Assembly (NCBI GenBank): GCA_016342285.1 | Contig: JAEINQ010000033.1 | Coordinates: forward strand, 1 to 64,000 | Reading direction: 5' to 3' | From: Desulfobacterales bacterium | Lineage (GTDB): Bacteria; Desulfobacterota; Desulfobacteria; Desulfobacterales; JAEINQ01 | DNA: 64,000 bases | In this document: positions 1 to 64,000 of the stretch, piece by piece | Layout of the letters: each line of letters starts with the position of its first letter | How positions within the stretch are numbered: the first letter of the stretch is position 1 | Notes under the pieces: generated by a model | The model's database searches: none | What the model saw: the letters and a program-made list of their open reading frames with translations, nothing else | Told to the model about the DNA's origin: nothing | Position numbers and translations under genes: made by a program

Positions 1-29
1 CTGGATTCCCGCCTACGCGGGAATGACGG
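1..29. repeat. Interspersed hairpin repeat
   Basis: A palindrome of the form GGATTCCCGC-N4-GCGGGAATGAC lies at the window edge, 80 bp before pstC. The same hairpin with covarying stem bases recurs around 47.9-48.5 kb and 49.0 kb. It is a short intergenic hairpin module; no function can be read from it. Confidence 0.75.
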
Positions 30-108
30 ACAGTTCCTTTCAGATATATGGCCGTTCGCGGCCTGGAAAAGCTTTTTCCGAAGCCATCAACGTTAAGGAA
101 CCGCTGTA

Positions 109-1002
109 ATGGGTAACAAACGCCAGACAGCCGAAAAGTCGATGCAGATCCTGTTTTTCTGTATCGCCACGGCCTCCATCACCATCTTGTTCCTGATCAT
201 GATCTTCCTTTTCAAGGAGGGGTTGCCCATCTTTGAATCGGTGTCGATCAGGGATTTTGTTTTCGGGAAGCTCTGGTACCCCACTTCCGATCCGGCGGAT
301 TTCGGCGTCTTTGCCCTTATTGTAGCGTCCCTGTCGGTCACCACGGTCTCGGCGGCCATCTCCATTCCCCTGGGGGTCATGACGGCGATCTATCTGTCTG
401 AAATCGCCTCCAAACGCCTGGCCGAAATCGTCAAACCCATGGTCGAATTGCTGGCAGCCCTGCCGTCGGTGGTCATCGGCTTCTTCGGCATGGTTCTGGT
501 GGCGCCCTTTCTTCAGCAGGTTTTTGACATTCCCACGGGCTTAAACCTGTTCAACGCCGCCCTGATGCTGGCCTTCATGTCGATTCCGACCATCTGCAGC
601 ATTTCCGAAGACGCCATTCACAGTGTGCCGACCGCGCTGAAAGAAGCCTCGTTGGCCCTGGGGGCAACCCGTCTGGAAACCATCGTTCGGGTCATCCTGC
701 CCGCTTCCATTTCCGGGATCAGCACCGCCATCATCCTCGGTATGTCCCGGGCCATCGGGGAGACCATGGTGGTGCTGATGGTGGCCGGGGGAGCGGCCAT
801 GGTGCCCGAGTCCATCTTCGATCCGGTCCGGCCCATGCCGGCCAGTATCGCCTCAGAGATGGCCGAGGCCCCCATCGGCAGCGAACACTACTATGCCCTG
901 TTCGCCATCGGCATCGTTCTCTTTCTTTTTACCCTGGCCTTTAACGTGGTGGCCGATTTCATCGCCCACCGATATCGCCAGGTGGGCGAGGCGACCCTGT
1001 GA
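109..1002 (+). CDS. pstC: Phosphate ABC transporter permease PstC
   Basis: Inner-membrane permease of the high-affinity phosphate importer PstSCAB. The 297-residue protein has an N-terminal membrane helix, a periplasmic segment, a multi-helix BPD_transp_1 core, and a conserved EAA loop near residues 180-220 (EASLALGATR, then RAIGETM, as in PstC proteins). The ATG at 109 is preceded by AAGGA at 95-99. It is followed after 126 bp by pstA and then pstB and phoU, the standard order. The binding protein pstS is not in the window and is presumably upstream. The PstC/PstA assignment rests on gene order plus the shorter N-terminus. Confidence 0.95.
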   Translation: MGNKRQTAEKSMQILFFCIATASITILFLIMIFLFKEGLPIFESVSIRDFVFGKLWYPTSDPADFGVFALIVASLSVTTVSAAISIPLGVMTAIYLSEIASKRLAEIVKPMVELLAALPSVVIGFFGMVLVAPFLQQVFDIPTGLNLFNAALMLAFMSIPTICSISEDAIHSVPTALKEASLALGATRLETIVRVILPASISGISTAIILGMSRAIGETMVVLMVAGGAAMVPESIFDPVRPMPASIASEMAEAPIGSEHYYALFAIGIVLFLFTLAFNVVADFIAHRYRQVGEATL

Positions 1003-1128
1003 CCCGAGGCGGTAAAGTCAGCTTCACCCGCAGAGCTGGGGCCTTAAGAAGCTCTCCAGAGGGGGGCTCAATGTCCAATGCTCAAGTAAGGTATTTCGCC
1101 TTTTTAGCCTTTTGAAAAAGGACATGAT

Positions 1129-2085
1129 ATGAACACCCATGCATCGACCTACGACAGGGCTGAGGAAGCCGCCGTTCCATATCCGGCGGATTCGTCGCCA
1201 CGTGTGGATATTGCGGCCGAAGCGTTCAAGCGCCATGCACGACGGAACCGGATTCAAGGAATCCTGTTCCTGCTCTTTCGTGCGGCCGCCCTGGTCAACG
1301 GCATCGCCCTGTTCATCATCATCTTCTTCATGGTGAAAAACGGCTGGCGGGCCATTACATGGGAGTTTCTTTCCCAGCCGCCCGTGGACTCCATGACCCG
1401 AGGCGGAATTTTACCTTGCATTGTCGGAACCTTATGTTTGAGTCTCGGTGCCATTGCCGCTGCCCTGCCGGTGGGTGTCGCCTCGGCCATTTATCTGAAC
1501 GAGTACGCCCGCCCCGGAAAAATCCTTCGCCTGATCCGACTCGGCATCAACAACCTGGCCGGGGTGCCGTCCGTGGTATTCGGCCTGTTCGGCCTCGCCT
1601 TTTTCGTGGTCATCCTGAAGATGGGGGTCAGCATCCTCGCCGGTGCCCTGACCCTGGGGGCCATGAGCCTGCCGGTCATCATCGGGGCGACCGAAGAAGC
1701 GCTCAAGTCCGTTCCGGACACCTACCGGGAAGCCTCTCTGGGGTTAGGGGCCACCCAATGGCAGACCATCTACCGCGTGGTCCTGCCCGCGGCCCTGCCG
1801 GGGATTCTCACCGGGGCCATTCTCGGCATCAGCCGAGCCGCCGGCGAAACCGCTCCAATCATGTTCACCGGGGCCGTCTTTTTCACGCCGGTGCTGCCTA
1901 CTTCCATCCTGGACGAAGTCATGGCCCTGCCTTACCACATCTATGTGCTGGCCACCGCCGGTACGGAAATCGAAGCGACCCGCCACCTGCAGTATGGTAC
2001 GGCCATCGTGCTCATCGCCCTGGTGCTGGGCATGAACCTGATCGCCATCATCTGGCGCAGCCGTCTGCGCAGGAAGCTGGGATAG
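1129..2085 (+). CDS. pstA: Phosphate ABC transporter permease PstA
   Basis: Second membrane subunit of the Pst phosphate importer, pairing with PstC. The 318-residue protein has a hydrophilic N-terminus of about 45 residues, a first membrane helix near residues 50-70, and the permease core with the EAA loop (EASLGLGATQ and RAAGETAPIM). AAGGA at 1118-1122 stands 6 nt before the ATG. pstB starts 51 bp after its end. The spacer to pstB contains AATCCTGGCCCAAGGG, which resembles the end module of the dispersed repeats found elsewhere in the window. Confidence 0.95.
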   Translation: MNTHASTYDRAEEAAVPYPADSSPRVDIAAEAFKRHARRNRIQGILFLLFRAAALVNGIALFIIIFFMVKNGWRAITWEFLSQPPVDSMTRGGILPCIVGTLCLSLGAIAAALPVGVASAIYLNEYARPGKILRLIRLGINNLAGVPSVVFGLFGLAFFVVILKMGVSILAGALTLGAMSLPVIIGATEEALKSVPDTYREASLGLGATQWQTIYRVVLPAALPGILTGAILGISRAAGETAPIMFTGAVFFTPVLPTSILDEVMALPYHIYVLATAGTEIEATRHLQYGTAIVLIALVLGMNLIAIIWRSRLRRKLG

Positions 2086-2136
2086 TAAAAAATCCTGGCC
2101 CAAGGGATATGGTAATGATCGAACAAGGAAGAGATA

Positions 2137-2898
2137 ATGGATAAACCCCTTAAAATGAAGGCTTCTGGCCTCAATTTCTTTTACGGCGGTTTTCGGGCGC
2201 TGGAAGACATCGACCTCGATTTTGCCACCAACGCGGTGACGGCCCTGATCGGCCCATCCGGATGCGGCAAGAGCACCTTCCTGCGCTGTCTCAACCGAAT
2301 GAACGACCTGATACCCATCAGCCGGGTGGAAGGATTGGTCGAACTCGATGGTGATGACATCTACGATCCGTCCCTGGATGTGGTGCTTCTCCGCCGGCGT
2401 GTGGGCATGGTTTTTCAAAAGCCCAACCCCTTCCCCAAGACAATTTTTGAAAACGTCGCCTACGGGCTTCGCGTCAACGGCATTCGCAACAAGTCTTTTA
2501 TCGAAAACCGGGTTGAACAGAGCCTGCGCCAGGCGGCCATCTGGGAAGAGGTCAAAGACCGCCTGGACGATTCCGCCCTGGGCCTGTCCGGCGGCCAGCA
2601 ACAGCGACTGTGCATCGCCCGGGCCCTGGCGGTGGAGCCGGAGGTGGTGCTGATGGACGAACCCGCATCGGCCCTGGACCCCATCGCCACCCAGAAGATT
2701 GAGGAACTCATCCATCAGCTCAAAGAGAAGTACACCATTATCATCGTCACCCACAACATGCAGCAGGCAGCCCGCGTCTCCGATGTGACGGCTTTTTTTT
2801 ATATGGGCAAGCTCGTCGAGGTGGACGACACCGACAACTTGTTCACCCGCCCCAAGCTCAAGCAGACCGAAGACTACATTACCGGGCGGTTTGGATAG
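2137..2898 (+). CDS. pstB: Phosphate ABC transporter ATPase PstB
   Basis: ATPase that drives phosphate import through PstCA. At 253 residues it has full family length. Walker [10 protein letters not shown] is at residues 39-47, the signature LSGGQQQRL at 150-158, Walker B VLMDEP at 171-176, and the switch histidine in VTHNM near 206. The [11 protein letters not shown] stretch after the Q-loop is typical of PstB. AAGGA precedes the ATG by 7 nt. It closes the transporter part of the operon; phoU follows after a 219-bp spacer filled with simple repeats. Confidence 0.97.
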
Positions 2899-3055
2899 CG
2901 GAAAGGATCCAAGGGGTCCAGGGGTCCAGGGGCCGAGGGGCCGAGGGGCCAAGTGAAAACGCATATGGTGACATAGAGCCGAACCCTTGAACCCTCGACC
3001 CCTTGAACCCTTGAACCCTGGACCCCTTGAACCCTTGAACCCTTTTCATTAACCC
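2899..3055. repeat. Inverted simple-repeat element between pstB and phoU
   Basis: The left arm (about 2905-2955) is a run of degenerate AGGGGTCC/AGGGGCCG units. The right arm (about 2980-3050) is a run of complementary units built from AACCCTTG and GACCCCTTG. About 30 nt of unrelated sequence lies between, so a transcript could fold into a long imperfect hairpin. It separates pstB from phoU and might reduce read-through or stabilise the upstream message (inference). Confidence 0.7.
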
Positions 3056-3117
3056 CCTTCTCCGGCCAATCCGGAGAAGCAGGTCAATACGGAAACGCCA
3101 TATAGAAGGAAACGCCC

Positions 3118-3774
3118 ATGGCCAAGCATTTTCATAAGGAACTGGAAAAAGTCAAGAAGCGGATTTTGTCACTGGGGACCATGGTGGAGGAGCGGCTTCG
3201 ACTGGCCACGGACACCATCGAAAACCTGGACACCGAAATCGCAAAAAAGATCATCGCCACCGACTACGAGATCGACGAGATGGAAGTCGAAGTCGAAGAG
3301 GAGTGCCTCAAGATTCTGGCGCTCTACCAGCCGGTGGCCGTGGATCTGCGCTTTATCATCGCCGCCATCAAGATCAACAACGACCTGGAACGGATCGCCG
3401 ACGAAGCCGCCAATATCGCCCAGCGGGTGATAACCATCGCCGGCCTGGAGATCGGCGGATTTTACTTCGACTACGGTATCATGGCGGAAAAGACCCAGCA
3501 GATGCTCAAGATGAGCCTGGACAGCATGGTCAACTTAGACGTGGATGTCGCCTTCAAGGTGGTCACCATGGACGACGAGGTCGACGAGATCCACCGGAGG
3601 GCCTACGACGCCATCAAGCTGCAGATTCAACAGACCCCGAATCGTCCCGGCGGGCTGATCAATCTTTACCTGATTTCGCGCCACCTGGAACGGATCGCCG
3701 ATCACACCACCAACATCGCCGAGGAGGTCATCTACATGATCGAAGGCGAGATCATCCGCCACGGCAACTACTGA
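3118..3774 (+). CDS. phoU: Phosphate transport regulator PhoU
   Basis: Cytoplasmic negative regulator linking the Pst transporter to PhoR/PhoB signalling. The 218-residue, fully helical protein has two PhoU repeats. Each carries the metal-binding E/DxxxD type motif: first around DYEIDEMEVEVEEECL, second around DDEVDEIHRRAYDAI. The repeated segment LERIADEAANIAQRV / LERIADHTTNIAEEV is diagnostic. The start follows the GAAGGAAA site at about 3106-3113. It is last in the pst cluster. It is separated from pstB by repeats, so it may be expressed at a different level (inference). Confidence 0.95.
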   Translation: MAKHFHKELEKVKKRILSLGTMVEERLRLATDTIENLDTEIAKKIIATDYEIDEMEVEVEEECLKILALYQPVAVDLRFIIAAIKINNDLERIADEAANIAQRVITIAGLEIGGFYFDYGIMAEKTQQMLKMSLDSMVNLDVDVAFKVVTMDDEVDEIHRRAYDAIKLQIQQTPNRPGGLINLYLISRHLERIADHTTNIAEEVIYMIEGEIIRHGNY

Positions 3775-3815
3775 TGCACCGGCTTTTCCGCCCCAAATCA
3801 TATCATGTGCCGAAT

Positions 3816-4247
3816 TCATTCCGAAACGTCCCGGGAGACCCGCTGCCGATATGCCTTGGTCCGGCTTCGGCGAAGTTTCTGCTGCATCCGTTTTTGCCGG
3901 GAGGCGTGGGTGGGCCGGGTGGGCCGGCGTTTTGACACCGTGACCGTGGCCCCGCGGATCAAATCCTGCAACCGTTCCAGGGCATCTTCACGATTCCGCT
4001 CCTGGCTGCGCTCGCTCTGGGCCTTGATGACGATCACCCCATCCCGGGAAATGCGCCGATCACGGATTTTCAGGAGCTTTTCCTTGACCGGTTCCGCCAG
4101 AGAGGAGCCGTGAATGTCAAACCGGAGATGGATGGCCGTGGACACCTTGTTGACGTTCTGTCCCCCGGCCCCCTGGGCGCGGACGGCACGGATTTCGATC
4201 TCGTTTTCGGAAATGACGACAGTGTCTGAAATCCTGAGTTCACCCAT
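3816..4247 (-). CDS. arfB: Alternative ribosome-rescue factor ArfB (YaeJ-type)
   Basis: Codon-independent peptidyl-tRNA hydrolase that rescues ribosomes stalled at the 3' end of mRNA. From the ATG at 4247 it is 143 residues, the usual ArfB length. GGQ is at residues 28-30 in AQGAGGQN, followed by VNKVSTA, and there is a long basic C-terminal tail (KRRPTRP through RRSRTKAYR) that in this family enters the mRNA channel. The codon-recognition domains of true release factors are absent. The open frame extends upstream to 4397, but that part is repeat sequence, so the 4247 start is preferred. Confidence 0.9.
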   Translation of the reverse strand: MGELRISDTVVISENEIEIRAVRAQGAGGQNVNKVSTAIHLRFDIHGSSLAEPVKEKLLKIRDRRISRDGVIVIKAQSERSQERNREDALERLQDLIRGATVTVSKRRPTRPTHASRQKRMQQKLRRSRTKAYRQRVSRDVSE

Positions 4248-4274
4248 TTTATTCTTTGCGCACTGGTTTGTGGT

Positions 4275-4480
4275 GTAAAGAATCCTGGCCCAGAGGACCA
4301 GGCTTTGGTTTGCCCCTGGCAAAGGGCTGCGACCCTGCGCTTTCAGTTCGAAATGCCTAAATTGCCTAAAATGCCTAAAATGAAGGAATTCTGCCATATC
4401 TTAGCTTAGCTTAAAAAGCCGGAGCGAAGCGACTCCACAATTTTAGGCATTTCACACTTTAGTGCATTTTAGGCATTTTC
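4275..4480. repeat. Modular dispersed repeat R1
   Basis: The element begins with the end module GTAAAGAATCCTGGCC, forming the hairpin CCTGG-N9-CCAGG at 4284-4302. Then comes a left arm of ATGCCTAAA-type units (4351-4382), a conserved centre (GGAATTCTGCCATATC through GGAGCGAAGCGACTCC, about 4385-4436), and a right arm of complementary TTTTAGGCAT units (4438-4479). The same plan recurs at 13193, 36735 and, partly, at 5717 and 63022. It sits between the Nudix gene and arfB. Confidence 0.8.
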
Positions 4481-4494
4481 CAGCCATCGTGTGA

Positions 4495-5163
4495 CTATTT
4501 CCAGGCAAAATACGGCTGCTCGAAATGGGCCACCCGGGTCTGCCGGCCGAAAATCGCCACTTCCCGAAACTGATAGAGCATGGCCGCCGTGGGCGCGGCG
4601 ATCCAACTCTCGCCCACGGGCATGAGCAGGACCGGATGGTCGCTTTCCGGCTGGGGGTATAGAATCGGCGCATCTTCGCGCAGAAACTCGGCAACGGGGA
4701 TGCGATGAATGGAGGCGACCTCCTCCGGATTGGCTGTCAGGGCTGCCCCCGGCCCGCCCCAGACCACCACCGGCGTGATCACAAAACCGGATCGCGTGGC
4801 AAAATCGTCCAGTCGCCCCAGAATCCGATCCGGGTTCAAGGCCAGACCCACCTCCTCGTCAAGCTCGCGAAGGGCCGCCGTTTCAGGGCTTTCTCCCGGC
4901 TCCAAACGGCCACCCGGAAGGGCCCACTGCCCCGAATGGTGGCGCAGCCCCGCGGCCCGTCGCGTAAGAACCAGGGCGGCGTCCGTGTGCCAGTCGTCAT
5001 GGCGGGAAAGGCCATAAACCTCCGCACCGTGTCCCGCTTCAACCACCGTCAGGGCGACCGCAGCCCGTCTGACGCTGTCGGGCCCGGAGGCGTCGGCGTG
5101 AAAGTCGTCCAGGTTGGCCCGCATTCGCCGGCAAAGGGTGTCGTCACAGTCGAGTCGGTTCAT
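4495..5163 (-). CDS. Nudix hydrolase, CoA-pyrophosphatase-like
   Basis: Probable Nudix pyrophosphatase of 222 residues. The complete Nudix box (G-x5-E-x7-RE-x2-EE-x-GL; GRLEPGESPE then RELDEEVGL) is at residues 85-107. It is preceded by LVLTRRAAGLRHHSGQWALP, which resembles the motif of CoA/acyl-CoA diphosphatases, though the substrate is not proven. The ATG at 5163 overlaps the stop of the upstream zinc-ribbon gene (ATGA), which fixes the start and indicates translational coupling. It is the last gene before repeat R1. Confidence 0.8.
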   Translation of the reverse strand: MNRLDCDDTLCRRMRANLDDFHADASGPDSVRRAAVALTVVEAGHGAEVYGLSRHDDWHTDAALVLTRRAAGLRHHSGQWALPGGRLEPGESPETAALRELDEEVGLALNPDRILGRLDDFATRSGFVITPVVVWGGPGAALTANPEEVASIHRIPVAEFLREDAPILYPQPESDHPVLLMPVGESWIAAPTAAMLYQFREVAIFGRQTRVAHFEQPYFAWK

Positions 5164-5405
5164 GGCGTTTTCCGGTCGGTGTCGATCATGGCCCCGCAAT
5201 CCTCACACCGGTAGCGCACGGCCACATCCATGACCTCGGACACCGGTTCAAAATCATATTGCCTGCGACCGGTCGCCTCAAGACACTCCGGGCAGGGTCC
5301 CTCGCCGATATCATCGGCCCGGATGGTCAGGTGGCAGTGGCGGCAGCGCAGCCTTGGAGCCGCGGTCGGCATTAGCATCAGATGTCGATGATCGCAGGAA
5401 GTCAC
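5160..5405 (-). CDS. Small zinc-ribbon protein
   Basis: An 81-residue protein with no recognised family. Cysteines occur as CxxC pairs at residues 21/24, 38/41 and 67/70 (CRHC, CPEC, CEDC), so it can form at least one zinc ribbon. It is coupled by an ATGA overlap to the Nudix gene and lies 7 bp after a winged-helix/zinc-ribbon gene, suggesting one operon. A metal-binding or nucleic-acid-binding role is inferred from the CxxC pattern only. The start could also be Met10 or Met12. Confidence 0.65.
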   Translation of the reverse strand: MTSCDHRHLMLMPTAAPRLRCRHCHLTIRADDIGEGPCPECLEATGRRQYDFEPVSEVMDVAVRYRCEDCGAMIDTDRKTP

Positions 5406-5412
5406 GTGACAA

Positions 5413-5697
5413 TCAACCGGTAATTGAATAGGTGGGAAGGGAGACCCGCTGCGCCTTGCACCGCGGGCAACGAGAGGGCCGGGTCATGCGCCGCCGGTCC
5501 CGGAATACATAGCCGCAGGCGAGACAGGCGGCCGGGTTGAGCCGGAAGGTCTTGCCTTTACCAGAAACACTGCGGGCGATGTGTTCCATGTGGACATAGA
5601 CCTCTTTTTCCCCCACGCCCGCGGCAGTTGAAATCTCCCGGGCATCCATGGCCCGGGCCTGGATCAGGTCGATGATTCGCTGGCGGACGGTGGGCAT
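5413..5697 (-). CDS. Winged-helix/zinc-ribbon transcriptional regulator-like protein
   Basis: A 94-residue protein with an N-terminal HTH-like part (residues 1-45, RQRIIDLIQARAMDAREIS through VGEKEVYVHMEHI) followed by a zinc ribbon with CxxC pairs at 58/61 (CLAC) and 77/80 (CPRC). This matches the small archaeal-type predicted regulators with an HTH and a C-terminal zinc ribbon. The ATG at 5697 is preferred over the one at 5730 because the extra 11 residues come from the adjacent repeat. Its target is unknown; the neighbours are another zinc-ribbon protein and a Nudix hydrolase. Confidence 0.7.
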   Translation of the reverse strand: MPTVRQRIIDLIQARAMDAREISTAAGVGEKEVYVHMEHIARSVSGKGKTFRLNPAACLACGYVFRDRRRMTRPSRCPRCKAQRVSLPTYSITG

Positions 5698-5716
5698 GGG
5701 GTTAACAACCAAAAAA

Positions 5717-5842
5717 GGCTCAATATTCAATGATCAATACTCAATGTCCAAAGCGGTATTCTGCCATATTTTTTATTTTAAATCGACAGAGCGAGGCAAT
5801 TCCACCGTTGAGCATTGAAAATTGAACATTGGGAATTCAATC
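5717..5842. repeat. Modular dispersed repeat R2 (arms plus centre only)
   Basis: The left arm (5719-5750) consists of CAATATTCAATGATC-like units and the right arm (5807-5842) of the complementary TTGAGCATTGAAAATTG-like units. The centre (5754-5806) reads TATTCTGCCATATTTT ... CAGAGCGAGGCAATTCC, clearly the same centre as in R1 and R4 although the arm sequence is entirely different. The CCTGGCC end modules are missing. Confidence 0.7.
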
Positions 5843-5892
5843 TATAAAAATACCCATTTCAACCTTTCAGCACATCGTTTCTCCGGTATCGA

Positions 5893-6921
5893 TCACATCC
5901 CCCTTGCACCATCAATCTCCTCCTTGAGCAGACAGCAGGCGATACGGTAAGCAGGGGTGCCGTCCGGGCCGTAGTCGATGTTGCCCGGCTGGATCAGCTT
6001 GTTCATCACGCACCCCTCGGCGATGTCCAGGTCGAAAAACCGCTCCTCGGTCATTCCCGCCACCGGTACGAGTCGATCCGCCTCGAAAACCAGGCTGTGA
6101 AAGGGGTGGTCTTCACAGAGCGGGCAGCGATAGACCCGGCCGTTGGGAAAGATGAAGTAATTCTCCGCCACTTTCCCGGCACAGGCAAAGGTCTCTCCGG
6201 CCTCCAGAAACACCTTGGGATAGGTGACGGTGATGCCGAGATCAGCGACCTCCTGAGCCACGGCGGGAATGGTGGACAGCCATTCGGCCCTGGAAAGCTG
6301 GGGGCCCCGGTCACCGCCCTGAAACGACCCGTCGGCTGCCGAGCGCCCCCGGATTCCGATGACCTGAATGAAGAACCGCCCGATGCCCAGACGGGCCAAC
6401 AGTTCCGGCATGCGCCTGAGCCCGTCGAGGTTGGCCCGGCTCACCGTGTAGATCAGGCTGGCGGAAAACCCCCTGGCAACGGCCCGGCCGATACCGGCAA
6501 GGCACCGGTCAAAGGATCCCGGCCCGCGGAGGGCATCGTTGACGGCCGCCGTTGCCCCGTCGAGACTGAAACTGATGAAATCGACCTGATCAGGGGTGAT
6601 CCGACCCAGGATGTCGTTGAACAGGTAGCCGTTGGTATCAATGGTGATGGAACCGAAACCGGCATTTTTTGCATAGGCCACGGCACGGGCCAGGTCCGGG
6701 TGCAGGGTGGGCTCACCGCCAAGAAAAATCACATTGGTCACCGGCGCCCGGTCGGCAAAGGCGTCGAGCCATGTTTCGATGGTTTCAACGGGCAGGGTCG
6801 CCGTACCGTGCTGATCGGGATTGATGTAGCAGTGCCGACAGTGCAGGTTGCACCGGGTCAGGACGTGGAAAAAGACGTTGACGGCATCCCGGCTGAAGGC
6901 CACCGTTCGCTTTAGGGTCAT
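5893..6921 (-). CDS. Radical SAM protein with C-terminal Cys-rich (SPASM/Twitch-like) region
   Basis: A 342-residue radical SAM enzyme. The CxxxCxxC cluster motif is at residues 24-31 (CNLHCRHC), followed by LGGEPTLHPD (the GGE motif) near 70. The C-terminal third holds further cysteines (TFACAGK, YRCPLCED, EGCVMN, ACCLL), consistent with one or more auxiliary Fe-S clusters as in SPASM/Twitch proteins. The substrate cannot be told; no precursor peptide was found nearby. The start at 6921 (MTLKRTV) is chosen because the upstream extension to 7083 overlaps the 3' end of purF. Confidence 0.85.
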   Translation of the reverse strand: MTLKRTVAFSRDAVNVFFHVLTRCNLHCRHCYINPDQHGTATLPVETIETWLDAFADRAPVTNVIFLGGEPTLHPDLARAVAYAKNAGFGSITIDTNGYLFNDILGRITPDQVDFISFSLDGATAAVNDALRGPGSFDRCLAGIGRAVARGFSASLIYTVSRANLDGLRRMPELLARLGIGRFFIQVIGIRGRSAADGSFQGGDRGPQLSRAEWLSTIPAVAQEVADLGITVTYPKVFLEAGETFACAGKVAENYFIFPNGRVYRCPLCEDHPFHSLVFEADRLVPVAGMTEERFFDLDIAEGCVMNKLIQPGNIDYGPDGTPAYRIACCLLKEEIDGARGM

Positions 6922-7025
6922 GATATTGCTTCTTTCTCGTGACGAATCCTGGCCCCCTGTAGACGGACCAAGCCTCGATTTTATCTTTACGGAGCCATCA
7001 ACTTCGGACGTTTTCCGTAATCGGA

Positions 7026-8435
7026 TCAGGCATGCTCCAAACAGTCCTTGGAGAGCCATTCGTCGAATTCCACCGGGTAGCACCCATCGAAGCAGGCCTT
7101 ACAGAACTGGCGCTCCGGCCGATCGACCCCCGTGGCATTGAGCATGCCTTCGATGGAGAGATAGTGCAGGGAGTCGAGTCCGAGAAAACCGCGAAGCTCC
7201 TCCACGGAAAGCTTGGCGGCGATCAGCTCTCCCTTGGTGGAAAAATCGATGCCGTAATGGCAGGGAAACCGGTGGGGCGGGCAACTGATGCGCATGTGAA
7301 CCCTGTGTACCCCCAACTCCCGTAGCGCCTTGACCCGGGTTTTGGCCGTGGTGCCGCGGATGATGGAATCTTCGATGATGATGATGTCCTTTCCCCGCAA
7401 CAGTTCCCGGACCGGATTGAGTTTGACCCGTACCCCGAAGTCCCGCATGCTCTGGGTCGGTTGAATGAAGGTCCGCCCCACGTAATGGTTTCGGATCATT
7501 CCCATCTCAAAGGGTATGCCCGAGGCTTCGGAGTACCCGATGGCGGCATAGTTGCCCGAGTCCGGAAAGGGCATGACCAGATCGGCCTCCACCGGCGCCT
7601 CCTCGGCCAGCCGGCGGCCGTGGGCCTTTCGCATGGTGTAGACGTTGTGTCCGCCAATGGTGGAATCCGGGCGGGCAAAATAGATGAATTCGAAAATGCA
7701 CAGCGACCGCCGCTCCGCCTGCCGGGTGGAAATGCTGCGCACCCCGTCTTCGCTGATGATGACGATCTCTCCCGGATCCAGCTCCCGGACGAATTCGGCC
7801 TGGACCAGGTCCAGAGCGCAGGATTCGGAGGCCAGAATATAGTGGCCGTTGAGCTTTCCCAGGCACAGGGGCCGAAAGCCGTTGGGATCCTTGATGCCGA
7901 TGACTTCCCCCCGGCTGGTCATGACCACGAAGCTGAAAGCGCCCTTGAGCTGGCCCACGGTGCGCACCAGGGCCTGCTCCAACCCGACGGAGAGATTTCT
8001 CACCATCAGGTGCAGAAAAATCTCGCTGTCCATGGTGGTCTGGAAGATGCTGCCCGCGCTTTCCAGGTCGCTCTTGAGGGTGTGGGCGTTGACCAGATTG
8101 CCGTTGTGGGCCACGGCGTAAGACTTGCCCTTGTGCTGGATGACAAAAGGCTGGGCATTGACCAGATTCGAACTGCCGGTGGTGGAATAGCGAACGTGGC
8201 CGATGGCGCTGCCCCCCCCGAGTTGGTCGAGGCCGCTTTCGTTAAAGACCTCGGAGACCAGTCCCATCCCCTTCTGGGCAACGATCCCATTGTCCCGGAA
8301 CACGGCGATGCCGGCGCTCTCCTGACCCCGGTGCTGAAGGGCGTAGAGACCGAAGTAGGTCAACGACGCCGCCTCCGGATGCCGGTAGATGCCAAAAACA
8401 CCGCATGCCTCGTGTGGTCTGTCAGAATTGTTCAT
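7026..8435 (-). CDS. purF: Amidophosphoribosyltransferase PurF
   Basis: First committed enzyme of purine synthesis, converting PRPP and glutamine to phosphoribosylamine. It is 469 residues from the ATG at 8435. The N-terminal Ntn-hydrolase domain has Cys11 (HEACGVFGIY), which would become the N-terminal nucleophile after removal of a 10-residue propeptide. The C-terminal phosphoribosyltransferase domain has the PRPP loop IIIIEDSIIRGTT. Cysteines in ISCPPHRFPCHYG and QFCKACFDGC fit the Fe-S-containing Bacillus-type enzyme. It follows carB on the same strand. Confidence 0.96.
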   Translation of the reverse strand: MNNSDRPHEACGVFGIYRHPEAASLTYFGLYALQHRGQESAGIAVFRDNGIVAQKGMGLVSEVFNESGLDQLGGGSAIGHVRYSTTGSSNLVNAQPFVIQHKGKSYAVAHNGNLVNAHTLKSDLESAGSIFQTTMDSEIFLHLMVRNLSVGLEQALVRTVGQLKGAFSFVVMTSRGEVIGIKDPNGFRPLCLGKLNGHYILASESCALDLVQAEFVRELDPGEIVIISEDGVRSISTRQAERRSLCIFEFIYFARPDSTIGGHNVYTMRKAHGRRLAEEAPVEADLVMPFPDSGNYAAIGYSEASGIPFEMGMIRNHYVGRTFIQPTQSMRDFGVRVKLNPVRELLRGKDIIIIEDSIIRGTTAKTRVKALRELGVHRVHMRISCPPHRFPCHYGIDFSTKGELIAAKLSVEELRGFLGLDSLHYLSIEGMLNATGVDRPERQFCKACFDGCYPVEFDEWLSKDCLEHA

Positions 8436-8495
8436 GGTGTCTCCTAATATCGACGGCCATGTAAAAAGTCCATTTTCTCCATAAAGGCAAGACGG

Positions 8496-8562
8496 AACCA
8501 CTAATGGACACCAATAAACACCAATGAGAAATATTCGTGAGTATTCGTGTGTATTCGTGGTT
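8496..8562. repeat. Inverted simple-repeat element between carB and purF
   Basis: A left arm of three AACCACTAATGGACACCAAT-like units is complementary to a right arm of three ATTCGTG units ending in ATTCGTGGTT. The potential stem is about 31 bp and imperfect, with almost no loop. It belongs to the class of intergenic inverted simple repeats seen throughout this window. Confidence 0.7.
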
Positions 8563-8622
8563 GATACAAAACAATTGGCATAATGCGGATTTTCTACCAA
8601 TTAATCAAAAATGCCTGCCGGG

Positions 8623-11600
8623 TTATCCGTGGTATTCCTGAATCGTTCGTACGCCGAGCTGTTTTCGGGACAGCGCGGCGATGCCTCGGCACATGGCTTT
8701 GGCACCGGCGATGGTGGTGGCATAGGGGATACTGTATTTGATGGCCGCCCGCCTGATTTCAAAGCCGTCCTGTCGGGGCTCATTCCCCGAACCGGTGTTG
8801 ACGACGAGCTGAACCTCGTTGTTCTTGATGGCGTCCACCACATGGGGCCGCCCCCGGGAAACCTTGTTGATCACGGTATTGGCGATGCCGTGGTTGTCAA
8901 GAAAGTCAGCGGTCCCCCGGGTGGCGCAAATGGCAAAACCGATGTCCACGAACAGGGCGGCCACAGAGAGCACGCCGGCTTTGTCACGGTCTTGAACGCT
9001 GATAAAGACCGTGCCGCTCAGGGGGAGTTTGTGCCCCACGGCCAGTTGGGCTTTGGCATAGGCCGCACCGAACCGGTCGGCGATGCCCATGACTTCGCCC
9101 GTCGATTTCATCTCGGGCCCCAGCAGGGTATCGACGCCGGGAAACCGGTCAAAGGGCAGGACCGCCTCTTTAACCGACACGTGGGACGGCACCACCTCTT
9201 GGGTCAACCCCAGTTCGGCCAGGGTGGCACCCATCATCACCCGGGTGGCCAGTTTGGCCAGGGGAACGCCGGTGGCCTTGCTCACGAAGGGAATGGTCCT
9301 TGAGGCCCGGGGATTGACTTCAAGGACATAAAGCCGGTCATCCTTGACCGCGTACTGAACGTTCATCAGACCCACCACCAAAAGCTCGGCCGCCATGGCC
9401 TTGGTGGCGGACATCATCTCCTCCAGCAGGGCCGGGCGGATGCTCTGGGGCGGCAGGACACAGGCCGAATCCCCGGAATGAACCCCGGCGGCCTCGATGT
9501 GCTCCATCACCCCGCCGATGATCGTGGTGCGGCCGTCGCTGATGGCGTCCACGTCAAACTCCACGGCATCCTCGAGGAACTTGTCGATAAGCACCGGATG
9601 CCCCGGAGAGGCGTCCATGGCCAGCCGGGTAAAATTCTCCAGATCCTTTCGCTCGTAGACAATCTTCATGGCCCGTCCGCCCAGCACGTAGGAGGGCCGG
9701 ACGATGACCGGATATCCGATGACCTCGGCTGCCGCCACCGCCTCGGCCGCCGAGGTGGCGATGCCGTTGTCCGGCTGGACCAGCCCGAGCTTTTTAAGCA
9801 TGGCCTGGAAGAGTTCGCGGTCTTCGGCCCGGTCGATGCTCTCCGGCGGGGTCCCCAGGATCGGCACACCGGCCGCGGACAGGGCCGTGGAAAGGTTGAG
9901 CGGTGTCTGGCCGCCAAACTGGACAATCACCCCCATGGGGCGTTCCGTCTCGGCGATATGCAGCACGTCCTCACGGGTCAACGGCTCAAAGTAGAGCTTG
10001 TCCGAGGTATCGTAGTCCGTGCTCACCGTCTCGGGGTTAGAGTTGACCATGATGGAGGTGACCCCCATCTCCCTTAAGGCAAAAGAGGCATGGACACAGC
10101 AGTAGTCAAATTCGATCCCCTGGCCGATCCGGTTGGGCCCGCCGCCGAGGATCATCACCTTACGGTTGTCCGTGAACCGGGATTCATCCTCGGTTTCGTA
10201 GGTGGAATAATAATAAGGGGTGGCGGCGGCAAACTCCGCCGCACAGGTGTCCACCAGTTTGTAGACCGGCCGCAGCCCCAGGTCCCGGCGTCGCTGGCGG
10301 ACGGCCTCTTCATCGCTGCCGGTCAGATGGGCCAGTTGGATATCCGAAAAACCCCAGGCCTTGGCCCGGCCCAGCAGTTCGTCGGAAAGAGCCGGTCCCG
10401 CGTCAGCTATCCGGCCCTCCATCTCCACAATCTGCCGGATCTGATGAAGAAACCACGGGTCGATGCCGGTGAGCTCATAGATCAAATCGATGCTCACCCC
10501 GGCTTTAAGGGCGTGGCGCAGGTAAAAAATCCTCTTACTGTTGGGCGTGGCCAGTTTCTGCTCGATCTCGGAAACCGATGGCCCGGCCCCGGCCTCGTCC
10601 GTCTCGTCGCGACCGTCGGCGCCCAGGCCATAGCGACCGGTCTCCAGGGATCGCAGCCCTTTTTGCAGGGCCTCTTTGAAAGTTCGGCCGATGGCCATGG
10701 TCTCGCCCACCGACTTCATGGCTGTGGTGAGCACGTCGGGGGTTTCGGGAAACTTTTCAAAAGCCCAGCGCGGAATCTTGACCACACAGTAGTCCAGGGT
10801 CGGCTCAAAGGCGGCCATGGTCTCGCCGGTAATGTCGTTGGGGATTTCGTCCAGGGTGTAGCCGACGGCCAACTTGGCGGCAATTTTGGCGATGGGGTAG
10901 CCCGTGGCCTTGGAGGCAAGGGCCGAGCTTCGCGACACCCGCGGGTTCATCTCCACCACGATCATCTCACCGGTTTTGGGGTTAACGGCGAACTGAACGT
11001 TGGATCCGCCGGTATCCACCCCGATTTCGCGCATGATGGCAATGGAGGCGTCCCGCATCGCCTGGTATTCCCGGTCGGTGAGGGTCTGGGCCGGCGCCAC
11101 GGTGATGCTCTCGCCCGTATGCACCCCCATGGGGTCCATGTTCTCGATGGAACAGATGATGACCACGTTGTCGTTGTGGTCCCGCATCACCTCCAGTTCG
11201 TATTCCTTCCAGCCCAATACGGATTCTTCCAGCATGATCTGATGGATGAAGCTGGCATCGAGGCCGGCCTTGGCCATGCCTTCCAGTTCCTCGGAATTGT
11301 AGGCCACACCGGCGCCGGTGCCGCCCAGGGTAAAGCTGGGCCGGACAATGACGGGAAAACCGATCTCGGCGGCAATGCCGACCACCTGGTCTATGTTCCG
11401 GGCGATGCCGCTCTTGGGAATTCTCAGGCCGATCCGATGCATGGCCTCCCGGAACAGGTCCCGGTCCTCGGCCTTGTTGATGGATTCGATATTGGCCCCG
11501 ATCATCTCCACGCCGAATCGGTCCAGCACCCCCATGCGGGCGACCTCCACGGCCGTGTTGAGGCCGGTCTGCCCGCCCAGGGTCGGCAGCAGGGCGTCAG

Positions 11601-11847
11601 GGCGTTCCCGCTCGATGATCTGGGCCACGACCTCCGGCGTGACGGGCTCAATATAGATACGGTGAGCCGTCTCCGGGTCGGTCATGATGGTGGCCGGATT
11701 GGAATTGACCAGGACCACCTCGTAGCCTTCCTCCATCAGGGCCTTACAGGCCTGGGTGCCGGAATAGTCGAATTCGCAGGCCTGGCTGATGATGATGGGG
11801 CCGGCCCCGATGATCATGATCTTTTTTATGTCGGTGCGTTTGGGCAT
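8623..11847 (-). CDS. carB: Carbamoyl-phosphate synthase large subunit CarB
   Basis: Makes carbamoyl phosphate from bicarbonate, ATP and ammonia delivered by CarA, for pyrimidines and arginine. It is 1074 residues, full length. Two homologous ATP-grasp halves are visible ([11 protein letters not shown] and [24 protein letters not shown] and [13 protein letters not shown]), followed by the C-terminal MGS-like allosteric domain ([20 protein letters not shown]). The start [11 protein letters not shown] at 11847 is the family start. The frame continues upstream to 11985, but there it only translates the ACCAAT simple repeat ([10 protein letters not shown]). Confidence 0.97.
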
Positions 11848-11859
11848 GGGGTCAGTTCT

Positions 11860-11999
11860 ATTGGTTGAATTGGTTGGATTGGTCTGATTGGTTTGATTGG
11901 TTGGATTGGTTGAATTGGTTGGATTGGTCTGATTGGTTGGGCGGTAGCTCGGTATTTCCTCAACCAATAAAACCAATGGAACCAATGGAACCGATCAAA
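11860..11999. repeat. Inverted ATTGGTT simple-repeat element between carA and carB
   Basis: About nine units of roughly 9 bp, variants of GATTGGTTG, run from 11860 to 11940 with a higher-order period near 36 bp (the GGTCTGATTGG variant recurs). After 20 bp of unrelated sequence, complementary AACCAATAAAACCAATGG units run from 11962 to 11999. The element fills the carA-carB spacer, where these genes are normally only a few bases apart. Tandem unit number is likely to vary between strains (inference). Confidence 0.8.
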
Positions 12000-13142
12000 C
12001 TATCTATTTTCCTCCACCATTTTTCGAAAATCGTCAAAGAGGTAGTTGGCGTCGTTGGGGCCCGGTGCGGCCTCAGGATGGTACTGAACGGCAAAGAACG
12101 GCAGCCGTTTGTGTCGGAACCCTTCCAGGGTCTGATCGTTTAAGTTCACGTGGGTGATCTCCACATCCTGGCTGTCCAGCGTCCCCAGGTCCACCACGAA
12201 TCCGTGGTTCTGACTGGTGATCTCGATGCGACCCGTGGCCAGCTGCTTGACCGGCTGGTTGGCCCCCCGGTGGCCGAACTTGAGCTTGTAGGTTTTGGCC
12301 CCCAGGGCCAGCCCCATCAGCTGATGCCCCAGGCAGATGCCGAACATGGGTTTAAAACCCATCAGGCTTTGAATGGTCTTCACCGCATAGCCCACCGGCT
12401 CCGGGTCGCCGGGGCCGTTGGACAAAAAGATGCCGTCGGGCGCCATGGCCCGGATGGTATCGGCACCGGTGTTCGCCGGTACCACCACCAGTTCAAACCC
12501 GACGTTTTCAAGGTTGCGCAAAATATTGTACTTGATGCCGAAATCAAAGACCACCACAGACGGACGGGTGGTTTTTTGACGCCAGACCCCTTGGTCGAGA
12601 ACCGGCCGGGCCGTATCGAAGAAGACCGGCACGCCCTGCTCCCAACGGTAGGGAGAACGGGTGGTCACCCCACGGACCAGGTCCCTTCCCACCATGGAAG
12701 GGATTGCCCGCGCCTTTTCCACGCAGGCAGCCGGGTCCGATTCGTCGGTGGAGATAAACGCCCGCATGGCGCCGGCATTTCTCAGGTGCAGGGTCAGTGC
12801 CCGCGTGTCCAGGGCTTCGATTCCCATGATTGCGTGTTCCCGCAGATAGTCGGCCAGGGAACGGGTGGCCCGGTAGTTGCTGTAACAGGCCTGATACTCT
12901 TTGACAATAAAGGCCGCCACCTGAATTCGGCCCGATTCCACATCGGCGAAATTGACCCCGTAATTACCGATGAGCGGATAGGTCATGGTGACCATCTGAC
13001 CGCTGTAGGACGGATCGGTCAGGACCTCCTGATATCCGCTCATGCCGGTGTTGAACACCGCCTCGCCGCCGGTCTCCCCCGGTCCGGTAAAGCTGCGGCA
13101 GGCAAAGGTCCTGCCGTCCTCCAAAGCCAGTATCGCTTTCAT
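12000..13142 (-). CDS. carA: Carbamoyl-phosphate synthase small subunit CarA
   Basis: Glutaminase subunit that feeds ammonia to CarB. The 380-residue protein has the N-terminal CPSase_sm domain ([14 protein letters not shown] through [17 protein letters not shown]) and a C-terminal class I amidotransferase domain with the nucleophile Cys in MFGICLGHQ and the catalytic His in [11 protein letters not shown]. It lies upstream of carB in the same direction, with the simple-repeat element between them. No upstream attenuator or PyrR-like leader was recognised; the region upstream is repeat R3. Confidence 0.96.
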
Positions 13143-13192
13143 GGGCTGCCATCCCTCATGGGATCGTGTTTTCGGTAGTGTTTACAGGTGGT

Positions 13193-13463
13193 TTAAGAAT
13201 TCCGGCCCAGAGGACCGGGCTTGGGTTTGTCCCTAAAAGGGGCTGGGTTACCGACCCCATATCAGTGTGGAGTGCCTAAAGTGAGTCCCGCCAAGGCGGG
13301 ATTGAGGAGTCGCTACGCTCCACCGTTTTTCTATGATGGGCAGAATTCCTTAATCCCGCCCCGGCGGGACTCACTTCAAACTTTAGTTCACTATAGCCAC
13401 TTGCCAAAAACGGTCTCGTCATCGCCAACTGACGCAGACCATGCCCACAGGACGCGGATTCCC
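13193..13463. repeat. Modular dispersed repeat R3 with two palindromic mini-insertions
   Basis: End module 1 (AAGAATTCCGGCCCAGAGGACCGG, 13194-13217) and end module 2 (GACCATGCCCACAGGACGCGGATTCCC, about 13437-13463) bracket arms around AGTGCCTAAAGTGA and TTAGTTCACT. The conserved centre (about 13305-13348) is inverted relative to R1 and R4 (GGAGTCGCTACGCTCC ... GGGCAGAATTCC). Two inverted copies of a mini-palindrome, TCCCGCC-N2-GGCGGGA, sit at 13286-13301 and 13354-13369 and differ only in the loop. It fills the carA-gltB3/D gap of 563 bp together with S1. Confidence 0.8.
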
Positions 13464-13470
13464 ATTTAGT

Positions 13471-13533
13471 TTCCATCCATAAATGGCCTTTTTGCCCGAT
13501 CTCTTCGTCAATCAGCGCCATTTCTTTTGCGGT
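13471..13533. repeat. Dispersed hairpin repeat S1
   Basis: TTCCATCCATAAATGGCC ... GCGCCATTTCTT carries the inverted pair AAATGGC/GCCATTT about 30 nt apart. A second copy, S2, occurs at 29481-29562 with an extra ~20-bp palindrome inside. On the minus strand it lies within an open frame (13584-13276) that I do not accept as a gene. Confidence 0.7.
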
Positions 13534-13705
13534 GTAGCTCGCTACGCCTCCGCGCAATGGCTCGATTTCCTTGACCTTGGACAAAAATTCACATTTATAA
13601 ATTGGGAACGCTCATGGGTGCCCATCCACGCAAAAACCGATTCGTGGACAGGCACCCTTTAGATTGAAGCGGTAACTGTCATAAAACGGCCATGCCGTCA
13701 ACCGG

Positions 13706-16036
13706 TCAATCCAGGGGTGTATTCTCCACCAGGTCCCACACCCCGCAAGGGCAGGCCCCGCCGCAGAAACCGCAGCCAATGCACCGGTCGGCATCGACCA
13801 CATACGCGAAGGCATCGCCGTCTCCTGCCTGCCTGGAAATGGCCGCCTGGGGGCAGACGGCCACGCAGATGCCGCAGTCGCGACAGGCCCCGCAGGAGGC
13901 GCACTGGGAACCACATTGGGTGACGTCGTCATAGCGGGTCATGCGCGGGTCAAAGTATTCCAGGCTGACCCGCTGCCGGTCGAGCATCTTTTTCGCCGTG
14001 GCGGCGGGTCGGCGACCGGCGAGGATATCGCCCATGGCCCCGGCCGCCTGCCGGCCCGATCCGATGGCGTCGGTCAGGAGCCCGGGACGCACCGCGTCAC
14101 CGATGGCAAAGATCTTGGGGTCCGAGGTCTGACCAAAGGAATCGGTCGAAATAAAACCCCGTTCAATGGCAACGCTTTCCGGCAAAAAGTCCAAATCCGG
14201 GGCATCTCCGATGGCAATGACCACGGTGTCGGCGGCAAGAACTTCACCAGTGGACAAGACGACGCCGGCTTCGGTGACCGCCTTGGTGAAACAGGGCCAG
14301 CGGAATACCGCGCCCACCTTTTCAGCATCCTCTTTTTCCTTCCCGTATGCCAACGGTTTCTGCACATCCAGCAGGACGATCTCCTCGGCACCGAGCCGAT
14401 GGGCCTCGGTGGCCACGTCACATCCCACATTGCCCCCACCGACGATCACCACCCGCTTGCCCGGGGCAATGGCACCGGTTTTGGCCCGGGCCAGAAAGGT
14501 CAGGGACGGAATCATCCGTTCGGCGCCGGGGACCGGCAGGATTCGGGGACGCTGGGCACCCACGGCCACCACCACGAAATCAAAGTCCGCGGTGAGTTGA
14601 ACCACGTCCGGGCGGGTCAGGGGTTGCTTGAGGTTGACCCGGGGAATCACCGCTTCGATCCGAGCCAGCTCGCTTCGAACCACGGCTTCGGGAATCCGGC
14701 TGCCGGGAATCGCGGCGGTGATCTTGCCGCCCAGGGTATCGGCCTTGTCGTAAAGGGTCACGGCGTGCCCCATTTGCCGCAACTGCCAGGCAACGGAGAG
14801 TCCGGCAGGCCCGGCACCGATGACGGCAATGCGATGGCCACTTTCTTCGGGCAGATCCGGAAGTTTGGCATCAATGCTGGCCTTACCCAGGGCGGCGATG
14901 TCTAACGGCACCATCTGGCCGCTCTGCCGGGTGCAGGCCTGCATGCAAAGGTTGGGACAGAGGTAGCCACAGATCGTTGCCGGAAAAGGCGTGTAGGCCA
15001 GGGCCAGATCCACGGCCTCGTCCACCCGGCCTTCGCGGATCAGCCGCCAGCGCTCCTGGACCGGAATCCCCGTGGGACAACTGGCCTGGCAGGGGGCATC
15101 GTAGACCCGGTTTTCCCACACCGGCACAAAGCGGCGCAACGCCCCGGTAGGAACCAGCGGTACCGTCGAGCGGTCCTCGGTGGTCAAATCGCCGATCAAC
15201 CCGCCCTGCCCCAACTCCCGGTTCCAGATCTGGGTTCGAAAATCGTCCATGGATAACCGTTCCCGGGCCACCTTCTCCTGGGGGGTACGGGCACGTAGCA
15301 ACTGCCACTGGTCCATATCGGCCAACGCGTCAAACAGTTCGATTCGGCCGATATCCTTGAGAAAGTGCTTGAGGTGTCCGGTCAGCCATTGACGGTCCGT
15401 TTCGACCAGGGGGACAAGCTTGGCATCCGGCCGGCTGTAGCCCTGGTGGGACCCGCGAAAATAAACCCTGCCGCCCACCATCCCCACAAACGGTCGGTAG
15501 CCGAGCACGTTGGCCGGATCCTGGGGATCCACGCCGCAGACCACGGCGACCCCGCCGGCCATGAATTCGCCGAAGTAGTCGCCCACCGATCCCAGCACCC
15601 AGAGCTCCGGCGGATCAAAGCGCGGGTTTTGCTTGGTCATGGTCATGCCCCGGGCACCGATATGGCCGGCCACGTAAATTTTCCCCTGGGCCATGGCGTT
15701 GGCCACACCGTTGCCGGCATTGCCGTGAATGACGATTTGTGCGCCGGCATTGAGCCAGCCCACGTCGTCTGATGCCGGGCCCATGACGTCAATATTGGTG
15801 CCGGGATACCCCATGGCGCCGAGGCGCTGGCCCGCGGGGCCTTCCACGGTAATGTGAATCCGTCGTCCATCCTTGGGCCAGAGCCGGCCGCCGATGCCGT
15901 GCTGGCCAAACGCCCGAATGCTGATCTCGCGATACCCTTGTGCCACGATCTTCTGAATCTGCTCTTCCAGGATCCGCGAGTCCAGCCGGACGCCCATCTC
16001 TTTGCCACGAATGATGGCAACCTGTTGATCGTTCAT
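13706..16036 (-). CDS. Glutamate synthase GXGXG domain fused to GltD-type FAD oxidoreductase and ferredoxin
   Basis: A 776-residue fusion. Residues ~1-260 are the GXGXG beta-helix domain that forms the C-terminus of the classical large subunit (AMAQGKIYVAGHIGARG, GVAVVCG). Residues ~310-390 are the Cys-rich Fe-S domain of GltD (APCQASCPTGIP, ICGYLCPNLCMQAC). Residues ~400-690 form the FAD/NAD(P) module (AVIGAGPAGLSVAW, VVIVGGGNVGCDVA). The C-terminus holds two [4Fe-4S] motifs (CGACRDCGICVAVC, CIGCGFCGGAC). It is the last gene of the gltB1-gltB2 operon and probably passes NAD(P)H electrons to the FMN subunit. The start MNDQQVA at 16036 is chosen because the upstream extension lacks family sequence. 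Confidence 0.9.
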   Translation of the reverse strand: MNDQQVAIIRGKEMGVRLDSRILEEQIQKIVAQGYREISIRAFGQHGIGGRLWPKDGRRIHITVEGPAGQRLGAMGYPGTNIDVMGPASDDVGWLNAGAQIVIHGNAGNGVANAMAQGKIYVAGHIGARGMTMTKQNPRFDPPELWVLGSVGDYFGEFMAGGVAVVCGVDPQDPANVLGYRPFVGMVGGRVYFRGSHQGYSRPDAKLVPLVETDRQWLTGHLKHFLKDIGRIELFDALADMDQWQLLRARTPQEKVARERLSMDDFRTQIWNRELGQGGLIGDLTTEDRSTVPLVPTGALRRFVPVWENRVYDAPCQASCPTGIPVQERWRLIREGRVDEAVDLALAYTPFPATICGYLCPNLCMQACTRQSGQMVPLDIAALGKASIDAKLPDLPEESGHRIAVIGAGPAGLSVAWQLRQMGHAVTLYDKADTLGGKITAAIPGSRIPEAVVRSELARIEAVIPRVNLKQPLTRPDVVQLTADFDFVVVAVGAQRPRILPVPGAERMIPSLTFLARAKTGAIAPGKRVVIVGGGNVGCDVATEAHRLGAEEIVLLDVQKPLAYGKEKEDAEKVGAVFRWPCFTKAVTEAGVVLSTGEVLAADTVVIAIGDAPDLDFLPESVAIERGFISTDSFGQTSDPKIFAIGDAVRPGLLTDAIGSGRQAAGAMGDILAGRRPAATAKKMLDRQRVSLEYFDPRMTRYDDVTQCGSQCASCGACRDCGICVAVCPQAAISRQAGDGDAFAYVVDADRCIGCGFCGGACPCGVWDLVENTPLD

Positions 16037-16098
16037 GGATCTTCTCCACTGCTGCATAAGCCCGGGTCTGGCGGGCACCGCCCACAAGACCCGGACCG

Positions 16099-17733
16099 TT
16101 AGATCACGTATTTGATGTCGAGCCGTTGGGCGGCTGCCGCGTCGTCGATGCCCAATGCATCGGACATGCCGATGGGAAGCGATGTGGACCGTCCCAGGGG
16201 CGCAACAATCTTCTTGAGTTCCGTATCAAAACTCAGGAACAGGTCCACCACCCGTTCGGCCACCTGGTCCACGTCCAGCCGGCGGTAAAGCCGCGCGTCC
16301 TGGGACGTGATCCCCTTGGGGCAGGCACCGATGTTACAGATATTGCACCGGTCTCCCTCGGAACCGAGGCAACCGGCTGCCGCCTGCATGACGTATTTTC
16401 CCACCTGCACCCCGCTGGCCCCCAGCATGATCAGCGCCGCCGCATTGGCGGCCAGGTTGCCGCTCTTGCCCACACCGCCGCCGGCAAAGAGGGGAATTTC
16501 GTTCTGGGCGCCGATCTTCACCAGGTTCAGGTAACAGTCCCGGACATTGCTGGCAATGGGGTGGCCCATATGGTCCATGGAGACGTTGTAGGCCGCACCG
16601 GTCCCCCCGTCCTCGCCGTCGATGGCCAGGCCCGCCGCATAGGGATTGCGACTGAGGTTGTTGAGGACCGCCGTGGCCGTTGTGGTGGCGGAAATCTTGG
16701 GATAGACCGGAACGCGGAACCCCCAGGCCATGCACATGGACTGGATCATCTTGGCCACGGACTCCTCAATGGAGTACTGGGTCTGATGAGTGGGCGGACT
16801 GGGAAGATTCACCCCGGCGGGCACGCCGCGGATGGCGGCGATGAGCCGGTTGACCTTGTACCACATGAGCAGGCCGCCGTCGCCCGGTTTGGCCCCCTGG
16901 CCGTATTTGATCTCAATGGCGCAGGGGTCTTCCTTCATCCGCGGGATGGCATGGATGATTTCGTCCCACCCGAAATAGCCGCTGGCGATCTGCAAAATCA
17001 CGTATTTGAGAAACCGGCTGCGCAACAGCCGGGGCGGGCACCCCCCCTCCCCGGTGCTCATACGCACGGGCATGCCCAACTCCTCATTGAGGTAGGCCAC
17101 CCCCATCTGCAACCCCTCCCACATATTGGGGGACAGGGCGCCGAAACTCATGCCGCCGATGATCAGGGGGTAGATCTCTCGGACCGGCGGGGTCCATCCG
17201 TTTTCCTGGAAGAATTTCAGGCCCTGTTCCGGCGGCTGAACCCGCCCGAGCAGGGTGCGCAGCTCGAATTCATGGCGGCCGGCATCCAGGGCCGGGTCGG
17301 TGAGCATGGAGATGCGGATGAACTTGATCCGATCCAGCACACCTCCTGACACGTTTCGTCGCCCGCCCCGTCTCCGGGGCTGGCCGCCGCGATTGATGTG
17401 ATAGCGCAGCTTGTCCGCCTCGTCCGTTCGGGCCGGCATGATGGCGTCGTTGGGGCAGACCATGGTGCACATGGCGCACCCCACACAGGCATAGGCCGGA
17501 TCGGTCTTCTGGCGGATGCCGTAATAGGTTTCCATGGCAGACCCCGGCGCCGCATCGCTATTTATAACAGCACTGATATGGCGCTTACGGAACACGCCCA
17601 GCTCAATGGCGTGGACCGGGCAGACCGCCGTGCAGCTGCCGCAGAGGGTGCATCGGTCCTGCCGCCACTGGATCTGCCAGGGCAGGTCCTTGATGCTCAG
17701 TGAGGAAGGGGTAATGGGTCGGTCTGACGGCAT
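16099..17733 (-). CDS. Archaeal-type glutamate synthase central/FMN subunit with ferredoxin domain
   Basis: A 544-residue subunit. Two [4Fe-4S] motifs are near the N-terminus (CTLCGSCTAVCPV, residues 23-35; CVGCAMCTMVCPN, about 81-93). The FMN-binding synthase barrel follows (GGMSFGALS, MSTGEGG, IEIKYGQGAKPGDGG, AIDGEDGGTGAAY, and the Cys cluster CNICNIGACPKGI). It combines 2-oxoglutarate with ammonia and reduces the intermediate to glutamate. The ATG at 17733 lies 37 nt inside the upstream glutaminase gene, indicating translational coupling. This gene-split form is typical of archaea and strict anaerobes. Confidence 0.92.
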   Translation of the reverse strand: MPSDRPITPSSLSIKDLPWQIQWRQDRCTLCGSCTAVCPVHAIELGVFRKRHISAVINSDAAPGSAMETYYGIRQKTDPAYACVGCAMCTMVCPNDAIMPARTDEADKLRYHINRGGQPRRRGGRRNVSGGVLDRIKFIRISMLTDPALDAGRHEFELRTLLGRVQPPEQGLKFFQENGWTPPVREIYPLIIGGMSFGALSPNMWEGLQMGVAYLNEELGMPVRMSTGEGGCPPRLLRSRFLKYVILQIASGYFGWDEIIHAIPRMKEDPCAIEIKYGQGAKPGDGGLLMWYKVNRLIAAIRGVPAGVNLPSPPTHQTQYSIEESVAKMIQSMCMAWGFRVPVYPKISATTTATAVLNNLSRNPYAAGLAIDGEDGGTGAAYNVSMDHMGHPIASNVRDCYLNLVKIGAQNEIPLFAGGGVGKSGNLAANAAALIMLGASGVQVGKYVMQAAAGCLGSEGDRCNICNIGACPKGITSQDARLYRRLDVDQVAERVVDLFLSFDTELKKIVAPLGRSTSLPIGMSDALGIDDAAAAQRLDIKYVI

Positions 17734-18827
17734 ATGCGTACCTCCTGACGATCCGGGCCCACGATGGCGGTGTCCAGATGCATCGGTTGAAAATCCTTGC
17801 TCTTGTCCCGATAGGGAATGGCGGCGTCGAGTCCGCAAAGTTCCGACGAAAATGCAAAGCGTCCGGGCCTGCCGCCCACCACGCCGGGACGAAGCTTCTT
17901 TCGGTCCTGGGCCATGAAAAGCGTGTGGTCCGACAACGATCCGATCACACAGTTGGGGCCGTCGATGATCATGCGGCGGCAGGTCTGCTTGAGTCGCTTG
18001 AGCATGGCGGCGTTGGGATGGCTTTCAATGGCCCCCCCCTGCAGCGGGGTAATGAGGTGCTTGTAGGCCTCCAGGCCCAGCCCCAGCCGGGAGACTGTAT
18101 AGTGGAGGATGTGGGTGAAAACCTCGGAGTCGGACTGATACCCGGTATACCCTTCGACCCCCCTGGACATGAGGTAGTCACGGATGGGAATAAAGGCCGT
18201 GTTTTCCCCGTTGGTCATGGTGGAAAAGCCTTCCAGAAAAAAGGGATGGCAGGCATAGAGGTTGATGGCGTAGTTGGTGTTCTGCCGCCCCTGGGCCATA
18301 ATGACCCGGGCAGAGAGCTCCTTGCGGTCCAGGGCGAGGTGTTTGGCCACGGCCATGGGGTCGCCGATCTCCTTGATCATGATCACATCGGGCCAGAAGC
18401 TGAACACGATCATGTCGTTCTTTGCCTCGCCCATGTGCCTCAATTGAAGACGGATGCCGACGAGCCGGGCCAGCCGTTCCTCTTGACCCAGATCGTCCCA
18501 GTCCTCGGGATATTCATAGGCCCGCACCAGGTAGACGTCTCGCTTGGGCACACCGGCCGTCGGCGCCTTGGGCACCTTGATCGTCACTTTGAATTTGGTG
18601 ATAAAACCGATATCCATCATATACCGATCCAGCCGCTTTAGCCCCTTGTCCGTAAAGATGCCGGATAAAATGGGGGCATCTTTCATCTCATCGAACGGGC
18701 CGGCCAGATCCCGCAGAAACAGACCGACACCGGAGCCGTCATGCCCTTCTCGCATTACATCGAGCGCTTCCATGGCGACCATGGGCGACAGGGGGTCTTC
18801 GCTGGTGATTGCAAACAAACGACACAT
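17697..18827 (-). CDS. Glutamate synthase glutaminase (class II amidotransferase) subunit
   Basis: A 376-residue stand-alone class II glutamine amidotransferase, equivalent to the N-terminal domain of classical GltB. Starting at 18827 gives MCRLFAI, placing the catalytic Cys at position 2, exposed after Met removal. MREGHDGSGVG and MTNGENTAFIP match the Ntn-amidotransferase fold. It is first in the three-gene glutamate synthase operon. A sigma-54-like promoter lies about 180 bp upstream. The ORF could start 27 nt earlier, but that would bury the nucleophile. Confidence 0.92.
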   Translation of the reverse strand: MCRLFAITSEDPLSPMVAMEALDVMREGHDGSGVGLFLRDLAGPFDEMKDAPILSGIFTDKGLKRLDRYMMDIGFITKFKVTIKVPKAPTAGVPKRDVYLVRAYEYPEDWDDLGQEERLARLVGIRLQLRHMGEAKNDMIVFSFWPDVIMIKEIGDPMAVAKHLALDRKELSARVIMAQGRQNTNYAINLYACHPFFLEGFSTMTNGENTAFIPIRDYLMSRGVEGYTGYQSDSEVFTHILHYTVSRLGLGLEAYKHLITPLQGGAIESHPNAAMLKRLKQTCRRMIIDGPNCVIGSLSDHTLFMAQDRKKLRPGVVGGRPGRFAFSSELCGLDAAIPYRDKSKDFQPMHLDTAIVGPDRQEVRICRQTDPLPLPH

Positions 18828-19009
18828 GGCAAGTCTCTCCTGAAATGAAATCAATGGGCTCGGCCCGTCTCACCCCGGCCCGAGCCGAAAGACACGATGA
18901 ACCCGATGGTTGCCACCGCGGGGCCAAACCGGAAAGCCTTTCTTATAGGGACAAAACCAAACCGTTGTCAAATTATGGAAAACCTTGGCGAATCAGCGGA
19001 ATATTAATA

Positions 19010-19026
19010 ATGCAACATTTGTACCG
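19010..19026 (-). promoter_or_regulatory. Candidate sigma-54 promoter for the glutamate synthase operon
   Basis: Read on the minus strand the sequence is CGGTACAAATGTTGCAT, matching the -24/-12 pattern (GG-N10-GC, with TTGCA at -12) with canonical spacing. It points at gltB1, leaving a 5' leader of about 170 nt. RpoN control would fit nitrogen regulation of GOGAT. No enhancer site was verified, so this is an inference from one match. Confidence 0.4.
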
Positions 19027-19153
19027 AAGATCGTTGACCTTTTGACACAGGCCCGGCGGAAAAGACATGTCCGGAAAGAAACAATTTTGAAATAAACCGA
19101 AAAAATACATTACATAAATGTTCAAGTCAGGGTGAGGCAAGGTCACGGGCCGC

Positions 19154-19182
19154 TTGACACCGGAACCGGTCTTTTCTATGAT
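19154..19182 (+). promoter_or_regulatory. Sigma-70-type promoter for the M48 peptidase gene
   Basis: TTGACA at 19154-19159, a 17-bp spacer, and TATGAT at 19177-19182 form a near-consensus promoter. It lies 77 bp before the ATG at 19259. That supports the internal start rather than the longer open frame starting at 19154. Confidence 0.65.
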
Positions 19183-19258
19183 TCTGCTCGCCCCAAACAG
19201 ATATGGCCAACCGATACGACGGCAGGAAGGCACGGCAACCGCCCCCCAAGGAGCCTCT

Positions 19259-20596
19259 ATGACCAAGGAAACCTCGACCCGAATCCTGGCTCACGAATTC
19301 AATCGCCGGCAGTTCCTTTACCTGTCCGCTCTTTCGGTCGCCGGCGCCATGGCCGGATGCGCCGCCAATCCGGTAACCGGACGGTCCCAGCTCATGCTGA
19401 TGAGCGAGGACCAGGAAATCGACATTGACAAGAAAAACGCGCCCCATCAGTTTTCTTCGGACTACGGCATCAGCCAGGACAAGGGGCTGAACCGTTACCT
19501 CGATGAGGTGGGCCGAAAGATGGCGGCCAACACCCATCGGCCCCACATGCCTTACGCATTCAATTGCGTCAACGCCACATACGTCAACGCCTATGCCTTT
19601 CCGGGCGGAAGCATCGCCGCAACCCGGGGCATCCTGCTGACCCTGGCCAACGAAGGGGAGCTGGCCGCCCTGCTGGGCCACGAACTGGGCCACGTCAACG
19701 CCCGTCACACCGCCGAACAGATGTCCAAGGGGATGGTCACCAACGCCCTGGTCAGCGGGGTGGCCGCCATGGCCGGGACCCAGGGAAAGCTCTACGGCGA
19801 CATCGCCGCCAAACTCGGCCAGATCGGTGCCGGGGCACTGCTGGCCACTTACAGCCGGGAGAACGAACGCGAGGCCGACGCCCTGGGGCTGGAATACCTG
19901 GTCGCAACCGGATACGGCGCGGAAGGCTTTGTCGGCCTCATGGAAATGCTCAGCGCCAAGAGCCAGCACCAGTCCAATGCCCTGGAACTGCTCTTTGCCA
20001 CCCACCCCATGAGCCAGGAACGTTACGACACCGCCCTGGAAGCGGTCGAAACCGAATACCGACAGGCCAAAGGACGCCCCCTGTACCGGGAACGGTATAT
20101 GGACCGGACCGCCGACCTTCGGGCCATTGCCCCGGCCATCGAAGAGATGCAAAAAGGCGAAGCGGCCATGGCCAAGGAAACTTACGATCAGGCCGAGGCC
20201 CATTTTCGCAAGGCATTGAAAATCGCCCCGCAGGATTACGCCGGACTGGCCATGATGTCCAAATGCCTGCTGGCCCAGAAAAAAAATGACGAAGCCGGAC
20301 GCTATGCCGATCAGGCCAAGCAGGTCAACCCCGGCGAAGCCCAGGCCTTGCATCTGAGCGGCTTTGTTAAGATCCGCCAAAAAAAATTCGGCGCGGCCCT
20401 GGAAAACTTCAACGCTTACGACCGCAGCCTGCCAGGCAACCCCGGCACCGGTTTTTTCCAGGGGCTCTGCCTGGAAGGCATGGGTCGCAAGGAAGCATCG
20501 GCCCAACACTACTACCGATACCTGCAGTCGGTCCGGCAAGGCGCCCAGGCCCAGCATGCCTACCAGAGGCTCAAGAGCTGGGGGTTCGTGAAATAG
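19259..20596 (+). CDS. M48 family metallopeptidase with TPR-like C-terminus (BepA/LoiP-like lipoprotein)
   Basis: A 445-residue zinc protease. The N-terminus has a twin-arginine pair (RRQFL, residues 16-20), a hydrophobic stretch and a lipobox ending at Cys34 (AMAGC), so export as a Tat-type lipoprotein to the periplasmic face is likely. HELGH at 141-145 and ENEREAD downstream are the zinc and catalytic residues. Residues ~300-440 contain helical TPR-like repeats (EAHFRKALKIAPQDYAGLAM, AENFNAYDRSLPGNPGTG-like). The layout resembles BepA, which clears misassembled outer-membrane proteins. AAGGAG precedes the ATG. Confidence 0.88.
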   Translation: MTKETSTRILAHEFNRRQFLYLSALSVAGAMAGCAANPVTGRSQLMLMSEDQEIDIDKKNAPHQFSSDYGISQDKGLNRYLDEVGRKMAANTHRPHMPYAFNCVNATYVNAYAFPGGSIAATRGILLTLANEGELAALLGHELGHVNARHTAEQMSKGMVTNALVSGVAAMAGTQGKLYGDIAAKLGQIGAGALLATYSRENEREADALGLEYLVATGYGAEGFVGLMEMLSAKSQHQSNALELLFATHPMSQERYDTALEAVETEYRQAKGRPLYRERYMDRTADLRAIAPAIEEMQKGEAAMAKETYDQAEAHFRKALKIAPQDYAGLAMMSKCLLAQKKNDEAGRYADQAKQVNPGEAQALHLSGFVKIRQKKFGAALENFNAYDRSLPGNPGTGFFQGLCLEGMGRKEASAQHYYRYLQSVRQGAQAQHAYQRLKSWGFVK

Positions 20597-20631
20597 TCTT
20601 CCCGCCGCAAACGGCAGCCAGGAACCAAACC

Positions 20632-23535
20632 ATGCTCAAGGCCGAAGAGCGTTCGCGCCACCACATTCCCCCCCTTTCCGGCGAACTGGAAAAAGCCGGA
20701 GAAGAAAGCTGGGCCGCTTTTAGCCAAGCGAGCCAAAAGGCCGGCATTGCCGAACCGGCATCGAAAACGGTTCGGCAAGTCCTCACACGGGCCTTTTCAC
20801 TGTCTGATTTCGTCTTCCGAAGCGCCCTTCATTCCCCAGACCAGGTGGACGATCTGATCCGCTCCGAAGACCTGTTTCGTAAATACGGAGTCGACCTCTA
20901 TCAGGAAAAAATTCACCATTGCCTCGCCGGCGCATCCGGCATCGAAGAAATCGCCCGCCGGCTGCGGCAAAAGCGGCTCCGGGAGATGGTCCGCATCATC
21001 TGCCGGGATCTCTCCGGCCTGGCGGATCTGAAAGAGACCATGGAAGATCTGTCCCGATTTGCCGAAGCCTGCATCGAACAGGCCCTGGAACCGCTTTACC
21101 GGCATCACGCGGACCAATGGGGAACGCCCTGCACAAAGGACGGCGCCGCGCAGCATCTGGTGGTGATCGGCATGGGGAAACTGGGGGCACTGGAGTTAAA
21201 CCTCTCCTCGGACATCGACCTGATCTTTGCCTATCCTGAAAACGGAACCACCCACGGAGGGAAACGCACCACCAACGAAGACTTCTTCACCCGGCTCTGT
21301 CGGTCCCTCATCCAGGTCATCGGGGCCACCACATCCGAGGGGTTTGTCTTTCGGGTCGACGCAAGGCTTCGCCCCTACGGTGAAAACGGCCCCCTGGCCA
21401 TGAGCTTCGATGCCATGGAAGACTACTACCAGAACCAGGGGCGGGAGTGGGAGCGTTACGCCTGGATCAAGGCCCGGGTGGTCACCGGCGACCCGGAGGC
21501 AGGCGAAGCGCTCATGGCGCGCATGGCTCCGTTTGTCTACCGCCGCTACCTGGACTACGGCGCCATCGACGCCTTGCGGGGCATGAAGCAAAAAATCGCC
21601 ATGGAGGTCAGGCGGAAAAAGATTCAGGACAATGTCAAACTCGGAGCGGGCGGCATTCGCGAAATCGAATTCTTCGGCCAGGTGTTTCAGCTCATGCGAG
21701 GCGGTGTGGTCCCGGCACTTCGCCAGCGCAGCATTGAATCGGTGCTCAAAACCCTGGCAGATGAAAACGACATCGACCACGGCGTCTGCCGTGATCTCAC
21801 CCATGCCTACCGGTTTTTGCGCAACACCGAAAATCGCATTCAAGCCTGGGCGGATCAGCAGACCCACGACCTGCCTAAAAATGCCCATAAACGGGCCTGC
21901 CTCGCCGCCGCCATGGGCTTTGACCGATGGGATGACTTCCTGGCGACCCTCGACGGCCATCGCCGCCGGGTCCATGACCATTTCAGCGGTCTGCTGGAAA
22001 CGGGTTCGTCGGCAGAAGACGAAGGGACCACGGACCAAGAAATCGTGCTGGCAGAAATCTGGCAGGACGGCTGCAACGGGGAAAAAGGGCGTTCCATACT
22101 GGCCGGCATGAGATTTGTCGACCCCGAATCGGTCTGCCGTGATCTGGCGAACCTGCGCTCGGACCCGGCCACGCGGGCGCTGAGCCGGAACGGGCGCCAG
22201 CGACTCGATCGCCTGATTCCCTGTCTCATGGAGGCTGTCAAGGCATCGAACGAACCGGATGCCGCGCTACGACGCCTGCTCGATCTGATCCGTACCGTTC
22301 AACAGCGGACCAACTATCTGGCCCTGCTGCTGGAAAATCCCTCAGCCTTGACCCATCTGGTCCGATTTGCCGATATCAGCCCCTGGATCGTCACTTTTTT
22401 GTCCCGGCATCCGGTGCTGCTGGACGAACTGCTCGATCCACGAACCCTTTATACCCCCCCGGGTCGCTCGGAACTGGAAGCGGCGATCGAGCGCCGGCTG
22501 GCCCGGATCGACGCGGACGATCTGGAATACCAGATCGAAACGCTGTGTATCTTTCGTCAGGTCAACATCCTGCGGGTGGCTGCCGCCGATATCACCGGTG
22601 CCCTGACGCTGATGCGCACCAGCGACCACCTGACGGAGATCGCCGAAACCATCGTTGGTGCGGTGCTCGAACTGGCCTGGCGGCACCTGACCCAAAAACA
22701 CGGCTTGCCCGAGTGTTTTCTGGACCAAACGCCTTGTTCCCGAGGATTTGCCGTCATCGCCTACGGCAAGATGGGCGGTCTTGAACTGGGGTACGGCTCT
22801 GATCTGGACCTGGTCTTTCTCCACGCCGGAAAGGCGGGCGACACGGCCGGAGGCCAACGCCCCATCGACAATGCCCAGTTCTTTTCAAGGCTTGGCCAGC
22901 GCGTGGTGCACATCCTCACCGCCCACACCCGTGCGGGGCGGCTTTACGAGGCAGACATGCGGCTGCGCCCCAGCGGCAGCGGCGGCATTCTGGTCAGCCA
23001 TGTGGATGCCTTTGACAGCTACCAGACCCGGGAAGCCTGGACCTGGGAACATCAGGCCCTGGTCCGCGCCCGGGCCGTCGCCGGAGAACCGACCCTGATG
23101 AAACGGTTTGAGGAAACCCGCCACCGCACCCTCTCCCGGCCAAGGGACCCGCGGGTTTTGCGGCAGGAGGTCACGGAGATGCGGGAAAAAATGAGACAGG
23201 CGTTGTACCGGCCTGAAAAGGAAACCTTCGACCTCAAGCAGGGCAACGGCGGCATGGTGGATATCGAATTCATCGTTCAATACCTGATCCTGTGCCACGC
23301 AAACAGGCACCCTGAACTGACCCGGTGGTCGGACAATGTGCGCCAAATGGAATCCCTCATGTCAACCGGCGTACTGGAAGAGGAAACCGCCCAGCTGTTG
23401 CGAAAAGCCTATCTGGCTTATCGGGCGGCGGTCCATCGCCTGAATTTGCAGGAGAGACCGTCCCGGGTTCCACGGGACCGTTTCGAAGACATGCCCCGAC
23501 GCATCGCCGGCGTCTGGAAAGCGATCTTCGGGTAG
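20632..23535 (+). CDS. glnE: Bifunctional glutamine synthetase adenylyltransferase/deadenylase GlnE
   Basis: Controls glutamine synthetase by adding and removing AMP. It is 967 residues, the usual length, with two nucleotidyltransferase domains. The N-terminal removase has GKLGALELNLSSDIDLIF near residue 183-200. The C-terminal transferase has GKMGGLELGYGSDLDLVF near 707-725. Each is followed by its helical GlnE/PII-uridylyltransferase segment (VRRKKIQDNVKLGAGGIREIEF and FDLKQGNGGMVDIEFIVQY are the paired motifs). It starts 36 bp after the peptidase gene. Together with the glutamate synthase operon it makes this a nitrogen-assimilation neighbourhood. Confidence 0.96.
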   Translation: MLKAEERSRHHIPPLSGELEKAGEESWAAFSQASQKAGIAEPASKTVRQVLTRAFSLSDFVFRSALHSPDQVDDLIRSEDLFRKYGVDLYQEKIHHCLAGASGIEEIARRLRQKRLREMVRIICRDLSGLADLKETMEDLSRFAEACIEQALEPLYRHHADQWGTPCTKDGAAQHLVVIGMGKLGALELNLSSDIDLIFAYPENGTTHGGKRTTNEDFFTRLCRSLIQVIGATTSEGFVFRVDARLRPYGENGPLAMSFDAMEDYYQNQGREWERYAWIKARVVTGDPEAGEALMARMAPFVYRRYLDYGAIDALRGMKQKIAMEVRRKKIQDNVKLGAGGIREIEFFGQVFQLMRGGVVPALRQRSIESVLKTLADENDIDHGVCRDLTHAYRFLRNTENRIQAWADQQTHDLPKNAHKRACLAAAMGFDRWDDFLATLDGHRRRVHDHFSGLLETGSSAEDEGTTDQEIVLAEIWQDGCNGEKGRSILAGMRFVDPESVCRDLANLRSDPATRALSRNGRQRLDRLIPCLMEAVKASNEPDAALRRLLDLIRTVQQRTNYLALLLENPSALTHLVRFADISPWIVTFLSRHPVLLDELLDPRTLYTPPGRSELEAAIERRLARIDADDLEYQIETLCIFRQVNILRVAAADITGALTLMRTSDHLTEIAETIVGAVLELAWRHLTQKHGLPECFLDQTPCSRGFAVIAYGKMGGLELGYGSDLDLVFLHAGKAGDTAGGQRPIDNAQFFSRLGQRVVHILTAHTRAGRLYEADMRLRPSGSGGILVSHVDAFDSYQTREAWTWEHQALVRARAVAGEPTLMKRFEETRHRTLSRPRDPRVLRQEVTEMREKMRQALYRPEKETFDLKQGNGGMVDIEFIVQYLILCHANRHPELTRWSDNVRQMESLMSTGVLEEETAQLLRKAYLAYRAAVHRLNLQERPSRVPRDRFEDMPRRIAGVWKAIFG

Positions 23536-23576
23536 GGTCCCGCAACCCTTCACCGCCAAATTAAAAAGGGGGATCG

Positions 23577-24545
23577 ATGCCGGAAAAAAAGCGAATCGCC
23601 GCCCATGGCAACAAAACCAAACCGTCCACGGAGCCCGCCCCCCCCACGTCCGGCATCGACATGGAAGACATGATCAAACATGCCGTCGGCCGGCGAATGA
23701 TTCACGAGGCTTCCCTGTCCGTGCGGGAACACATCAGCCGCCAACCCCATGTGCAGCGGCTTTTCAGCTTTATGCCGACCCTGATGACCCGGGTGTCACC
23801 TTTTCATTTCCGCAATAAAAACACCTTCAAGGACTGGCCTCTGGTCCGGCTCGATTCGGGCGAAACCGAGACCTGGGGCAGCATGCGGGTAGTGGGTGAA
23901 CTCCTCGTCATCTTCGATGAGACGGTTCTTTTCTGCCTTCTGGCCCTGATGGGCATCTACCGTAACGACGCCTTTGAAACCGATGAAGAGGAGCTGTGCC
24001 GGCTGGCCGCCATCGAACCCTCCCAGGGAAACCGGAACGCCATATGGAATAGCATTCAGCGACTGACCGGGACGCGCATCGACCTGGACTTGACCACCGG
24101 CAAGGGGAAACGAAAAAAACCGGTCAAGCAGATGACCGGATCGATTCTCAGCTTCAGCGACCGGGACCGAAAAACCAGCCGGATCCGGGCCGTGGTCAAC
24201 CCGTATTTCCTGGAAATGTACGGGGAAAGTTTCGTGACCAACATCGACCTGACCTTTCGGGCCGGCTTGAAATCAGACATCGCCAAGGCCTGCTACCGCT
24301 TCTTTCAGGGCCAGATCGACTCCGAAATCGAGATCGGGCTGGTCCGGCTCGCCCGGGCCATCAATCTGGACACGGATCGTTCCGATGCCGTCACCACGCG
24401 CAGCCTCCGCTCCGGCCTGCAGGATCTGGCCGATAGAGGATACCTGGACCGGTTTCACATCACGCCGGAAAACCGCGTCCAGGTCACCAAAACCCCCCAC
24501 GCGGCCATCCGTTCAGACAACATGATCTGGTGGCGATCGCCTTGA
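23577..24545 (+). CDS. Plasmid-type replication initiator-like protein (TrfA/RepA-like)
   Basis: A 322-residue protein resembling winged-helix plasmid replication initiators, especially TrfA. Visible correspondences are a tandem-winged-helix-like layout, the central GSILSFSDRDR followed by VVNPYFLEMYGESFVTNIDL, then helical RAGLKSDIAKACYRFFQGQ and a second domain ending RSGLQDLADRGYLDRFHI. These parallels come from memory of the family and were not aligned. It sits 41 bp after glnE on what otherwise looks like chromosome, and no iterons, parA/parB or plasmid genes are seen around it. The first 45 residues are polar and low in complexity. Confidence 0.55.
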   Translation: MPEKKRIAAHGNKTKPSTEPAPPTSGIDMEDMIKHAVGRRMIHEASLSVREHISRQPHVQRLFSFMPTLMTRVSPFHFRNKNTFKDWPLVRLDSGETETWGSMRVVGELLVIFDETVLFCLLALMGIYRNDAFETDEEELCRLAAIEPSQGNRNAIWNSIQRLTGTRIDLDLTTGKGKRKKPVKQMTGSILSFSDRDRKTSRIRAVVNPYFLEMYGESFVTNIDLTFRAGLKSDIAKACYRFFQGQIDSEIEIGLVRLARAINLDTDRSDAVTTRSLRSGLQDLADRGYLDRFHITPENRVQVTKTPHAAIRSDNMIWWRSP

Positions 24546-24795
24546 CCGGCCCATGCGCTTGCCGTACGAGGGTTTGGATTTTTTGTGGCGATTCAACCCC
24601 GCAAACGGTTACCGATTGCCCATGCCGGCCAGAAAACCCGTGGCGATTTGTTCCACAATGGGGTAAAGCTTTTTGGCCGGTGGGTCCGGTTTTTTTGGGG
24701 GGGCCTCAAGCGGACGGGTGGTTCGGACAATTTCCTGAACGGGGCCGGATGGCCGTCACCCCCGGACGATTACCAACCATAGGGACGCGGCAACC

Positions 24796-25305
24796 ATGAA
24801 TCCGACGGGAAACAACCACGACCAGATGAGCGACCATGTCCTGGTGGCGCTTCGGCGAATCATTCAGGCCATTGATCTCCATTCCAGGTACCTGACCAAG
24901 CATTTCGGCCTGACCGGCCCCCAACTGATTATTCTCAGGGAAGTCGCGACCAGCACCGGTCAGTCCGTGGGCGACGTGGCCAAGGCGGTGAGCCTGAGCC
25001 AGGCGACGGTGACCGGCATTTGCGAACGCCTGGAAACCCGGGGCCTGATCACCCGCATTCGGGCCGAGTCCGATCGGCGGCGGGTGCTGGTCGGCATCAC
25101 CGAAGCCGGCCTGGCCTTTCTTGAAAAAGCGCCTCCCCCCATGCAAGAGTCGTTCATCGAACAATTCGGAAAGCTCAAGGACTGGGAGCAGGTGATGATC
25201 CTGAGTTCCCTGCAACGGCTGGTCGAGCTCCTCGGCGCCAAAAAAATCGACGCAGCGCCCATCCTGTCCACCGGCCCCATGGTGGAGCCGGAAAATCTTC
25301 GATGA
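24796..25305 (+). CDS. MarR family transcriptional regulator
   Basis: A 169-residue MarR-type winged-helix dimer. The DNA-binding part is VGDVAKAVSLSQATVTGICERLETRGLITRIRAESDRRRVLVGITEAG at about residues 55-102, with the DRR-containing wing typical of the family. A C-terminal extension of ~30 residues (GAKKIDAAPILSTGPM...) is unusual. Its target is unknown; the neighbours are a replication-initiator homologue and a convergent FecR-domain protein. The MFS exporter at 28 kb is a possible but distant target. Confidence 0.88.
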   Translation: MNPTGNNHDQMSDHVLVALRRIIQAIDLHSRYLTKHFGLTGPQLIILREVATSTGQSVGDVAKAVSLSQATVTGICERLETRGLITRIRAESDRRRVLVGITEAGLAFLEKAPPPMQESFIEQFGKLKDWEQVMILSSLQRLVELLGAKKIDAAPILSTGPMVEPENLR

Positions 25306-25406
25306 AATTTGACCGGATAGCAGCAGCCGATATAACCAATATTGATAAAAGTCGAAAAGGCGCCGCCGCCCAAAGGCGTTGAGGCAAATCCACTTGCCCA
25401 AAGCCG

Positions 25407-27698
25407 TTATTGGGCAACCAAGGCGGCAGCGTTTCCGGCCACGCCAGCCGCCGTACCGGTGAAACTGGCCGCGGCATTGACGTCTCCGGCCGCACCACCG
25501 ACAACGGTCACGTTGTAGCCACCCACCTGGCCGGCGCCGGTGATCTCGGCGCCCCACTTGCCACCCATTCCGTCCCAGCGTTCCACTTTAAAGTTCACAT
25601 TGTTAAAGCCGACGCCATTGAGCAGCACCTCGGCCCCGGTCACCGGATTGGCGGTGTACTGACCGGTGACGCTGCCCGATGCCCAGATCGCCGGCCGCTG
25701 GGCGGCGGCATGGGAAAAAAAGATCATGTCGTTGATCTGGACGGCCAGGTTGCCATTGTTGCCGGTGAAATCGGTGCGCCCCACCTCGAAGCGGGGAATC
25801 CCCATGGCATCCAGAGCCGCCGTGTCGGGCGTTCCGGCGATCTTGCCGGCCATGGCCAAAAACCGTTCGGTGCTGATCCAGGTGCCACCGATGACCAGGT
25901 CCCAGATTTGCTTGGGATCGGCCGGATCAAAGACACCGGCCACCGGGCCGCCCAGGACGCCGGTGACCGCCTGATCCAGGTCGACCCAGGCGCCGGTCGC
26001 CGAACCTCGGATTTCGGCACCGGACCACTGGGCGCCTTCGATTTCCACCCATTGGATGTTGTCAAAGCCGCCGGCATCGGTCACGCCTGTAAAGGCGATA
26101 TGCCAACCGTCGGTCACCCCGTCGGTAAACGTGCCGTTGATTTCTCCGCGAAATATTCCCCAGTCCTGGTCCGGAATCCCGATCCACCCGCCGATGAGCT
26201 GACCGTCGGGATTCAATACGGTGATCACCCCGGTACCGGAATCAAAGTTCCGTCCCACGTTGTCGCTGTATTCATAAATGATCGGCTTGGGGTCGGGAAG
26301 GGGATCGGCCGCATTGAACGCCGCCGCGCCCGCTGCTGCCATTTGAATACTGGTGGTGGAAAAGTATGCGGTCTCCCAGGTGCCGTCCGCGCCGTAGGTG
26401 CCGGTCATGTCGCCGATCAGCAGACCGGCCCCGCCATCTGCGCCCACCCACAGACCGGTCACGCCGCCTTCCACAGCGCCGTCGTACCAGAAACCGCCCG
26501 GAGTGATGAAAATCTGGTGGGTGGCATCCAACGCCCCTTCCACCATGTCGATATAACTGGTGGGCGGTGTCCACAGGTCCGGATCCCAGGTGCCGTAGAG
26601 CTTGACCTGGAACCCGCCGGCAAGGCTGCCGGCCACCGAATAGGCGGTGGTCATCCACTCATTGACACGATCCTGCTCCCAGGGAATCACCGGAGTGGTC
26701 ATCATGCTGTCCGGACCGAAGATATCCATAAGCATGGGCATGGCATCGTCGGCAAAACTGCCGTCGGCTGAAAAAATGGCATCACTGAAAATTTCCGGTC
26801 CGGGAACCGCACCGTCCGCATACAGACCGGCCCCGTCACCGGTGGTGAAATAACCGTCCGTCCCCAAGGGTTCCGATCCACTGAAAACGCCGTCCCCATC
26901 CGAATCCGTGCCGCCACTTTCCGCAACCCCCGCGTCGCCGCCATCACGGTTCCCGTCATCGCCCCGGTCCGCGGACCCCTCCTCGGTGTCTTCATTGCTG
27001 CCTGGGTCCGTATCGGCCTGTCCGGCGTCCCCATCATCGCCGTTTTCTTCATCGGACTCGGTATCGGCGCTGTGGGCGTCGAGTTCCGCCTGGCTCGCCG
27101 GCCTCACTTGGGGAGGCCGATTGACACCGGCCACCTGCAGGGCCTGACCGGCAGAGACGTGGGCCACCCGGTCCGGGTCGTTCTTGTTGAATCCGTAACC
27201 GGACCCTTCCTTGAAGATGAAGTCACTGGTCCCGTTGACGTAGGCACTGAAATAGTCGGTCCCTCGGACCCCACAGACGGCGTTTTTCGTATGGACCTCA
27301 AACCGGTTCTTTTTTCCGAAACCGAACAGGCCCTTGGACTTTTGAACAATGGTTTCGATCTTGCCGCGGAACAGGTGAAGCATGCCGTCGGTACGCCCCT
27401 CGCTAACCATGTACCGGGTAATCTCGACCCGACTGGTTTCGGCCATGCGCATGATGCTGCCGTCGGTGAAGAGGACTTCGGCCCGGGCCCGGCTCTTGGA
27501 GCGCAGGACATCTCCGACCCGCACGGCATGACCTGGCCGGGCCGGTCTGGCCTGATCGCCGGGCGGGGTCACATCGACCCGGCCTTCGATCTTAACAATT
27601 TTGCCCACCAACCGTCCCGGATCGGCCCATACCGGCTCGGCCAGGAAACCACCCAACACCAGAATCAGCACCAAAACACTGTGACGTCTACCCCCCAT
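25407..27698 (-). CDS. FecR-domain secreted/surface protein with acidic linker
   Basis: A 763-residue exported protein. A signal peptide (MGGRRHSVLVLILVLGG... ending VWA) is followed by a FecR domain at about residues 28-180 (VGKIVKIEGRVDV, GDVLRSKSRARAEVLFTDGSI, VCGVRGTDYFSAYV). An acidic Asp/Glu/Gly linker follows at ~215-285, with SDGDGVFSG resembling a calcium-binding loop. The rest is Gly/Asp/Trp-rich, repeat-like sequence of predicted beta character that I do not recognise. The start at 27698 is preceded by GGAGG. No FecI/FecA partners are adjacent, so a structural or adhesin role is more likely than sigma-factor signalling. Confidence 0.75.
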   Translation of the reverse strand: MGGRRHSVLVLILVLGGFLAEPVWADPGRLVGKIVKIEGRVDVTPPGDQARPARPGHAVRVGDVLRSKSRARAEVLFTDGSIMRMAETSRVEITRYMVSEGRTDGMLHLFRGKIETIVQKSKGLFGFGKKNRFEVHTKNAVCGVRGTDYFSAYVNGTSDFIFKEGSGYGFNKNDPDRVAHVSAGQALQVAGVNRPPQVRPASQAELDAHSADTESDEENGDDGDAGQADTDPGSNEDTEEGSADRGDDGNRDGGDAGVAESGGTDSDGDGVFSGSEPLGTDGYFTTGDGAGLYADGAVPGPEIFSDAIFSADGSFADDAMPMLMDIFGPDSMMTTPVIPWEQDRVNEWMTTAYSVAGSLAGGFQVKLYGTWDPDLWTPPTSYIDMVEGALDATHQIFITPGGFWYDGAVEGGVTGLWVGADGGAGLLIGDMTGTYGADGTWETAYFSTTSIQMAAAGAAAFNAADPLPDPKPIIYEYSDNVGRNFDSGTGVITVLNPDGQLIGGWIGIPDQDWGIFRGEINGTFTDGVTDGWHIAFTGVTDAGGFDNIQWVEIEGAQWSGAEIRGSATGAWVDLDQAVTGVLGGPVAGVFDPADPKQIWDLVIGGTWISTERFLAMAGKIAGTPDTAALDAMGIPRFEVGRTDFTGNNGNLAVQINDMIFFSHAAAQRPAIWASGSVTGQYTANPVTGAEVLLNGVGFNNVNFKVERWDGMGGKWGAEITGAGQVGGYNVTVVGGAAGDVNAAASFTGTAAGVAGNAAALVAQ

Positions 27699-27858
27699 GA
27701 TCAACCTCCGGATTATGATTCGCTGAACCACTGTCAACGACTGCAGGATCACCCTTGCATGGGCACACCTGAAATATCGGCCCGCGAGGAATAAACTTGA
27801 ACGAAAACATCACTTGGCCAAGGATATCCGGATCGGAACCTGTCCGATACCGGCCGCG

Positions 27859-27887
27859 TTGACAGGGGGATGGAATCGGATCAGAAT
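27859..27887 (+). promoter_or_regulatory. Candidate sigma-70 promoter for the MFS gene
   Basis: TTGACA at 27859-27864, a 17-bp spacer and CAGAAT at 27882-27887. It lies inside the longest open frame and 86 bp before the TTG start chosen for the transporter, so it supports that later start. Confidence 0.4.
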
Positions 27888-27972
27888 ATTGTGGATCATC
27901 CCCGCGCCCACTGGTTCAGCCCGGATTGCAGCGGGAATCGTTGTTTTTTCATCAGATACCCCGGGAGCAGCG

Positions 27973-29493
27973 TTGAAATTCAAAAACAGGCCAGCCGTGC
28001 CAGCCCTTAGTGACCGGGAGCGTCTTTTTGTTATGGGGGCGGCCCTGCTGGCCCTGTTTCTCGGCGCCATGGACGCCCTGATCATGAGTGCGGCCATGCC
28101 GACCATTGTGGCCGACCTGGGTGGACTTCACCTTTATAGCTGGGTCTATTCCACCTATTTTCTTTCCCGGGCCGTATCGCTTCCCATTTTCGGCAAGTTG
28201 GCCGACACCTACCGGACCAAGACCCTGTTCATGGTTTCCATCGGCCTGTTCGTGGTGTCGTCGGTCTTTGCCGGGGCCTCGCCCAACATGGCCTTCCTGG
28301 TGGCGGCCCGGGTATTCCAGGGGATCGGCGCCGGGGGCAATTTCGCCCTGGTCTACATCGCCCTGGCCGACGTCAGTGAGCCTGAAAAACGCGGCCGTGC
28401 CATGTCCTTTGCCAGCTTTATCTGGGGTCTGGCCAGCGTGCTGGGGCCGACCCTGGGCGGGGTTATCGTGACCTGGACATCCTGGCGGTGGATCTTTTTT
28501 CTCAACGTTCCCCTGGGGCTGGCCTCCCTGGCCGGCATCTCCCTCTATCTGGTGGAAACCCGGGAGAAAAAGACCGCGGTAAGCCTGGACCTGTGGGGGG
28601 CGTTTACCCTGTCGGCCACCATTTTGGCGTTTCTGACCGCCCTGATGATGGGCGGCCGGACTTACGGCTGGGGGTCGGGTCCCATCCTGGGGCTACTGGC
28701 GCTGGCCGCGGTCGCCGGGGCAGGGTTTTATGAGGCGGAAAAACGGGCCGCCGATCCGATCTTGTCTCTCCGTTTTTTTACCATTCGGGGGTTTGCCGCG
28801 GGAAACGGTGCGGTCTTTTTCAGCAGTTTTGCCATTTTTTCCCTTTTTGCCTTTGGCCCGCTCTTTATTCAGGGGGCGTTGGGAAAGTCACCGGTTCAGG
28901 TGGGGGTGGCCATGCTATGGCTGAGCCTGGGCTGGTCGCTGGGGTCGATTGCGCTCGGGCCGTTCGTGGACCGGATGGGAGGAAAGATCTCTGCCGTTTC
29001 CGGGGCCGGCTTTTTGATCGCCGGATCTGCCATTACCCTGACCTTTACCCTCCAGACCTCCATGGCGACCTGCTCGGCGGTATTTTTTGTTATCGGAATC
29101 GGCATGGGGTTTGTTACCCTCTCCACCCTGGTGGAGGTGCAAAACAGCGTGGGCATCACCGATCTGGGGGTGGCCACCGCCTCCAATCAGTTTGCCCGCA
29201 CCCTGGGCGGTACCGTGGGGATCGGTGTCTGCGGCAGCCTGGTCTTCGGACGGCTCCACCAGGCCATGGAGACCTTGACCGGCCTGCCTTCAGGGCTGGC
29301 CGACACCCTTCGCCAAAACCTTGAGACCCTCTTTCAACCGGCGATGCAGGCCGGCTTTTCCGAACCGGTCCGGCGGGTCCTTCAGGGGGCGGTGGTCGAC
29401 GGGGTGTCGGCGGTGTTCTGGGTGGTATCCGCGGCCGGGCTGCTCTGCCTGGCCTTCTGCCTAATGCTGCCCGGACGGCGTTTCCAGCCATAA
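27973..29493 (+). CDS. MFS drug/H+ antiporter, DHA2 (EmrB/QacA)-type
   Basis: Probable 14-helix proton-driven exporter of 506 residues. Motifs visible are LGAMDALIMSAAMPTI in helix 1, GKLADTYRTKTLF in the 2-3 loop (motif A variant), and the motif C-like GLASVLGPTLGGVI in helix 5. The TTG start at 27973 has GGGAG 5 nt upstream. The frame is open to an ATG at 27814, but those 53 residues look non-native and contain the promoter. The substrate is unknown. The last codons overlap dispersed repeat S2, which supplies the stop codon. Confidence 0.85.
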   Translation: MKFKNRPAVPALSDRERLFVMGAALLALFLGAMDALIMSAAMPTIVADLGGLHLYSWVYSTYFLSRAVSLPIFGKLADTYRTKTLFMVSIGLFVVSSVFAGASPNMAFLVAARVFQGIGAGGNFALVYIALADVSEPEKRGRAMSFASFIWGLASVLGPTLGGVIVTWTSWRWIFFLNVPLGLASLAGISLYLVETREKKTAVSLDLWGAFTLSATILAFLTALMMGGRTYGWGSGPILGLLALAAVAGAGFYEAEKRAADPILSLRFFTIRGFAAGNGAVFFSSFAIFSLFAFGPLFIQGALGKSPVQVGVAMLWLSLGWSLGSIALGPFVDRMGGKISAVSGAGFLIAGSAITLTFTLQTSMATCSAVFFVIGIGMGFVTLSTLVEVQNSVGITDLGVATASNQFARTLGGTVGIGVCGSLVFGRLHQAMETLTGLPSGLADTLRQNLETLFQPAMQAGFSEPVRRVLQGAVVDGVSAVFWVVSAAGLLCLAFCLMLPGRRFQP

Positions 29494-29562
29494 ATGGCCT
29501 TTTTGCCCAACCCGCCGGAGGCGGACAAGTCTCGGCGTCAATCAGCGCCATTTCTTGTGCGA
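29481..29562. repeat. Dispersed hairpin repeat S2 with palindromic mini-insertion
   Basis: Second copy of S1, sharing CCATAAATGGCCTTTTTGCCC and GTCAATCAGCGCCATTTCTT. Relative to S1 it carries an extra segment at 29509-29529 that on the minus strand reads CTTGTCCGCCTCCGGCGGG, the same mini-palindrome found twice in R4. It begins inside the last codons of the MFS gene. Confidence 0.75.
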
Positions 29563-29563
29563 A

Positions 29564-29818
29564 TCACTTCAGGCGCCGCTGTTTCATATAGGGATCGGAT
29601 CGGGGGCCCGAGGTGTCCGGCACAATCTCCGCGTCTTCGCGGCCGGCGGTGTTAAACCCCAGCAGGGCACTGACCGGGCACCATCCGATAACCGCCGTGG
29701 CCAGAACCACCACGCCGGCCACGGAGAGCACCCAGCTCCATACAACACCGAAAAAAACCAGCACCAATCCAGCCGGCAGCCGGATCAACCGTTCTTTCCT
29801 GCCTACGTTGATCTTCAT
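29564..29818 (-). CDS. DUF2892 (YgaP-type) membrane protein
   Basis: An 84-residue membrane protein. MKINVGRKERLIRLPAGLVL and GWCPVSALLGFNT are the signature ends of the DUF2892 family, the two-helix membrane domain found in YgaP and as stand-alone proteins. Two hydrophobic helices lie at ~12-32 and ~33-50. The C-terminal tail is charged. In related genomes it often accompanies sulfur-transfer or rhodanese proteins, but none is adjacent here. The start at 29818 matches the family start. Confidence 0.8.
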   Translation of the reverse strand: MKINVGRKERLIRLPAGLVLVFFGVVWSWVLSVAGVVVLATAVIGWCPVSALLGFNTAGREDAEIVPDTSGPRSDPYMKQRRLK

Positions 29819-30264
29819 GGAAACCCTCCTTTCCATTGGCCGAATCGTCACCGTCAGTTTTTTGATGACCCATCACCGGGTAGAGCAAGGCCGATGCCAG
29901 AGCCATTCAGGAGAAAACATCCCGCTATTCAAAGAGGTTCGCATGCACGGAAGCAAAGCCACCCGTTCATCCTGTCAATCTTTTTTACAAATTGGAAAAA
30001 TCCGCCTCCGGCTTGCCATGGTTCTCTCCTTGAAAAGGGCCTTGAAAACACCCCGGCGCCCTGAAAACCGGCCATGACGGCAGCCCGCCCCAACGCCCGG
30101 AATGTCGATCCATGGGTGTATCCGGGACAATTCAACGACCCTGATCCACCCGATGGCCGACCCTCCCCGGACCATGGCATGCCCTTTGCTGTTGAGAAAA
30201 GACGAATGGGGCCATGCCCCCTAACAATGGGTTGGCAACAATCGACAAATACGGAGGAGAGACC
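29819..30264. other. Intergenic region without recognised gene
   Basis: 446 bp between the divergent DUF2892 and uspA genes. Short open frames here have no family resemblance and I saw no clear hairpin or promoter beyond the uspA ribosome site (ACGGAGGAG, 30251-30259). Confidence 0.5.
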
Positions 30265-30711
30265 ATGTATTCCAAAATTTTAGTGCCATTGGATGGTTCC
30301 CCGCGCGCCCAAAGGATTCTCAGCCATGTGGAAGACATCGCGCGTTTTCACAAATCAAAGGTGATCTTACTGAGGGTGCTTCGGTCCGTCGTGGTCAGCG
30401 ACGGCTACAAACAGGTGCTGCTTGAGGAAACGAAACAGGAGCAGCGTCGCCGGATCGAAAAAGAGCAGCGGTATCTCAATGGCGTCAAGGGTGAGTTTCG
30501 GGAAAAGGGAATCCAAGCGACCACGGTTCTGGAAACCGGCCCGGTGGTGCGCACCATCATTGCCGTCTCCCAGCGCGAGGACGTGGACCTGATCGCCCTG
30601 GCCAGCCACGGACGTGCCGGGCTCGCCCAGGTCTTTTTCGGAAGCACGGCCGCCGGGGTCTTAAACCAGGCCGATCGCCCCCTGCTGCTGATCCGTTCCC
30701 GTGACGGGTAA
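30265..30711 (+). CDS. Universal stress protein UspA family
   Basis: A 148-residue single-domain Usp. MYSKILVPLDGSPRAQRIL is the standard N-terminus with the ATP-contacting Asp. ALASHGRAGLAQVFFGSTAAGVL matches the C-terminal G-x2-G...G(S/T) nucleotide loop, and the protein ends RPLLLIRSR. It is therefore probably of the ATP-binding class. The ATG at 30265 has ACGGAGGAG upstream. The monocistronic setting gives no specific role. Confidence 0.93.
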   Translation: MYSKILVPLDGSPRAQRILSHVEDIARFHKSKVILLRVLRSVVVSDGYKQVLLEETKQEQRRRIEKEQRYLNGVKGEFREKGIQATTVLETGPVVRTIIAVSQREDVDLIALASHGRAGLAQVFFGSTAAGVLNQADRPLLLIRSRDG

Positions 30712-30759
30712 AGGCCAAAGGTTTGTGTGCCAGACCGGGGGCGGTGTTTGGCCGGGCTC

Positions 30760-30807
30760 TTGACAGAACCGGCTCGGCATCGTAAGTTTGACCAGAATAT
30801 AGGTCAA
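30760..30807 (+). promoter_or_regulatory. Promoter and palindromic operator of the Phd/RelE-type module
   Basis: TTGACA (30760-30765), a 17-bp spacer and TAAGTT (30783-30788) form a promoter. The palindrome TTGACC-N8-GGTCAA (30788-30807) overlaps its downstream edge. This is the expected layout for autorepression by the antitoxin or the toxin-antitoxin complex. Confidence 0.55.
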
Positions 30808-30826
30808 CCATAAAAGAGGTCATAAC

Positions 30827-31087
30827 ATGCGGGTGCTTTCCCTGTCTGAGGCCAAAATGAAACTCAGCGAGCTCGTCGAGGCGGTTTCGTCGCTGGATGA
30901 GGAGGTCGTTATCACAAAAAACGGTCGTCCGGCCGCGATCCTAGTCAATCCGGACGAGTTCGAGAGCTGGAAAGAAACCATTGCAATCCAGTCGGATCCG
31001 GATCTGGTGAGGGAAATCAAAAAGGGACTGGCTGATTTAAAGGGGAAAAGCAGGATCTACACTCTGGAGGAGCTGTTCTCCGCATGA
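30827..31087 (+). CDS. Antitoxin, Phd/YefM family
   Basis: An 86-residue antitoxin. MRVLSLSEAKMKLSELVEAV and VVITKNGRPAAILVNPDEFESW are the conserved Phd/YefM DNA-binding core. The C-terminal ~30 residues (DLVREIKKGLADLKGKSRIYTLEELF) would wrap the toxin. It precedes a RelE-like toxin gene and probably autoregulates through the palindrome just upstream. Confidence 0.88.
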   Translation: MRVLSLSEAKMKLSELVEAVSSLDEEVVITKNGRPAAILVNPDEFESWKETIAIQSDPDLVREIKKGLADLKGKSRIYTLEELFSA

Positions 31088-31096
31088 TCGAAAATT

Positions 31097-31444
31097 GTGG
31101 GGATATGCACCCCATTTGAGCTGCGGAAAGAAACTGGGTTGAAAATCCAATACAAACTTCGGATTTCAGATGAAGTCGCCTTTTTCATCAAGGGTTTGCA
31201 CCCCGACCTGAAGAAAAAAATCAAGGCGGGACTGAAACAACTGATCACCAACCCGGAAACCGGCAAACCGTTGAAGTCCGAGTTGACGGGCCTGAATAGC
31301 TTTCGAATCGGCCGATTCAGAATCATCTATCGGATCGGTTCCGGGACGGTGATCGGTATCGTGGCTGTCGGTCCCCGAAAAAAAATTTACGAAGCCACCT
31401 ACCGCCTGATCCGAAAAGGGCACGAGCCAGCAAGCGATTCGTGA
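31097..31444 (+). CDS. Toxin, RelE/ParE superfamily
   Basis: A 115-residue product if the GTG at 31097 is used. The RelE-like part begins at LKIQYKLRISDEVAFF and ends with GRFRIIYRIGSGTVIGIVAVGPRKKIYEA, so TTG at 31139 may be the true start. An ATG overlapping the antitoxin stop (31084) opens a different frame that ends after 11 codons, so the usual ATGA coupling is missing or has been lost. In the RelE family such proteins cleave ribosome-bound mRNA; Arg and Tyr residues at the C-terminus fit that role, but activity is unproven. Confidence 0.82.
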   Translation: MGICTPFELRKETGLKIQYKLRISDEVAFFIKGLHPDLKKKIKAGLKQLITNPETGKPLKSELTGLNSFRIGRFRIIYRIGSGTVIGIVAVGPRKKIYEATYRLIRKGHEPASDS

Positions 31445-31478
31445 CACCTTCCATCCGCCAATCCGTCAATTCCTCAAT

Positions 31479-32327
31479 CTACATCCCCAGTTCCCGCTTC
31501 ATATTTCCATACGATTTTCGCGCCAGCCGCATCACCAGTGCCGGTGACAGGCGGTAGATCCACCAGAAAATCCGCCACCAGCCCGGCACAATGATGATGG
31601 CCCGATTCACGGCCACCTGGTCGAGAACCTTGCTGGCAAAAACCGCAGGGTCCATGGGGCGAAGTCGCTCCCACGTGGCCAGGGTTTGTTCCCTGGAAAT
31701 GTCGCCGATCACTCGGCCGTAGCGACCGCCATCGAGAATGGGCGTGCGGATCACCCCGGGACAAATGACGCTGACCCTCACCCCCAATCCAACACCTTCG
31801 ATACGAAGGGCATTGGAAAGACCTACCACGGCGTGCTTGGTCATGCCGTAGCCCGCAGAAAAAGGCGTCGGGCACAATCCGGCCATGGAAGCGGTGTTGA
31901 CCAAATGTCCGAAGCCCTGGTCTGCCATGGGCCCATAGGCCGCCTGGACCCCGTGGACCACGCCCCGCAGGTTCACGTCGATGAGCCGGTTCCAGTCTTC
32001 CAAAGTGTAATCCCGGACCTCACCACCGATGCCGATACCGGCGTTGCTAAAAAGAAAATCGAGCCGGCCGGTGCGTGCCATGGTTTCCCGGACCAAGTTT
32101 TGAACCGCCTCGGAATCGGCCACGTCCAGGACCGTTGCCGTCGCTTTGGCCCCCATAGACCGAATTTCAGCGGCAGCCGCCCCAACGGCTTCGTCCTGGA
32201 GATCGGCCAGAACCACTTCGGCCCCGCGGCGAGCCAGTTCGCCGGCCAGGGCCCGGCCGATCCCCGATGCCCCGCCCGTGACCACGGCCACGGCCCCGTT
32301 GTAAACGCGCAGACGGTTGTTCTTCAT
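31479..32327 (-). CDS. Short-chain dehydrogenase/reductase
   Basis: A 282-residue classical SDR. It has the NAD(P) loop [11 protein letters not shown] near residue 17, NAGIG near 95, the catalytic Ser in NTASMAG, and YGMTK near 160. An Asp after the second beta strand (VVLADLQDE) favours NAD(H). The C-terminal hydrophobic helix ([13 protein letters not shown]) suggests membrane association. The substrate is unknown. Its ATG overlaps the TGA of a 19-codon SEC-C micro-ORF. Confidence 0.9.
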
Positions 32328-32383
32328 TTATTGTACTTTTTCCCGCTGCCGCAGGGGCAGGGATCGTTTCGTCCAATTTTCAC
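32324..32383 (-). CDS. 19-residue SEC-C motif micro-ORF, truncated before its last zinc ligands
   Basis: Starting from GTG at 32383, the product is a 19-residue peptide that is almost entirely a SEC-C motif ([17 protein letters not shown]). GGAGGAG precedes the GTG by 8 nt, and its TGA overlaps the ATG of the SDR (ATGA). The SEC-C pattern is CxC-x8-C(C/H); here the stop falls exactly where the third ligand Cys should be, one base from TGC. It may be a translated leader coupling SDR translation or the remnant of a longer gene. No other part of such a gene was found upstream. Confidence 0.55.
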
Positions 32384-32717
32384 TGGCGTTTCTCCTCCAT
32401 CCTTCAGGCTATCATCGAATCCTTCGGCTGTGTAATCTCAGGCGTCGGTGAAATCACAAGGGTCATTTTTCGGCGGGGCATTTTTTACCCGTGACCAAAC
32501 GGCTGAATGAGATCATCGTTTGGTTGGGATGGGTCATTTTAGGAAGGAAAGATAACAGTTTCAGCGTGATATGTCGATACGTTTCGCTGTTTCGGTAAAC
32601 GCGGGCATCGCTCTGGCCGATTGACACGGGGGCGTGTTCCGTCTAATTTGGACCTGAATTCAGGTTGAACCGATCCGAACCAATACAACCAACGGACAAA
32701 TCAGACCGCTATTTGCC
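32384..32717. other. Divergent intergenic region
   Basis: 334 bp between the SEC-C/SDR unit (-) and the TIM-barrel gene (+). Apart from the candidate promoter/palindrome at 32621-32665 nothing was recognised. Confidence 0.5.
32621..32665 (+). promoter_or_regulatory. Candidate promoter with 14-bp palindrome
   Basis: TTGACA (32621-32626), 17 bp, TAATTT (32644-32649), then the perfect palindrome ACCTGAATTCAGGT (32652-32665) just after the -10. The position suggests an operator for a repressor acting on the downstream TIM-barrel gene. The regulator is unknown. Confidence 0.45.
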
Positions 32718-33638
32718 ATGCTCTCCCTTTCAACATCGTTCATGGCCGGCTGCTGCGACAATGGCAAGGACTTGGTTGCGGCCATCGAAGCCTTTGGCGC
32801 ACCGGGGGTCGAACTGGAATACCGCATTTCTGAGAAGCTGTTTCACCAGATGCGGCCGGTCCTTGCCGCCAGTACCTTGCAGGTGACCAGCATTCATAAC
32901 TTTTCCCCCCACCCGAAGATATTTGCCAAACTGGCTCCCAGCGGGGATCTTTTCTCCCTTTCCGACACGGACCGGGAGCGGCGCAAGCTCGCCGTGCAAT
33001 GGACGCAGCGGACCATCGAGCATGCCAACGACCTGGAGGCCCGGGCCGTGGTGCTCCATTGCGGCCGGGTGGACATGACCCCGGACGTCGAATCCCTTTA
33101 TGGCTTTTTAAAGGCCGATGCCATGGAAACCGAAGCGGCCAAAGCCTGCCTGTCGACCCAGCTTGACATGCGCGACCGGCTCAAACCACCTCACCTCGAT
33201 GCCTTGTGCTCGAGCCTGGACCGGCTCCTGGGCACGGCCGAACGCCACAGTGTCACCCTGGCCCTGGAAAACCGGTTTCACCTTCACGAACTTCCCGGCC
33301 CCGACGATTTCCAGACCCTCTTTGGCGAATTTCGCGGGGCCCCTCTGGGGTACTGGCACGACACCGGACATGCCCATGCCGCCCATCTGCTGACCTGGCT
33401 CCCTCCCGGCGACCTGCCGGCCGGGTGCGCAGATCGCCTCGTGGGAATGCACCTCCACGATGCCCGGGGGCTGGATGACCACCTGGCGCCTGGTGCCGGC
33501 GACATTGATTTCAATCCCCTCAAACCCCTGGTCAAAGGCGATATCCCGCTGGTCATGGAGCTCAAGCCCGGCACGCCCGACCAGGCGGTCCATGACGGCC
33601 TGGCCCATCTTCGAAAGACCTTTGAACTGAAGGGATAA
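32718..33638 (+). CDS. Sugar phosphate isomerase/epimerase-like TIM-barrel protein
   Basis: A 306-residue protein of the xylose-isomerase-like/AP-endonuclease 2 TIM-barrel superfamily. Features include VVLHCGRVDM (strand with metal-ligand His), LALENRFHLHELP (the conserved E-N segment), GYWHDTGHAHAAH, and VGMHLHDARGLDDHLAPGAGDIDF, then VMELKPG. These supply the His/Asp/Glu metal ligands expected of the fold. The exact substrate is not predictable. No pathway partners are adjacent. Confidence 0.82.
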   Translation: MLSLSTSFMAGCCDNGKDLVAAIEAFGAPGVELEYRISEKLFHQMRPVLAASTLQVTSIHNFSPHPKIFAKLAPSGDLFSLSDTDRERRKLAVQWTQRTIEHANDLEARAVVLHCGRVDMTPDVESLYGFLKADAMETEAAKACLSTQLDMRDRLKPPHLDALCSSLDRLLGTAERHSVTLALENRFHLHELPGPDDFQTLFGEFRGAPLGYWHDTGHAHAAHLLTWLPPGDLPAGCADRLVGMHLHDARGLDDHLAPGAGDIDFNPLKPLVKGDIPLVMELKPGTPDQAVHDGLAHLRKTFELKG

Positions 33639-33658
33639 GGGGTGGGGCACAACCCCTT
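33637..33658 (+). terminator. Possible terminator hairpin
   Basis: AAGGGGT and ACCCCTT are separated by an 8-nt loop directly at the stop codon of the TIM-barrel gene, followed only by TTCC. The stem is strong but the T-run is weak, so the call is tentative. Confidence 0.35.
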
Positions 33659-33791
33659 TCCAGGATAATGCGCCTATCCCATATCGGGCACCGAAGGGTG
33701 TAAATCTGGTGCCCGGGAAAACCCGTTTTACTTGCCCGTTCAAAGCTGATAGCGTCCCGGTTTCAACATTTACCCAAACACGGGAATTACC

Positions 33792-34694
33792 GTGATCGAC
33801 GACACCCCATCATCATCGCTGCCCCAATGGTCACGCCTCATCGGCATGCTCGGCTGCCTGGCGGTATTTGCATCGGCTTTTTGCTTTTACTTTTCAACGG
33901 TGGTGATCCGCTGGGCCAAGGCCGAGGTGGTCATCGATTCGGCTTATTTTTCCTTTTTCCGCTTCCTGGTGGGGTTTGTGGTGGTCTGCATTGCCATGGG
34001 GGTAAGGCGTCAGCGGCCAAAACCGAAAAACTACCATCTGCTCGTGGGTCGGACCGTGACCAACTGCATCGCGGTCTATTGCTTCTACCAGGCCGTGGAA
34101 TACACCTCCGTGGCCGAAGCCAACATTCTCAACATGACCTACCCGATATTTCTGGCCCTGCTCTCCTGGATCATCCTGCGTCACCAGCGCGACATGGTGG
34201 CCCTGGCCATGGTGGCCGTGGCCTTTGCCGGGGTCTGGATGATCCTTTCGCCGGGCATGGGGGCCATGAATTTATCGAGCCTGTGGGGCCTGGGCTCCGG
34301 GACCAGCGCGGCCTTTTCCATTTTGTACCTGAACATCAGCCGGCAGCACCACGATGCCAACACCGTGCTTTTTTATATGTTCGGGCTCGGATCGGTTTTG
34401 ATGGCTGTCTTTTTTCACCAGCATTTTTTCTGGCCGAACGCCCAAGAGCTTTACTACCTGGCCCTTTGCGGCGGAGCGGGGATCGCCGGGCAGTTTCTTA
34501 TCACCATCGGATTTCGTTACGTCACCGCCGTGGAGGGGGGGGTAATTTCCTCCACCCGAATTCTGCTGGCCGCCCTGCTGGGTCCGTATCTGGCGGCCGA
34601 ACCGTTCCTGGATGCCACCGGCTGGCTCGGCGCCCTGCTGATCTTTGGCGCCAATGTGGTGCTGGCGCTGCGCAAGGCAAAACCCCGTTCCTGA
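33792..34694 (+). CDS. DMT (EamA) family transporter
   Basis: A 300-residue inner-membrane protein with ten predicted helices in two EamA repeats (for example FRFLVGFVVVCIAMGV ... TSVAEANILNMTYPIFLALLSWIIL, and later GAGIAGQFLITIGFRYVTAVEGGVISSTRILLAALLGPYLAAEP). EamA proteins export amino acids and other metabolites; the substrate here is unknown. The gene stands alone between a TIM-barrel protein and a ferredoxin-like protein. Confidence 0.88.
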   Translation: MIDDTPSSSLPQWSRLIGMLGCLAVFASAFCFYFSTVVIRWAKAEVVIDSAYFSFFRFLVGFVVVCIAMGVRRQRPKPKNYHLLVGRTVTNCIAVYCFYQAVEYTSVAEANILNMTYPIFLALLSWIILRHQRDMVALAMVAVAFAGVWMILSPGMGAMNLSSLWGLGSGTSAAFSILYLNISRQHHDANTVLFYMFGLGSVLMAVFFHQHFFWPNAQELYYLALCGGAGIAGQFLITIGFRYVTAVEGGVISSTRILLAALLGPYLAAEPFLDATGWLGALLIFGANVVLALRKAKPRS

Positions 34695-34713
34695 TCACAA
34701 GCCGCTAAAAAAT

Positions 34714-34743
34714 TTGACATCCCCTCCTGTCTCGGCCTATGAA
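34714..34743 (+). promoter_or_regulatory. Candidate sigma-70 promoter for the Cys-rich Fe-S protein
   Basis: TTGACA (34714-34719), an 18-bp spacer and TATGAA (34738-34743), located 115 bp before the ATG at 34858. Confidence 0.4.
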
Positions 34744-34857
34744 TGCGAAGGCAAAGCCGCAAATCCTCAAGCCGTTGACCCCCTGGTTCCTTTCTTTCTA
34801 CAAGCCTCTTTTCCCGGCGGCGATCTCCACAATAAATTGAAGAACAAGGAGTGCATG

Positions 34858-35979
34858 ATGACAGAGACCGTTTACCAGCGACTGGCAACGCATTTGGACA
34901 ACCTTCCCGCGGGGTTTCCCGCCACCGAATCCGGCGTTGAACTGCGGATACTCAAGCGGTTCTTCACTCCCGAAGAGGCCGAATTCGCCCTTCACCTGAC
35001 CCTGATCCCCGAGCCGCCCCGGGTGGTGGCCCGGCGGGTGGGAATCGGCGCGGACGAAGCGGCCGTGCGGCTGGAGGCCATGGCGAAAAAGGGGCTGCTC
35101 TTTAGGGTGGAGGAAACACCGGGGGTGCCCGAATACATGGCGGCCCAGTATGTGATCGGGATCTGGGAGTTTCACGTCAACGACCTGGATCCGGACCTGA
35201 TCCGGGACATGGACGAGTACAAGCCCTATCTGCTCGACACCGCCTGGAAACAGCCCCAGCTTCGCACCATTCCCGTGGGGCAGAGCATCGACCACGAACT
35301 GGCCGTGATGACCTACGAACGGGCCGAGGAACTGATCCGCGGCCACGACAGGTTTAGCGTCAATCCGTGCATCTGCCGGCGGGAAAAGACGATGATCGGC
35401 GAAGGGTGCGACCGGCCCGAAGCCTCCTGCCTCTCGTTCGGCATGGCCGCCGACTATGCGGTCAAGAACGGCTACGGCAGGGTCGCCAGCCGGGAGGAAA
35501 TTCTCGATCTTCTCAAAAAGGCCGATGAATACGCCCTGGTGCTCCAGCCCGGTTATTCAAAGGAGGTCAATTTCATCTGCTGCTGCTGCGGTTGCTGCTG
35601 CGGGGTGCTCCAGTCCATCAAGGCATTGCCGAGACCGGTCGATCATGTGGCGTCTCCTTTCGTGGCCAGGGCCGATGCCGAAACCTGTTCCGGGTGCGGC
35701 GTCTGCGTCGATCGCTGCCAGATGGACGCCCTGGGCCTGGCCGACGGTGTGGTTGTACTGGACGACGGCCGCTGCATCGGTTGCGGGCTTTGTGTCACCA
35801 CCTGCCCCACCGGGTCGCTGAAACTGGAAAGAAAGCCGGAATCCCTTCAGCCCCAAATCCCCAAGGATGCCGTGGCCGCGGCCATCGGCCATGGACGGAC
35901 CCGGGGTAAACTCGGCGCCGGCGAACTGGTCAAGCTGGTGGTCAAATCCAAAATGGACCGGCTTCTGGCTCCGCGATAA
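34858..35979 (+). CDS. Cys-rich [4Fe-4S] protein with winged-helix-like N-terminus
   Basis: A 373-residue protein of unassigned function. Residues ~30-85 resemble a winged helix (VVARRVGIGADEAAVRLEAMAKKGLLF). Then come cysteines at 171, 173, 184 and 191 (CIC ... C ... C). A striking run follows at 241-248 (CCCCGCCC), then two classical [4Fe-4S] motifs at 287-297 (CSGCGVCVDRC) and 306-316 (CIGCGLCVTTC). It may be a cytoplasmic electron carrier or redox regulator carrying two cubanes plus a further cluster. AAGGAG precedes the tandem ATGs at 34855/34858; the second has better spacing. Confidence 0.7.
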   Translation: MTETVYQRLATHLDNLPAGFPATESGVELRILKRFFTPEEAEFALHLTLIPEPPRVVARRVGIGADEAAVRLEAMAKKGLLFRVEETPGVPEYMAAQYVIGIWEFHVNDLDPDLIRDMDEYKPYLLDTAWKQPQLRTIPVGQSIDHELAVMTYERAEELIRGHDRFSVNPCICRREKTMIGEGCDRPEASCLSFGMAADYAVKNGYGRVASREEILDLLKKADEYALVLQPGYSKEVNFICCCCGCCCGVLQSIKALPRPVDHVASPFVARADAETCSGCGVCVDRCQMDALGLADGVVVLDDGRCIGCGLCVTTCPTGSLKLERKPESLQPQIPKDAVAAAIGHGRTRGKLGAGELVKLVVKSKMDRLLAPR

Positions 35980-35986
35980 GGCTGGC

Positions 35987-36023
35987 TTGACATTTTCATG
36001 AAAATGGCATACTTTTTCATGAA
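35987..36023 (+). promoter_or_regulatory. Promoter and tandem palindromic operators of VapBC-1
   Basis: TTGACA (35987-35992), 17 bp, TACTTT (36010-36015). The spacer contains the palindrome TTTTCATGAAAA (35993-36004), and a second TTTTCATGAA (36014-36023) overlaps the -10. Two operator sites over the promoter fit antitoxin autoregulation. Confidence 0.6.
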
Positions 36024-36046
36024 CATATCAGCCCCGGAGGATGACC

Positions 36047-36319
36047 ATGGCCAATTTTCAGATCAAAAACATGGACGAGGCTCTGTATGCCGGCCTCAAG
36101 GACTTGGCTGTCCGGGAAAACCGATCGGTCAGCCAGCAAGTTCAGTATATGTTGAAGCGCCACTTGGCCAGGAAGGGAAAGATCGACGCCATTCGCTCGC
36201 CGGCCCAGACGCTGCTCGACCTGTCCGGCTCATGGGCGGATGCACGCACGGCAGAAAAGATTGTTGAGGATTTGAAAACGGCCAGAACGAATTCCCAAAA
36301 GTTGCCGAAGGGCTTCTGA
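36047..36319 (+). CDS. Antitoxin of VapBC-1 (FitA-like ribbon-helix-helix)
   Basis: A 90-residue antitoxin. The N-terminal MANFQIKNMDEALYAGLKDLA...RSVSQQVQYMLKRHL is a ribbon-helix-helix of the FitA/Arc type. The C-terminal tail would bind the PIN toxin. The ATG at 36047 is chosen over 36041 because CCGGAGG ends directly at 36040. Its TGA overlaps the toxin ATG (TGATG), so the pair is translationally coupled. Confidence 0.85.
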   Translation: MANFQIKNMDEALYAGLKDLAVRENRSVSQQVQYMLKRHLARKGKIDAIRSPAQTLLDLSGSWADARTAEKIVEDLKTARTNSQKLPKGF

Positions 36320-36723
36320 TGTATCTGCTGGATACCGACACCCTTATTTACAGCCTGAAAGGGGACAAGGTTGTCCATGGGCATTTGGAGCGCCATGTAG
36401 ACGACCCTATGTTTATCAGTGCCGTCACCCTGATGGAGCTTTACTACGGTGCCCATAAATCCCAGCAGGTTGCCGGCAACCTGGCAAAAGTCAAAACCAT
36501 TGAAGACGCTTTCGAAATTATCTCTCCAGGCAAAGACACCGCGGAGATTTTCGGGATGCTGAAAGCCTCCCTCGAATTTGCCGGAACCCCCCTGGATGAC
36601 TTCGACCTTGTGATCGCTGCCATCGCACTTTCCAGAAACCTGACACTCGTGACCAACAACACCCGGCATTTCAGCCGTATTCAGGGTCTGAAACTGGCCA
36701 ACTGGGCCCAGCCTGTCTTGTAA
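36319..36723 (+). CDS. PIN-domain toxin VapC-1
   Basis: A 134-residue PIN ribonuclease. Acidic residues are in place: MYLLDTDTLIY (Asp5, Asp7), the Glu in VTLMELYYGA, and the Asp pair in DDFDLVIAAIAL, followed by TLVTNNTRHFSRI typical of VapC. In the family such toxins cleave tRNA or rRNA. It overlaps its antitoxin gene. Immediately after it begins dispersed repeat R4. Confidence 0.9.
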   Translation: MYLLDTDTLIYSLKGDKVVHGHLERHVDDPMFISAVTLMELYYGAHKSQQVAGNLAKVKTIEDAFEIISPGKDTAEIFGMLKASLEFAGTPLDDFDLVIAAIALSRNLTLVTNNTRHFSRIQGLKLANWAQPVL

Positions 36724-36734
36724 GCTGTTAAAAA

Positions 36735-37035
36735 GTAAAGAATCCTGGCCCAGAGGACCAGGCTTTGGGTTGCCCTGGAAGGGGCGGCGATACTTCGCGT
36801 TCAGTTCGAAATGCCTTAATTGCCTAAATTGCCTAAAATTAAGGAATTCTGCCATATCTTCGCTTAAAAAAACGGAGCGAAGCGACTCCGCAACTCTTGT
36901 CCGCCTTTTTTGGCGGATTAGGCATTTCACACTTCTTGTCCGCCTCTGGCGGATTAGTGCATTTTAGGCACTGGCCAACGAATGAAACGGCATAGCCAAT
37001 TGACTCTGACCACGCCCAAAGGACGTGGATTCCTA
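36735..37035. repeat. Modular dispersed repeat R4 (most complete copy)
   Basis: End module 1 (GTAAAGAATCCTGGCCCAG, hairpin CCTGG-N9-CCAGG) leads into a left arm of TGCCTAAAT units (36807-36840). The centre GGAATTCTGCCATATC ... CGGAGCGAAGCGACTCC follows (36843-36889), then a right arm of TTAGGCATT units (36918-36969). End module 2 has GACCACGCCCAAAGGACGTGG (about 37008-37028) and ends GATTCCTAC. Two mini-palindromes CTTGTCCGCC-N-GGCGGATTA interrupt the right arm at 36896-36920 and 36935-36956; R1 shows the uninterrupted form. Confidence 0.82.
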
Positions 37036-37086
37036 CTTTGAATTGAACCGAATGCCGCGTCACGCCCAACCTGGACAATCCGGGAA

Positions 37087-37616
37087 TCAGAAGCGATTGA
37101 TGACTTTCACCCCCACCCCTGAAAAACGGTCCATGTCCGGCAGCGCGGTCAGCGATTCTTCAAGGGAAATGGTCTTTTCGATGAGCTTTTCCGGACGGAG
37201 TTTTCCGCAACGGATCATCTCCAGCATCGCATCGTAGCGATAGGCCTGCATGCCGTGGCTGCCGTAGATTTCCAGTGGGTGAATCCGGGCTGGAACTGGT
37301 GATCGCAGACCTGGTGGTTTCCGGCCAGGCACGGGCCGCACCCGCCGCATCCGCAGACAAAGGGGAGGGTCACCCGGTCGCCAACCCTGAAGTTGGCCAC
37401 TTCCTTGCCGGTGGCGGCGATCACGCCCGCCAGTTCGTGGCCCGGAACATGGGGCAGGTTGATGTCCGGGTCGTGGCCCATCCACCCGTGCCAGTCGCTG
37501 CGGCACAGACCGTTGGCCTTGACCTTGATGACCACACCGGTCTTTTCCGGTACCGGGTCGGGCAGGGTTTCAATGCTCAACGGCGTTTGAAATGCTTTGT
37601 AGATTGCAGCGCGCAT
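37087..37616 (-). pseudogene. Zinc alcohol dehydrogenase with large internal deletion
   Basis: The N-terminal part (from 37616, MRAAIYKAF) has the GroES-like catalytic domain with [25 protein letters not shown] and the structural zinc loop [17 protein letters not shown]. After GFTHW (near 37280) the frame shifts directly to the extreme C-terminus of the same enzyme class ([18 protein letters not shown] ... VKVINRF, ending at 37087). Roughly 150 residues, including the NAD-binding Rossmann fold, are missing. Medium-chain dehydrogenases are normally about 345 residues; here only ~175 remain in two frames, so the gene cannot be functional. Confidence 0.8.
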
Positions 37617-37828
37617 GGTTTCTCCCCTCTCATTCAAAATGCTTTTTGTCAAAGGCGGATCGCATTTTATGCTTTCAATCGGTGCCCCCCTTGGACGACC
37701 GAAGCGCATCATAGGCGGACCCTTTATGGCTTTCAAGGTGAATTATTTTGTCCGAATACAGGCCATTGCCATTTTTTGTCCCATAGATTATTCTGATGAC
37801 CAAGCGGATAACCATTTGGGATTTTAAT

Positions 37829-37846
37829 AAGCGGCCGTTGCCGCTT
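37829..37846 (+). promoter_or_regulatory. Short leader hairpin before the selenoprotein peroxiredoxin gene
   Basis: AAGCGGC-CGTT-GCCGCTT forms a perfect 7-bp stem with a 4-nt loop, 15 nt upstream of the AAAGGAGG ribosome site. It might stabilise the mRNA or gate translation; no regulator is evident. Confidence 0.35.
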
Positions 37847-37873
37847 CATGGGAAAACAGAAAGGAGGACCTGC

Positions 37874-38596
37874 ATGCCGGAAGACATGAAAATCGGATGT
37901 GCCAGACCCACCGGCGGTCCGGTGGGCGAGGAACCCGTGACAGAAGGTGCACAGGAGGAACCCAAAAAGGCTCAGGAGGTTGGCCCCATGATCAAGATAG
38001 GAAAGAAAGTGCCGGATTTTGCTGCCCCGGCCTATCACAATGGCAAATTCGTTTCCGTCAAACTTTCTGAATACCTGGGCAAATGGGTGCTCCTCTGCTT
38101 TTACCCCGGTGATTTCACCTTTGTCTGAGCGACCGAAATTTCGGCAGTTGCCGAAAAACACGCGGCGTTCCAGAAACTGGGAGTAGAAGTGCTTTCCATG
38201 AGCATCGATAGCGTCTTCGTCCACAAAATGTGGGTGGAACACGAGCTTTCCAAGATGGTCGCCAGCGGCGTTCCCTTCCCCATGCTGTCGGATACCGGTG
38301 GCAAGGTGGGCAAGGCCTATGGCGTTTTTGACGAGGACGCCGGGGTCGACACCCGCGGCCGCTTCATCATCGATCCCGACGGTGTGGTCCAGGGGTTTGA
38401 GGTCCTCACCCCGCCAGTGGGAAGAAATGTCCTGGAGACCTTCCGGCAGGTCCAGGCCTTCCAACTGGTGAGAGAGACCAAGGGGGCCGAGGCGACCCCG
38501 TCCGGCTGGCAACCGGGCAAAGTGACCCTGAAGCCGGGTCCCGATCTGGTGGGCAAGGTCTGGGAGGTCTGGAAAACCGGCATGGCTTTCGACTGA
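37874..38596 (+). CDS. Selenocysteine-containing peroxiredoxin (AhpC/Prx type, 1-Sec)
   Basis: Reading the TGA at 38126-38128 as selenocysteine joins two frame-matched halves into a 240-residue peroxiredoxin. Sec85 replaces the peroxidatic Cys of the FTFVCPTE motif (here FTFV-Sec-ATEI). Downstream are [32 protein letters not shown] and [10 protein letters not shown], all Prx landmarks. The resolving Cys of the C-terminal VCPAxW motif is replaced ([10 protein letters not shown]), and no Cys follows Sec85, so it is a 1-Sec enzyme. A ~39-residue N-terminal extension with Cys9 precedes the usual [10 protein letters not shown] start. AAAGGAGG precedes the ATG. It probably reduces peroxides with an external thiol partner. 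Confidence 0.88.
38126..38156 (+). promoter_or_regulatory. SECIS-like element of the peroxiredoxin gene
   Basis: The UGA at 38126-38128 is followed by a hairpin with a perfect 7-bp stem UUUCGGC/GCCGAAA (38139-38145 and 38150-38156) capped by AGUU. The GU in the apical loop lies about 19 nt after the UGA. Bacterial SECIS hairpins lie just 3' of the UGA within the coding sequence and present a GU in the loop to SelB, so the position and loop fit. Confidence 0.75.
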
Positions 38597-38616
38597 TATT
38601 CAGGTATTTCAACTTG

Positions 38617-38660
38617 AAGCAAAGAGCGGGCGCGCCTTTGTATGCAACCGCTCTTTGCTT
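38617..38660. promoter_or_regulatory. 13-bp perfect inverted repeat between the two selenoprotein genes
   Basis: AAGCAAAGAGCGG (38617-38629) and its exact complement CCGCTCTTTGCTT (38648-38660) are separated by 18 nt. The right arm ends directly before the GGAAAG ribosome site of the next gene. There is no T-run, so it looks more like an mRNA processing or stability structure, or a translation-gating hairpin, than a classical terminator. Confidence 0.5.
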
Positions 38661-38674
38661 TGGAAAGTGTCCCC

Positions 38675-38884
38675 ATGAATACCAGCCCGACCATCTGCTT
38701 CTGTTTCGGCTACTCGGAAAAGGACATCGTCGAAGATGTCAAGGCCAACGGGGAGAGCCGGATCATGGAGAAGATCATGGCGGCCAAGCGGTTCGGCCAG
38801 TGCGAATGTGCCACACAAAATCCCAAGGGCACCTGATGCCTGGGCGATGTCCGCCGGGTCGTGGACAAGGCGAAACAGCGGTGA
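38675..38884 (+). CDS. Small [2Fe-2S] BFD-like selenoprotein (Csac_0668-type)
   Basis: Reading the TGA at 38834-38836 as Sec gives a 69-residue protein. Its pattern is C8-F-C10-FGY ... C43-E-C45 ... NPKGT-Sec54-C55-LGDVRRVV. This matches my recollection of the BFD-like/CopZ-N-like iron-sulfur family known as Csac_0668 family (seleno)proteins, where the penultimate ligand position is Cys or Sec. Stopping at the TGA would remove the conserved UCLGDVRRVV end that is clearly coding. It lies 78 bp after the Sec-peroxiredoxin gene and is likely cotranscribed, possibly supplying electrons (inference). Confidence 0.82.
38834..38855 (+). promoter_or_regulatory. SECIS-like element of the [2Fe-2S] selenoprotein gene
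   Basis: After the UGA (38834-38836) the stem GGCG/CGCC (38843-38846 and 38852-38855) encloses the loop AUGUC, which exposes a GU at 38849-38850. Weaker outer pairs (CU with GG) extend it. The loop is about 13 nt from the UGA, at the short end of what is usual for bacterial SECIS elements. Confidence 0.55.
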
Positions 38885-38919
38885 CGCGATTCATGGAAAA
38901 AGAGTGGCCTTTTCCGCTT

Positions 38920-39324
38920 CTATAAATGACCGGCCCAGTCCTCTACCTTCAGGTGGGCGATTCGTGAGAACTCTCTGGTGTTGTGGGTGACAAGGGTATG
39001 GCGGTTCGCTTTGGCGATGGAGGCGATCTGAAGGTCTCTTTCGCTAATGATCAAACCTGACTTTTCGAGTCGGGCACGGATGACCGAGTATTGGCGGGCC
39101 GCGGACTCATCAAAAGAAAAGAATTCCAGCAACGCAGTGATCTTCTCAATTTTCGTTGTCCGCTCTGTTTTTTTGATAGGTGATTTTTCGATTCCATACA
39201 AAATTTCCGCAAGACTGACCGCCGACAGGGCCAGCTCCGACGGCCGGTGCCGTTGAATCCGGCCAATCACCTCTGAATCCCCCCGCATCCAGTAGCTGAT
39301 GATATTTGTGTCGAGCAGGTACAT
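38920..39324 (-). CDS. PIN-domain toxin VapC-2
   Basis: A 134-residue PIN nuclease. MYLLDTNIISYWMRG, the Glu in SLAEILYGIEKS, and ISERDLQIASIAKANRHTLVTHNTREFSRI carry the acidic active-site residues and family ending. An upstream TTG at 39339 overlaps the antitoxin stop (TTGA) and would add five residues; the ATG at 39324 matches the family start. It pairs with the AbrB-type antitoxin just upstream. Confidence 0.9.
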   Translation of the reverse strand: MYLLDTNIISYWMRGDSEVIGRIQRHRPSELALSAVSLAEILYGIEKSPIKKTERTTKIEKITALLEFFSFDESAARQYSVIRARLEKSGLIISERDLQIASIAKANRHTLVTHNTREFSRIAHLKVEDWAGHL

Positions 39325-39335
39325 GATCAGATCGG

Positions 39336-39566
39336 TCAATCCAGGGTGAATTCTTTCGATGGCAACGCTTCCGGAATTGGGAAATCAGGATCTGGGCCGA
39401 AGAGTTCCCAGAAATTTTCAGGCCATCGGGTCCTTTCGAGCGGCTCCAGGATGACCGAATCGCCTTCTTTTCGAATCTTGACTTCGGACCCCTTGAACCG
39501 AAAGGCCTTGGGGAGCCGCACTGCCTGGGAGCGCCCGTTTTGAAAAAGCTTGGCTGTGGATTCCAT
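39336..39566 (-). CDS. Antitoxin VapB-2 (AbrB/MazE-type)
   Basis: A 76-residue antitoxin. STAKLFQNGRSQAVRLPKAFRF and VKIRKEGDSVILEPLE form the swapped-hairpin AbrB domain of VapB antitoxins. The Trp/Phe/Pro-rich tail (RWPENFWELFGPDPDFPIPEAL) would bind VapC. The ATG at 39566 is preceded by GGGAGGTG. The open frame runs further upstream to 39731 but there crosses the promoter and a repeat fragment. Confidence 0.9.
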   Translation of the reverse strand: MESTAKLFQNGRSQAVRLPKAFRFKGSEVKIRKEGDSVILEPLERTRWPENFWELFGPDPDFPIPEALPSKEFTLD

Positions 39567-39588
39567 GACCGACACCTCCCTGCAATTG

Positions 39589-39626
39589 GGTATAGTCCAG
39601 TATATACCGCATGTGGAAAAAGTCAA
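39589..39626 (-). promoter_or_regulatory. Promoter and operator of VapBC-2
   Basis: On the minus strand TTGACT (39626-39621), a 16-bp spacer and TATACT (39604-39599) make a promoter. The inverted repeat GGTATA-N8-TATACC (39589-39608) overlaps the -10, as expected for autorepression. Confidence 0.6.
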
Positions 39627-39659
39627 CCGCTGGTTCCTATAGGAAAAAAACGATTTCCG

Positions 39660-39696
39660 GATTGACTCTGACCACGCCCTGAGGGCATGGATTCCA
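39660..39696. repeat. Solo end module 2 of the R repeat family
   Basis: GATTGACTCTGACCACGCCC ... GGGCATGGATTCC is the same end module as at 37003-37035 in R4, standing alone here upstream of VapBC-2. It can fold with GCCC/GGGC as inner stem. Confidence 0.65.
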
Positions 39697-39776
39697 ATGG
39701 CAAATTGAAATGTTAGGGCACAGGTGTCCATCCCATGAAAAGCGATTTGGGAAGGTGGTGAGACGAGGTTTCGTAA

Positions 39777-39938
39777 CTGTTCACGGGGCTGAAAAGCTCA
39801 AGAAGGTCCAAGCCCTCGCACAGTAAGCGTTTACAGGGTGCCGTAGATGCGAGGCGCCGGGCATGCAGGCGTACTAAATCGGACTTCAAATGCCCGGGAA
39901 CAAAGTCACGCCTCGGCGTGATGCCCTGTGACGCTTAC
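39777..39938. repeat. Structured dispersed repeat B1
   Basis: The core (39823-39938) starts GTAAGCGTTTACAGGGTG and ends CCCTGTGACGCTTAC, giving terminal inverted repeats. Inside are GGGCAT/ATGCCC and the tight hairpin TCACGCC-TC-GGCGTGA. A conserved lead-in begins at CTGTTCACGGGG. Copy B2 is at 63274-63437. The element lies just beyond the pyrE stop codon and may act as its transcript end. Confidence 0.75.
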
Positions 39939-39945
39939 GAGGTTT

Positions 39946-40521
39946 CTATGCGGTCTTTCCGATGGCGGCCATGAGGTCGTCGCGGGTGATGACAGCCACG
40001 ATGTCGGGTACGTGCTTTCGGATGTTCTCCAGCCCGCCTTCCTGCCGGTCCACCAGGATCACGGCCCGGACCACCTCCAACCCCTCTTCCCGAGCCCTTT
40101 CAATGGCCTTTATCGTGGAGCCGCCGGTGGTGGCGACATCGTCGATGATGGCCACTTTTTGTCCCGGCGTCAGATCCCCTTCGATCCACTTGACAATACC
40201 GTGATCCTTTTGGGTCTTTCGGATGGAAAAAGCCTGAATCGGCTGGCCCATGAGTTCGCTGGCAAAGGCGGCGGCCACGGCGATGGGGTCGGCGCCGAAG
40301 GTTAGTCCGCCCACACCGGTCACACCGGTATCGCGGATGGCGTCAAAGACCAGGTGCCCGGCGAGGAACATTCCCCGAGAACTCAATGTGGTCGGCTTGC
40401 AGTTGACGTAAAAGCGGCTCATTCGCCCCGATACCAGCCGGAAGGACGGCTCCTCGGTATACTGGAAGGATTTTTCGCAGAGCCGCGCGACCAGTTCTTC
40501 TTTCATCCGGTCTATGTCCAT
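39946..40521 (-). CDS. pyrE: Orotate phosphoribosyltransferase PyrE
   Basis: Converts orotate and PRPP to OMP in pyrimidine synthesis. It is 191 residues from the ATG at 40521. The PRPP-binding loop [15 protein letters not shown] is near residues 113-127, and [20 protein letters not shown] carries the flexible catalytic loop with the conserved Lys residues. The open frame could start 45 nt upstream, but [10 protein letters not shown] is the natural start. It is divergent from the tolC-ftsEX operon. Confidence 0.94.
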
Positions 40522-40631
40522 GATCACACCCGTTTGCCGGCAAGCGGGCCCCGCCCGCGGCGCCATGGGGCACCCGTGAGGCCCGTTTTCAGCGGTTTGT
40601 TGATTTATGACGGTATTTCAGCTATTAAGAA

Positions 40632-40681
40632 AGCCTCCACTGAATTGGAAGAAGCAAGTTTGATGGGATTCAGTGGAGGCT
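40632..40681 (-). promoter_or_regulatory. Perfect 14-bp hairpin in the pyrE leader region
   Basis: AGCCTCCACTGAAT (40632-40645) and its exact complement (40668-40681) flank a 22-nt loop. On the minus strand the hairpin is followed by TTTCTT. It lies 111 bp upstream of pyrE, so it could be an attenuator/terminator in the pyrE leader or a terminator for something upstream. No gene between it and tolC was found. Confidence 0.5.
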
Positions 40682-40851
40682 CCTGAGTAAGGAAAACCGG
40701 TTAAGGCACTCCCTAAGCTCAAAGCCGGTCATAGCAGCTTGGACCGGGAGGGTCAATGCTGACATGGCCCGAACGACGTCGGTGGTCATTCGGCCCCCCG
40801 TTGCGGGATCAATGCAACCCAGTTCCTTTGGACATGATGGATGGAAAAGTG

Positions 40852-42180
40852 ATGCCCTACTCTACCTTGCCCAGATGCCTGGCGATCATCGTGATGGTGG
40901 CCGGCCTGTGGGGTGCCCCGGCCTCGCTTTGGGCGCAAGCCACCCCCGACACCCTGACCCTGTCCGCCACGGTGGAGGCGGCCCTTGGGGCCAACCTGGA
41001 TCTCAAGTCGGCCGAAGAGGGCGTGCGGTCGGCCCAGGCCGCACGGGATGCCCAGAAGACCTATTTTTATCCCGCCTTCAACACCGCCTACCAGTACACC
41101 CGTTTTTATGAGAAGAAGACCAGTGCTTTTCTTGGGACAACGGTGCCCAAAAACGAGTATGTTTGGTCCGCATCGGTCACCCAGCCAGTCTTTACCGGCT
41201 TTGCCCTGCTCAACCGCTATCGCATGGCCGAGCTGGGCCTGGACCTGGCCGGCGTGATGAAGCAGATTGCCCGGCAGGATGTGATCCTCGCCGCAAAGAG
41301 AGCCTATTTTGCCGTTCTCAAGGCTGAGAAGCTGGTTTCGGTGGCCCAGGAAGCGGTGACGCTCCTTACGGCGTTTCGTAAGGTGGCCAAGGATTTTCAC
41401 GAGGTGGGGATGACCCCGCTAAACGAGCTCTTAAAGGCCGATGTGGAGCTGGCCAACACCCGCCAGGAGCTGACCGTGGCCCAAAACAACCTGGCCCTGG
41501 CCCGGTCCAATTTCAATACCCTCCTGCGCCGCCCCCTCCACGACCCGGTGCGGGTGGAAGATGTCCTGGACCACGCCCCTTTGGGATTGACCGTGGATCG
41601 GTGCCTTGCCGAGGCACTGGAAAATCGCAGGGAAATCGCGGCCTCCGAGCTTGAGGTGGGGATCGGCGAAAAAGACCTGGCCCTGGCCCGAAAGGACTAC
41701 TACCCCAAGGTGAGTCTTGGCGGCAATTACTACCGGCTCGGCACCGACCCGGATGTCAACGGCGGCGACGGCATCTCCGACCCCGACAGCTGGGAGATCG
41801 TGGCTTCGGCAAGCTGGGATTTCTGGCAATGGGGCCGGACCGGTCACGGGGTTCGGGAAAAGGCCGGTCGTTTGAATCAGGCCCGATACCGGCGCCAGGA
41901 CATCGAGGACCAGATCCGACTCTCCGTGGAGCAGGCCTTTTTAAAAACCCGGGAGGCGGAGACAAACATCGAAATGGTGCGCACCGCCATTGGACAGGCC
42001 CGGGAGAATTACCGCATCAACGAAGAACAGTACAAGGAACAGGTGGCCACCTCCACCGATGTGCTCAATGCCCGAACCTTGCTGTCAAAGACCATGACCA
42101 ATTATTACAATGCCCTGTACGACTTCAAAACCGCCAAGGCAAGCCTGTACCGGGCCATGGGAAGGGAATCCGCCGAGTAA
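40852..42180 (+). CDS. TolC-family outer-membrane efflux protein
   Basis: A 442-residue outer-membrane channel component. A signal peptide (about residues 1-29, ending SLWA) is followed by two long helical OEP repeats (LDLKSAEEGVRSAQAARDAQ..., then REIAASELEVGIGEKDLALARKDYYPKVSLGG). The start is uncertain; ATGs at 40834 and 40852 are both possible. Its stop overlaps the ftsE ATG (TAATG), an unusual pairing because ftsEX is not a known TolC partner. It may serve as the outer-membrane end of an envelope machine or simply share the operon. Confidence 0.88.
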   Translation: MPYSTLPRCLAIIVMVAGLWGAPASLWAQATPDTLTLSATVEAALGANLDLKSAEEGVRSAQAARDAQKTYFYPAFNTAYQYTRFYEKKTSAFLGTTVPKNEYVWSASVTQPVFTGFALLNRYRMAELGLDLAGVMKQIARQDVILAAKRAYFAVLKAEKLVSVAQEAVTLLTAFRKVAKDFHEVGMTPLNELLKADVELANTRQELTVAQNNLALARSNFNTLLRRPLHDPVRVEDVLDHAPLGLTVDRCLAEALENRREIAASELEVGIGEKDLALARKDYYPKVSLGGNYYRLGTDPDVNGGDGISDPDSWEIVASASWDFWQWGRTGHGVREKAGRLNQARYRRQDIEDQIRLSVEQAFLKTREAETNIEMVRTAIGQARENYRINEEQYKEQVATSTDVLNARTLLSKTMTNYYNALYDFKTAKASLYRAMGRESAE

Positions 42181-42884
42181 TGGACAGCCCTGAAAAAGAC
42201 GCCATCATCCGTATGTTCCGCGTTTCCAAGCAGTACGGGGCCAAGGTCGCCCTGTCGGAAATCAGCCTGGACATTTACAAGAACGACTTTGTTTTCATTA
42301 CCGGTCCGTCCGGGGCCGGCAAATCGACCCTGCTCAAGATGCTCTATCTGGGAGAGCCGGTGACCCGGGGACAGGTGCTGGTGGATGGCATGAGCCTGAC
42401 ACGGATCGGTCGGGGCCGTATCCCTTTTCTGCGCAGAAAATGCGGCATCATTTTCCAGGACTACAAACTGATCCCCACCAAAAGCGTTTTCGACAACGTG
42501 GCCCTGGTGCTGGAAGCGGCCGGTAAGAACCGCCGCCTCATCGAAAAGAAGGTCAAGGCGGTCCTTCGGTCCGTGGGGATGGAGGACCGCCGGTCCAACC
42601 TGCCGCCAAGTCTGTCCGGCGGCGAACAGCAGCGGGTGGCCGTGGCCCGGGCCGTGGTAGGAGACCCCAAGATCATTCTGGCCGATGAACCCACGGGCAG
42701 CCTCGACCCGGAATCGGCGGACATCATCTTCGGGCTTCTTAAACGGTTCCACAATCGGGGCGGCACGCTGATCATCGCCACCCATGACAAGGAGATGATC
42801 CAACGGATGCCGGCCCGTCTGGTCCGCCTCAGCCAGGGGCTGATGCAACCCGAAACGCACCCTGTCAGCGAGATTGCTTCATGA
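42180..42884 (+). CDS. ftsE: Cell-division ABC ATPase FtsE
   Basis: A 234-residue ATPase of the FtsEX complex, which couples Z-ring constriction to wall hydrolase activation. Walker A GPSGAGKST is at residues 42-50, PSLSGGEQQRVAVARAV is the signature, Walker B is IILADEPTGSLDP, and the switch His is in IATHD. FQDYKLIPTKSVFDNVAL is typical of FtsE. It overlaps tolC upstream (TAATG) and ftsX downstream (ATGA). FtsE identity rests on the adjacent FtsX and EnvC genes. Confidence 0.93.
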   Translation: MDSPEKDAIIRMFRVSKQYGAKVALSEISLDIYKNDFVFITGPSGAGKSTLLKMLYLGEPVTRGQVLVDGMSLTRIGRGRIPFLRRKCGIIFQDYKLIPTKSVFDNVALVLEAAGKNRRLIEKKVKAVLRSVGMEDRRSNLPPSLSGGEQQRVAVARAVVGDPKIILADEPTGSLDPESADIIFGLLKRFHNRGGTLIIATHDKEMIQRMPARLVRLSQGLMQPETHPVSEIAS

Positions 42885-43759
42885 TGCTCTACTTTCGAAA
42901 GGCCTTTGGCGACATTTCGGACAACCGGTTTCTCACCGCCGTCACCGTGGTGACCATCGCCTTGTCCATTCTCATTTCAAGCATCTTTGCCCTTTTCGTG
43001 GTCAACACCAACGCCCTGATGGATTCCTGGAAAAGCGGTCTGCGCCTCATGGCCTATCTGCATCCCACGGTGATGCCGGGCGATCTGGCAGGGATCGCTT
43101 CCGCCATCCGGGGGACATACGGGGTGGATGACGCGATCTATATTTCCAAGGACCGGGCACTGGTCACCCTAAGGACACAGATGCAGCATCAGGCCTCGCT
43201 GCTGGCTGACCTGGAAACCAATCCCCTGCCCGATGCCTTTGAGGTGAGGATGATTCCCACGGCCCAGACCCTGGACAAGATCCAACAGCTGGCCGAACGG
43301 CTCCAGGCCCTCGATGGGGTGGCGGAAGTGGAATACGGCCAGCGCTGGCTGGGCCGGTTCACCGATATATTCGACCTGGTCTCCTTTGCCGGTTATGGCC
43401 TGGGATGCCTTTTTTTCATGGCCGCGGTCTTTTTCGTTGCCAACACCATTCGGCTGGTCCTCTACAACCGCCGGGAAGAGGTGGACATCATGCGCCTGGT
43501 GGGGGCCGAGAGCCGTTTCATCAAGATGCCGTTTTACATTCAGGGCCTCATCCAAGGGCTGGCCGGCGGTCTGCTGGGCATCGGGGCGCTGCTGCTGATT
43601 TACCTGGCCGTAAGCTCCAACGTGGATCAGGGCCTGCTGCCCGCCACCTTTCAAATCCGATTCCTGCCCGGGTCTCTCCTGGCCGGAGTCCTGGCCGCGG
43701 CCATGTTTGTGGGCTGGTTCGGATGCTATGTATCCCTCAAACAGTACCTGAAGACATGA
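42881..43759 (+). CDS. ftsX: Cell-division permease-like protein FtsX
   Basis: A 292-residue, four-helix FtsX. Helix 1 is at ~20-45. A large periplasmic loop (residues ~50-165, including YISKDRALVTLRTQMQ, a typical FtsX region) follows, then three helices at the C-terminus with RREEVDIMRLVGAESRFIKMPFYIQGLIQGLAGG. The loop is the expected docking site for the EnvC-like protein encoded next. The start overlaps the ftsE stop and its own stop overlaps envC (ATGA). Confidence 0.93.
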   Translation: MMLYFRKAFGDISDNRFLTAVTVVTIALSILISSIFALFVVNTNALMDSWKSGLRLMAYLHPTVMPGDLAGIASAIRGTYGVDDAIYISKDRALVTLRTQMQHQASLLADLETNPLPDAFEVRMIPTAQTLDKIQQLAERLQALDGVAEVEYGQRWLGRFTDIFDLVSFAGYGLGCLFFMAAVFFVANTIRLVLYNRREEVDIMRLVGAESRFIKMPFYIQGLIQGLAGGLLGIGALLLIYLAVSSNVDQGLLPATFQIRFLPGSLLAGVLAAAMFVGWFGCYVSLKQYLKT

Positions 43760-45297
43760 CCCAAGTAACCCTCACCATGAGTGCGCGGACCCACCGCGGC
43801 AAAAGGATTCTCCCGGGCCGTTTTCTGATCGTCTTGGTTTGGGCGTTGGTGACGGTTCTGGTTTCGATTCCGGTTGGAGCCCAAGAGACGGCCGTGGTCA
43901 AGGTGCCCAAACTCAACCTGAGGGCCGGACCGGATCAGGCTTCGGCCACACTGGCCGTGCTCCAACTGGGGGCGCGCCTGCCGGTGGTCCGCCGGCTTGA
44001 CGGCTGGCTCGAGGTCACCCACGGCGGCCGAAACGGCTTTCTGCGCCATCGGGATCGGTATGTCTCCATCGTGGCCGGGGCGGCACTGTCAAATGCTGCC
44101 GTAAAAACCGTAGCGAATATCGAAAAAATCCAAAAAACGGCTGAAACAATTCAGAAAAAAGCCGAAACGATCCAGCGCCGCATCGAAGCGTCCAAGGCCG
44201 AGGTGGTGACTTACACCCAGCAGGAAACGGCCATGATCGACAGCCTGGGCGCACTGGACCAGTCCTTGTATCAGGCCCGGGCCAAGGTGGCCGCCACCCG
44301 CCGGGAACTCGAAGCCCTTGATGAACAGATCTCCCATGCAGACGGGGCCATGGTTGCAACCAGAGAAAAGACGCGTTCCCTGGAGGCCTATGCCTCCCGC
44401 CGGCTGGTGGCCCTGTACAAGCTCAACTGGCTCGGGCGGATCAATATTCTGGCCTCTGCCGAGTCCATGAGCGAGCTGTTCCACCGGGAGCGGGCACTCG
44501 GCCGGATTCTCGATCATGATGAACGGGTTCTTCAGGATCTGCTCCGCAGCCGAGAGCAGCTTGCCGCCCTGCGAGACCAGCAGGCTGCCCGGCGCCAGGC
44601 CAAGGGCGCTCTGGAGGCGGAACGCCAATCGCAAATCCGGAAAATGACCGAAGACCGCGACCGTCGCAGTCGCATGCTCGCCGAGGTGCGAGACCGAAAG
44701 TCACTGGAACTGGCCTCCATCGACCGCCTGCGCCAGGCCGCCGGCAAATTGGACCGCAAGATTCAGGATCTGGGCCGGCGCCTTGAAGAAGAGGCAGCCA
44801 AGGCGGCTGCCGGTCGGGTCAAAAAGGCGAACGCCCAACCGGCTGGCGACCCAGGCGCGGGCAAGGAGCCGGCCCCCGATCCAACGGTGGCCTTCACGGC
44901 GCTTAAAGGGTTGCTTAAACTGCCGGTGAGCGGTAAAATAGTATCTTTTTTTGGGCCTTACCGGAACCCCAAGTTCAATGTCATGAATTTTTCCAGCGGC
45001 GTGGACATTCGGGCGGATATGGGCGAACCGGTACAGGCGGTTCACAATGGCCGCGTCCTGTATTCGAGCTGGTTCAACGGTTACGGGAACATGCTGATTA
45101 TCGACCACGGCGGAAACTACTACACGGTTTACGCCCATGTGGAAGAGATGTTCAAGACAAAGGGGGCGCAGGTGGAGGCCGGTGAAGTGATCGCCACGGT
45201 AGGCGACACCGGATCTTTGGCCGGCCCGAAACTCCATTTTGAGATCCGATATCACGGAAAGCCTCTGGATCCCATGGGATGGATCAAGAAAGGGTAA
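43756..45297 (+). CDS. EnvC-like murein hydrolase activator, degenerate LytM/M23 domain
   Basis: A 513-residue periplasmic protein. A signal peptide is at ~16-40, a bacterial SH3-like domain at ~45-100 (KVPKLNLRAGPDQASATLAVLQLG), and a long coiled coil at ~110-365. The M23/LytM domain spans ~405-513. Zinc-ligand positions are altered: HxGxD reads SSGVD and the final HxH reads KLHF, so catalysis is unlikely, as in EnvC. Overlap with ftsX (ATGA) supports an FtsEX-controlled amidase activator. Family knowledge: EnvC activates AmiA/AmiB; no amidase gene is in the window. Confidence 0.88.
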   Translation: MTQVTLTMSARTHRGKRILPGRFLIVLVWALVTVLVSIPVGAQETAVVKVPKLNLRAGPDQASATLAVLQLGARLPVVRRLDGWLEVTHGGRNGFLRHRDRYVSIVAGAALSNAAVKTVANIEKIQKTAETIQKKAETIQRRIEASKAEVVTYTQQETAMIDSLGALDQSLYQARAKVAATRRELEALDEQISHADGAMVATREKTRSLEAYASRRLVALYKLNWLGRINILASAESMSELFHRERALGRILDHDERVLQDLLRSREQLAALRDQQAARRQAKGALEAERQSQIRKMTEDRDRRSRMLAEVRDRKSLELASIDRLRQAAGKLDRKIQDLGRRLEEEAAKAAAGRVKKANAQPAGDPGAGKEPAPDPTVAFTALKGLLKLPVSGKIVSFFGPYRNPKFNVMNFSSGVDIRADMGEPVQAVHNGRVLYSSWFNGYGNMLIIDHGGNYYTVYAHVEEMFKTKGAQVEAGEVIATVGDTGSLAGPKLHFEIRYHGKPLDPMGWIKKG

Positions 45298-45309
45298 AGG
45301 AGCACCGAT

Positions 45310-46701
45310 ATGTCTTTTCGCGAACACCGTCAAATCAAGCTTTGGATGGTCATGGTGGCGGCCGTGGTGTTGTGGACCGCCGGGGCCGGCTTTTGGTCCA
45401 GTCTCTCCGCCGCCACCGAATCGGTCTACAAGGGGCTCAAGACCTTTGCCGACGTCATCCAGATCATTGAAAAGTCCTATGTGGATCCCGTCAATACCGA
45501 CGAACTCATCGAAAAAGCCATTCAGGGGATGGTGCACAGCCTCGACCCCCACTCGGCCCTGTTGCCGCCCGAGGACTTTGAAGACCTTCAGATCGATACC
45601 AAGGGGGAGTTCACCGGGATTGGTATCAGCATTACCATCCGAGACGGGCTCGTGACCGTTATTTCCCCCATCGAGGGAACGCCGGCGTATAAGGCCGGCA
45701 TCAAGGCCGGCGACAAGATCCTCAAGGTGGATGACAAGGCGACCCGCGACCTGCGTGAGGCCGTCAACATGATGCGCGGCCCCAAGGGGAGCAAGGTAAA
45801 GGTCACCATTGCCCGAAAAGGGGAAAAAGAGGCCCTCGATTTCTCCCTGGTCCGAGACGTGATCCCCATTGAAAGCGTCCGTTCCCTGACCCTCAGGGAT
45901 GGCTATGGATACGTGTGGGTCACCCATTTCAGGGACAACACGTCCGATGACCTGGAGGCGGCCCTGGCAAAGCTTGAAACCGGACCCACCCCCCTTAAGG
46001 GGTTGATCCTCGACCTGCGGGACAATCCCGGTGGGCTGCTTCCCCAGGCCATCCAAATATCGGACATGTTTCTCGACAGTGGTGAGATCCTGACCATCAA
46101 AGGACGGCTCAAACGTCACACCAAAGCCTTTTCCGCCCACAAGAACGACAAAGCCCGGACCTACCCCCTGGTGGTCCTGATCAACGGTGGCAGCGCAAGT
46201 GCTTCGGAGATCGTCGCCGGGGCGCTTCAGGACAACCGTCGGGCCGTGGTGGTGGGGACCACCTCTTTTGGCAAGGGTTCGGTTCAGACCGTGGAAACCC
46301 TGCGCGACGGCTACGGCCTCAAGCTCACCATTGCCCGGTACTACACCCCCAGTGGCCGGTCCATTCAAGCCAAGGGGATTGAACCGGACATCGTGGTCCA
46401 GGACCTGGTTCTCGAGCCGGTGGATCCGACAGCCGAATCCAGGATGCTCAAGGAAAAAGACCTCAAGAACCACCTGGAGGCCGAGCCCACAGGTGAAAGC
46501 GTGGTCGATGATGCCGAAGTGATCGATGATGCCGAAGAGGTCAAAGATCCGGATATGCCCGGGAACAAGGACAAGAAAAAATCTCGCCGGGAAACCCTGC
46601 CACGGCACGGGCCGTTAGACGTCCAACGGCTCCAGACGGACAACCAGGTGATGCGGGCGCTGGACATTTTGATCGGTTATGACATTTTGAGCCGGAAGTA
46701 A
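45310..46701 (+). CDS. C-terminal processing peptidase, S41 family (CtpA)
   Basis: A 463-residue periplasmic serine protease. An N-terminal membrane anchor/signal (WMVMVAAVVLWTAGAGFW) is followed by the PDZ domain at ~95-165 (GEFTGIGISITIRDGLVTVISPIEGTPAYKAGI) and the S41 catalytic domain. The nucleophile Ser is in GGSASASEIVAGAL and the general-base Lys in TSFGKGSVQT. The C-terminus is acidic, then basic (DKKKSRRETL). It follows envC by 12 bp and overlaps yibQ. Such proteases often degrade wall hydrolases or their activators, which fits the operon. Confidence 0.93.
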   Translation: MSFREHRQIKLWMVMVAAVVLWTAGAGFWSSLSAATESVYKGLKTFADVIQIIEKSYVDPVNTDELIEKAIQGMVHSLDPHSALLPPEDFEDLQIDTKGEFTGIGISITIRDGLVTVISPIEGTPAYKAGIKAGDKILKVDDKATRDLREAVNMMRGPKGSKVKVTIARKGEKEALDFSLVRDVIPIESVRSLTLRDGYGYVWVTHFRDNTSDDLEAALAKLETGPTPLKGLILDLRDNPGGLLPQAIQISDMFLDSGEILTIKGRLKRHTKAFSAHKNDKARTYPLVVLINGGSASASEIVAGALQDNRRAVVVGTTSFGKGSVQTVETLRDGYGLKLTIARYYTPSGRSIQAKGIEPDIVVQDLVLEPVDPTAESRMLKEKDLKNHLEAEPTGESVVDDAEVIDDAEEVKDPDMPGNKDKKKSRRETLPRHGPLDVQRLQTDNQVMRALDILIGYDILSRK

Positions 46702-47705
46702 TGGCAACAAAGAAAAAGGCAGCGCCCAAAGGGGCGAAACGGAAAAAGGCCCCGGCCGGAAAAACGTCGATCGGGGCCGACCTGAAAAAGGCATTGCTGG
46801 GGGTGGTCATCTTGGCGGCCATCGTGGCGGTGGCCGGCGTTGTCGCCCATTACACCATCGGTCCGGAAGGGCGCCCCCCGGCGGCTCGCCCCGAAGCGAC
46901 GCCGCCCCATAAATCCGTCCCGCTTGACAAGCCCCATCCGTCGGCCGCGGCTTACAAAGTACCCGAATTCGAGATCTTCCCCGCCCAGGAACCGCCACCC
47001 AAACCGGCGGTCCGGGCGGTGGACCCGGGCCAGGGGCGTCCCCGGGTAGCCATCATCATTGACGACATGGGCTATGACCGGAAGGTGGCGGACCGGTTCT
47101 GCACCCTCGACGCGCCGCTGACCTTTTCCGTTCTGCCCAGCAGCCCGTTCCGGGACGCCGTCGTCCAGAAGGCCCGAAGCAAGGGGTTTTCCCTGATGCT
47201 TCATCTGCCCATGGAGCCCAACGAATACCCCGACGTCGATCCCGGACCCGGGGCCCTCCTGGCGGATATGGATCCGGACCGGCTCCTGGCTGTCCTGGAA
47301 AAAAACCTCGATGCCGTCCCCTACGCCATCGGCGTCAACAACCACATGGGGTCGCGGCTCAGTGCCCAGGCCGATCGGATGAACCAGATATTCACGGTGT
47401 TAAAGCGCCGCCGTCTTTTTTACGTGGACAGCCGGACCACCTACCACACCAAGGCCCATCAGGCCGCCCGGCTCCTTCAGGTCCCCTTTGCCCAGCGGGA
47501 TGTCTTTCTCGACAACGACCAGACCCCCGAGGCAATCCGCGCCCAGATCCGCCAACTGTCCACCCTGGCCGTGCGTCACGGCGAGGCCGTGGGCATCGGC
47601 CATCCCCACCCGGTCACCTTTGAGGTGCTTCGGGAAATGCTTCCCGAGCTTAAATCCAAGGTTCTGCTGGTGCCCATCGCCGAGCTGGTGCATCCGATAA
47701 GCTGA
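46701..47705 (+). CDS. Divergent polysaccharide deacetylase family protein (YibQ-like)
   Basis: A 334-residue protein. Basic N-terminus, one membrane helix at ~33-55, a Pro-rich linker, then the deacetylase-like domain beginning VAIIIDDMGYDRKVADRF at ~115. It continues with PLTFSVLPSSPF, LMLHLPMEPNEYP, GVNNHMGSRLS, VDSRTT and GIGHPHPVTFEVL. The ATG overlaps the ctpA stop (TAATG). In proteobacteria yibQ commonly sits next to envC and ctpA, the same context as here. Its substrate is unproven. Confidence 0.9.
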   Translation: MATKKKAAPKGAKRKKAPAGKTSIGADLKKALLGVVILAAIVAVAGVVAHYTIGPEGRPPAARPEATPPHKSVPLDKPHPSAAAYKVPEFEIFPAQEPPPKPAVRAVDPGQGRPRVAIIIDDMGYDRKVADRFCTLDAPLTFSVLPSSPFRDAVVQKARSKGFSLMLHLPMEPNEYPDVDPGPGALLADMDPDRLLAVLEKNLDAVPYAIGVNNHMGSRLSAQADRMNQIFTVLKRRRLFYVDSRTTYHTKAHQAARLLQVPFAQRDVFLDNDQTPEAIRAQIRQLSTLAVRHGEAVGIGHPHPVTFEVLREMLPELKSKVLLVPIAELVHPIS

Positions 47706-47718
47706 AAAAGTCGTTTTT

Positions 47719-47800
47719 TAACCACAGAGATCACCGAGCCCGCAGAGGAATGTTTTTGATATAAAATTGTTGCCTTTTATCTCTCTGCACTTGTGGTAAA
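47719..47800. repeat. Inverted AACCACAGAG-type repeat
   Basis: AACCACAGAGATCACCGAG at 47719 is matched in inverted orientation by CTCTCTGCACTTGTGGTAA ending near 47799, with an AT-rich centre (TTTTTGATATAAAATTG). It is another member of the inverted simple-repeat class, just after yibQ. Confidence 0.6.
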
Positions 47801-47844
47801 TCAAACCTTCTTTTTCCGTCGTTCCAGGAATGGCGGGATATTCC

Positions 47845-48610
47845 TACCGTCACCCCTGCGCAGGCAGGAGACCAGGTTCTTGGCTTCTCGGGTGAAGAAT
47901 CGTCGTGCCCGCGGACAGGGTTGCGGGGTGGAAATAGCCGTGGCACGCTGCGATATGCCGACTGGATTCCTGCCTGCGCAGGAATGACTAAACTGGAAAG
48001 GACGTCGCCTCATTGGAGGCGCTCAAACGTGTCACCCCTGTGAAGACACCCAAGCGCGTCACCCCTGCGCAGGCAGGGGTCCAGATTCTTGGCTTCTCGG
48101 GTGAAGAATCGTCACATACGCGGATAGGGGTGTCCGGGTGAAAACCTCCATGGCACGCTTCGATATGATGCCTGGATGCCTGCCTTCGCAGGCATGACGG
48201 GATATTCCCGTCGTCACCCCTGTATGCCTGCTCCCGCGCAACCACGATAGCACGTCACCCCCGCGCAGGCTGGGGTCCAGATTCTTGGCTTCTCGGGTGA
48301 AGAATCGTCACATACGCGGACAGGGTTGCGGGGTGAAAATCGTCGCGGATCGTTTTGGTGTGCCGGCTGGGTCCCCACCTGCGCGGGGACGACGACCGTC
48401 AGGTCGTGCAAGACAGGGAAGACATTGAAAGGAATTTCGGTTTTCGGGTGAAGAATCGTCACACCCGCAGACGGTATGTCGCAAGGCGAAAATCGCCGTG
48501 GTCCGTTTTGATATGCAGACTGGATTCCTGCCTACGCAGGAATGACGGTCAACCACCCCCTATGCTACCCTTGCGAAGGTCCAGAAGATTTCCGGCGGGT
48601 GAAGATAGTC
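47845..48610. repeat. Array of ~140-150-bp composite hairpin repeats
   Basis: At least three full units start near 47849, 48057 and 48253, and a partial one near 48430. Each begins GTCACCCCTGCGCAGGCAGG, continues TTCTTGGCTTCTCGGGTGAAGAATCGTC and GGCACGCTGCGATATGCCG-like sequence, and ends with a GGATNCCTGCC-N4-GGCAGGNATGAC-like hairpin. Stem bases covary between copies (ATTCC/GGAAT, ATGCC/GGCAT, GTCCC/GGGAC). Unit spacing is irregular and there are no spacers of constant length, so it is not a CRISPR array. No gene is supported in it. Confidence 0.75.
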
Positions 48611-48657
48611 CCATTATGGTTTCCTGATATGCGTGAATGATTTGAATGTGATCCACC

Positions 48658-48948
48658 ATGGAAAAACAATTCTACGTCTACATTCTGGCCAGCAAGCGAA
48701 ACGGCACCCTATACACCGGGGTCACCTCGGATTTGATCAAGAGGGTCTGGCAGCACAAAAATGACATGGTCGAGGGCTTTACATCCAGTTACAACGTCAA
48801 AATGCTGGTCTTTTATGAAGTCCATGAAAACGCCGAAAGCGCCATCACCCGGGAAAAGCGGATCAAAAAATGGAAACGGGACTGGAAGCGGCAGTTGATT
48901 GAAAAGAAGAATCCGGATTGGCGGGATTTGTATGGTGAGATTATATAA
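48658..48948 (+). CDS. GIY-YIG nuclease family protein (UPF0213-type)
   Basis: A 96-residue single-domain GIY-YIG protein. The Y-x8-10-Y motif is seen in FYVYILASKRNGTLYTGVTSDLIKRVWQHK, with the catalytic Arg in LIKRVWQHK and the Glu in ITREKRIKKW. Such stand-alone proteins are common, mobile and functionally obscure. It is embedded in the composite-repeat region (copies at both sides), which may mean the cassette moves or expands by recombination at these repeats (inference). Confidence 0.92.
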   Translation: MEKQFYVYILASKRNGTLYTGVTSDLIKRVWQHKNDMVEGFTSSYNVKMLVFYEVHENAESAITREKRIKKWKRDWKRQLIEKKNPDWRDLYGEII

Positions 48949-48984
48949 GTTTTTAAGGAAGGCCCGGCGAAAGTCTACGCCAAA

Positions 48985-49165
48985 AGGAAACCGTCGTGGC
49001 ACGCTGCGATATGCCGACTGGATGCCTGCCTTCGCAGGCATGACGAAAAGGAAAACCGTCACTCCTTGCCCATGCATCCAGGCGCGTCAACCCTGGGAAG
49101 AACGTCCATTCCCCCGTCACCCCTGCGGAGGCAGGAGTCCAGGATTTTCTTCACGGTGGAAAACA
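48985..49165. repeat. Further composite hairpin repeats
   Basis: Contains CCGTCGTGGCACGCTGCGAT, the GGATGCCTGCC-N4-GGCAGGCATGAC-type hairpin (49018-49046) and a GTCACCCCTGCGGAGGCAGG start (49115), all modules of the array before the GIY-YIG gene but in a different order. The stretch from 49166 to 49371 shows no recognised feature. Confidence 0.65.
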
Positions 49166-49371
49166 GAGACATCCGTCTGGTGGAGGTGATCTATGTTGGT
49201 ACCCATGAAAAAGCCTGTCCCCCCTTTGTCGACTTTCCAGCCGGCGAAATTCCCCTTGTGAAAACCCCTCCGATGTGGTTTTGCAGATACCTGCTCAATG
49301 CTTCATGCACATCGTCAGAAATATGAAGTGAAGGTTGAAATCAGATCACATTGGTGCAGCAAAGTATTATG

Positions 49372-49616
49372 AACCGCAGACCGACGCAGACCATCGCAGA
49401 CCCCTCTTCGCCAAAAGGCTACGCCGGACGGCGGAAAAGCTTGTTGGCGGTCGACCTGACCGCTAACAAGTTCGCACCGCTTCGGGATTGGATGGCGTGC
49501 CATGGGCGGTAAAGCATGTCATTTTGGAAAATTTCGCCCCGGAAAGCGGCCTCTTGGGCCCGGCCAGGTCGGCCGGTCCCAAAAAAGTCTGCGGATGTCG
49601 GCGCATGTCTGCGGTT
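49372..49616. repeat. Structured repeat D1 upstream of CoA-transferase subunit A
   Basis: The ends are inverted (AACCGCAGACCGACGCAGAC ... TGTCTGCGGTT, about 30 bp imperfect). Inside are the hairpins CTTGTTGGCGGTC/GACCGCTAACAAG and CCGGCC-AGGT-CGGCCGG. Copy D2 lies at 50708-50937 with compensatory changes in the stems. The element ends 71 bp before the ATG of subunit A. Confidence 0.75.
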
Positions 49617-49686
49617 AATGAAATCACACGTCACTGTAATTATGAATATGACCCCTGAGGGATGATAACCGGGAGCAAAGGACACC

Positions 49687-50664
49687 ATGCCCGAAACCAA
49701 AGACAAGACCATGACCCTGGCCGAGGCGGTGGCCCGGTTTGTCGCCGACGGAAGCCACCTTTCCATGGGCGGGTTCACCATCAACCGCAATCCCATGGCC
49801 GCGGTGCGCGAGATCATCCGCCAGGGTCGGCAAAACCTTCATCTGTACGCCCACTCCAACGGCCAGGGGCTTGACGAACTGGTGGGGGCCGGCTGCGTGG
49901 CCCGAGCCGAGATCGCCTATGCCGGTAACGGCCGGTTTGCCCCCACCTGCATCCGGTTTCGAAAGGCCGTGGAAGCCGGCACCCTTGCCGTGGAAGACTA
50001 CTCGAACTTCCAGATGGTGATGCGCTTTACCGCCGGTGCCATGGGGGTTCCCTTTTTGCCGACCCGTTCGGGACCCGGCACCGATATCGTCAATCACTGG
50101 GGGTTTTCACAGGCCCTTCGCAAGGACGATCCCGCCCTGCCCGATGCCAAGCTCAAGGTGGTGGACAACCCCTTCGGCACCTGGCACGGGACCGAAAAAC
50201 TGGTCCTGGTGCCGGCGGCCTCGCCGGATGTCACCCTGATTCACGTCCAGCAGGCCGATGCCGATGGCACCGTGCGGATTTCCGGACTCCCCTTTGCCGA
50301 TGTGGAGCAGGCCAAGGCGGCCCGTGCCGTCATCGTCACCTGCGAAGACCTCGTTCCCGCGGGTGCCTTAAACGATGCGCCGGACCGTAACCACCTGCCC
50401 GGTTTTTGCGTGGACGCCGTGGTTCACGTCCCTTTCGGCGCCTGGCCCACGGCCTGCTACGGCCGATACGATTACGACCCTGCCTATTTCCGGCAATACG
50501 CCGAAAGGGCCAGGGATGATGAGCGGTTTCGTCGACATCTGGCGGAATTTGTTTTCGACGCCGAAGGAGATGAGCGGGTCACCGACCTTGTGGGCAAAGA
50601 CCGCCTTGACGCCATTGCCGCCGATCCGCGAACCGGGTATGCCACAAAGCTGGATCGTAGATAA
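49687..50664 (+). CDS. CoA-transferase subunit A (family I, GctA-like)
   Basis: A 325-residue alpha subunit of a family I CoA-transferase. TLAEAVARFVADGSHLSMGGFTINRNPMAAVREIIRQG is the conserved N-terminal segment. GLDELVGAGCVARAEIAYAGNGRFAP and [13 protein letters not shown] follow, resembling glutaconate/acyl CoA-transferases rather than 3-oxoacid types. The partner subunit lies 334 bp downstream, an unusual gap occupied by repeat D2. The specific acid is unknown; degradation of aromatic or carboxylic acids is plausible. Confidence 0.9.
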   Translation: MPETKDKTMTLAEAVARFVADGSHLSMGGFTINRNPMAAVREIIRQGRQNLHLYAHSNGQGLDELVGAGCVARAEIAYAGNGRFAPTCIRFRKAVEAGTLAVEDYSNFQMVMRFTAGAMGVPFLPTRSGPGTDIVNHWGFSQALRKDDPALPDAKLKVVDNPFGTWHGTEKLVLVPAASPDVTLIHVQQADADGTVRISGLPFADVEQAKAARAVIVTCEDLVPAGALNDAPDRNHLPGFCVDAVVHVPFGAWPTACYGRYDYDPAYFRQYAERARDDERFRRHLAEFVFDAEGDERVTDLVGKDRLDAIAADPRTGYATKLDRR

Positions 50665-50707
50665 AAATCGTTTCCAGGACTGTGTTTTTCTATGTCATAT
50701 GATCATG

Positions 50708-50937
50708 AACCGCAGACGGACGCAGACCATCGCAGACGCGGCTTCGCCGAAATGAGAAAAAGCTTGTTGGCGGTCGACCTGACCGCCAACAAATTCGCAT
50801 CGCTTCACGAAGGGTTCGACAGATTCTAAGCAAGAAGGGGTCTCCTTTTACAGCGTGCGCCCCGCAGGGCAACCTCTTTGGGCCGGCAGATCGGCCGGTT
50901 CAAAAAAGTCCGCGGGTGTCGGCGAGTGTCCGCGGTT
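50708..50937. repeat. Structured repeat D2 between the CoA-transferase subunit genes
   Basis: Second copy of D1 with the same order of hairpins: AACCGCAGACGGACGCAGAC ... GTCCGCGGTT ends, and TTGTTGGCGGTC/GACCGCCAACAA inside. Where D1 has a G-T pair D2 has G-C, so pairing is kept. It ends 61 bp before the ATG of subunit B, nearly the same distance as D1 to subunit A. Confidence 0.75.
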
Positions 50938-50998
50938 AATGAAATAATATGTCGTCGCAATTGTGTTTTCGTGCCCTAAGGATCAGGATTCTCTGCAA

Positions 50999-51769
50999 AT
51001 GGAACCGGAATATACCTCCAACGAAATGATGGCCATTGCCGCGGCCCGGCGGATTAAAGACGGCGACATCGTCTTTTGCGGTACCGGCATTTCCATGGTG
51101 GCGGCCATGGCGGCCAAGCATATCCATGCGCCGAACAGCGTGATCTTCTTTGAAACCGGGGCGGTGGGTTCGGCGTTGGAAGAAGTGCCCCTGGCCGTGG
51201 GCGATTCCCGGGTGATGTTCGGCGCCCAGGTCAATGTCGGTCTGGCCGACGCCTTCGCCTTCATGCAGAACCGGCGGACCGGGCCATCGATGATGGCGGT
51301 TCTGGGGGCGGCCCAGATCGACCCCTACGGCAATTTGAATGCCACCTGCATCGGTGACCCCGCCGCGCCCCAAACCCGGTTTGCCGGCAGCGGCGGGGCC
51401 TGTGATGCGGCCTCTTTTGTTTCACGCGCCCTGATTTTCATGAAGCACGAAAAGCGCCGGTTTGTTCGGCGCCTCGACTATTTTACGTCTCCGGGGTGGT
51501 TGACGGGGGGGGACAGCCGGAAGGAGAGCGGACTCGGCGGCGCCGGGCCCGAGGCGGTGATTACCGATCTGGGAGTCATGGGCTTTGACACGCAAACCCA
51601 CCGCATGGTTGCCGAGGGGCTCTATTGCGGCATTGATCCGCAATCGGTCGCCCGTCAGACCGGGTTTGATCTTGATTTGACCCGGGCGGTCACCCTGCCG
51701 CCGCCCGGTGAGGAAGAACTTCGCATCCTTCGCTGCCGATGTGATCCGGACCGATTGATCCTCGGGTAA
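50999..51769 (+). CDS. CoA-transferase subunit B (family I, GctB-like)
   Basis: A 256-residue beta subunit. YTSNEMMAIAAARRIKDGDIVFCGTGISMVAAMAAKHIHAPN is typical of GctB-like subunits, FETGAVG carries the expected catalytic Glu, and GSGGACDAASF follows. The ATG at 50999 has AGGA at 50986; a GTG at 50963 is possible but would start at the edge of repeat D2. It acts with subunit A; a small biotin carrier protein is encoded convergently just beyond. Confidence 0.9.
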   Translation: MEPEYTSNEMMAIAAARRIKDGDIVFCGTGISMVAAMAAKHIHAPNSVIFFETGAVGSALEEVPLAVGDSRVMFGAQVNVGLADAFAFMQNRRTGPSMMAVLGAAQIDPYGNLNATCIGDPAAPQTRFAGSGGACDAASFVSRALIFMKHEKRRFVRRLDYFTSPGWLTGGDSRKESGLGGAGPEAVITDLGVMGFDTQTHRMVAEGLYCGIDPQSVARQTGFDLDLTRAVTLPPPGEEELRILRCRCDPDRLILG

Positions 51770-51774
51770 CGAAA

Positions 51775-51990
51775 CTATTCGATCACCACCAACACCTGTT
51801 CGACGGCGACCTTGTCGCCCACCGCAACGCTAACGGACTTGACTGTTCCGGCTGCGGTGGCGGAAATGGCGTTTTCCATTTTCATGGCTTCCAGGACGAT
51901 CAGTTCCTGCATCTCTTCAACCGTTTCGCCCTCGCTGACCAGGATTTCCACGATGGTGCCCGGCATGGGTGCCAGAATATCTTTGCTCAT
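51775..51990 (-). CDS. Biotin carboxyl carrier protein-like (biotinyl/lipoyl domain)
   Basis: A 71-residue single biotinyl domain. The EAMKMEN motif with the biotinylated Lys37 is intact, preceded by APMPGTIVEILVSEGETV. Stand-alone carriers of this size serve methylmalonyl-CoA decarboxylase, propionyl-CoA or oxaloacetate-type carboxylase complexes. No carboxyltransferase or biotin carboxylase gene is adjacent, so its complex is unknown. It is convergent with CoA-transferase subunit B, 5 bp apart. Confidence 0.92.
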   Translation of the reverse strand: MSKDILAPMPGTIVEILVSEGETVEEMQELIVLEAMKMENAISATAAGTVKSVSVAVGDKVAVEQVLVVIE

Positions 51991-52263
51991 GTTCCGCTCC
52001 TTTTTGGTTGACCCCTTTTGAATTCGACATAGCCCCTCGTGTTTTCTGTATAGACTCCTGATTTTACAAGCATTGCGTTATACTCGAGGCCGATCGTGCC
52101 TGTCAAGACAAAAGCCGACCCTCGGTTTCGGCCCAATATTTTCAACAACCGGTCCGTTTGATTCAAAACACCAATCCGTGGTAACTAGTTATCCGCTCTT
52201 TGCCCTACCCAGCTCCGGGTCGTATTCTTTGCCCCGGGTCCATGGAAGCGAGGAAAACACATC

Positions 52264-53427
52264 ATGCCAACTGTTTTGTTTGTCGATGATGAACGCGTCA
52301 CCCTCAACGTGCTCAAACGACTTCTCGCTGACGAAACCTATGACATGGTTTTTACCGATAGCGGGGAAAAGGCCCTTGAGGTCTTGGCGAAAAGGCCGGT
52401 GGCAGTCATTGTCACCGATCTTGAGATGCCGGAAATGGACGGATTTGCCCTGCTGGCAACGATTCGGGAAAAATACCCGGACACCATCCGCCTGGCTCTT
52501 TCGGCCCATGACGACGGCGATTATCTGATCGGCGCCATCAACACCGGTCAGGTCTATCGATACATCATCAAGCCCTGGAACAACCAGGCGTTGAAGGTCA
52601 CCGTGAATCAGGCCCTGGCCCTGTTCGGCGTGCAACAGGAAAACCGGGACCTGCTGGCAAGGCTCGGGGAGAACAACCGGGTGCTTGAAGCGAGGGTGGC
52701 CAAACGGACCCGTCAGCTTCTGGCCGTGGAAAAGCAGGCCGAGGTCGGCAAACATGCGGCCTATATTGTTCACAATCTCAACGGGCCGCTTCAGGCGCTG
52801 AGAAGCGGCCTGGAACTGGCCGGTATTCAACTGGCCGACTCCCCGCAGAACATGGCCGGTGTCAAAAAGCACCTCAAGGCCATCCGCAACGGGCTGGACG
52901 ATATCGAACAGATCGTGGCGGACATCCTTGGACATGTGCGGGACGAACGCTTTTTTCAAACGGTCCGGGTCGATATCAACGAGGTGGTTCGGCGGGAACT
53001 CTCTTTTTTCAACCTGAATCCGGTATTTAAAAGAGAGATGGAAAAGGTGGTCGATCTGGCTCCGGACCTGCCCCCGATTCTCGGCAATGCACTCCAGATC
53101 AAGCAGATCCTGGACAATCTCATTGTCAATGCCATCGACGCCATGGAGACGGTTGATGAAAAAACCCTCCGCATCGCCACCCGGGTTGAAGACGGTGGGA
53201 CCGTGATCACCGTGGCCGACAGTGGTACGGGGATTGCCGAATCGGATCTTTCCCATATTTTCAGACCGGATTTTACCACCAAGCCGGTGGGCAAGGGCAC
53301 CGGCCTGGGCCTGGCCAGCGTCAAGAGCATGGTGGACGCTTACGGCGGCCGTATCGAAGTGACCTCCCTGGCCGGCCAGGGGACGGTTTTCAAGGTCTGG
53401 ATTCCGGCGGTTACCGATCCGGCTTAG
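52264..53427 (+). CDS. Response regulator-histidine kinase fusion
   Basis: A 387-residue soluble signalling protein with reversed domain order. The receiver is at ~1-120 (Asp8, Asp9, phospho-acceptor Asp52 in [11 protein letters not shown], Lys103 in IIKPW). A short coiled coil is at ~120-160. The kinase then follows with His170 in [11 protein letters not shown], where HNLNGP replaces the commoner HELRTP/HEFNNP. The ATPase domain has N-box [16 protein letters not shown] and GTGLGLASV. No sensor domain is present, so input probably comes by phosphorylation of the receiver. No output regulator is adjacent. Confidence 0.9.
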
Positions 53428-53631
53428 TGCGCAAAAACACAATTGCGATGACACAAGGCGATTCCGTAAAAGCTGCCGATCCCTGACGGGAGAGATGACG
53501 GGATTCGGGGCTTCCGACACGGCACCAGGTCTGGTGAGGCCGAGCACCTGCCCGAAGGGCATGGCACCATTTGTTCGGCCGGAACCCCTACGGCGGTTTT
53601 TCGCAGGGGATCGGCCGAACAAATCAATCCT

Positions 53632-53697
53632 GGATATCCTGTTCATCCTGTACAAAAACTTTGCGATCTTTGCGATCTTTGCGGCTTTGCGGTGATA
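53632..53697. repeat. TTTGCGATC simple-repeat element
   Basis: TCCTGTTCATCCTGTACAAAAAC is followed by three to four units of TTTGCGATC ending TTTGCGGTG. It matches the tandem-unit style of the other intergenic simple repeats but only one arm is evident here. It precedes the convergent end of prmA. Confidence 0.55.
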
Positions 53698-53713
53698 CAC
53701 ATTTTTGTTGCGG

Positions 53714-54643
53714 CTATCCTGCCAAAGATGTCTTTTTTCCCGCAATGGCCACCCAGGACTCCCGTTCCCGGACCTCCAGAATGTCAAAACCGCAGGCGGC
53801 CATTTTGGCGGTGACCCGGTCGCGGTTTTCTTCGATGATTCCCGAACAGATGAGCAGCCCTCCGGGCTCGATGACCCGGGCCACGCTGTCTAAAAGGGTC
53901 AGGATGACCTCGGAGAGGATGTTGGCCGTTACCAGATCAAAGGGGCCATCCACGGCCGATACCAGATCGCCGGGGCCGACCTGCCATGTATCGGGATCGA
54001 TGCGGTTGAGGCGCAGGTTCGTTTCGGCCACCTCAACGGCAACGGGATCGTTATCGATGCCGGCCAGGGCTCCCGCGCCGAGCCGGGCCGCGGTGACCAT
54101 CAGGATGCCGGATCCGGTTCCCACGTCGAGAAGGCGGTCACCCGGTTTCACATAGGTCTCCAGCATGCCGATGCACAGCGCCGTGGTGGCATGGGTGCCG
54201 GTGCCAAAGGCCATGCCGGGGTCAATTTCAATGACGATCTCCCCGGGTGCTGCCGTGTAGTCGCGCCAGGTCGGCTTGACCACCACGGCCTCCCCCACTT
54301 TTTCCGGCCAGAAATAGGCTTTCCAGGATTCGGCCCAGTCTTCCTGATCCATTTCCACGGTCTTTACGTGGGTTTTGATGCCCCATCGCAGCAACGCCTT
54401 CAGGTCCGATTCAAGCTTCTCCAGGCGGGGGCCCAGGTCCGGATTTTTCGGAAAATAACCGATCACGGCGTGGTGGTCCGGGCGGTGAACGTCCTGGTCG
54501 GCCCAGTCGAGCCCGGCCTCGCCCGTGGGGTCTTCCACCGCCACCCCTTGAAGCCCGGCAGTGTAAAAGAGATCGGCAATGAGTTCTTCGGCCGTGTCAG
54601 GGTCGTCTGCTTCGAAAATGACCCGGGTCTCGATCCATTTCAT
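53714..54643 (-). CDS. prmA: Ribosomal protein L11 methyltransferase PrmA
   Basis: SAM-dependent trimethylation of L11. The 309-residue protein has the N-terminal substrate-recognition domain (~1-110, EELIADLFYTAGLQGVAVEDP). The Rossmann methyltransferase domain follows, with PGMAFGTGTHATTALC (PrmA signature), LLDVGTGSGILMVTAARLGA (SAM motif I) and LVTANILSEVIL (NxL/NI motif). GGGAGAAAA precedes the ATG. Confidence 0.93.
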   Translation of the reverse strand: MKWIETRVIFEADDPDTAEELIADLFYTAGLQGVAVEDPTGEAGLDWADQDVHRPDHHAVIGYFPKNPDLGPRLEKLESDLKALLRWGIKTHVKTVEMDQEDWAESWKAYFWPEKVGEAVVVKPTWRDYTAAPGEIVIEIDPGMAFGTGTHATTALCIGMLETYVKPGDRLLDVGTGSGILMVTAARLGAGALAGIDNDPVAVEVAETNLRLNRIDPDTWQVGPGDLVSAVDGPFDLVTANILSEVILTLLDSVARVIEPGGLLICSGIIEENRDRVTAKMAACGFDILEVRERESWVAIAGKKTSLAG

Positions 54644-54800
54644 AATTTATTTTCTCCCTGTTTTTTTAAGCGGTGCGGTCAGGGTTGACCACCGTTTTTC
54701 AACAACCGATGTTTTTTGGAATGGGCCCGAAAATAAATAGTAGCGGCAAAGCCGCTAAAATAAAGAGAAAAATTATAGGCAAAAAGGGTCCAAACCAGCT

Positions 54801-56132
54801 TTATGGTTTGGGCCATTTTTGCCTGGGCGGGTTGAAATAGCCGAAAATCAGGCGTGGATGGGCTTTTTTGACCTGTTCCAGCATGGGGCGGGTGCCCAGG
54901 GGCGGACCGTGGTCGGAGACATTGTCCATGGCCTGCCAGTAGCGGACCGGATCGAAATTGAGGTTTCGCCATTGAATCATGTGGATGGGGTAACGGTCGA
55001 GAAAAACCATCAACGCGGCCAGTTCTTCGGGTGTATCGGTGAACCCGGGGGTGTTTAGGTAATTGATGGCAACAAACTTTTTTCTTTCCAGGGCCAGGGC
55101 GATGCTCTCCAGAACATCGGAAAAACCGTAGCCTTGGGGGCGGAAATAGGCCGCGTAGCATGCTGGTTGCAAGCTGTTCATGCTGACGCGGATGCTGTCC
55201 AGGCCGGCGTCGAACAATTGCGACAGGACCTGGGGCAGGCTGCCGTTGGTGTTCATGTTGACGGTGCCCCGGTCGGTCTGGCTGCGGATACGGGCAATGC
55301 CCGGGCCGATGGCATCGGCCGCCAGGAGCGGGTCCCCCTCACACCCCTGGCCGAAGCTGACCACGGCTCGGTCCACCCGGTCGATGTGGGTCAGGGCCAC
55401 CTGGGCGATCTCTTCAGGGGTCGGTGTGAAATCGATCCGCTGCTGGCTGCAGCTCACCGGGCCCTCGGACTGAAGGCTGATACATCCCAGGCATCGGGCG
55501 TTGCAGTGACGGGAGGTGGGCAGGGGCGCCTCGTACCGGCCCAGAAAAAAGTTTTTCCCCGCCGGGCACCCGTAGGTCAGGGCGCATTTCTCCAAATGGG
55601 CCCGCAACCGGTTGCCGGGCAGGCGTTTTTGCATGCGCTTGACGCCGGCGTGAATTTTTTCCAGGGGCATGCGGCGAAGGTCCTGGCGCGGCTCCCGGTC
55701 CACCTGGATAAGGGCCGAGCGGAAACCGTTGCCATGCCATCCCACGGCACCATAAGAAAAAAGCGGCAGGACACCGGCCCCGTCACCCTCGCGGTAGGCG
55801 CTGACCGCCGTGATCACGTACCCCGGTGAGTTGAAGGCCGCCACGGGATAGATCGGCTCACCCGGTTCATAGGGGTTTTCGGCCATCGGTGCCAGGCGCC
55901 CGGTCTCCTGGTCGTAAAGGATCGGGACCCTGTCCGGCAGGAACATCAACTCGCCGCCAAAAGGCATGGGCAGGGTCTCGCCCACGGTCAGCGGAGACAG
56001 CGCTTCTCCGGCCATGCCGACGGCGGCGTACCCGGGCAGCTCGAAGATCTCGCCGGCGGCATTGGCCACCACGGCGGTAATCGGTTCGTTTTTCGAGCGT
56101 TGGCTCTTCTTTTTACGGCGTTTGGGTTGCAT
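54801..56132 (-). CDS. Radical SAM protein with long N-terminal region
   Basis: A 443-residue protein. The first ~180 residues (GEIFELPGYAAVGMAGEALSPL, SPGYVITAVSAYREGDGAGVLPLFSYGAVGWHGNGF) form a conserved-looking non-radical-SAM domain. Then come EKCALTYGCP and the CxxxCxxC motif at 210-217 (CNARCLGC) within a barrel (SFGQGCEGDPLL, NMNTNGSLPQVLSQLF). The family is widespread in anaerobes, but I know no reaction for it. The neighbours (prmA, recD2) do not suggest one. Confidence 0.8.
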   Translation of the reverse strand: MQPKRRKKKSQRSKNEPITAVVANAAGEIFELPGYAAVGMAGEALSPLTVGETLPMPFGGELMFLPDRVPILYDQETGRLAPMAENPYEPGEPIYPVAAFNSPGYVITAVSAYREGDGAGVLPLFSYGAVGWHGNGFRSALIQVDREPRQDLRRMPLEKIHAGVKRMQKRLPGNRLRAHLEKCALTYGCPAGKNFFLGRYEAPLPTSRHCNARCLGCISLQSEGPVSCSQQRIDFTPTPEEIAQVALTHIDRVDRAVVSFGQGCEGDPLLAADAIGPGIARIRSQTDRGTVNMNTNGSLPQVLSQLFDAGLDSIRVSMNSLQPACYAAYFRPQGYGFSDVLESIALALERKKFVAINYLNTPGFTDTPEELAALMVFLDRYPIHMIQWRNLNFDPVRYWQAMDNVSDHGPPLGTRPMLEQVKKAHPRLIFGYFNPPRQKWPKP

Positions 56133-56302
56133 GCGATTTCCAGGTGTCTGGGGTCAGGCTGTTGAAAAACGATTGCGCTCGACAATACGGCTTGTCTTGC
56201 CTTCGCTCATGACGTTTTTCAACACCCTGGCAGAGCTGGCTCGGATCATTGATCCGCTGCCGCCATGTGTGGACATTCCCATATCCTGAATGGTCGATGA
56301 AA

Positions 56303-58522
56303 TCAATTGCCGCCATGGCCATGGCAGGCGGGGCGCCGGGAAAGGGGGGAGAGGCGGCTGGCCAGGCCTGAAAGCCGCTTTCGGGGAGCGTCCCGTTCCA
56401 GGGCGATCTCCAGGGCCCGCTTGTCGCCCACCAGGACCACCAGCTGTTTGGCCCGGGTCACGGCCGTGTAAAGCAGGTTTCGTTGCAGCAGCGGGTAGTG
56501 CTGGGTGGTCAGGGGGATGACCACCGCCGGGTACTCGGAGCCCTGGGACTTGTGGACGGAAATGGCATAGGCCAGGGCAAGCTCTTCGAGTTCGGAAAAA
56601 TCATAGTCCACCATCCGGTCCTGGTAGTCCACGGTGAGGATGCGGTTTCGCCCGTCGATATCGCCGACGGTGCCGATGTCGCCGTTGAAGACATCCTTGT
56701 GATAGTTGTTTCGAAGGTGCATGACCTTGTCGCCGGTTCGAAAGGCCATGGCCTGGGGGGGGGTGGCGTTTGAGGGATTGAGTGCCTGCTGCAGGGCCTG
56801 GTTCAAGTTGATGGTGCCGGCCGGACCTTTATGCATGGGGGTCAGGACCTGGATGTCCGCCATGGGATCCAGGGAAAAATGCCTCGGAATGGCCTGGGTG
56901 CAAAGCTCAATGATGGTGGCCACCACCCGTTCGGGTCGGTGCTGCTCGATAAAGTAAAATTCGTTGGCCTCGTCCGGGTCTTCGGGGCATCCCAGGTCGG
57001 GCGAAAGTCCCTGGCGAATTCGGTGGGCATTGACCACAATGGGGCTTTGCTGGTCCTGGCGGAAGATCTTGTTGAGGACATAGACCGGCAATCGGGCCGA
57101 TGCGATCAGATCCGCCAGAACCGTTCCGGGGCCCACGGACGGGAGTTGAAAAACATCCCCCACCAGAATGATACGGGCGTTCAGGGGAAGGGCGCAAAGC
57201 AGGTGGTGCATCAGGGCGGTGTCCACCATGGAGACTTCGTCGACGATCAGCACGTCGGTTTCAATCGGGTCCTTGCCATCGTGAAGGAACCGGCCCTCTT
57301 CGATGCTGTATCGAAGCAGCTTGTGAATGGTGGCGGCCTTTCGGTCGCTGACTTCGGCCAGGCGCCGGGCCGCCCTGCCCGTGGGGGCGGCAAGCCGCAC
57401 CCGGGAGCCCATGGATTCGAAGATAGCGGCAACCGAGCGGATCAAGGTGGTCTTGCCGGTTCCCGGGCCGCCGGTGATGACCGCCAATCGATGGCTTAAA
57501 ACGTCCGTCACCACGGCCAGCTGGTCTTCGGAGAGCTGGATGGCCAGCCGCTTGACCACCCGTTCGGTGATCTGTTGGCGGTCCACGTCGGGTGGCGGCA
57601 CCGGCACCGACATCAGGGCCGCGACTTTGGCGGCGATACCGGTTTCGGCGGTGTGCATCGGTTTAAGATAGAGCCGGCGGACGCCGGCGTCTTCCGGAGC
57701 ATTTTCGATGACCAGTTCCTCCCCGTCGGCAAGGTCTGCCATGGCCGTCATGGCGTCCTGGGCATCGATTTGAAACAGGGTCCGGCATCGGTCCAGTACG
57801 GCATCTTCATCGGCGAAAACATCGCCTTCGGTGGCAAACTGCTCAAGGCAATGCAGCACGCAAGCCTGGATCCGAACCGGGTCGTCTGCCGGAGCCCCGG
57901 CATTTCGGGCGATGGTATCGGCGATGTAAAAACCGATGCCGGGCAGGTCATGGGCCACCCGGTATGGATCCCGGCTCAGAATTTCCTTTGCCGGTGTCCC
58001 GTAGAGTCCGAGCAGTTTGGAGCAGTAAACGGTGCGGATGCCGTTGTCGTGAAGAAACCGCATGAGGTCCCGAACAGCATGATGGGTTTTCCATGCCGCG
58101 GCCATGCGCCGGGCTGTTTTTTCCCCGATGCCGTCGACCTCGGTCAAGCGCTCGGGGGTCGATTCGATGACGGTCAGGGTTTCATCCCCGAAATGGTCCA
58201 CCAGGCGGAACACGGTCTTGGGCCCCAGGCCGGGCAAAAATCCGGCGGCCAGGTAGGTGCGGATTTCATCGGCGGTGGTGGGCAGAACGGTTTCAAAGCG
58301 GGTCAGGCGAAGCTGATCTCCGAAGCGGGGATGGGTTTCCCATCGTCCGGTAACCCGAAGGGTTTCTCCGATGCCCGGCTCCGGCATGGTTCCCAGAACG
58401 GAGATCCGGCCGCCGCTGCCGTCCACCCGGAAGCGGAAGATGGCGAAATGGCTGTCCGGATTGTAGAAGGTGACCCGTTCGACATGTCCTTCGACGGTGG
58501 TATCGGGGTCGGCTTGGCTCAT
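56303..58522 (-). CDS. recD2: ATP-dependent helicase RecD2 (RecD-like)
   Basis: A 739-residue SF1B 5'-3' helicase. The N-terminal OB/HhH regions characteristic of RecD2 (VEGHVERVTFYNPDSHFAIFRF; GLGPKTVFRLVDHFG; GIGEKTARRMA) are followed by Walker A GGPGTGKTT, Walker B LIVDEVSMVD, GDVFQLPSVGPG, and the C-terminal YAISVHKSQGSEYPAVVIPL with TAVTRAKQLVVLVG. No recB/recC are nearby, in line with RecD2. The ATG at 58522 overlaps the gmhB stop (ATGA). Confidence 0.94.
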   Translation of the reverse strand: MSQADPDTTVEGHVERVTFYNPDSHFAIFRFRVDGSGGRISVLGTMPEPGIGETLRVTGRWETHPRFGDQLRLTRFETVLPTTADEIRTYLAAGFLPGLGPKTVFRLVDHFGDETLTVIESTPERLTEVDGIGEKTARRMAAAWKTHHAVRDLMRFLHDNGIRTVYCSKLLGLYGTPAKEILSRDPYRVAHDLPGIGFYIADTIARNAGAPADDPVRIQACVLHCLEQFATEGDVFADEDAVLDRCRTLFQIDAQDAMTAMADLADGEELVIENAPEDAGVRRLYLKPMHTAETGIAAKVAALMSVPVPPPDVDRQQITERVVKRLAIQLSEDQLAVVTDVLSHRLAVITGGPGTGKTTLIRSVAAIFESMGSRVRLAAPTGRAARRLAEVSDRKAATIHKLLRYSIEEGRFLHDGKDPIETDVLIVDEVSMVDTALMHHLLCALPLNARIILVGDVFQLPSVGPGTVLADLIASARLPVYVLNKIFRQDQQSPIVVNAHRIRQGLSPDLGCPEDPDEANEFYFIEQHRPERVVATIIELCTQAIPRHFSLDPMADIQVLTPMHKGPAGTINLNQALQQALNPSNATPPQAMAFRTGDKVMHLRNNYHKDVFNGDIGTVGDIDGRNRILTVDYQDRMVDYDFSELEELALAYAISVHKSQGSEYPAVVIPLTTQHYPLLQRNLLYTAVTRAKQLVVLVGDKRALEIALERDAPRKRLSGLASRLSPLSRRPACHGHGGN

Positions 58523-59094
58523 GGGAGAGGATTTTCTCCGGGGCCGCAATGGTGGATAATCCAGTCGACCGCACCATTGAGATCCGGGGCCACGTGGTCC
58601 GGGTCGATCCCTTTGTGAGCCAGCTTCGTCCGGGCCGAAGCAAAATCGCCGGTTTCGACCAGGATGCTGCAACCACAGCCGGCGTTTCGGGCACAGAGAA
58701 TGTCTTTGGCGCTGTCTCCCACCATGGCCGATGCGGCCAGGTCAATGCCGTGATCGGCCGCTGCCGACAAAAGCATTCCCGGCGCCGGTTTGCGGCAGCC
58801 GCATGCCTGATCCGGGCCGTGGGGGCAGTGACGGATGTCGAAAATCCGACCTCCGGCATCGGCCACGGCACGCAGCATGCGACGGTGCATGTCCGCCAGG
58901 ATCTCTTGGGTGATCAGTCCGCGGAAAATCGCCGACTGGTTGGTGACCACGATGACGGGGAGCCCGGCCCTGGTCAATCGGGCGATGGCATCGAGGCTGC
59001 CGGACAGAAAGACGAATTCATGCCACCCTTTGATATAATCCGGCGAGTCCCGGTTGATCACGCCATCACGATCGAGAAATACCACCCGCATCAT
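58519..59094 (-). CDS. gmhB: D-glycero-D-manno-heptose-1,7-bisphosphate 7-phosphatase GmhB
   Basis: A 191-residue HAD phosphatase of the LPS heptose pathway. The catalytic DxD is in FLDRDGVINRD (residues 7-11), VTNQS is the motif II Thr/Ser, the zinc-binding loop is CPHGPDQACGCRKP, and VGDSAKDI is motif IV. These separate GmhB from histidinol phosphatases, although a broader HAD role cannot be excluded. It is coupled to recD2 by overlap, without functional logic. The start could be ATG 59094 or 59091. Confidence 0.88.
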   Translation of the reverse strand: MMRVVFLDRDGVINRDSPDYIKGWHEFVFLSGSLDAIARLTRAGLPVIVVTNQSAIFRGLITQEILADMHRRMLRAVADAGGRIFDIRHCPHGPDQACGCRKPAPGMLLSAAADHGIDLAASAMVGDSAKDILCARNAGCGCSILVETGDFASARTKLAHKGIDPDHVAPDLNGAVDWIIHHCGPGENPLP

Positions 59095-59240
59095 TATCCT
59101 CTTTCCAACCTGAGTGTTTTAAATTTCGAAAAGAAACGAAAATTTCGCGGATCGTATCACAAAGGGCTAATCCGTGGGAAGCGCTGGAGCATTCGACCGC
59201 CGACCATTGTCCGCCGTCTGCCGTCGACTGTCCGCGGTCC

Positions 59241-60008
59241 TCATTCGGCAATGGTAAACGCACCGGAGAAACCTCGCTGGCGAAGGGCCTCTTTTTGTTC
59301 CTGGGCCTGCTTGAGGCTGTTGGCCTGGCCGATGCGCACACCGTAAAGGGCTCCGTAGGTGTCGTGGGTGTAAACGGTGATGTGGGCGTTTTGATAGATC
59401 GGGTCGAGTTTTGTTCGAAGACGCTCGGCGTTCTCCCGGATTTTGAAGGCGCCCACCTGAATGGCGAAACGACCGCTGTCGTAGTCCATGGGGGTATAGG
59501 AAAGGCCTGACGATGTTTTTTGAGGGTGTCCCAGCGCCACCAGGTTCACCCGGGCCGTGCCCGGACCGATCACGCCGAGGCGTTTGGCCGCACCGTGGGA
59601 CAGGTCGATGATGCGGCCGGCGACAAAAGGTCCCCGGTCGTTGATCCGGAGCTCCAGTTTTTTCCCGTTGTCCAGATTCTCCACCCGGACCCAGGTGCCC
59701 AGGGGCAGGGTCTTGTGGGCAGCGGAAATGCCGTACATGTCGTAGGTTTCGCCGTTGGCCGTCTTTCGCCCGTGAAACTTCTTGCCATACCACGAGGCCA
59801 GTCCGCTCTCGGCGAAGTCACTGGCCTTTGCCATGGGCCGATACCATTTGCCCATGACCTGATAGGGCCGGGGCGCGCCAGGCGTGGCGGGCGGCGGTGG
59901 AGGGACCCTTCGGGCACACCCGGCCGCAAGGGCAGCCACCAGGAGACAGGCCATGCCAATGGAGCGCGTATGCCTGGATATTGTCGTGGTGTTGCGGCTT
60001 GTTCCCAT
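59241..60008 (-). CDS. rlpA: RlpA-like septal ring lytic transglycosylase with SPOR domain
   Basis: A 255-residue lipoprotein with lipobox Cys31 (AALAAGC). The double-psi beta-barrel is at ~65-160: GLASWYGKKFHGRKTANGE, LPLGTWVRVEN, and the catalytic-type INDRGPFVAGRIIDLSHGAAKRL. The SPOR domain is at ~185-255 (FAIQVGAFKIRENAERLRTKL). RlpA cleaves peptidoglycan strands lacking stem peptides at the septum. It joins FtsEX/EnvC as a second division-linked wall enzyme in this window. Confidence 0.92.
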   Translation of the reverse strand: MGTSRNTTTISRHTRSIGMACLLVAALAAGCARRVPPPPPATPGAPRPYQVMGKWYRPMAKASDFAESGLASWYGKKFHGRKTANGETYDMYGISAAHKTLPLGTWVRVENLDNGKKLELRINDRGPFVAGRIIDLSHGAAKRLGVIGPGTARVNLVALGHPQKTSSGLSYTPMDYDSGRFAIQVGAFKIRENAERLRTKLDPIYQNAHITVYTHDTYGALYGVRIGQANSLKQAQEQKEALRQRGFSGAFTIAE

Positions 60009-60123
60009 CCCAAAACCACAAGGGCCACAGGGTGAATATGAACCGCGATTCCTTTTAAAAAAGACCATTTTTTATGTCGTTGAGCCTTTGCGGTCGGCAT
60101 CGGAAATTCAGGGAAACATGGAT

Positions 60124-62472
60124 TCAGCTACCGAGGGCCAGCTTGAGGACGTTGATCATCTTTTCTTCAAAGTGAAATTCAACCTCTTCCTTGACTTTGG
60201 CCGGAAGGTCCTCCAGGTCCCTTTCATTCCATTTGGGCAAAATGATCGTTCGGATACCGGCCCGATGGGCGCCGAGTACTTTTTCCTTGACGCCGCCCAC
60301 CGGCAGGACCTGCCCGCGAAGGGTGATCTCCCCGGTCATGGCCAGATCTTTCTTAATGGTTCGGTTGGTCAGCAGTGAGACCAGGGCGGTCATCATGGTC
60401 ACGCCGGCGGACGGGCCGTCCTTGGGGATGGCGCCGGCCGGGACATGAATATGGATGTCGTTTTTTTCGAAAAAGTCCTCATCGATCCCGAGGCTTTTGG
60501 CATTGGTCCGGATAAAGCTCAGCGCCGTGGAGGCCGACTCTTTCATCACGTCGCCCAGTTGACCGGTCATGGTCAGCCCTTTTGCGCCTTTCATGGCCGT
60601 GGCCTCCACAAAAAGCAGTTCGCCGCCGGTGGGCGTCCAGGCCATTCCCGTCACCACACCGGGGGTCTTGATCCGTTCTTTGGCCTCATGGACGATGCGG
60701 ATGGGGCCGAGAAACGTGGCCAGGTTCTTGGTGGTGACCGATACCGATTTGGCCTCGCCTTCGGCCACGGCGGCTGCAACCCCCCGGCATACGTTGGCGA
60801 TCTCCCGCTCGAGGTTTCGAAGTCCCGCCTCCCGGGTGTACCCGGCTATGATTTGCTTGACGGCCCCCTGGGACAATTTGATCTGGTTGGCCTTGAGGCC
60901 ATGGGCGCTCCGCTGGCGGGGGATCAGGTAGCGGTTGGCGATCATGAGTTTTTCGTCCAGGGTATAGCCGCTCAATTGAAGGACCTCCATGCGGTCCCTT
61001 AAAGCGGGCGGAATGGTGTCGAGCACGTTGGCCGTGGTAATGAACATCACCTTGGACAGGTCAAAGGGGACATCCAGGTAATGATCGGAAAAGGAGAAGT
61101 TCTGCTCTGGATCGAGGACTTCCAGAAGGGCCGATGACGGGTCACCGCGAAAATCCGAGCCCACCTTGTCGATCTCGTCCAGCATGAAGATGGGGTTGTT
61201 GGACTCGGCCCGTCGAATCCCCTGAATAATGCGGCCGGGCAGGGCCCCCACGTAAGTTCGGCGGTGCCCCCGGATTTCCGCTTCGTCCCGAACCCCGCCC
61301 AGGGAGATGCGGTGGAATTTTCTTCCCAGAGCCTTGGCGATGGATCGGCCCAGGGAGGTCTTGCCGGTGCCCGGGGGGCCGGCCAGGCAGAGGATCGGCC
61401 CCTTGGAGTCGGGCTTGAGCTTTCGGACCGCCAAAAATTCGAGAACCCGCTTCTTGGGTTTTTCCAGTCCGAAATGGTCTTCGTCGAGAACGCTTCGTGC
61501 TTTCTTGATATCGAGATTGTCCTCGGTACTCTGGTTCCAGGGCAAGGACGTGATCCAGTCCAGATAGGTGGAGGCCACGGTATACTCGGCAGAGGACGGG
61601 TGCATTCGAGACAGGCGGTCCAGCTCTCGTTCGGCCTCCTTGCGCGCTTCTTCGGGGAGGTTGGCGGCCGCGATCTTTTCCCGGTACTCGTCGATCTCCA
61701 CCTTGCTTTCGTCTTTTTCGCCCAGTTCCTCCCGAATGGTCTTGAGCTGCTGGCGCAGGTAGTAGTCCCGCTGGTTTTTATCCATGTCGCCCTTGACCTG
61801 GCTCTGGATCTTATTGCCCAGTTCGAGGATTTCGAGCTGCTGGTTGACCAGTCGGGTCACGAGCTTGAGTCGCTTCTTGACGTCCTCGATCTCCAGGACC
61901 TGCTGTTTTTCTTCCTGGGTGGAATTGATGGTAGAAGTGACCATGTCGGCGAGGATGCCCGGCTGTTCGATGGATTTGGCCATGGCGCCGATCTCCTTGG
62001 GAAGACCCGGGGAGAGATCAACGATGCGGATGAACTGGCTGATGATATTGGCGTGAAGGGCCTGGATCTCCTTGTCCTGAGCCTCATTTTCCTCGATAGG
62101 GTCCACTTCGGCCATAAGGTAGGGGGTCTCTTTGACGAAGGTTTTGACCCTGAACCGGTTGAGCCCCTGAACCAGCAACTGGGCCTTGTCGTCTTCGGTC
62201 TTGGCCATTTTTAAAATCAGGGCGCTGGTGCCGATCCTGGCCAGATCCTTTTCCGGATCGGTTCGGGCGTCTTTTCGCTTGGCAGAGGTCAAAAGGCCAA
62301 TGATCCGGTTCTTGGACATGGCTTCATCTACCAGCTTAACGGAGTCTCCCTCCATCACCACCAGGGGCAAAACCATTTTGGGAAACAGGACCGCGTCGAA
62401 AAGCGGCAAAATCGGAAGCGCCTTGGGGAGTTTTTCCGTCTCGGCTTCCTCGGGCAGTTTGGGATCACTCAT
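60124..62472 (-). CDS. lon: ATP-dependent protease Lon
   Basis: A 782-residue Lon protease of full length. The N-terminal substrate domain is at ~20-215 (LPILPLFDAVLFPKMVLPLVV). AAA+ Walker A is GPPGTGKTS, Walker B is IFMLDEIDKVG, and the C-terminal protease domain has the catalytic Ser in PKDGPSAGVTM and Lys in GGVKEKVLGAH. The ATG at 62472 has GGAGGT 6 nt upstream. It lies 65 bp downstream of hsp20-1 in the same direction, so the two probably form a stress operon. Confidence 0.97.
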   Translation of the reverse strand: MSDPKLPEEAETEKLPKALPILPLFDAVLFPKMVLPLVVMEGDSVKLVDEAMSKNRIIGLLTSAKRKDARTDPEKDLARIGTSALILKMAKTEDDKAQLLVQGLNRFRVKTFVKETPYLMAEVDPIEENEAQDKEIQALHANIISQFIRIVDLSPGLPKEIGAMAKSIEQPGILADMVTSTINSTQEEKQQVLEIEDVKKRLKLVTRLVNQQLEILELGNKIQSQVKGDMDKNQRDYYLRQQLKTIREELGEKDESKVEIDEYREKIAAANLPEEARKEAERELDRLSRMHPSSAEYTVASTYLDWITSLPWNQSTEDNLDIKKARSVLDEDHFGLEKPKKRVLEFLAVRKLKPDSKGPILCLAGPPGTGKTSLGRSIAKALGRKFHRISLGGVRDEAEIRGHRRTYVGALPGRIIQGIRRAESNNPIFMLDEIDKVGSDFRGDPSSALLEVLDPEQNFSFSDHYLDVPFDLSKVMFITTANVLDTIPPALRDRMEVLQLSGYTLDEKLMIANRYLIPRQRSAHGLKANQIKLSQGAVKQIIAGYTREAGLRNLEREIANVCRGVAAAVAEGEAKSVSVTTKNLATFLGPIRIVHEAKERIKTPGVVTGMAWTPTGGELLFVEATAMKGAKGLTMTGQLGDVMKESASTALSFIRTNAKSLGIDEDFFEKNDIHIHVPAGAIPKDGPSAGVTMMTALVSLLTNRTIKKDLAMTGEITLRGQVLPVGGVKEKVLGAHRAGIRTIILPKWNERDLEDLPAKVKEEVEFHFEEKMINVLKLALGS

Positions 62473-62537
62473 CTTTACCTCCAAGCGTCTTCTGCGGGTA
62501 TGTTTTAAAAGAATCGGTCCGGGAGCCGGCTTGGGTT

Positions 62538-62990
62538 CTATTCGTCGGAAATGGGAATCCTGTGGCTGATTTCCGGCGGCAGCTTAACGAGCCGTATTTG
62601 AAGAAATCCGTTGGTGTAAGAGGAAGAGACCACCTCCGTGTCGATGGGGGCCGGCAGAAAGAGGATCCGTTCAAAGTGGCCGTACTGAATTTCGGCCAGC
62701 CGGAAGGTGGCATTGCCGGTTCTCGGCAGTTCGCTGCGACAGCCGGAGATGCGGACCGCCTTGGAGTTGATCTCTACTTCCAGGTCGTCCTTGTCCACGC
62801 CGGCGATTTCCGCCAGTACAATGATCTCTTCGGAGGTTTCGTAAATATCCATTTGGGGCGACCAGGCGCGTTCAGATGACAGAAACATCGGGCTGACCGG
62901 TCGGGGTCGAAAGATTTCGTCGATGGATCTTCGAAACGAGCACTCCAAAGGGTCCAAGTCGTTGCCAAAACGAATCTTGATGTATTCCAT
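62538..62990 (-). CDS. Hsp20/alpha-crystallin small heat-shock protein 1
   Basis: A 150-residue chaperone with the alpha-crystallin domain at ~45-140 (MDIYETSEEIIVLAEIAGVDKDDLEVEINSKAVRISG, then GHFERILFLPAPID and SYTNGFLQIRL). It holds unfolding proteins for later refolding or degradation. Its position just upstream of lon fits a shared proteostasis transcript. The start at 62990 (MEYIKIRFGN) excludes an upstream extension that is repeat R5 sequence. Confidence 0.92.
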   Translation of the reverse strand: MEYIKIRFGNDLDPLECSFRRSIDEIFRPRPVSPMFLSSERAWSPQMDIYETSEEIIVLAEIAGVDKDDLEVEINSKAVRISGCRSELPRTGNATFRLAEIQYGHFERILFLPAPIDTEVVSSSYTNGFLQIRLVKLPPEISHRIPISDE

Positions 62991-63021
62991 GTTCGGCTCC
63001 TGGCAAGGGGGTTCTATACGC

Positions 63022-63136
63022 AGTAGGAATCCACGTCCTGTGGTCGTGGTCAGAGTCAATTGGCTCTGCTGAAACACCAATGTTGCCAGTGACTAAAGTG
63101 AACTAAAGCCTGGTCCCCTGGGCCAGGATTCTTTAC
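63022..63136. repeat. Modular dispersed repeat R5 (short, inverted)
   Basis: Reverse orientation relative to R4. It begins with end module 2 (GTAGGAATCCACGTCCTG), has short arms AGTGACTAAAGTGAACTAAAG, and ends with end module 1 (CCTGGTCCCCTGGGCCAGG then ATTCTTTAC). The centre is missing, so this looks like a deletion derivative. Both hairpin stems are intact. Confidence 0.75.
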
Positions 63137-63273
63137 TTGTTTCGGGACGCACCGGCTACGTGAAGAAGGTAGCACCCAATCCCTGGTTTGTAAAGTTTTG
63201 CGCCATTGGGTCAATGGGTTGGCTCAAATGCGGTCGCGTTGTTTTTAATATTTTGAAAACAGGCGGTTTGTAC

Positions 63274-63437
63274 CTGTTCACGGGGTTGAAACGCATAAGG
63301 AATTCCAATCCCTCGCACGGTAATCGTTTACAGGGTGCCGTAGATGCGAGGCACCGGGCATGCAGACGTACTTTTTTCGTACTTCAAATGCCCGGGAACA
63401 AAGTCACGCCTCGGCGTGATGCCCTGTGAACGATTAC
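63274..63437. repeat. Structured dispersed repeat B2
   Basis: Second copy of B1. The core (63320-63437) has ends GTAATCGTTTACAGGG and CCCTGTGAACGATTAC. Compared with B1 (GTAAGCG ... CGCTTAC) both arms changed together, preserving pairing. The internal GGGCAT/ATGCCC and TCACGCC-TC-GGCGTGA hairpins are conserved. It lies in the 557-bp gap between the two divergent hsp20 genes. Confidence 0.78.
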
Positions 63438-63483
63438 GGCAGTTTGGCAGGTTGCCGGCTTTGGCATCATGGTGTTTGCCGCC

Positions 63484-63511
63484 TTGACAGGAACGCACCG
63501 GTGGTTAAAAT
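63484..63511 (+). promoter_or_regulatory. Sigma-70-type promoter for hsp20-2
   Basis: TTGACA (63484-63489), a 16-bp spacer and TAAAAT (63506-63511) lie 37 bp before the GTG start. No heat-shock CIRCE element was seen. Confidence 0.55.
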
Positions 63512-63547
63512 CAGGCAGACAAGAAAATGAAACCAAGGAGGTGATGG

Positions 63548-63994
63548 GTGACGATTATCAAATGGGATCCATTCAGGAACGTGGCGGCCCTTCAGGACCG
63601 AATCAACCGCATGTTTGACGACACCTTCCCCCATCACGGTCAAGGCGAGGATGTGGCCATGTGCGACTGGCAGCCCGCGGTGGATATTTTGGAAACCGCC
63701 GCGGGTGTGGTCATTCGGGCGGATCTTCCCGGTGTGCGAAAGGAAAATGTGTCGGTGGAGGTTAAAGACAATCTGTTGAGTTTAAGCGGTTCCCGAAACC
63801 CAGAGGCCTCCACGGCCGAAGAGCGGTATTTCAAAAGGGAACGGTGCAGCGGCAGCTTCCACCGCGCTTTTTCCCTTCAGGGGGTGGTCCGTCCGGATAA
63901 AATAAGGGCGGTATTCAAAGACGGCGTCCTGGAAATCCTCGTAGCCAAGACCGAAGAAGAAAAGCCAAAACGGATTCAGGTCGACATCGATTGA
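63548..63994 (+). CDS. Hsp20/alpha-crystallin small heat-shock protein 2
   Basis: A 148-residue small heat-shock protein with the alpha-crystallin domain at ~40-145: DWQPAVDILETAAGVVIRADLPGVRKENVSVEVKDNLLSLSG, then GSFHRAFSLQGVVRPDKIRAVFKDGVLEILV, the family landmarks. The start is GTG at 63548 with AAGGAGGTGAT upstream. It is divergent from hsp20-1-lon with repeats R5 and B2 between them. The C-terminal KRIQV is the IxI/V-like tail used in oligomer assembly. Confidence 0.94.
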   Translation: MTIIKWDPFRNVAALQDRINRMFDDTFPHHGQGEDVAMCDWQPAVDILETAAGVVIRADLPGVRKENVSVEVKDNLLSLSGSRNPEASTAEERYFKRERCSGSFHRAFSLQGVVRPDKIRAVFKDGVLEILVAKTEEEKPKRIQVDID

Positions 63995-64000
63995 TCCCGA

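Follow-up and report, generated by a model that had tools for sequence, protein, structure and literature searches.

Selenocysteine (Sec) peroxiredoxins are an established protein family. PrxU of Eubacterium acidaminophilum, which we take to be the namesake of the PrxU family (NCBIfam NF040737), is such an enzyme from a strict anaerobe. The Sec-Prx of this organism is described in Soehling 2001, according to the citation of that work in PMC8533274, and a deltaproteobacterial Sec-Prx was already present in a list from 2006 (PMC1794560). Here we analysed a 64,000-nucleotide stretch of a Desulfobacterales contig (the window), in which the gene at 37874-38596 (plus strand), like that of E. acidaminophilum, encodes a selenocysteine peroxiredoxin. 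Over its whole length, including an N-terminal extension and Sec at the peroxidatic site, the protein resembles NF040737 PrxU, and we found no feature that distinguishes it from this family.

A PrxU gene with an internal TGA

A single frame of 240 codons extends from the ATG at 37874, which is preceded by a strong AGGAGG site, to a TGA stop at 38594-38596. Its only interruption is a TGA at 38126-38128, corresponding to residue 85 in the context DFTFV-U-ATE, and alignment to homologues places this codon at the peroxidatic-Cys position of the AhpC/Prx1-type motif FYPxDFTFV(C)xTE. A reading made from the letters of the window alone (the sequence-only reading) had proposed that two frame-matched halves of one peroxiredoxin meet at this TGA and that a standard gene caller would report them as fragments; the halves do form one 240-residue frame, and gene calling with table 11 splits prxU into 37796-38128 and 38189-38596. 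The extra N-terminus of ~39 residues carrying Cys9, also described there, is present in the translation.

With 414.9 bits, the protein clears the curated 270-bit cut-off of the NF040737 equivalog model, and its residues 7-235 align to positions 2-231 of the 233 in the model. Pfam matches to PF00578 (133.5 bits) and PF10417 (27.1 bits) agree with this assignment (domains AhpC-TSA, Redoxin and 1-cysPrx_C), and in the NCBIfam search of the 240-residue protein the AhpC model TIGR03137 scored far under its own cut-off. Because the NF040737 match spans the N-terminal extension, this extension belongs to the known family and is no peculiarity of the gene studied here. The gene is therefore an ordinary member of a catalogued selenoprotein family that is common among sulfate-reducing bacteria, and this membership takes away most of its novelty.

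An AF2 monomer model (mean pLDDT 76, N-terminal extension disordered) has the fold of 2-Cys Prx/AhpC proteins and resembles typical members (PDB 5zte, 7kj1 and 1n8j) with a TM-score by target of 0.87-0.89, inter-subunit contacts lying outside the reach of a monomer model. The active site FYPxDFTFVxxTE is common to all of these proteins, whereas the present one has TGA/Sec in place of the peroxidatic Cys, Thr in place of the resolving Cys, and both an added N-terminus and Cys75. The role of Sec85 as the peroxidatic residue follows from the fold together with the active-site motif.

The TGA is conserved among relatives

Relatives at E <= 1e-40 occur in 151 of 390 genomes of the same class, the closest being ~72-82% identical across the full protein, and nearly every full-length match contains a single TGA in the same place. 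Sampling the phylum more widely, we found 94 genomes out of 297 with a score above the PrxU cut-off; most of these matches have one TGA and a few have none. PrxU-type genes also occur on contigs whose labels include Spirochaetes, KSB1 and Calditrichota, many of these contigs being metagenome bins. The TGA-free forms that we read all have Cys at the peroxidatic site, both the long form L163, which has an N-terminal Cys, and the short forms L164-L168. The in-frame TGA therefore aligns to a redox Cys of homologues, as is required of a selenoprotein gene. A TGA at the peroxidatic position occurs far beyond chance, with nearly all close relatives having exactly this TGA.

These data bear directly on the possibility that the gene is a pseudogene or contains a sequencing error, with the TGA having arisen by nonsense mutation in what was once a Cys peroxiredoxin. 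Although TGA is indeed one base away from TGC and TGT, the same TGA is present in most relatives from many families, and the hairpin that follows it covaries, as described below. Nor did we encounter what the sequence-only reading had named as the contrary case, an unrelated residue at this site and a degraded downstream half: homologues have Cys or TGA, and their 3′ halves are intact. Because both TGA and SECIS are conserved, we consider the pseudogene reading refuted and a frameshift likewise ruled out, leaving this explanation a vanishingly small probability.

A covarying SECIS hairpin follows the TGA

The model for bacterial SECIS elements (bSECIS) calls for an N1-G-U-N2 loop with pairing between N1 and N2, and allows a distance of 16-37 nt from UGA to loop (PMC13188914). 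The hairpin UUUCGGC-AGUU-GCCGAAA at 38139-38156 (plus strand), which has eight pairs including a loop-closing A-U and carries GU in its apical loop, fits this model with an N1-G-U-N2 loop and a UGA-to-loop distance of 17 nt, and is a textbook bacterial SECIS. Folding of the region, suggested along with the original proposal of a GU-loop hairpin behind the TGA, recovered this structure with z = -3.3 to -3.6, more stable than all 200 shuffles. An Rfam search of the region returned chance matches only.

Across 64 distinct sequences, 98.8% of alignment cells in the 8-pair helix are paired, whereas shuffles reach 87.9%. Covariation scores 0.366 versus 0.139 for shuffled alignments (0/500 reach the observed value), every slid version of the helix scores lower, and RNAalifold recovers the identical stem. 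Five of the eight SECIS pairs show changes on both sides, mostly synonymous, and the compensation is codon-neutral: TCG-GCA-GTT-GCC, TCA-GCA-GTT-GCT, TCG-GCG-GTC-GCC and TCC-GCG-GTC-GCG each encode S-A-V-A. Within this Ser-Ala-Val-Ala stretch the Ser and last Ala codons are swapped as TCG/GCC, TCA/GCT, TCC/GCG and TCT/GCA, and those between them as GCA-GTT, GCG-GTC and GCT-GTA, while the central GU of the loop is invariant in the alignment. The hairpin is missing from Cys homologues, the long form L163 included, which are without the GU loop and can pair 2 to 6 of the 8 positions, versus 7 or 8 of 8 in the Sec forms tested, short ones among them.

The genome encodes the selenocysteine machinery

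Absence of selA, selB, selC and selD was the other outcome that the sequence-only reading had held to speak against a selenoprotein, and all four were found in the same genome. The selC tRNA-Sec has anticodon TCA and scores 75.4 bits, above its cut-off, and selB and selA score 356 and 613 bits, respectively. Two selD genes (373 and 362 bits) each contain one in-frame TGA. A DNA search of the same genome with the tRNA-Sec region found nothing further. The draft assembly has an estimated contamination of 8.5%, and the sel genes sit on contigs other than that of prxU, so they could in principle stem from another organism, but the conservation of TGA and SECIS is independent of this. Separately, the presence of two selD genes, at L019 and L020 (G000:C104 and G000:C159), could be explained by duplication or by bin contamination, and the genome has a further, distantly peroxiredoxin-like frame containing one TGA at L003 (G000:C125:7980-8291).

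A recoding of UGA to another amino acid such as Trp or Gly, or its suppression without selenium, would also produce a full-length protein. We found no point in favour of this, and prxU itself terminates at TGA, SelA/B/C/D are present and homologues have Cys at the site, so we give it almost no credence. Instead, the selenocysteine proposed for the peroxidatic site is supported by the conserved TGA, the SECIS, the sel genes and the Cys of homologues. Taking together the frame, the family, the Sec machinery, SECIS conservation and the Cys/Sec exchange in homologues, we are close to certain that 37874-38596 is a functional PrxU-family selenoprotein gene with Sec85 at the peroxidatic site.

Long forms have lost the canonical resolving cysteine

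The ‘(E)VCPAGW’ motif of solved 2-Cys Prxs corresponds to ‘EATPSGW’ here, such that the C-terminal resolving Cys (VCP) of typical 2-Cys enzymes is replaced by Thr208 (codon 38495-38497). All 87 distinct close relatives have Thr at this position, and all 87 have Cys75 (codon 38096-38098), ten residues upstream of Sec. Cys9 (codon 37898-37900) lies in a GC(A/S)RPTGG motif of the extension. Among the 112 distinct TGA sequences with Cys75, 102 contain this motif. In eight of the other ten, the Cys sits within a variant motif; the frame of L152 is interrupted by a stop ahead of this region, and L178 is divergent. This count is fairer than the 58/58 at Cys9 in alignment A2, whose rows were picked by the Cys9 motif and whose agreement is thus partly selected.

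None of the short forms that we read has Cys9 or Cys75. In L165, L167, L168, L175 and L176, where the resolving Cys persists (VCP/ACP), position 75 is occupied by Val, Leu, Phe or Met and the Cys9 motif is missing. Tyr or Phe occupies this position in L164, L166, L173, L174 and L180, which are without the resolving Cys as well as Cys9 and Cys75; as these forms lost the resolving Cys without gaining either residue, other solutions exist. Cys9 together with Cys75 is therefore a mark of the long form that has lost the canonical resolving Cys, and this co-occurrence renders an internal replacement plausible, though not proven.

The sequence-only reading had called the protein a 1-Sec enzyme with no resolving cysteine. 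Loss of the C-terminal Cys is confirmed, but with Cys9 and Cys75 conserved the absence of any resolver is unproven. In a true 1-Sec enzyme, thioredoxin, glutaredoxin or a small thiol would act on the selenenic acid directly as reductant, leaving Cys9 and Cys75 with other roles (structure, metal, sensing). Thr208 and its counterparts in the 87 relatives, the predicted disorder of the extension, the ready reaction of selenenic acids with thiols (PMC8533274) and the five short forms devoid of all three Cys residues are consistent with this, whereas the joint conservation of Cys9 and Cys75 in the long forms from which the resolving Cys has gone, and the lack of Cys75 and the Cys9 motif in the short forms that keep VCP/ACP, argue against it. 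We rate it as a serious possibility, somewhat short of even, and it concerns the resolving step only, leaving the selenoprotein reading unaffected.

Alternatively, Cys9 and Cys75, being conserved across the long-form family, may act as resolving thiols. We tentatively suggest, at a likelihood nearer to one third than to one half, a relocated resolving Cys in which Cys9 on the flexible N-terminal arm, perhaps relayed via Cys75, forms a selenenylsulfide with Sec85. We know of no description of such a Cys9-type arrangement in typical 2-Cys peroxiredoxins.

A second selenoprotein gene lies downstream of prxU

A gene for a 69-residue BFD/CopZ-like [2Fe-2S] protein begins 78 bases 3′ of prxU (38675-38884, plus strand) and contains a TGA at 38834-38836 in the context NPKGT-U-CLG. 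Its GTUC matches the GxUC of the published CopZ-like selenoprotein form (PMC13188914), and relatives occur in 49 of 192 class genomes, nearly all with the TGA. This is a second selenoprotein gene, of a known type, which the sequence-only reading had overlooked. A motif scan of the relatives examined did not find the CopZ-like gene next to prxU.

Between the two genes, a strong 12-bp inverted repeat AGCAAAGAGCGG...CCGCTCTTTGCT at 38618-38659 (z -4.5 for 38600-38674) is terminator-like, without a clear T run. Within 4 kb of prxU, no gene neighbour is constant among 59 loci; a FUR-family regulator recurs at 9 and an FAD-dependent pyridine nucleotide-disulfide oxidoreductase at 10 of them. Some Smithella/Syntrophaceae-type relatives have, directly behind prxU, a second peroxiredoxin-like protein with a TGA at the peroxidatic site (YPKDDT-xx-U-IRQ; L094, L102, L117, L121, L123, L130, L134 and L141, ~760 bases 3′ of the prxU TGA), which in L123 has a lipoprotein-like N-terminus.

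Discussion

We infer that Sec is incorporated in vivo and that the product is a peroxidase. SelB with Sec-tRNA(Sec) would decode the UGA at 38126-38128, aided by the downstream hairpin, and Sec85 would reduce hydrogen peroxide or organic hydroperoxides and become a selenenic acid. Because the C-terminal Cys that canonically serves for resolution is absent, another thiol would resolve the selenenic acid, most likely a conserved internal one (Cys9 or Cys75), or else an external thiol acting directly. Thioredoxin would then reduce the enzyme, the putative electron donor and substrate being taken from the name of the family, which designates PrxU a thioredoxin-dependent peroxiredoxin.

The analysis confirms that peroxiredoxin genes called as two fragments in genomes of this kind are selenoproteins, and adds a clean set of SECIS covariation. 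If the conserved Cys9/Cys75 pair does resolve Sec85, the family would show how a 2-Cys peroxiredoxin was rebuilt upon the adoption of selenium.
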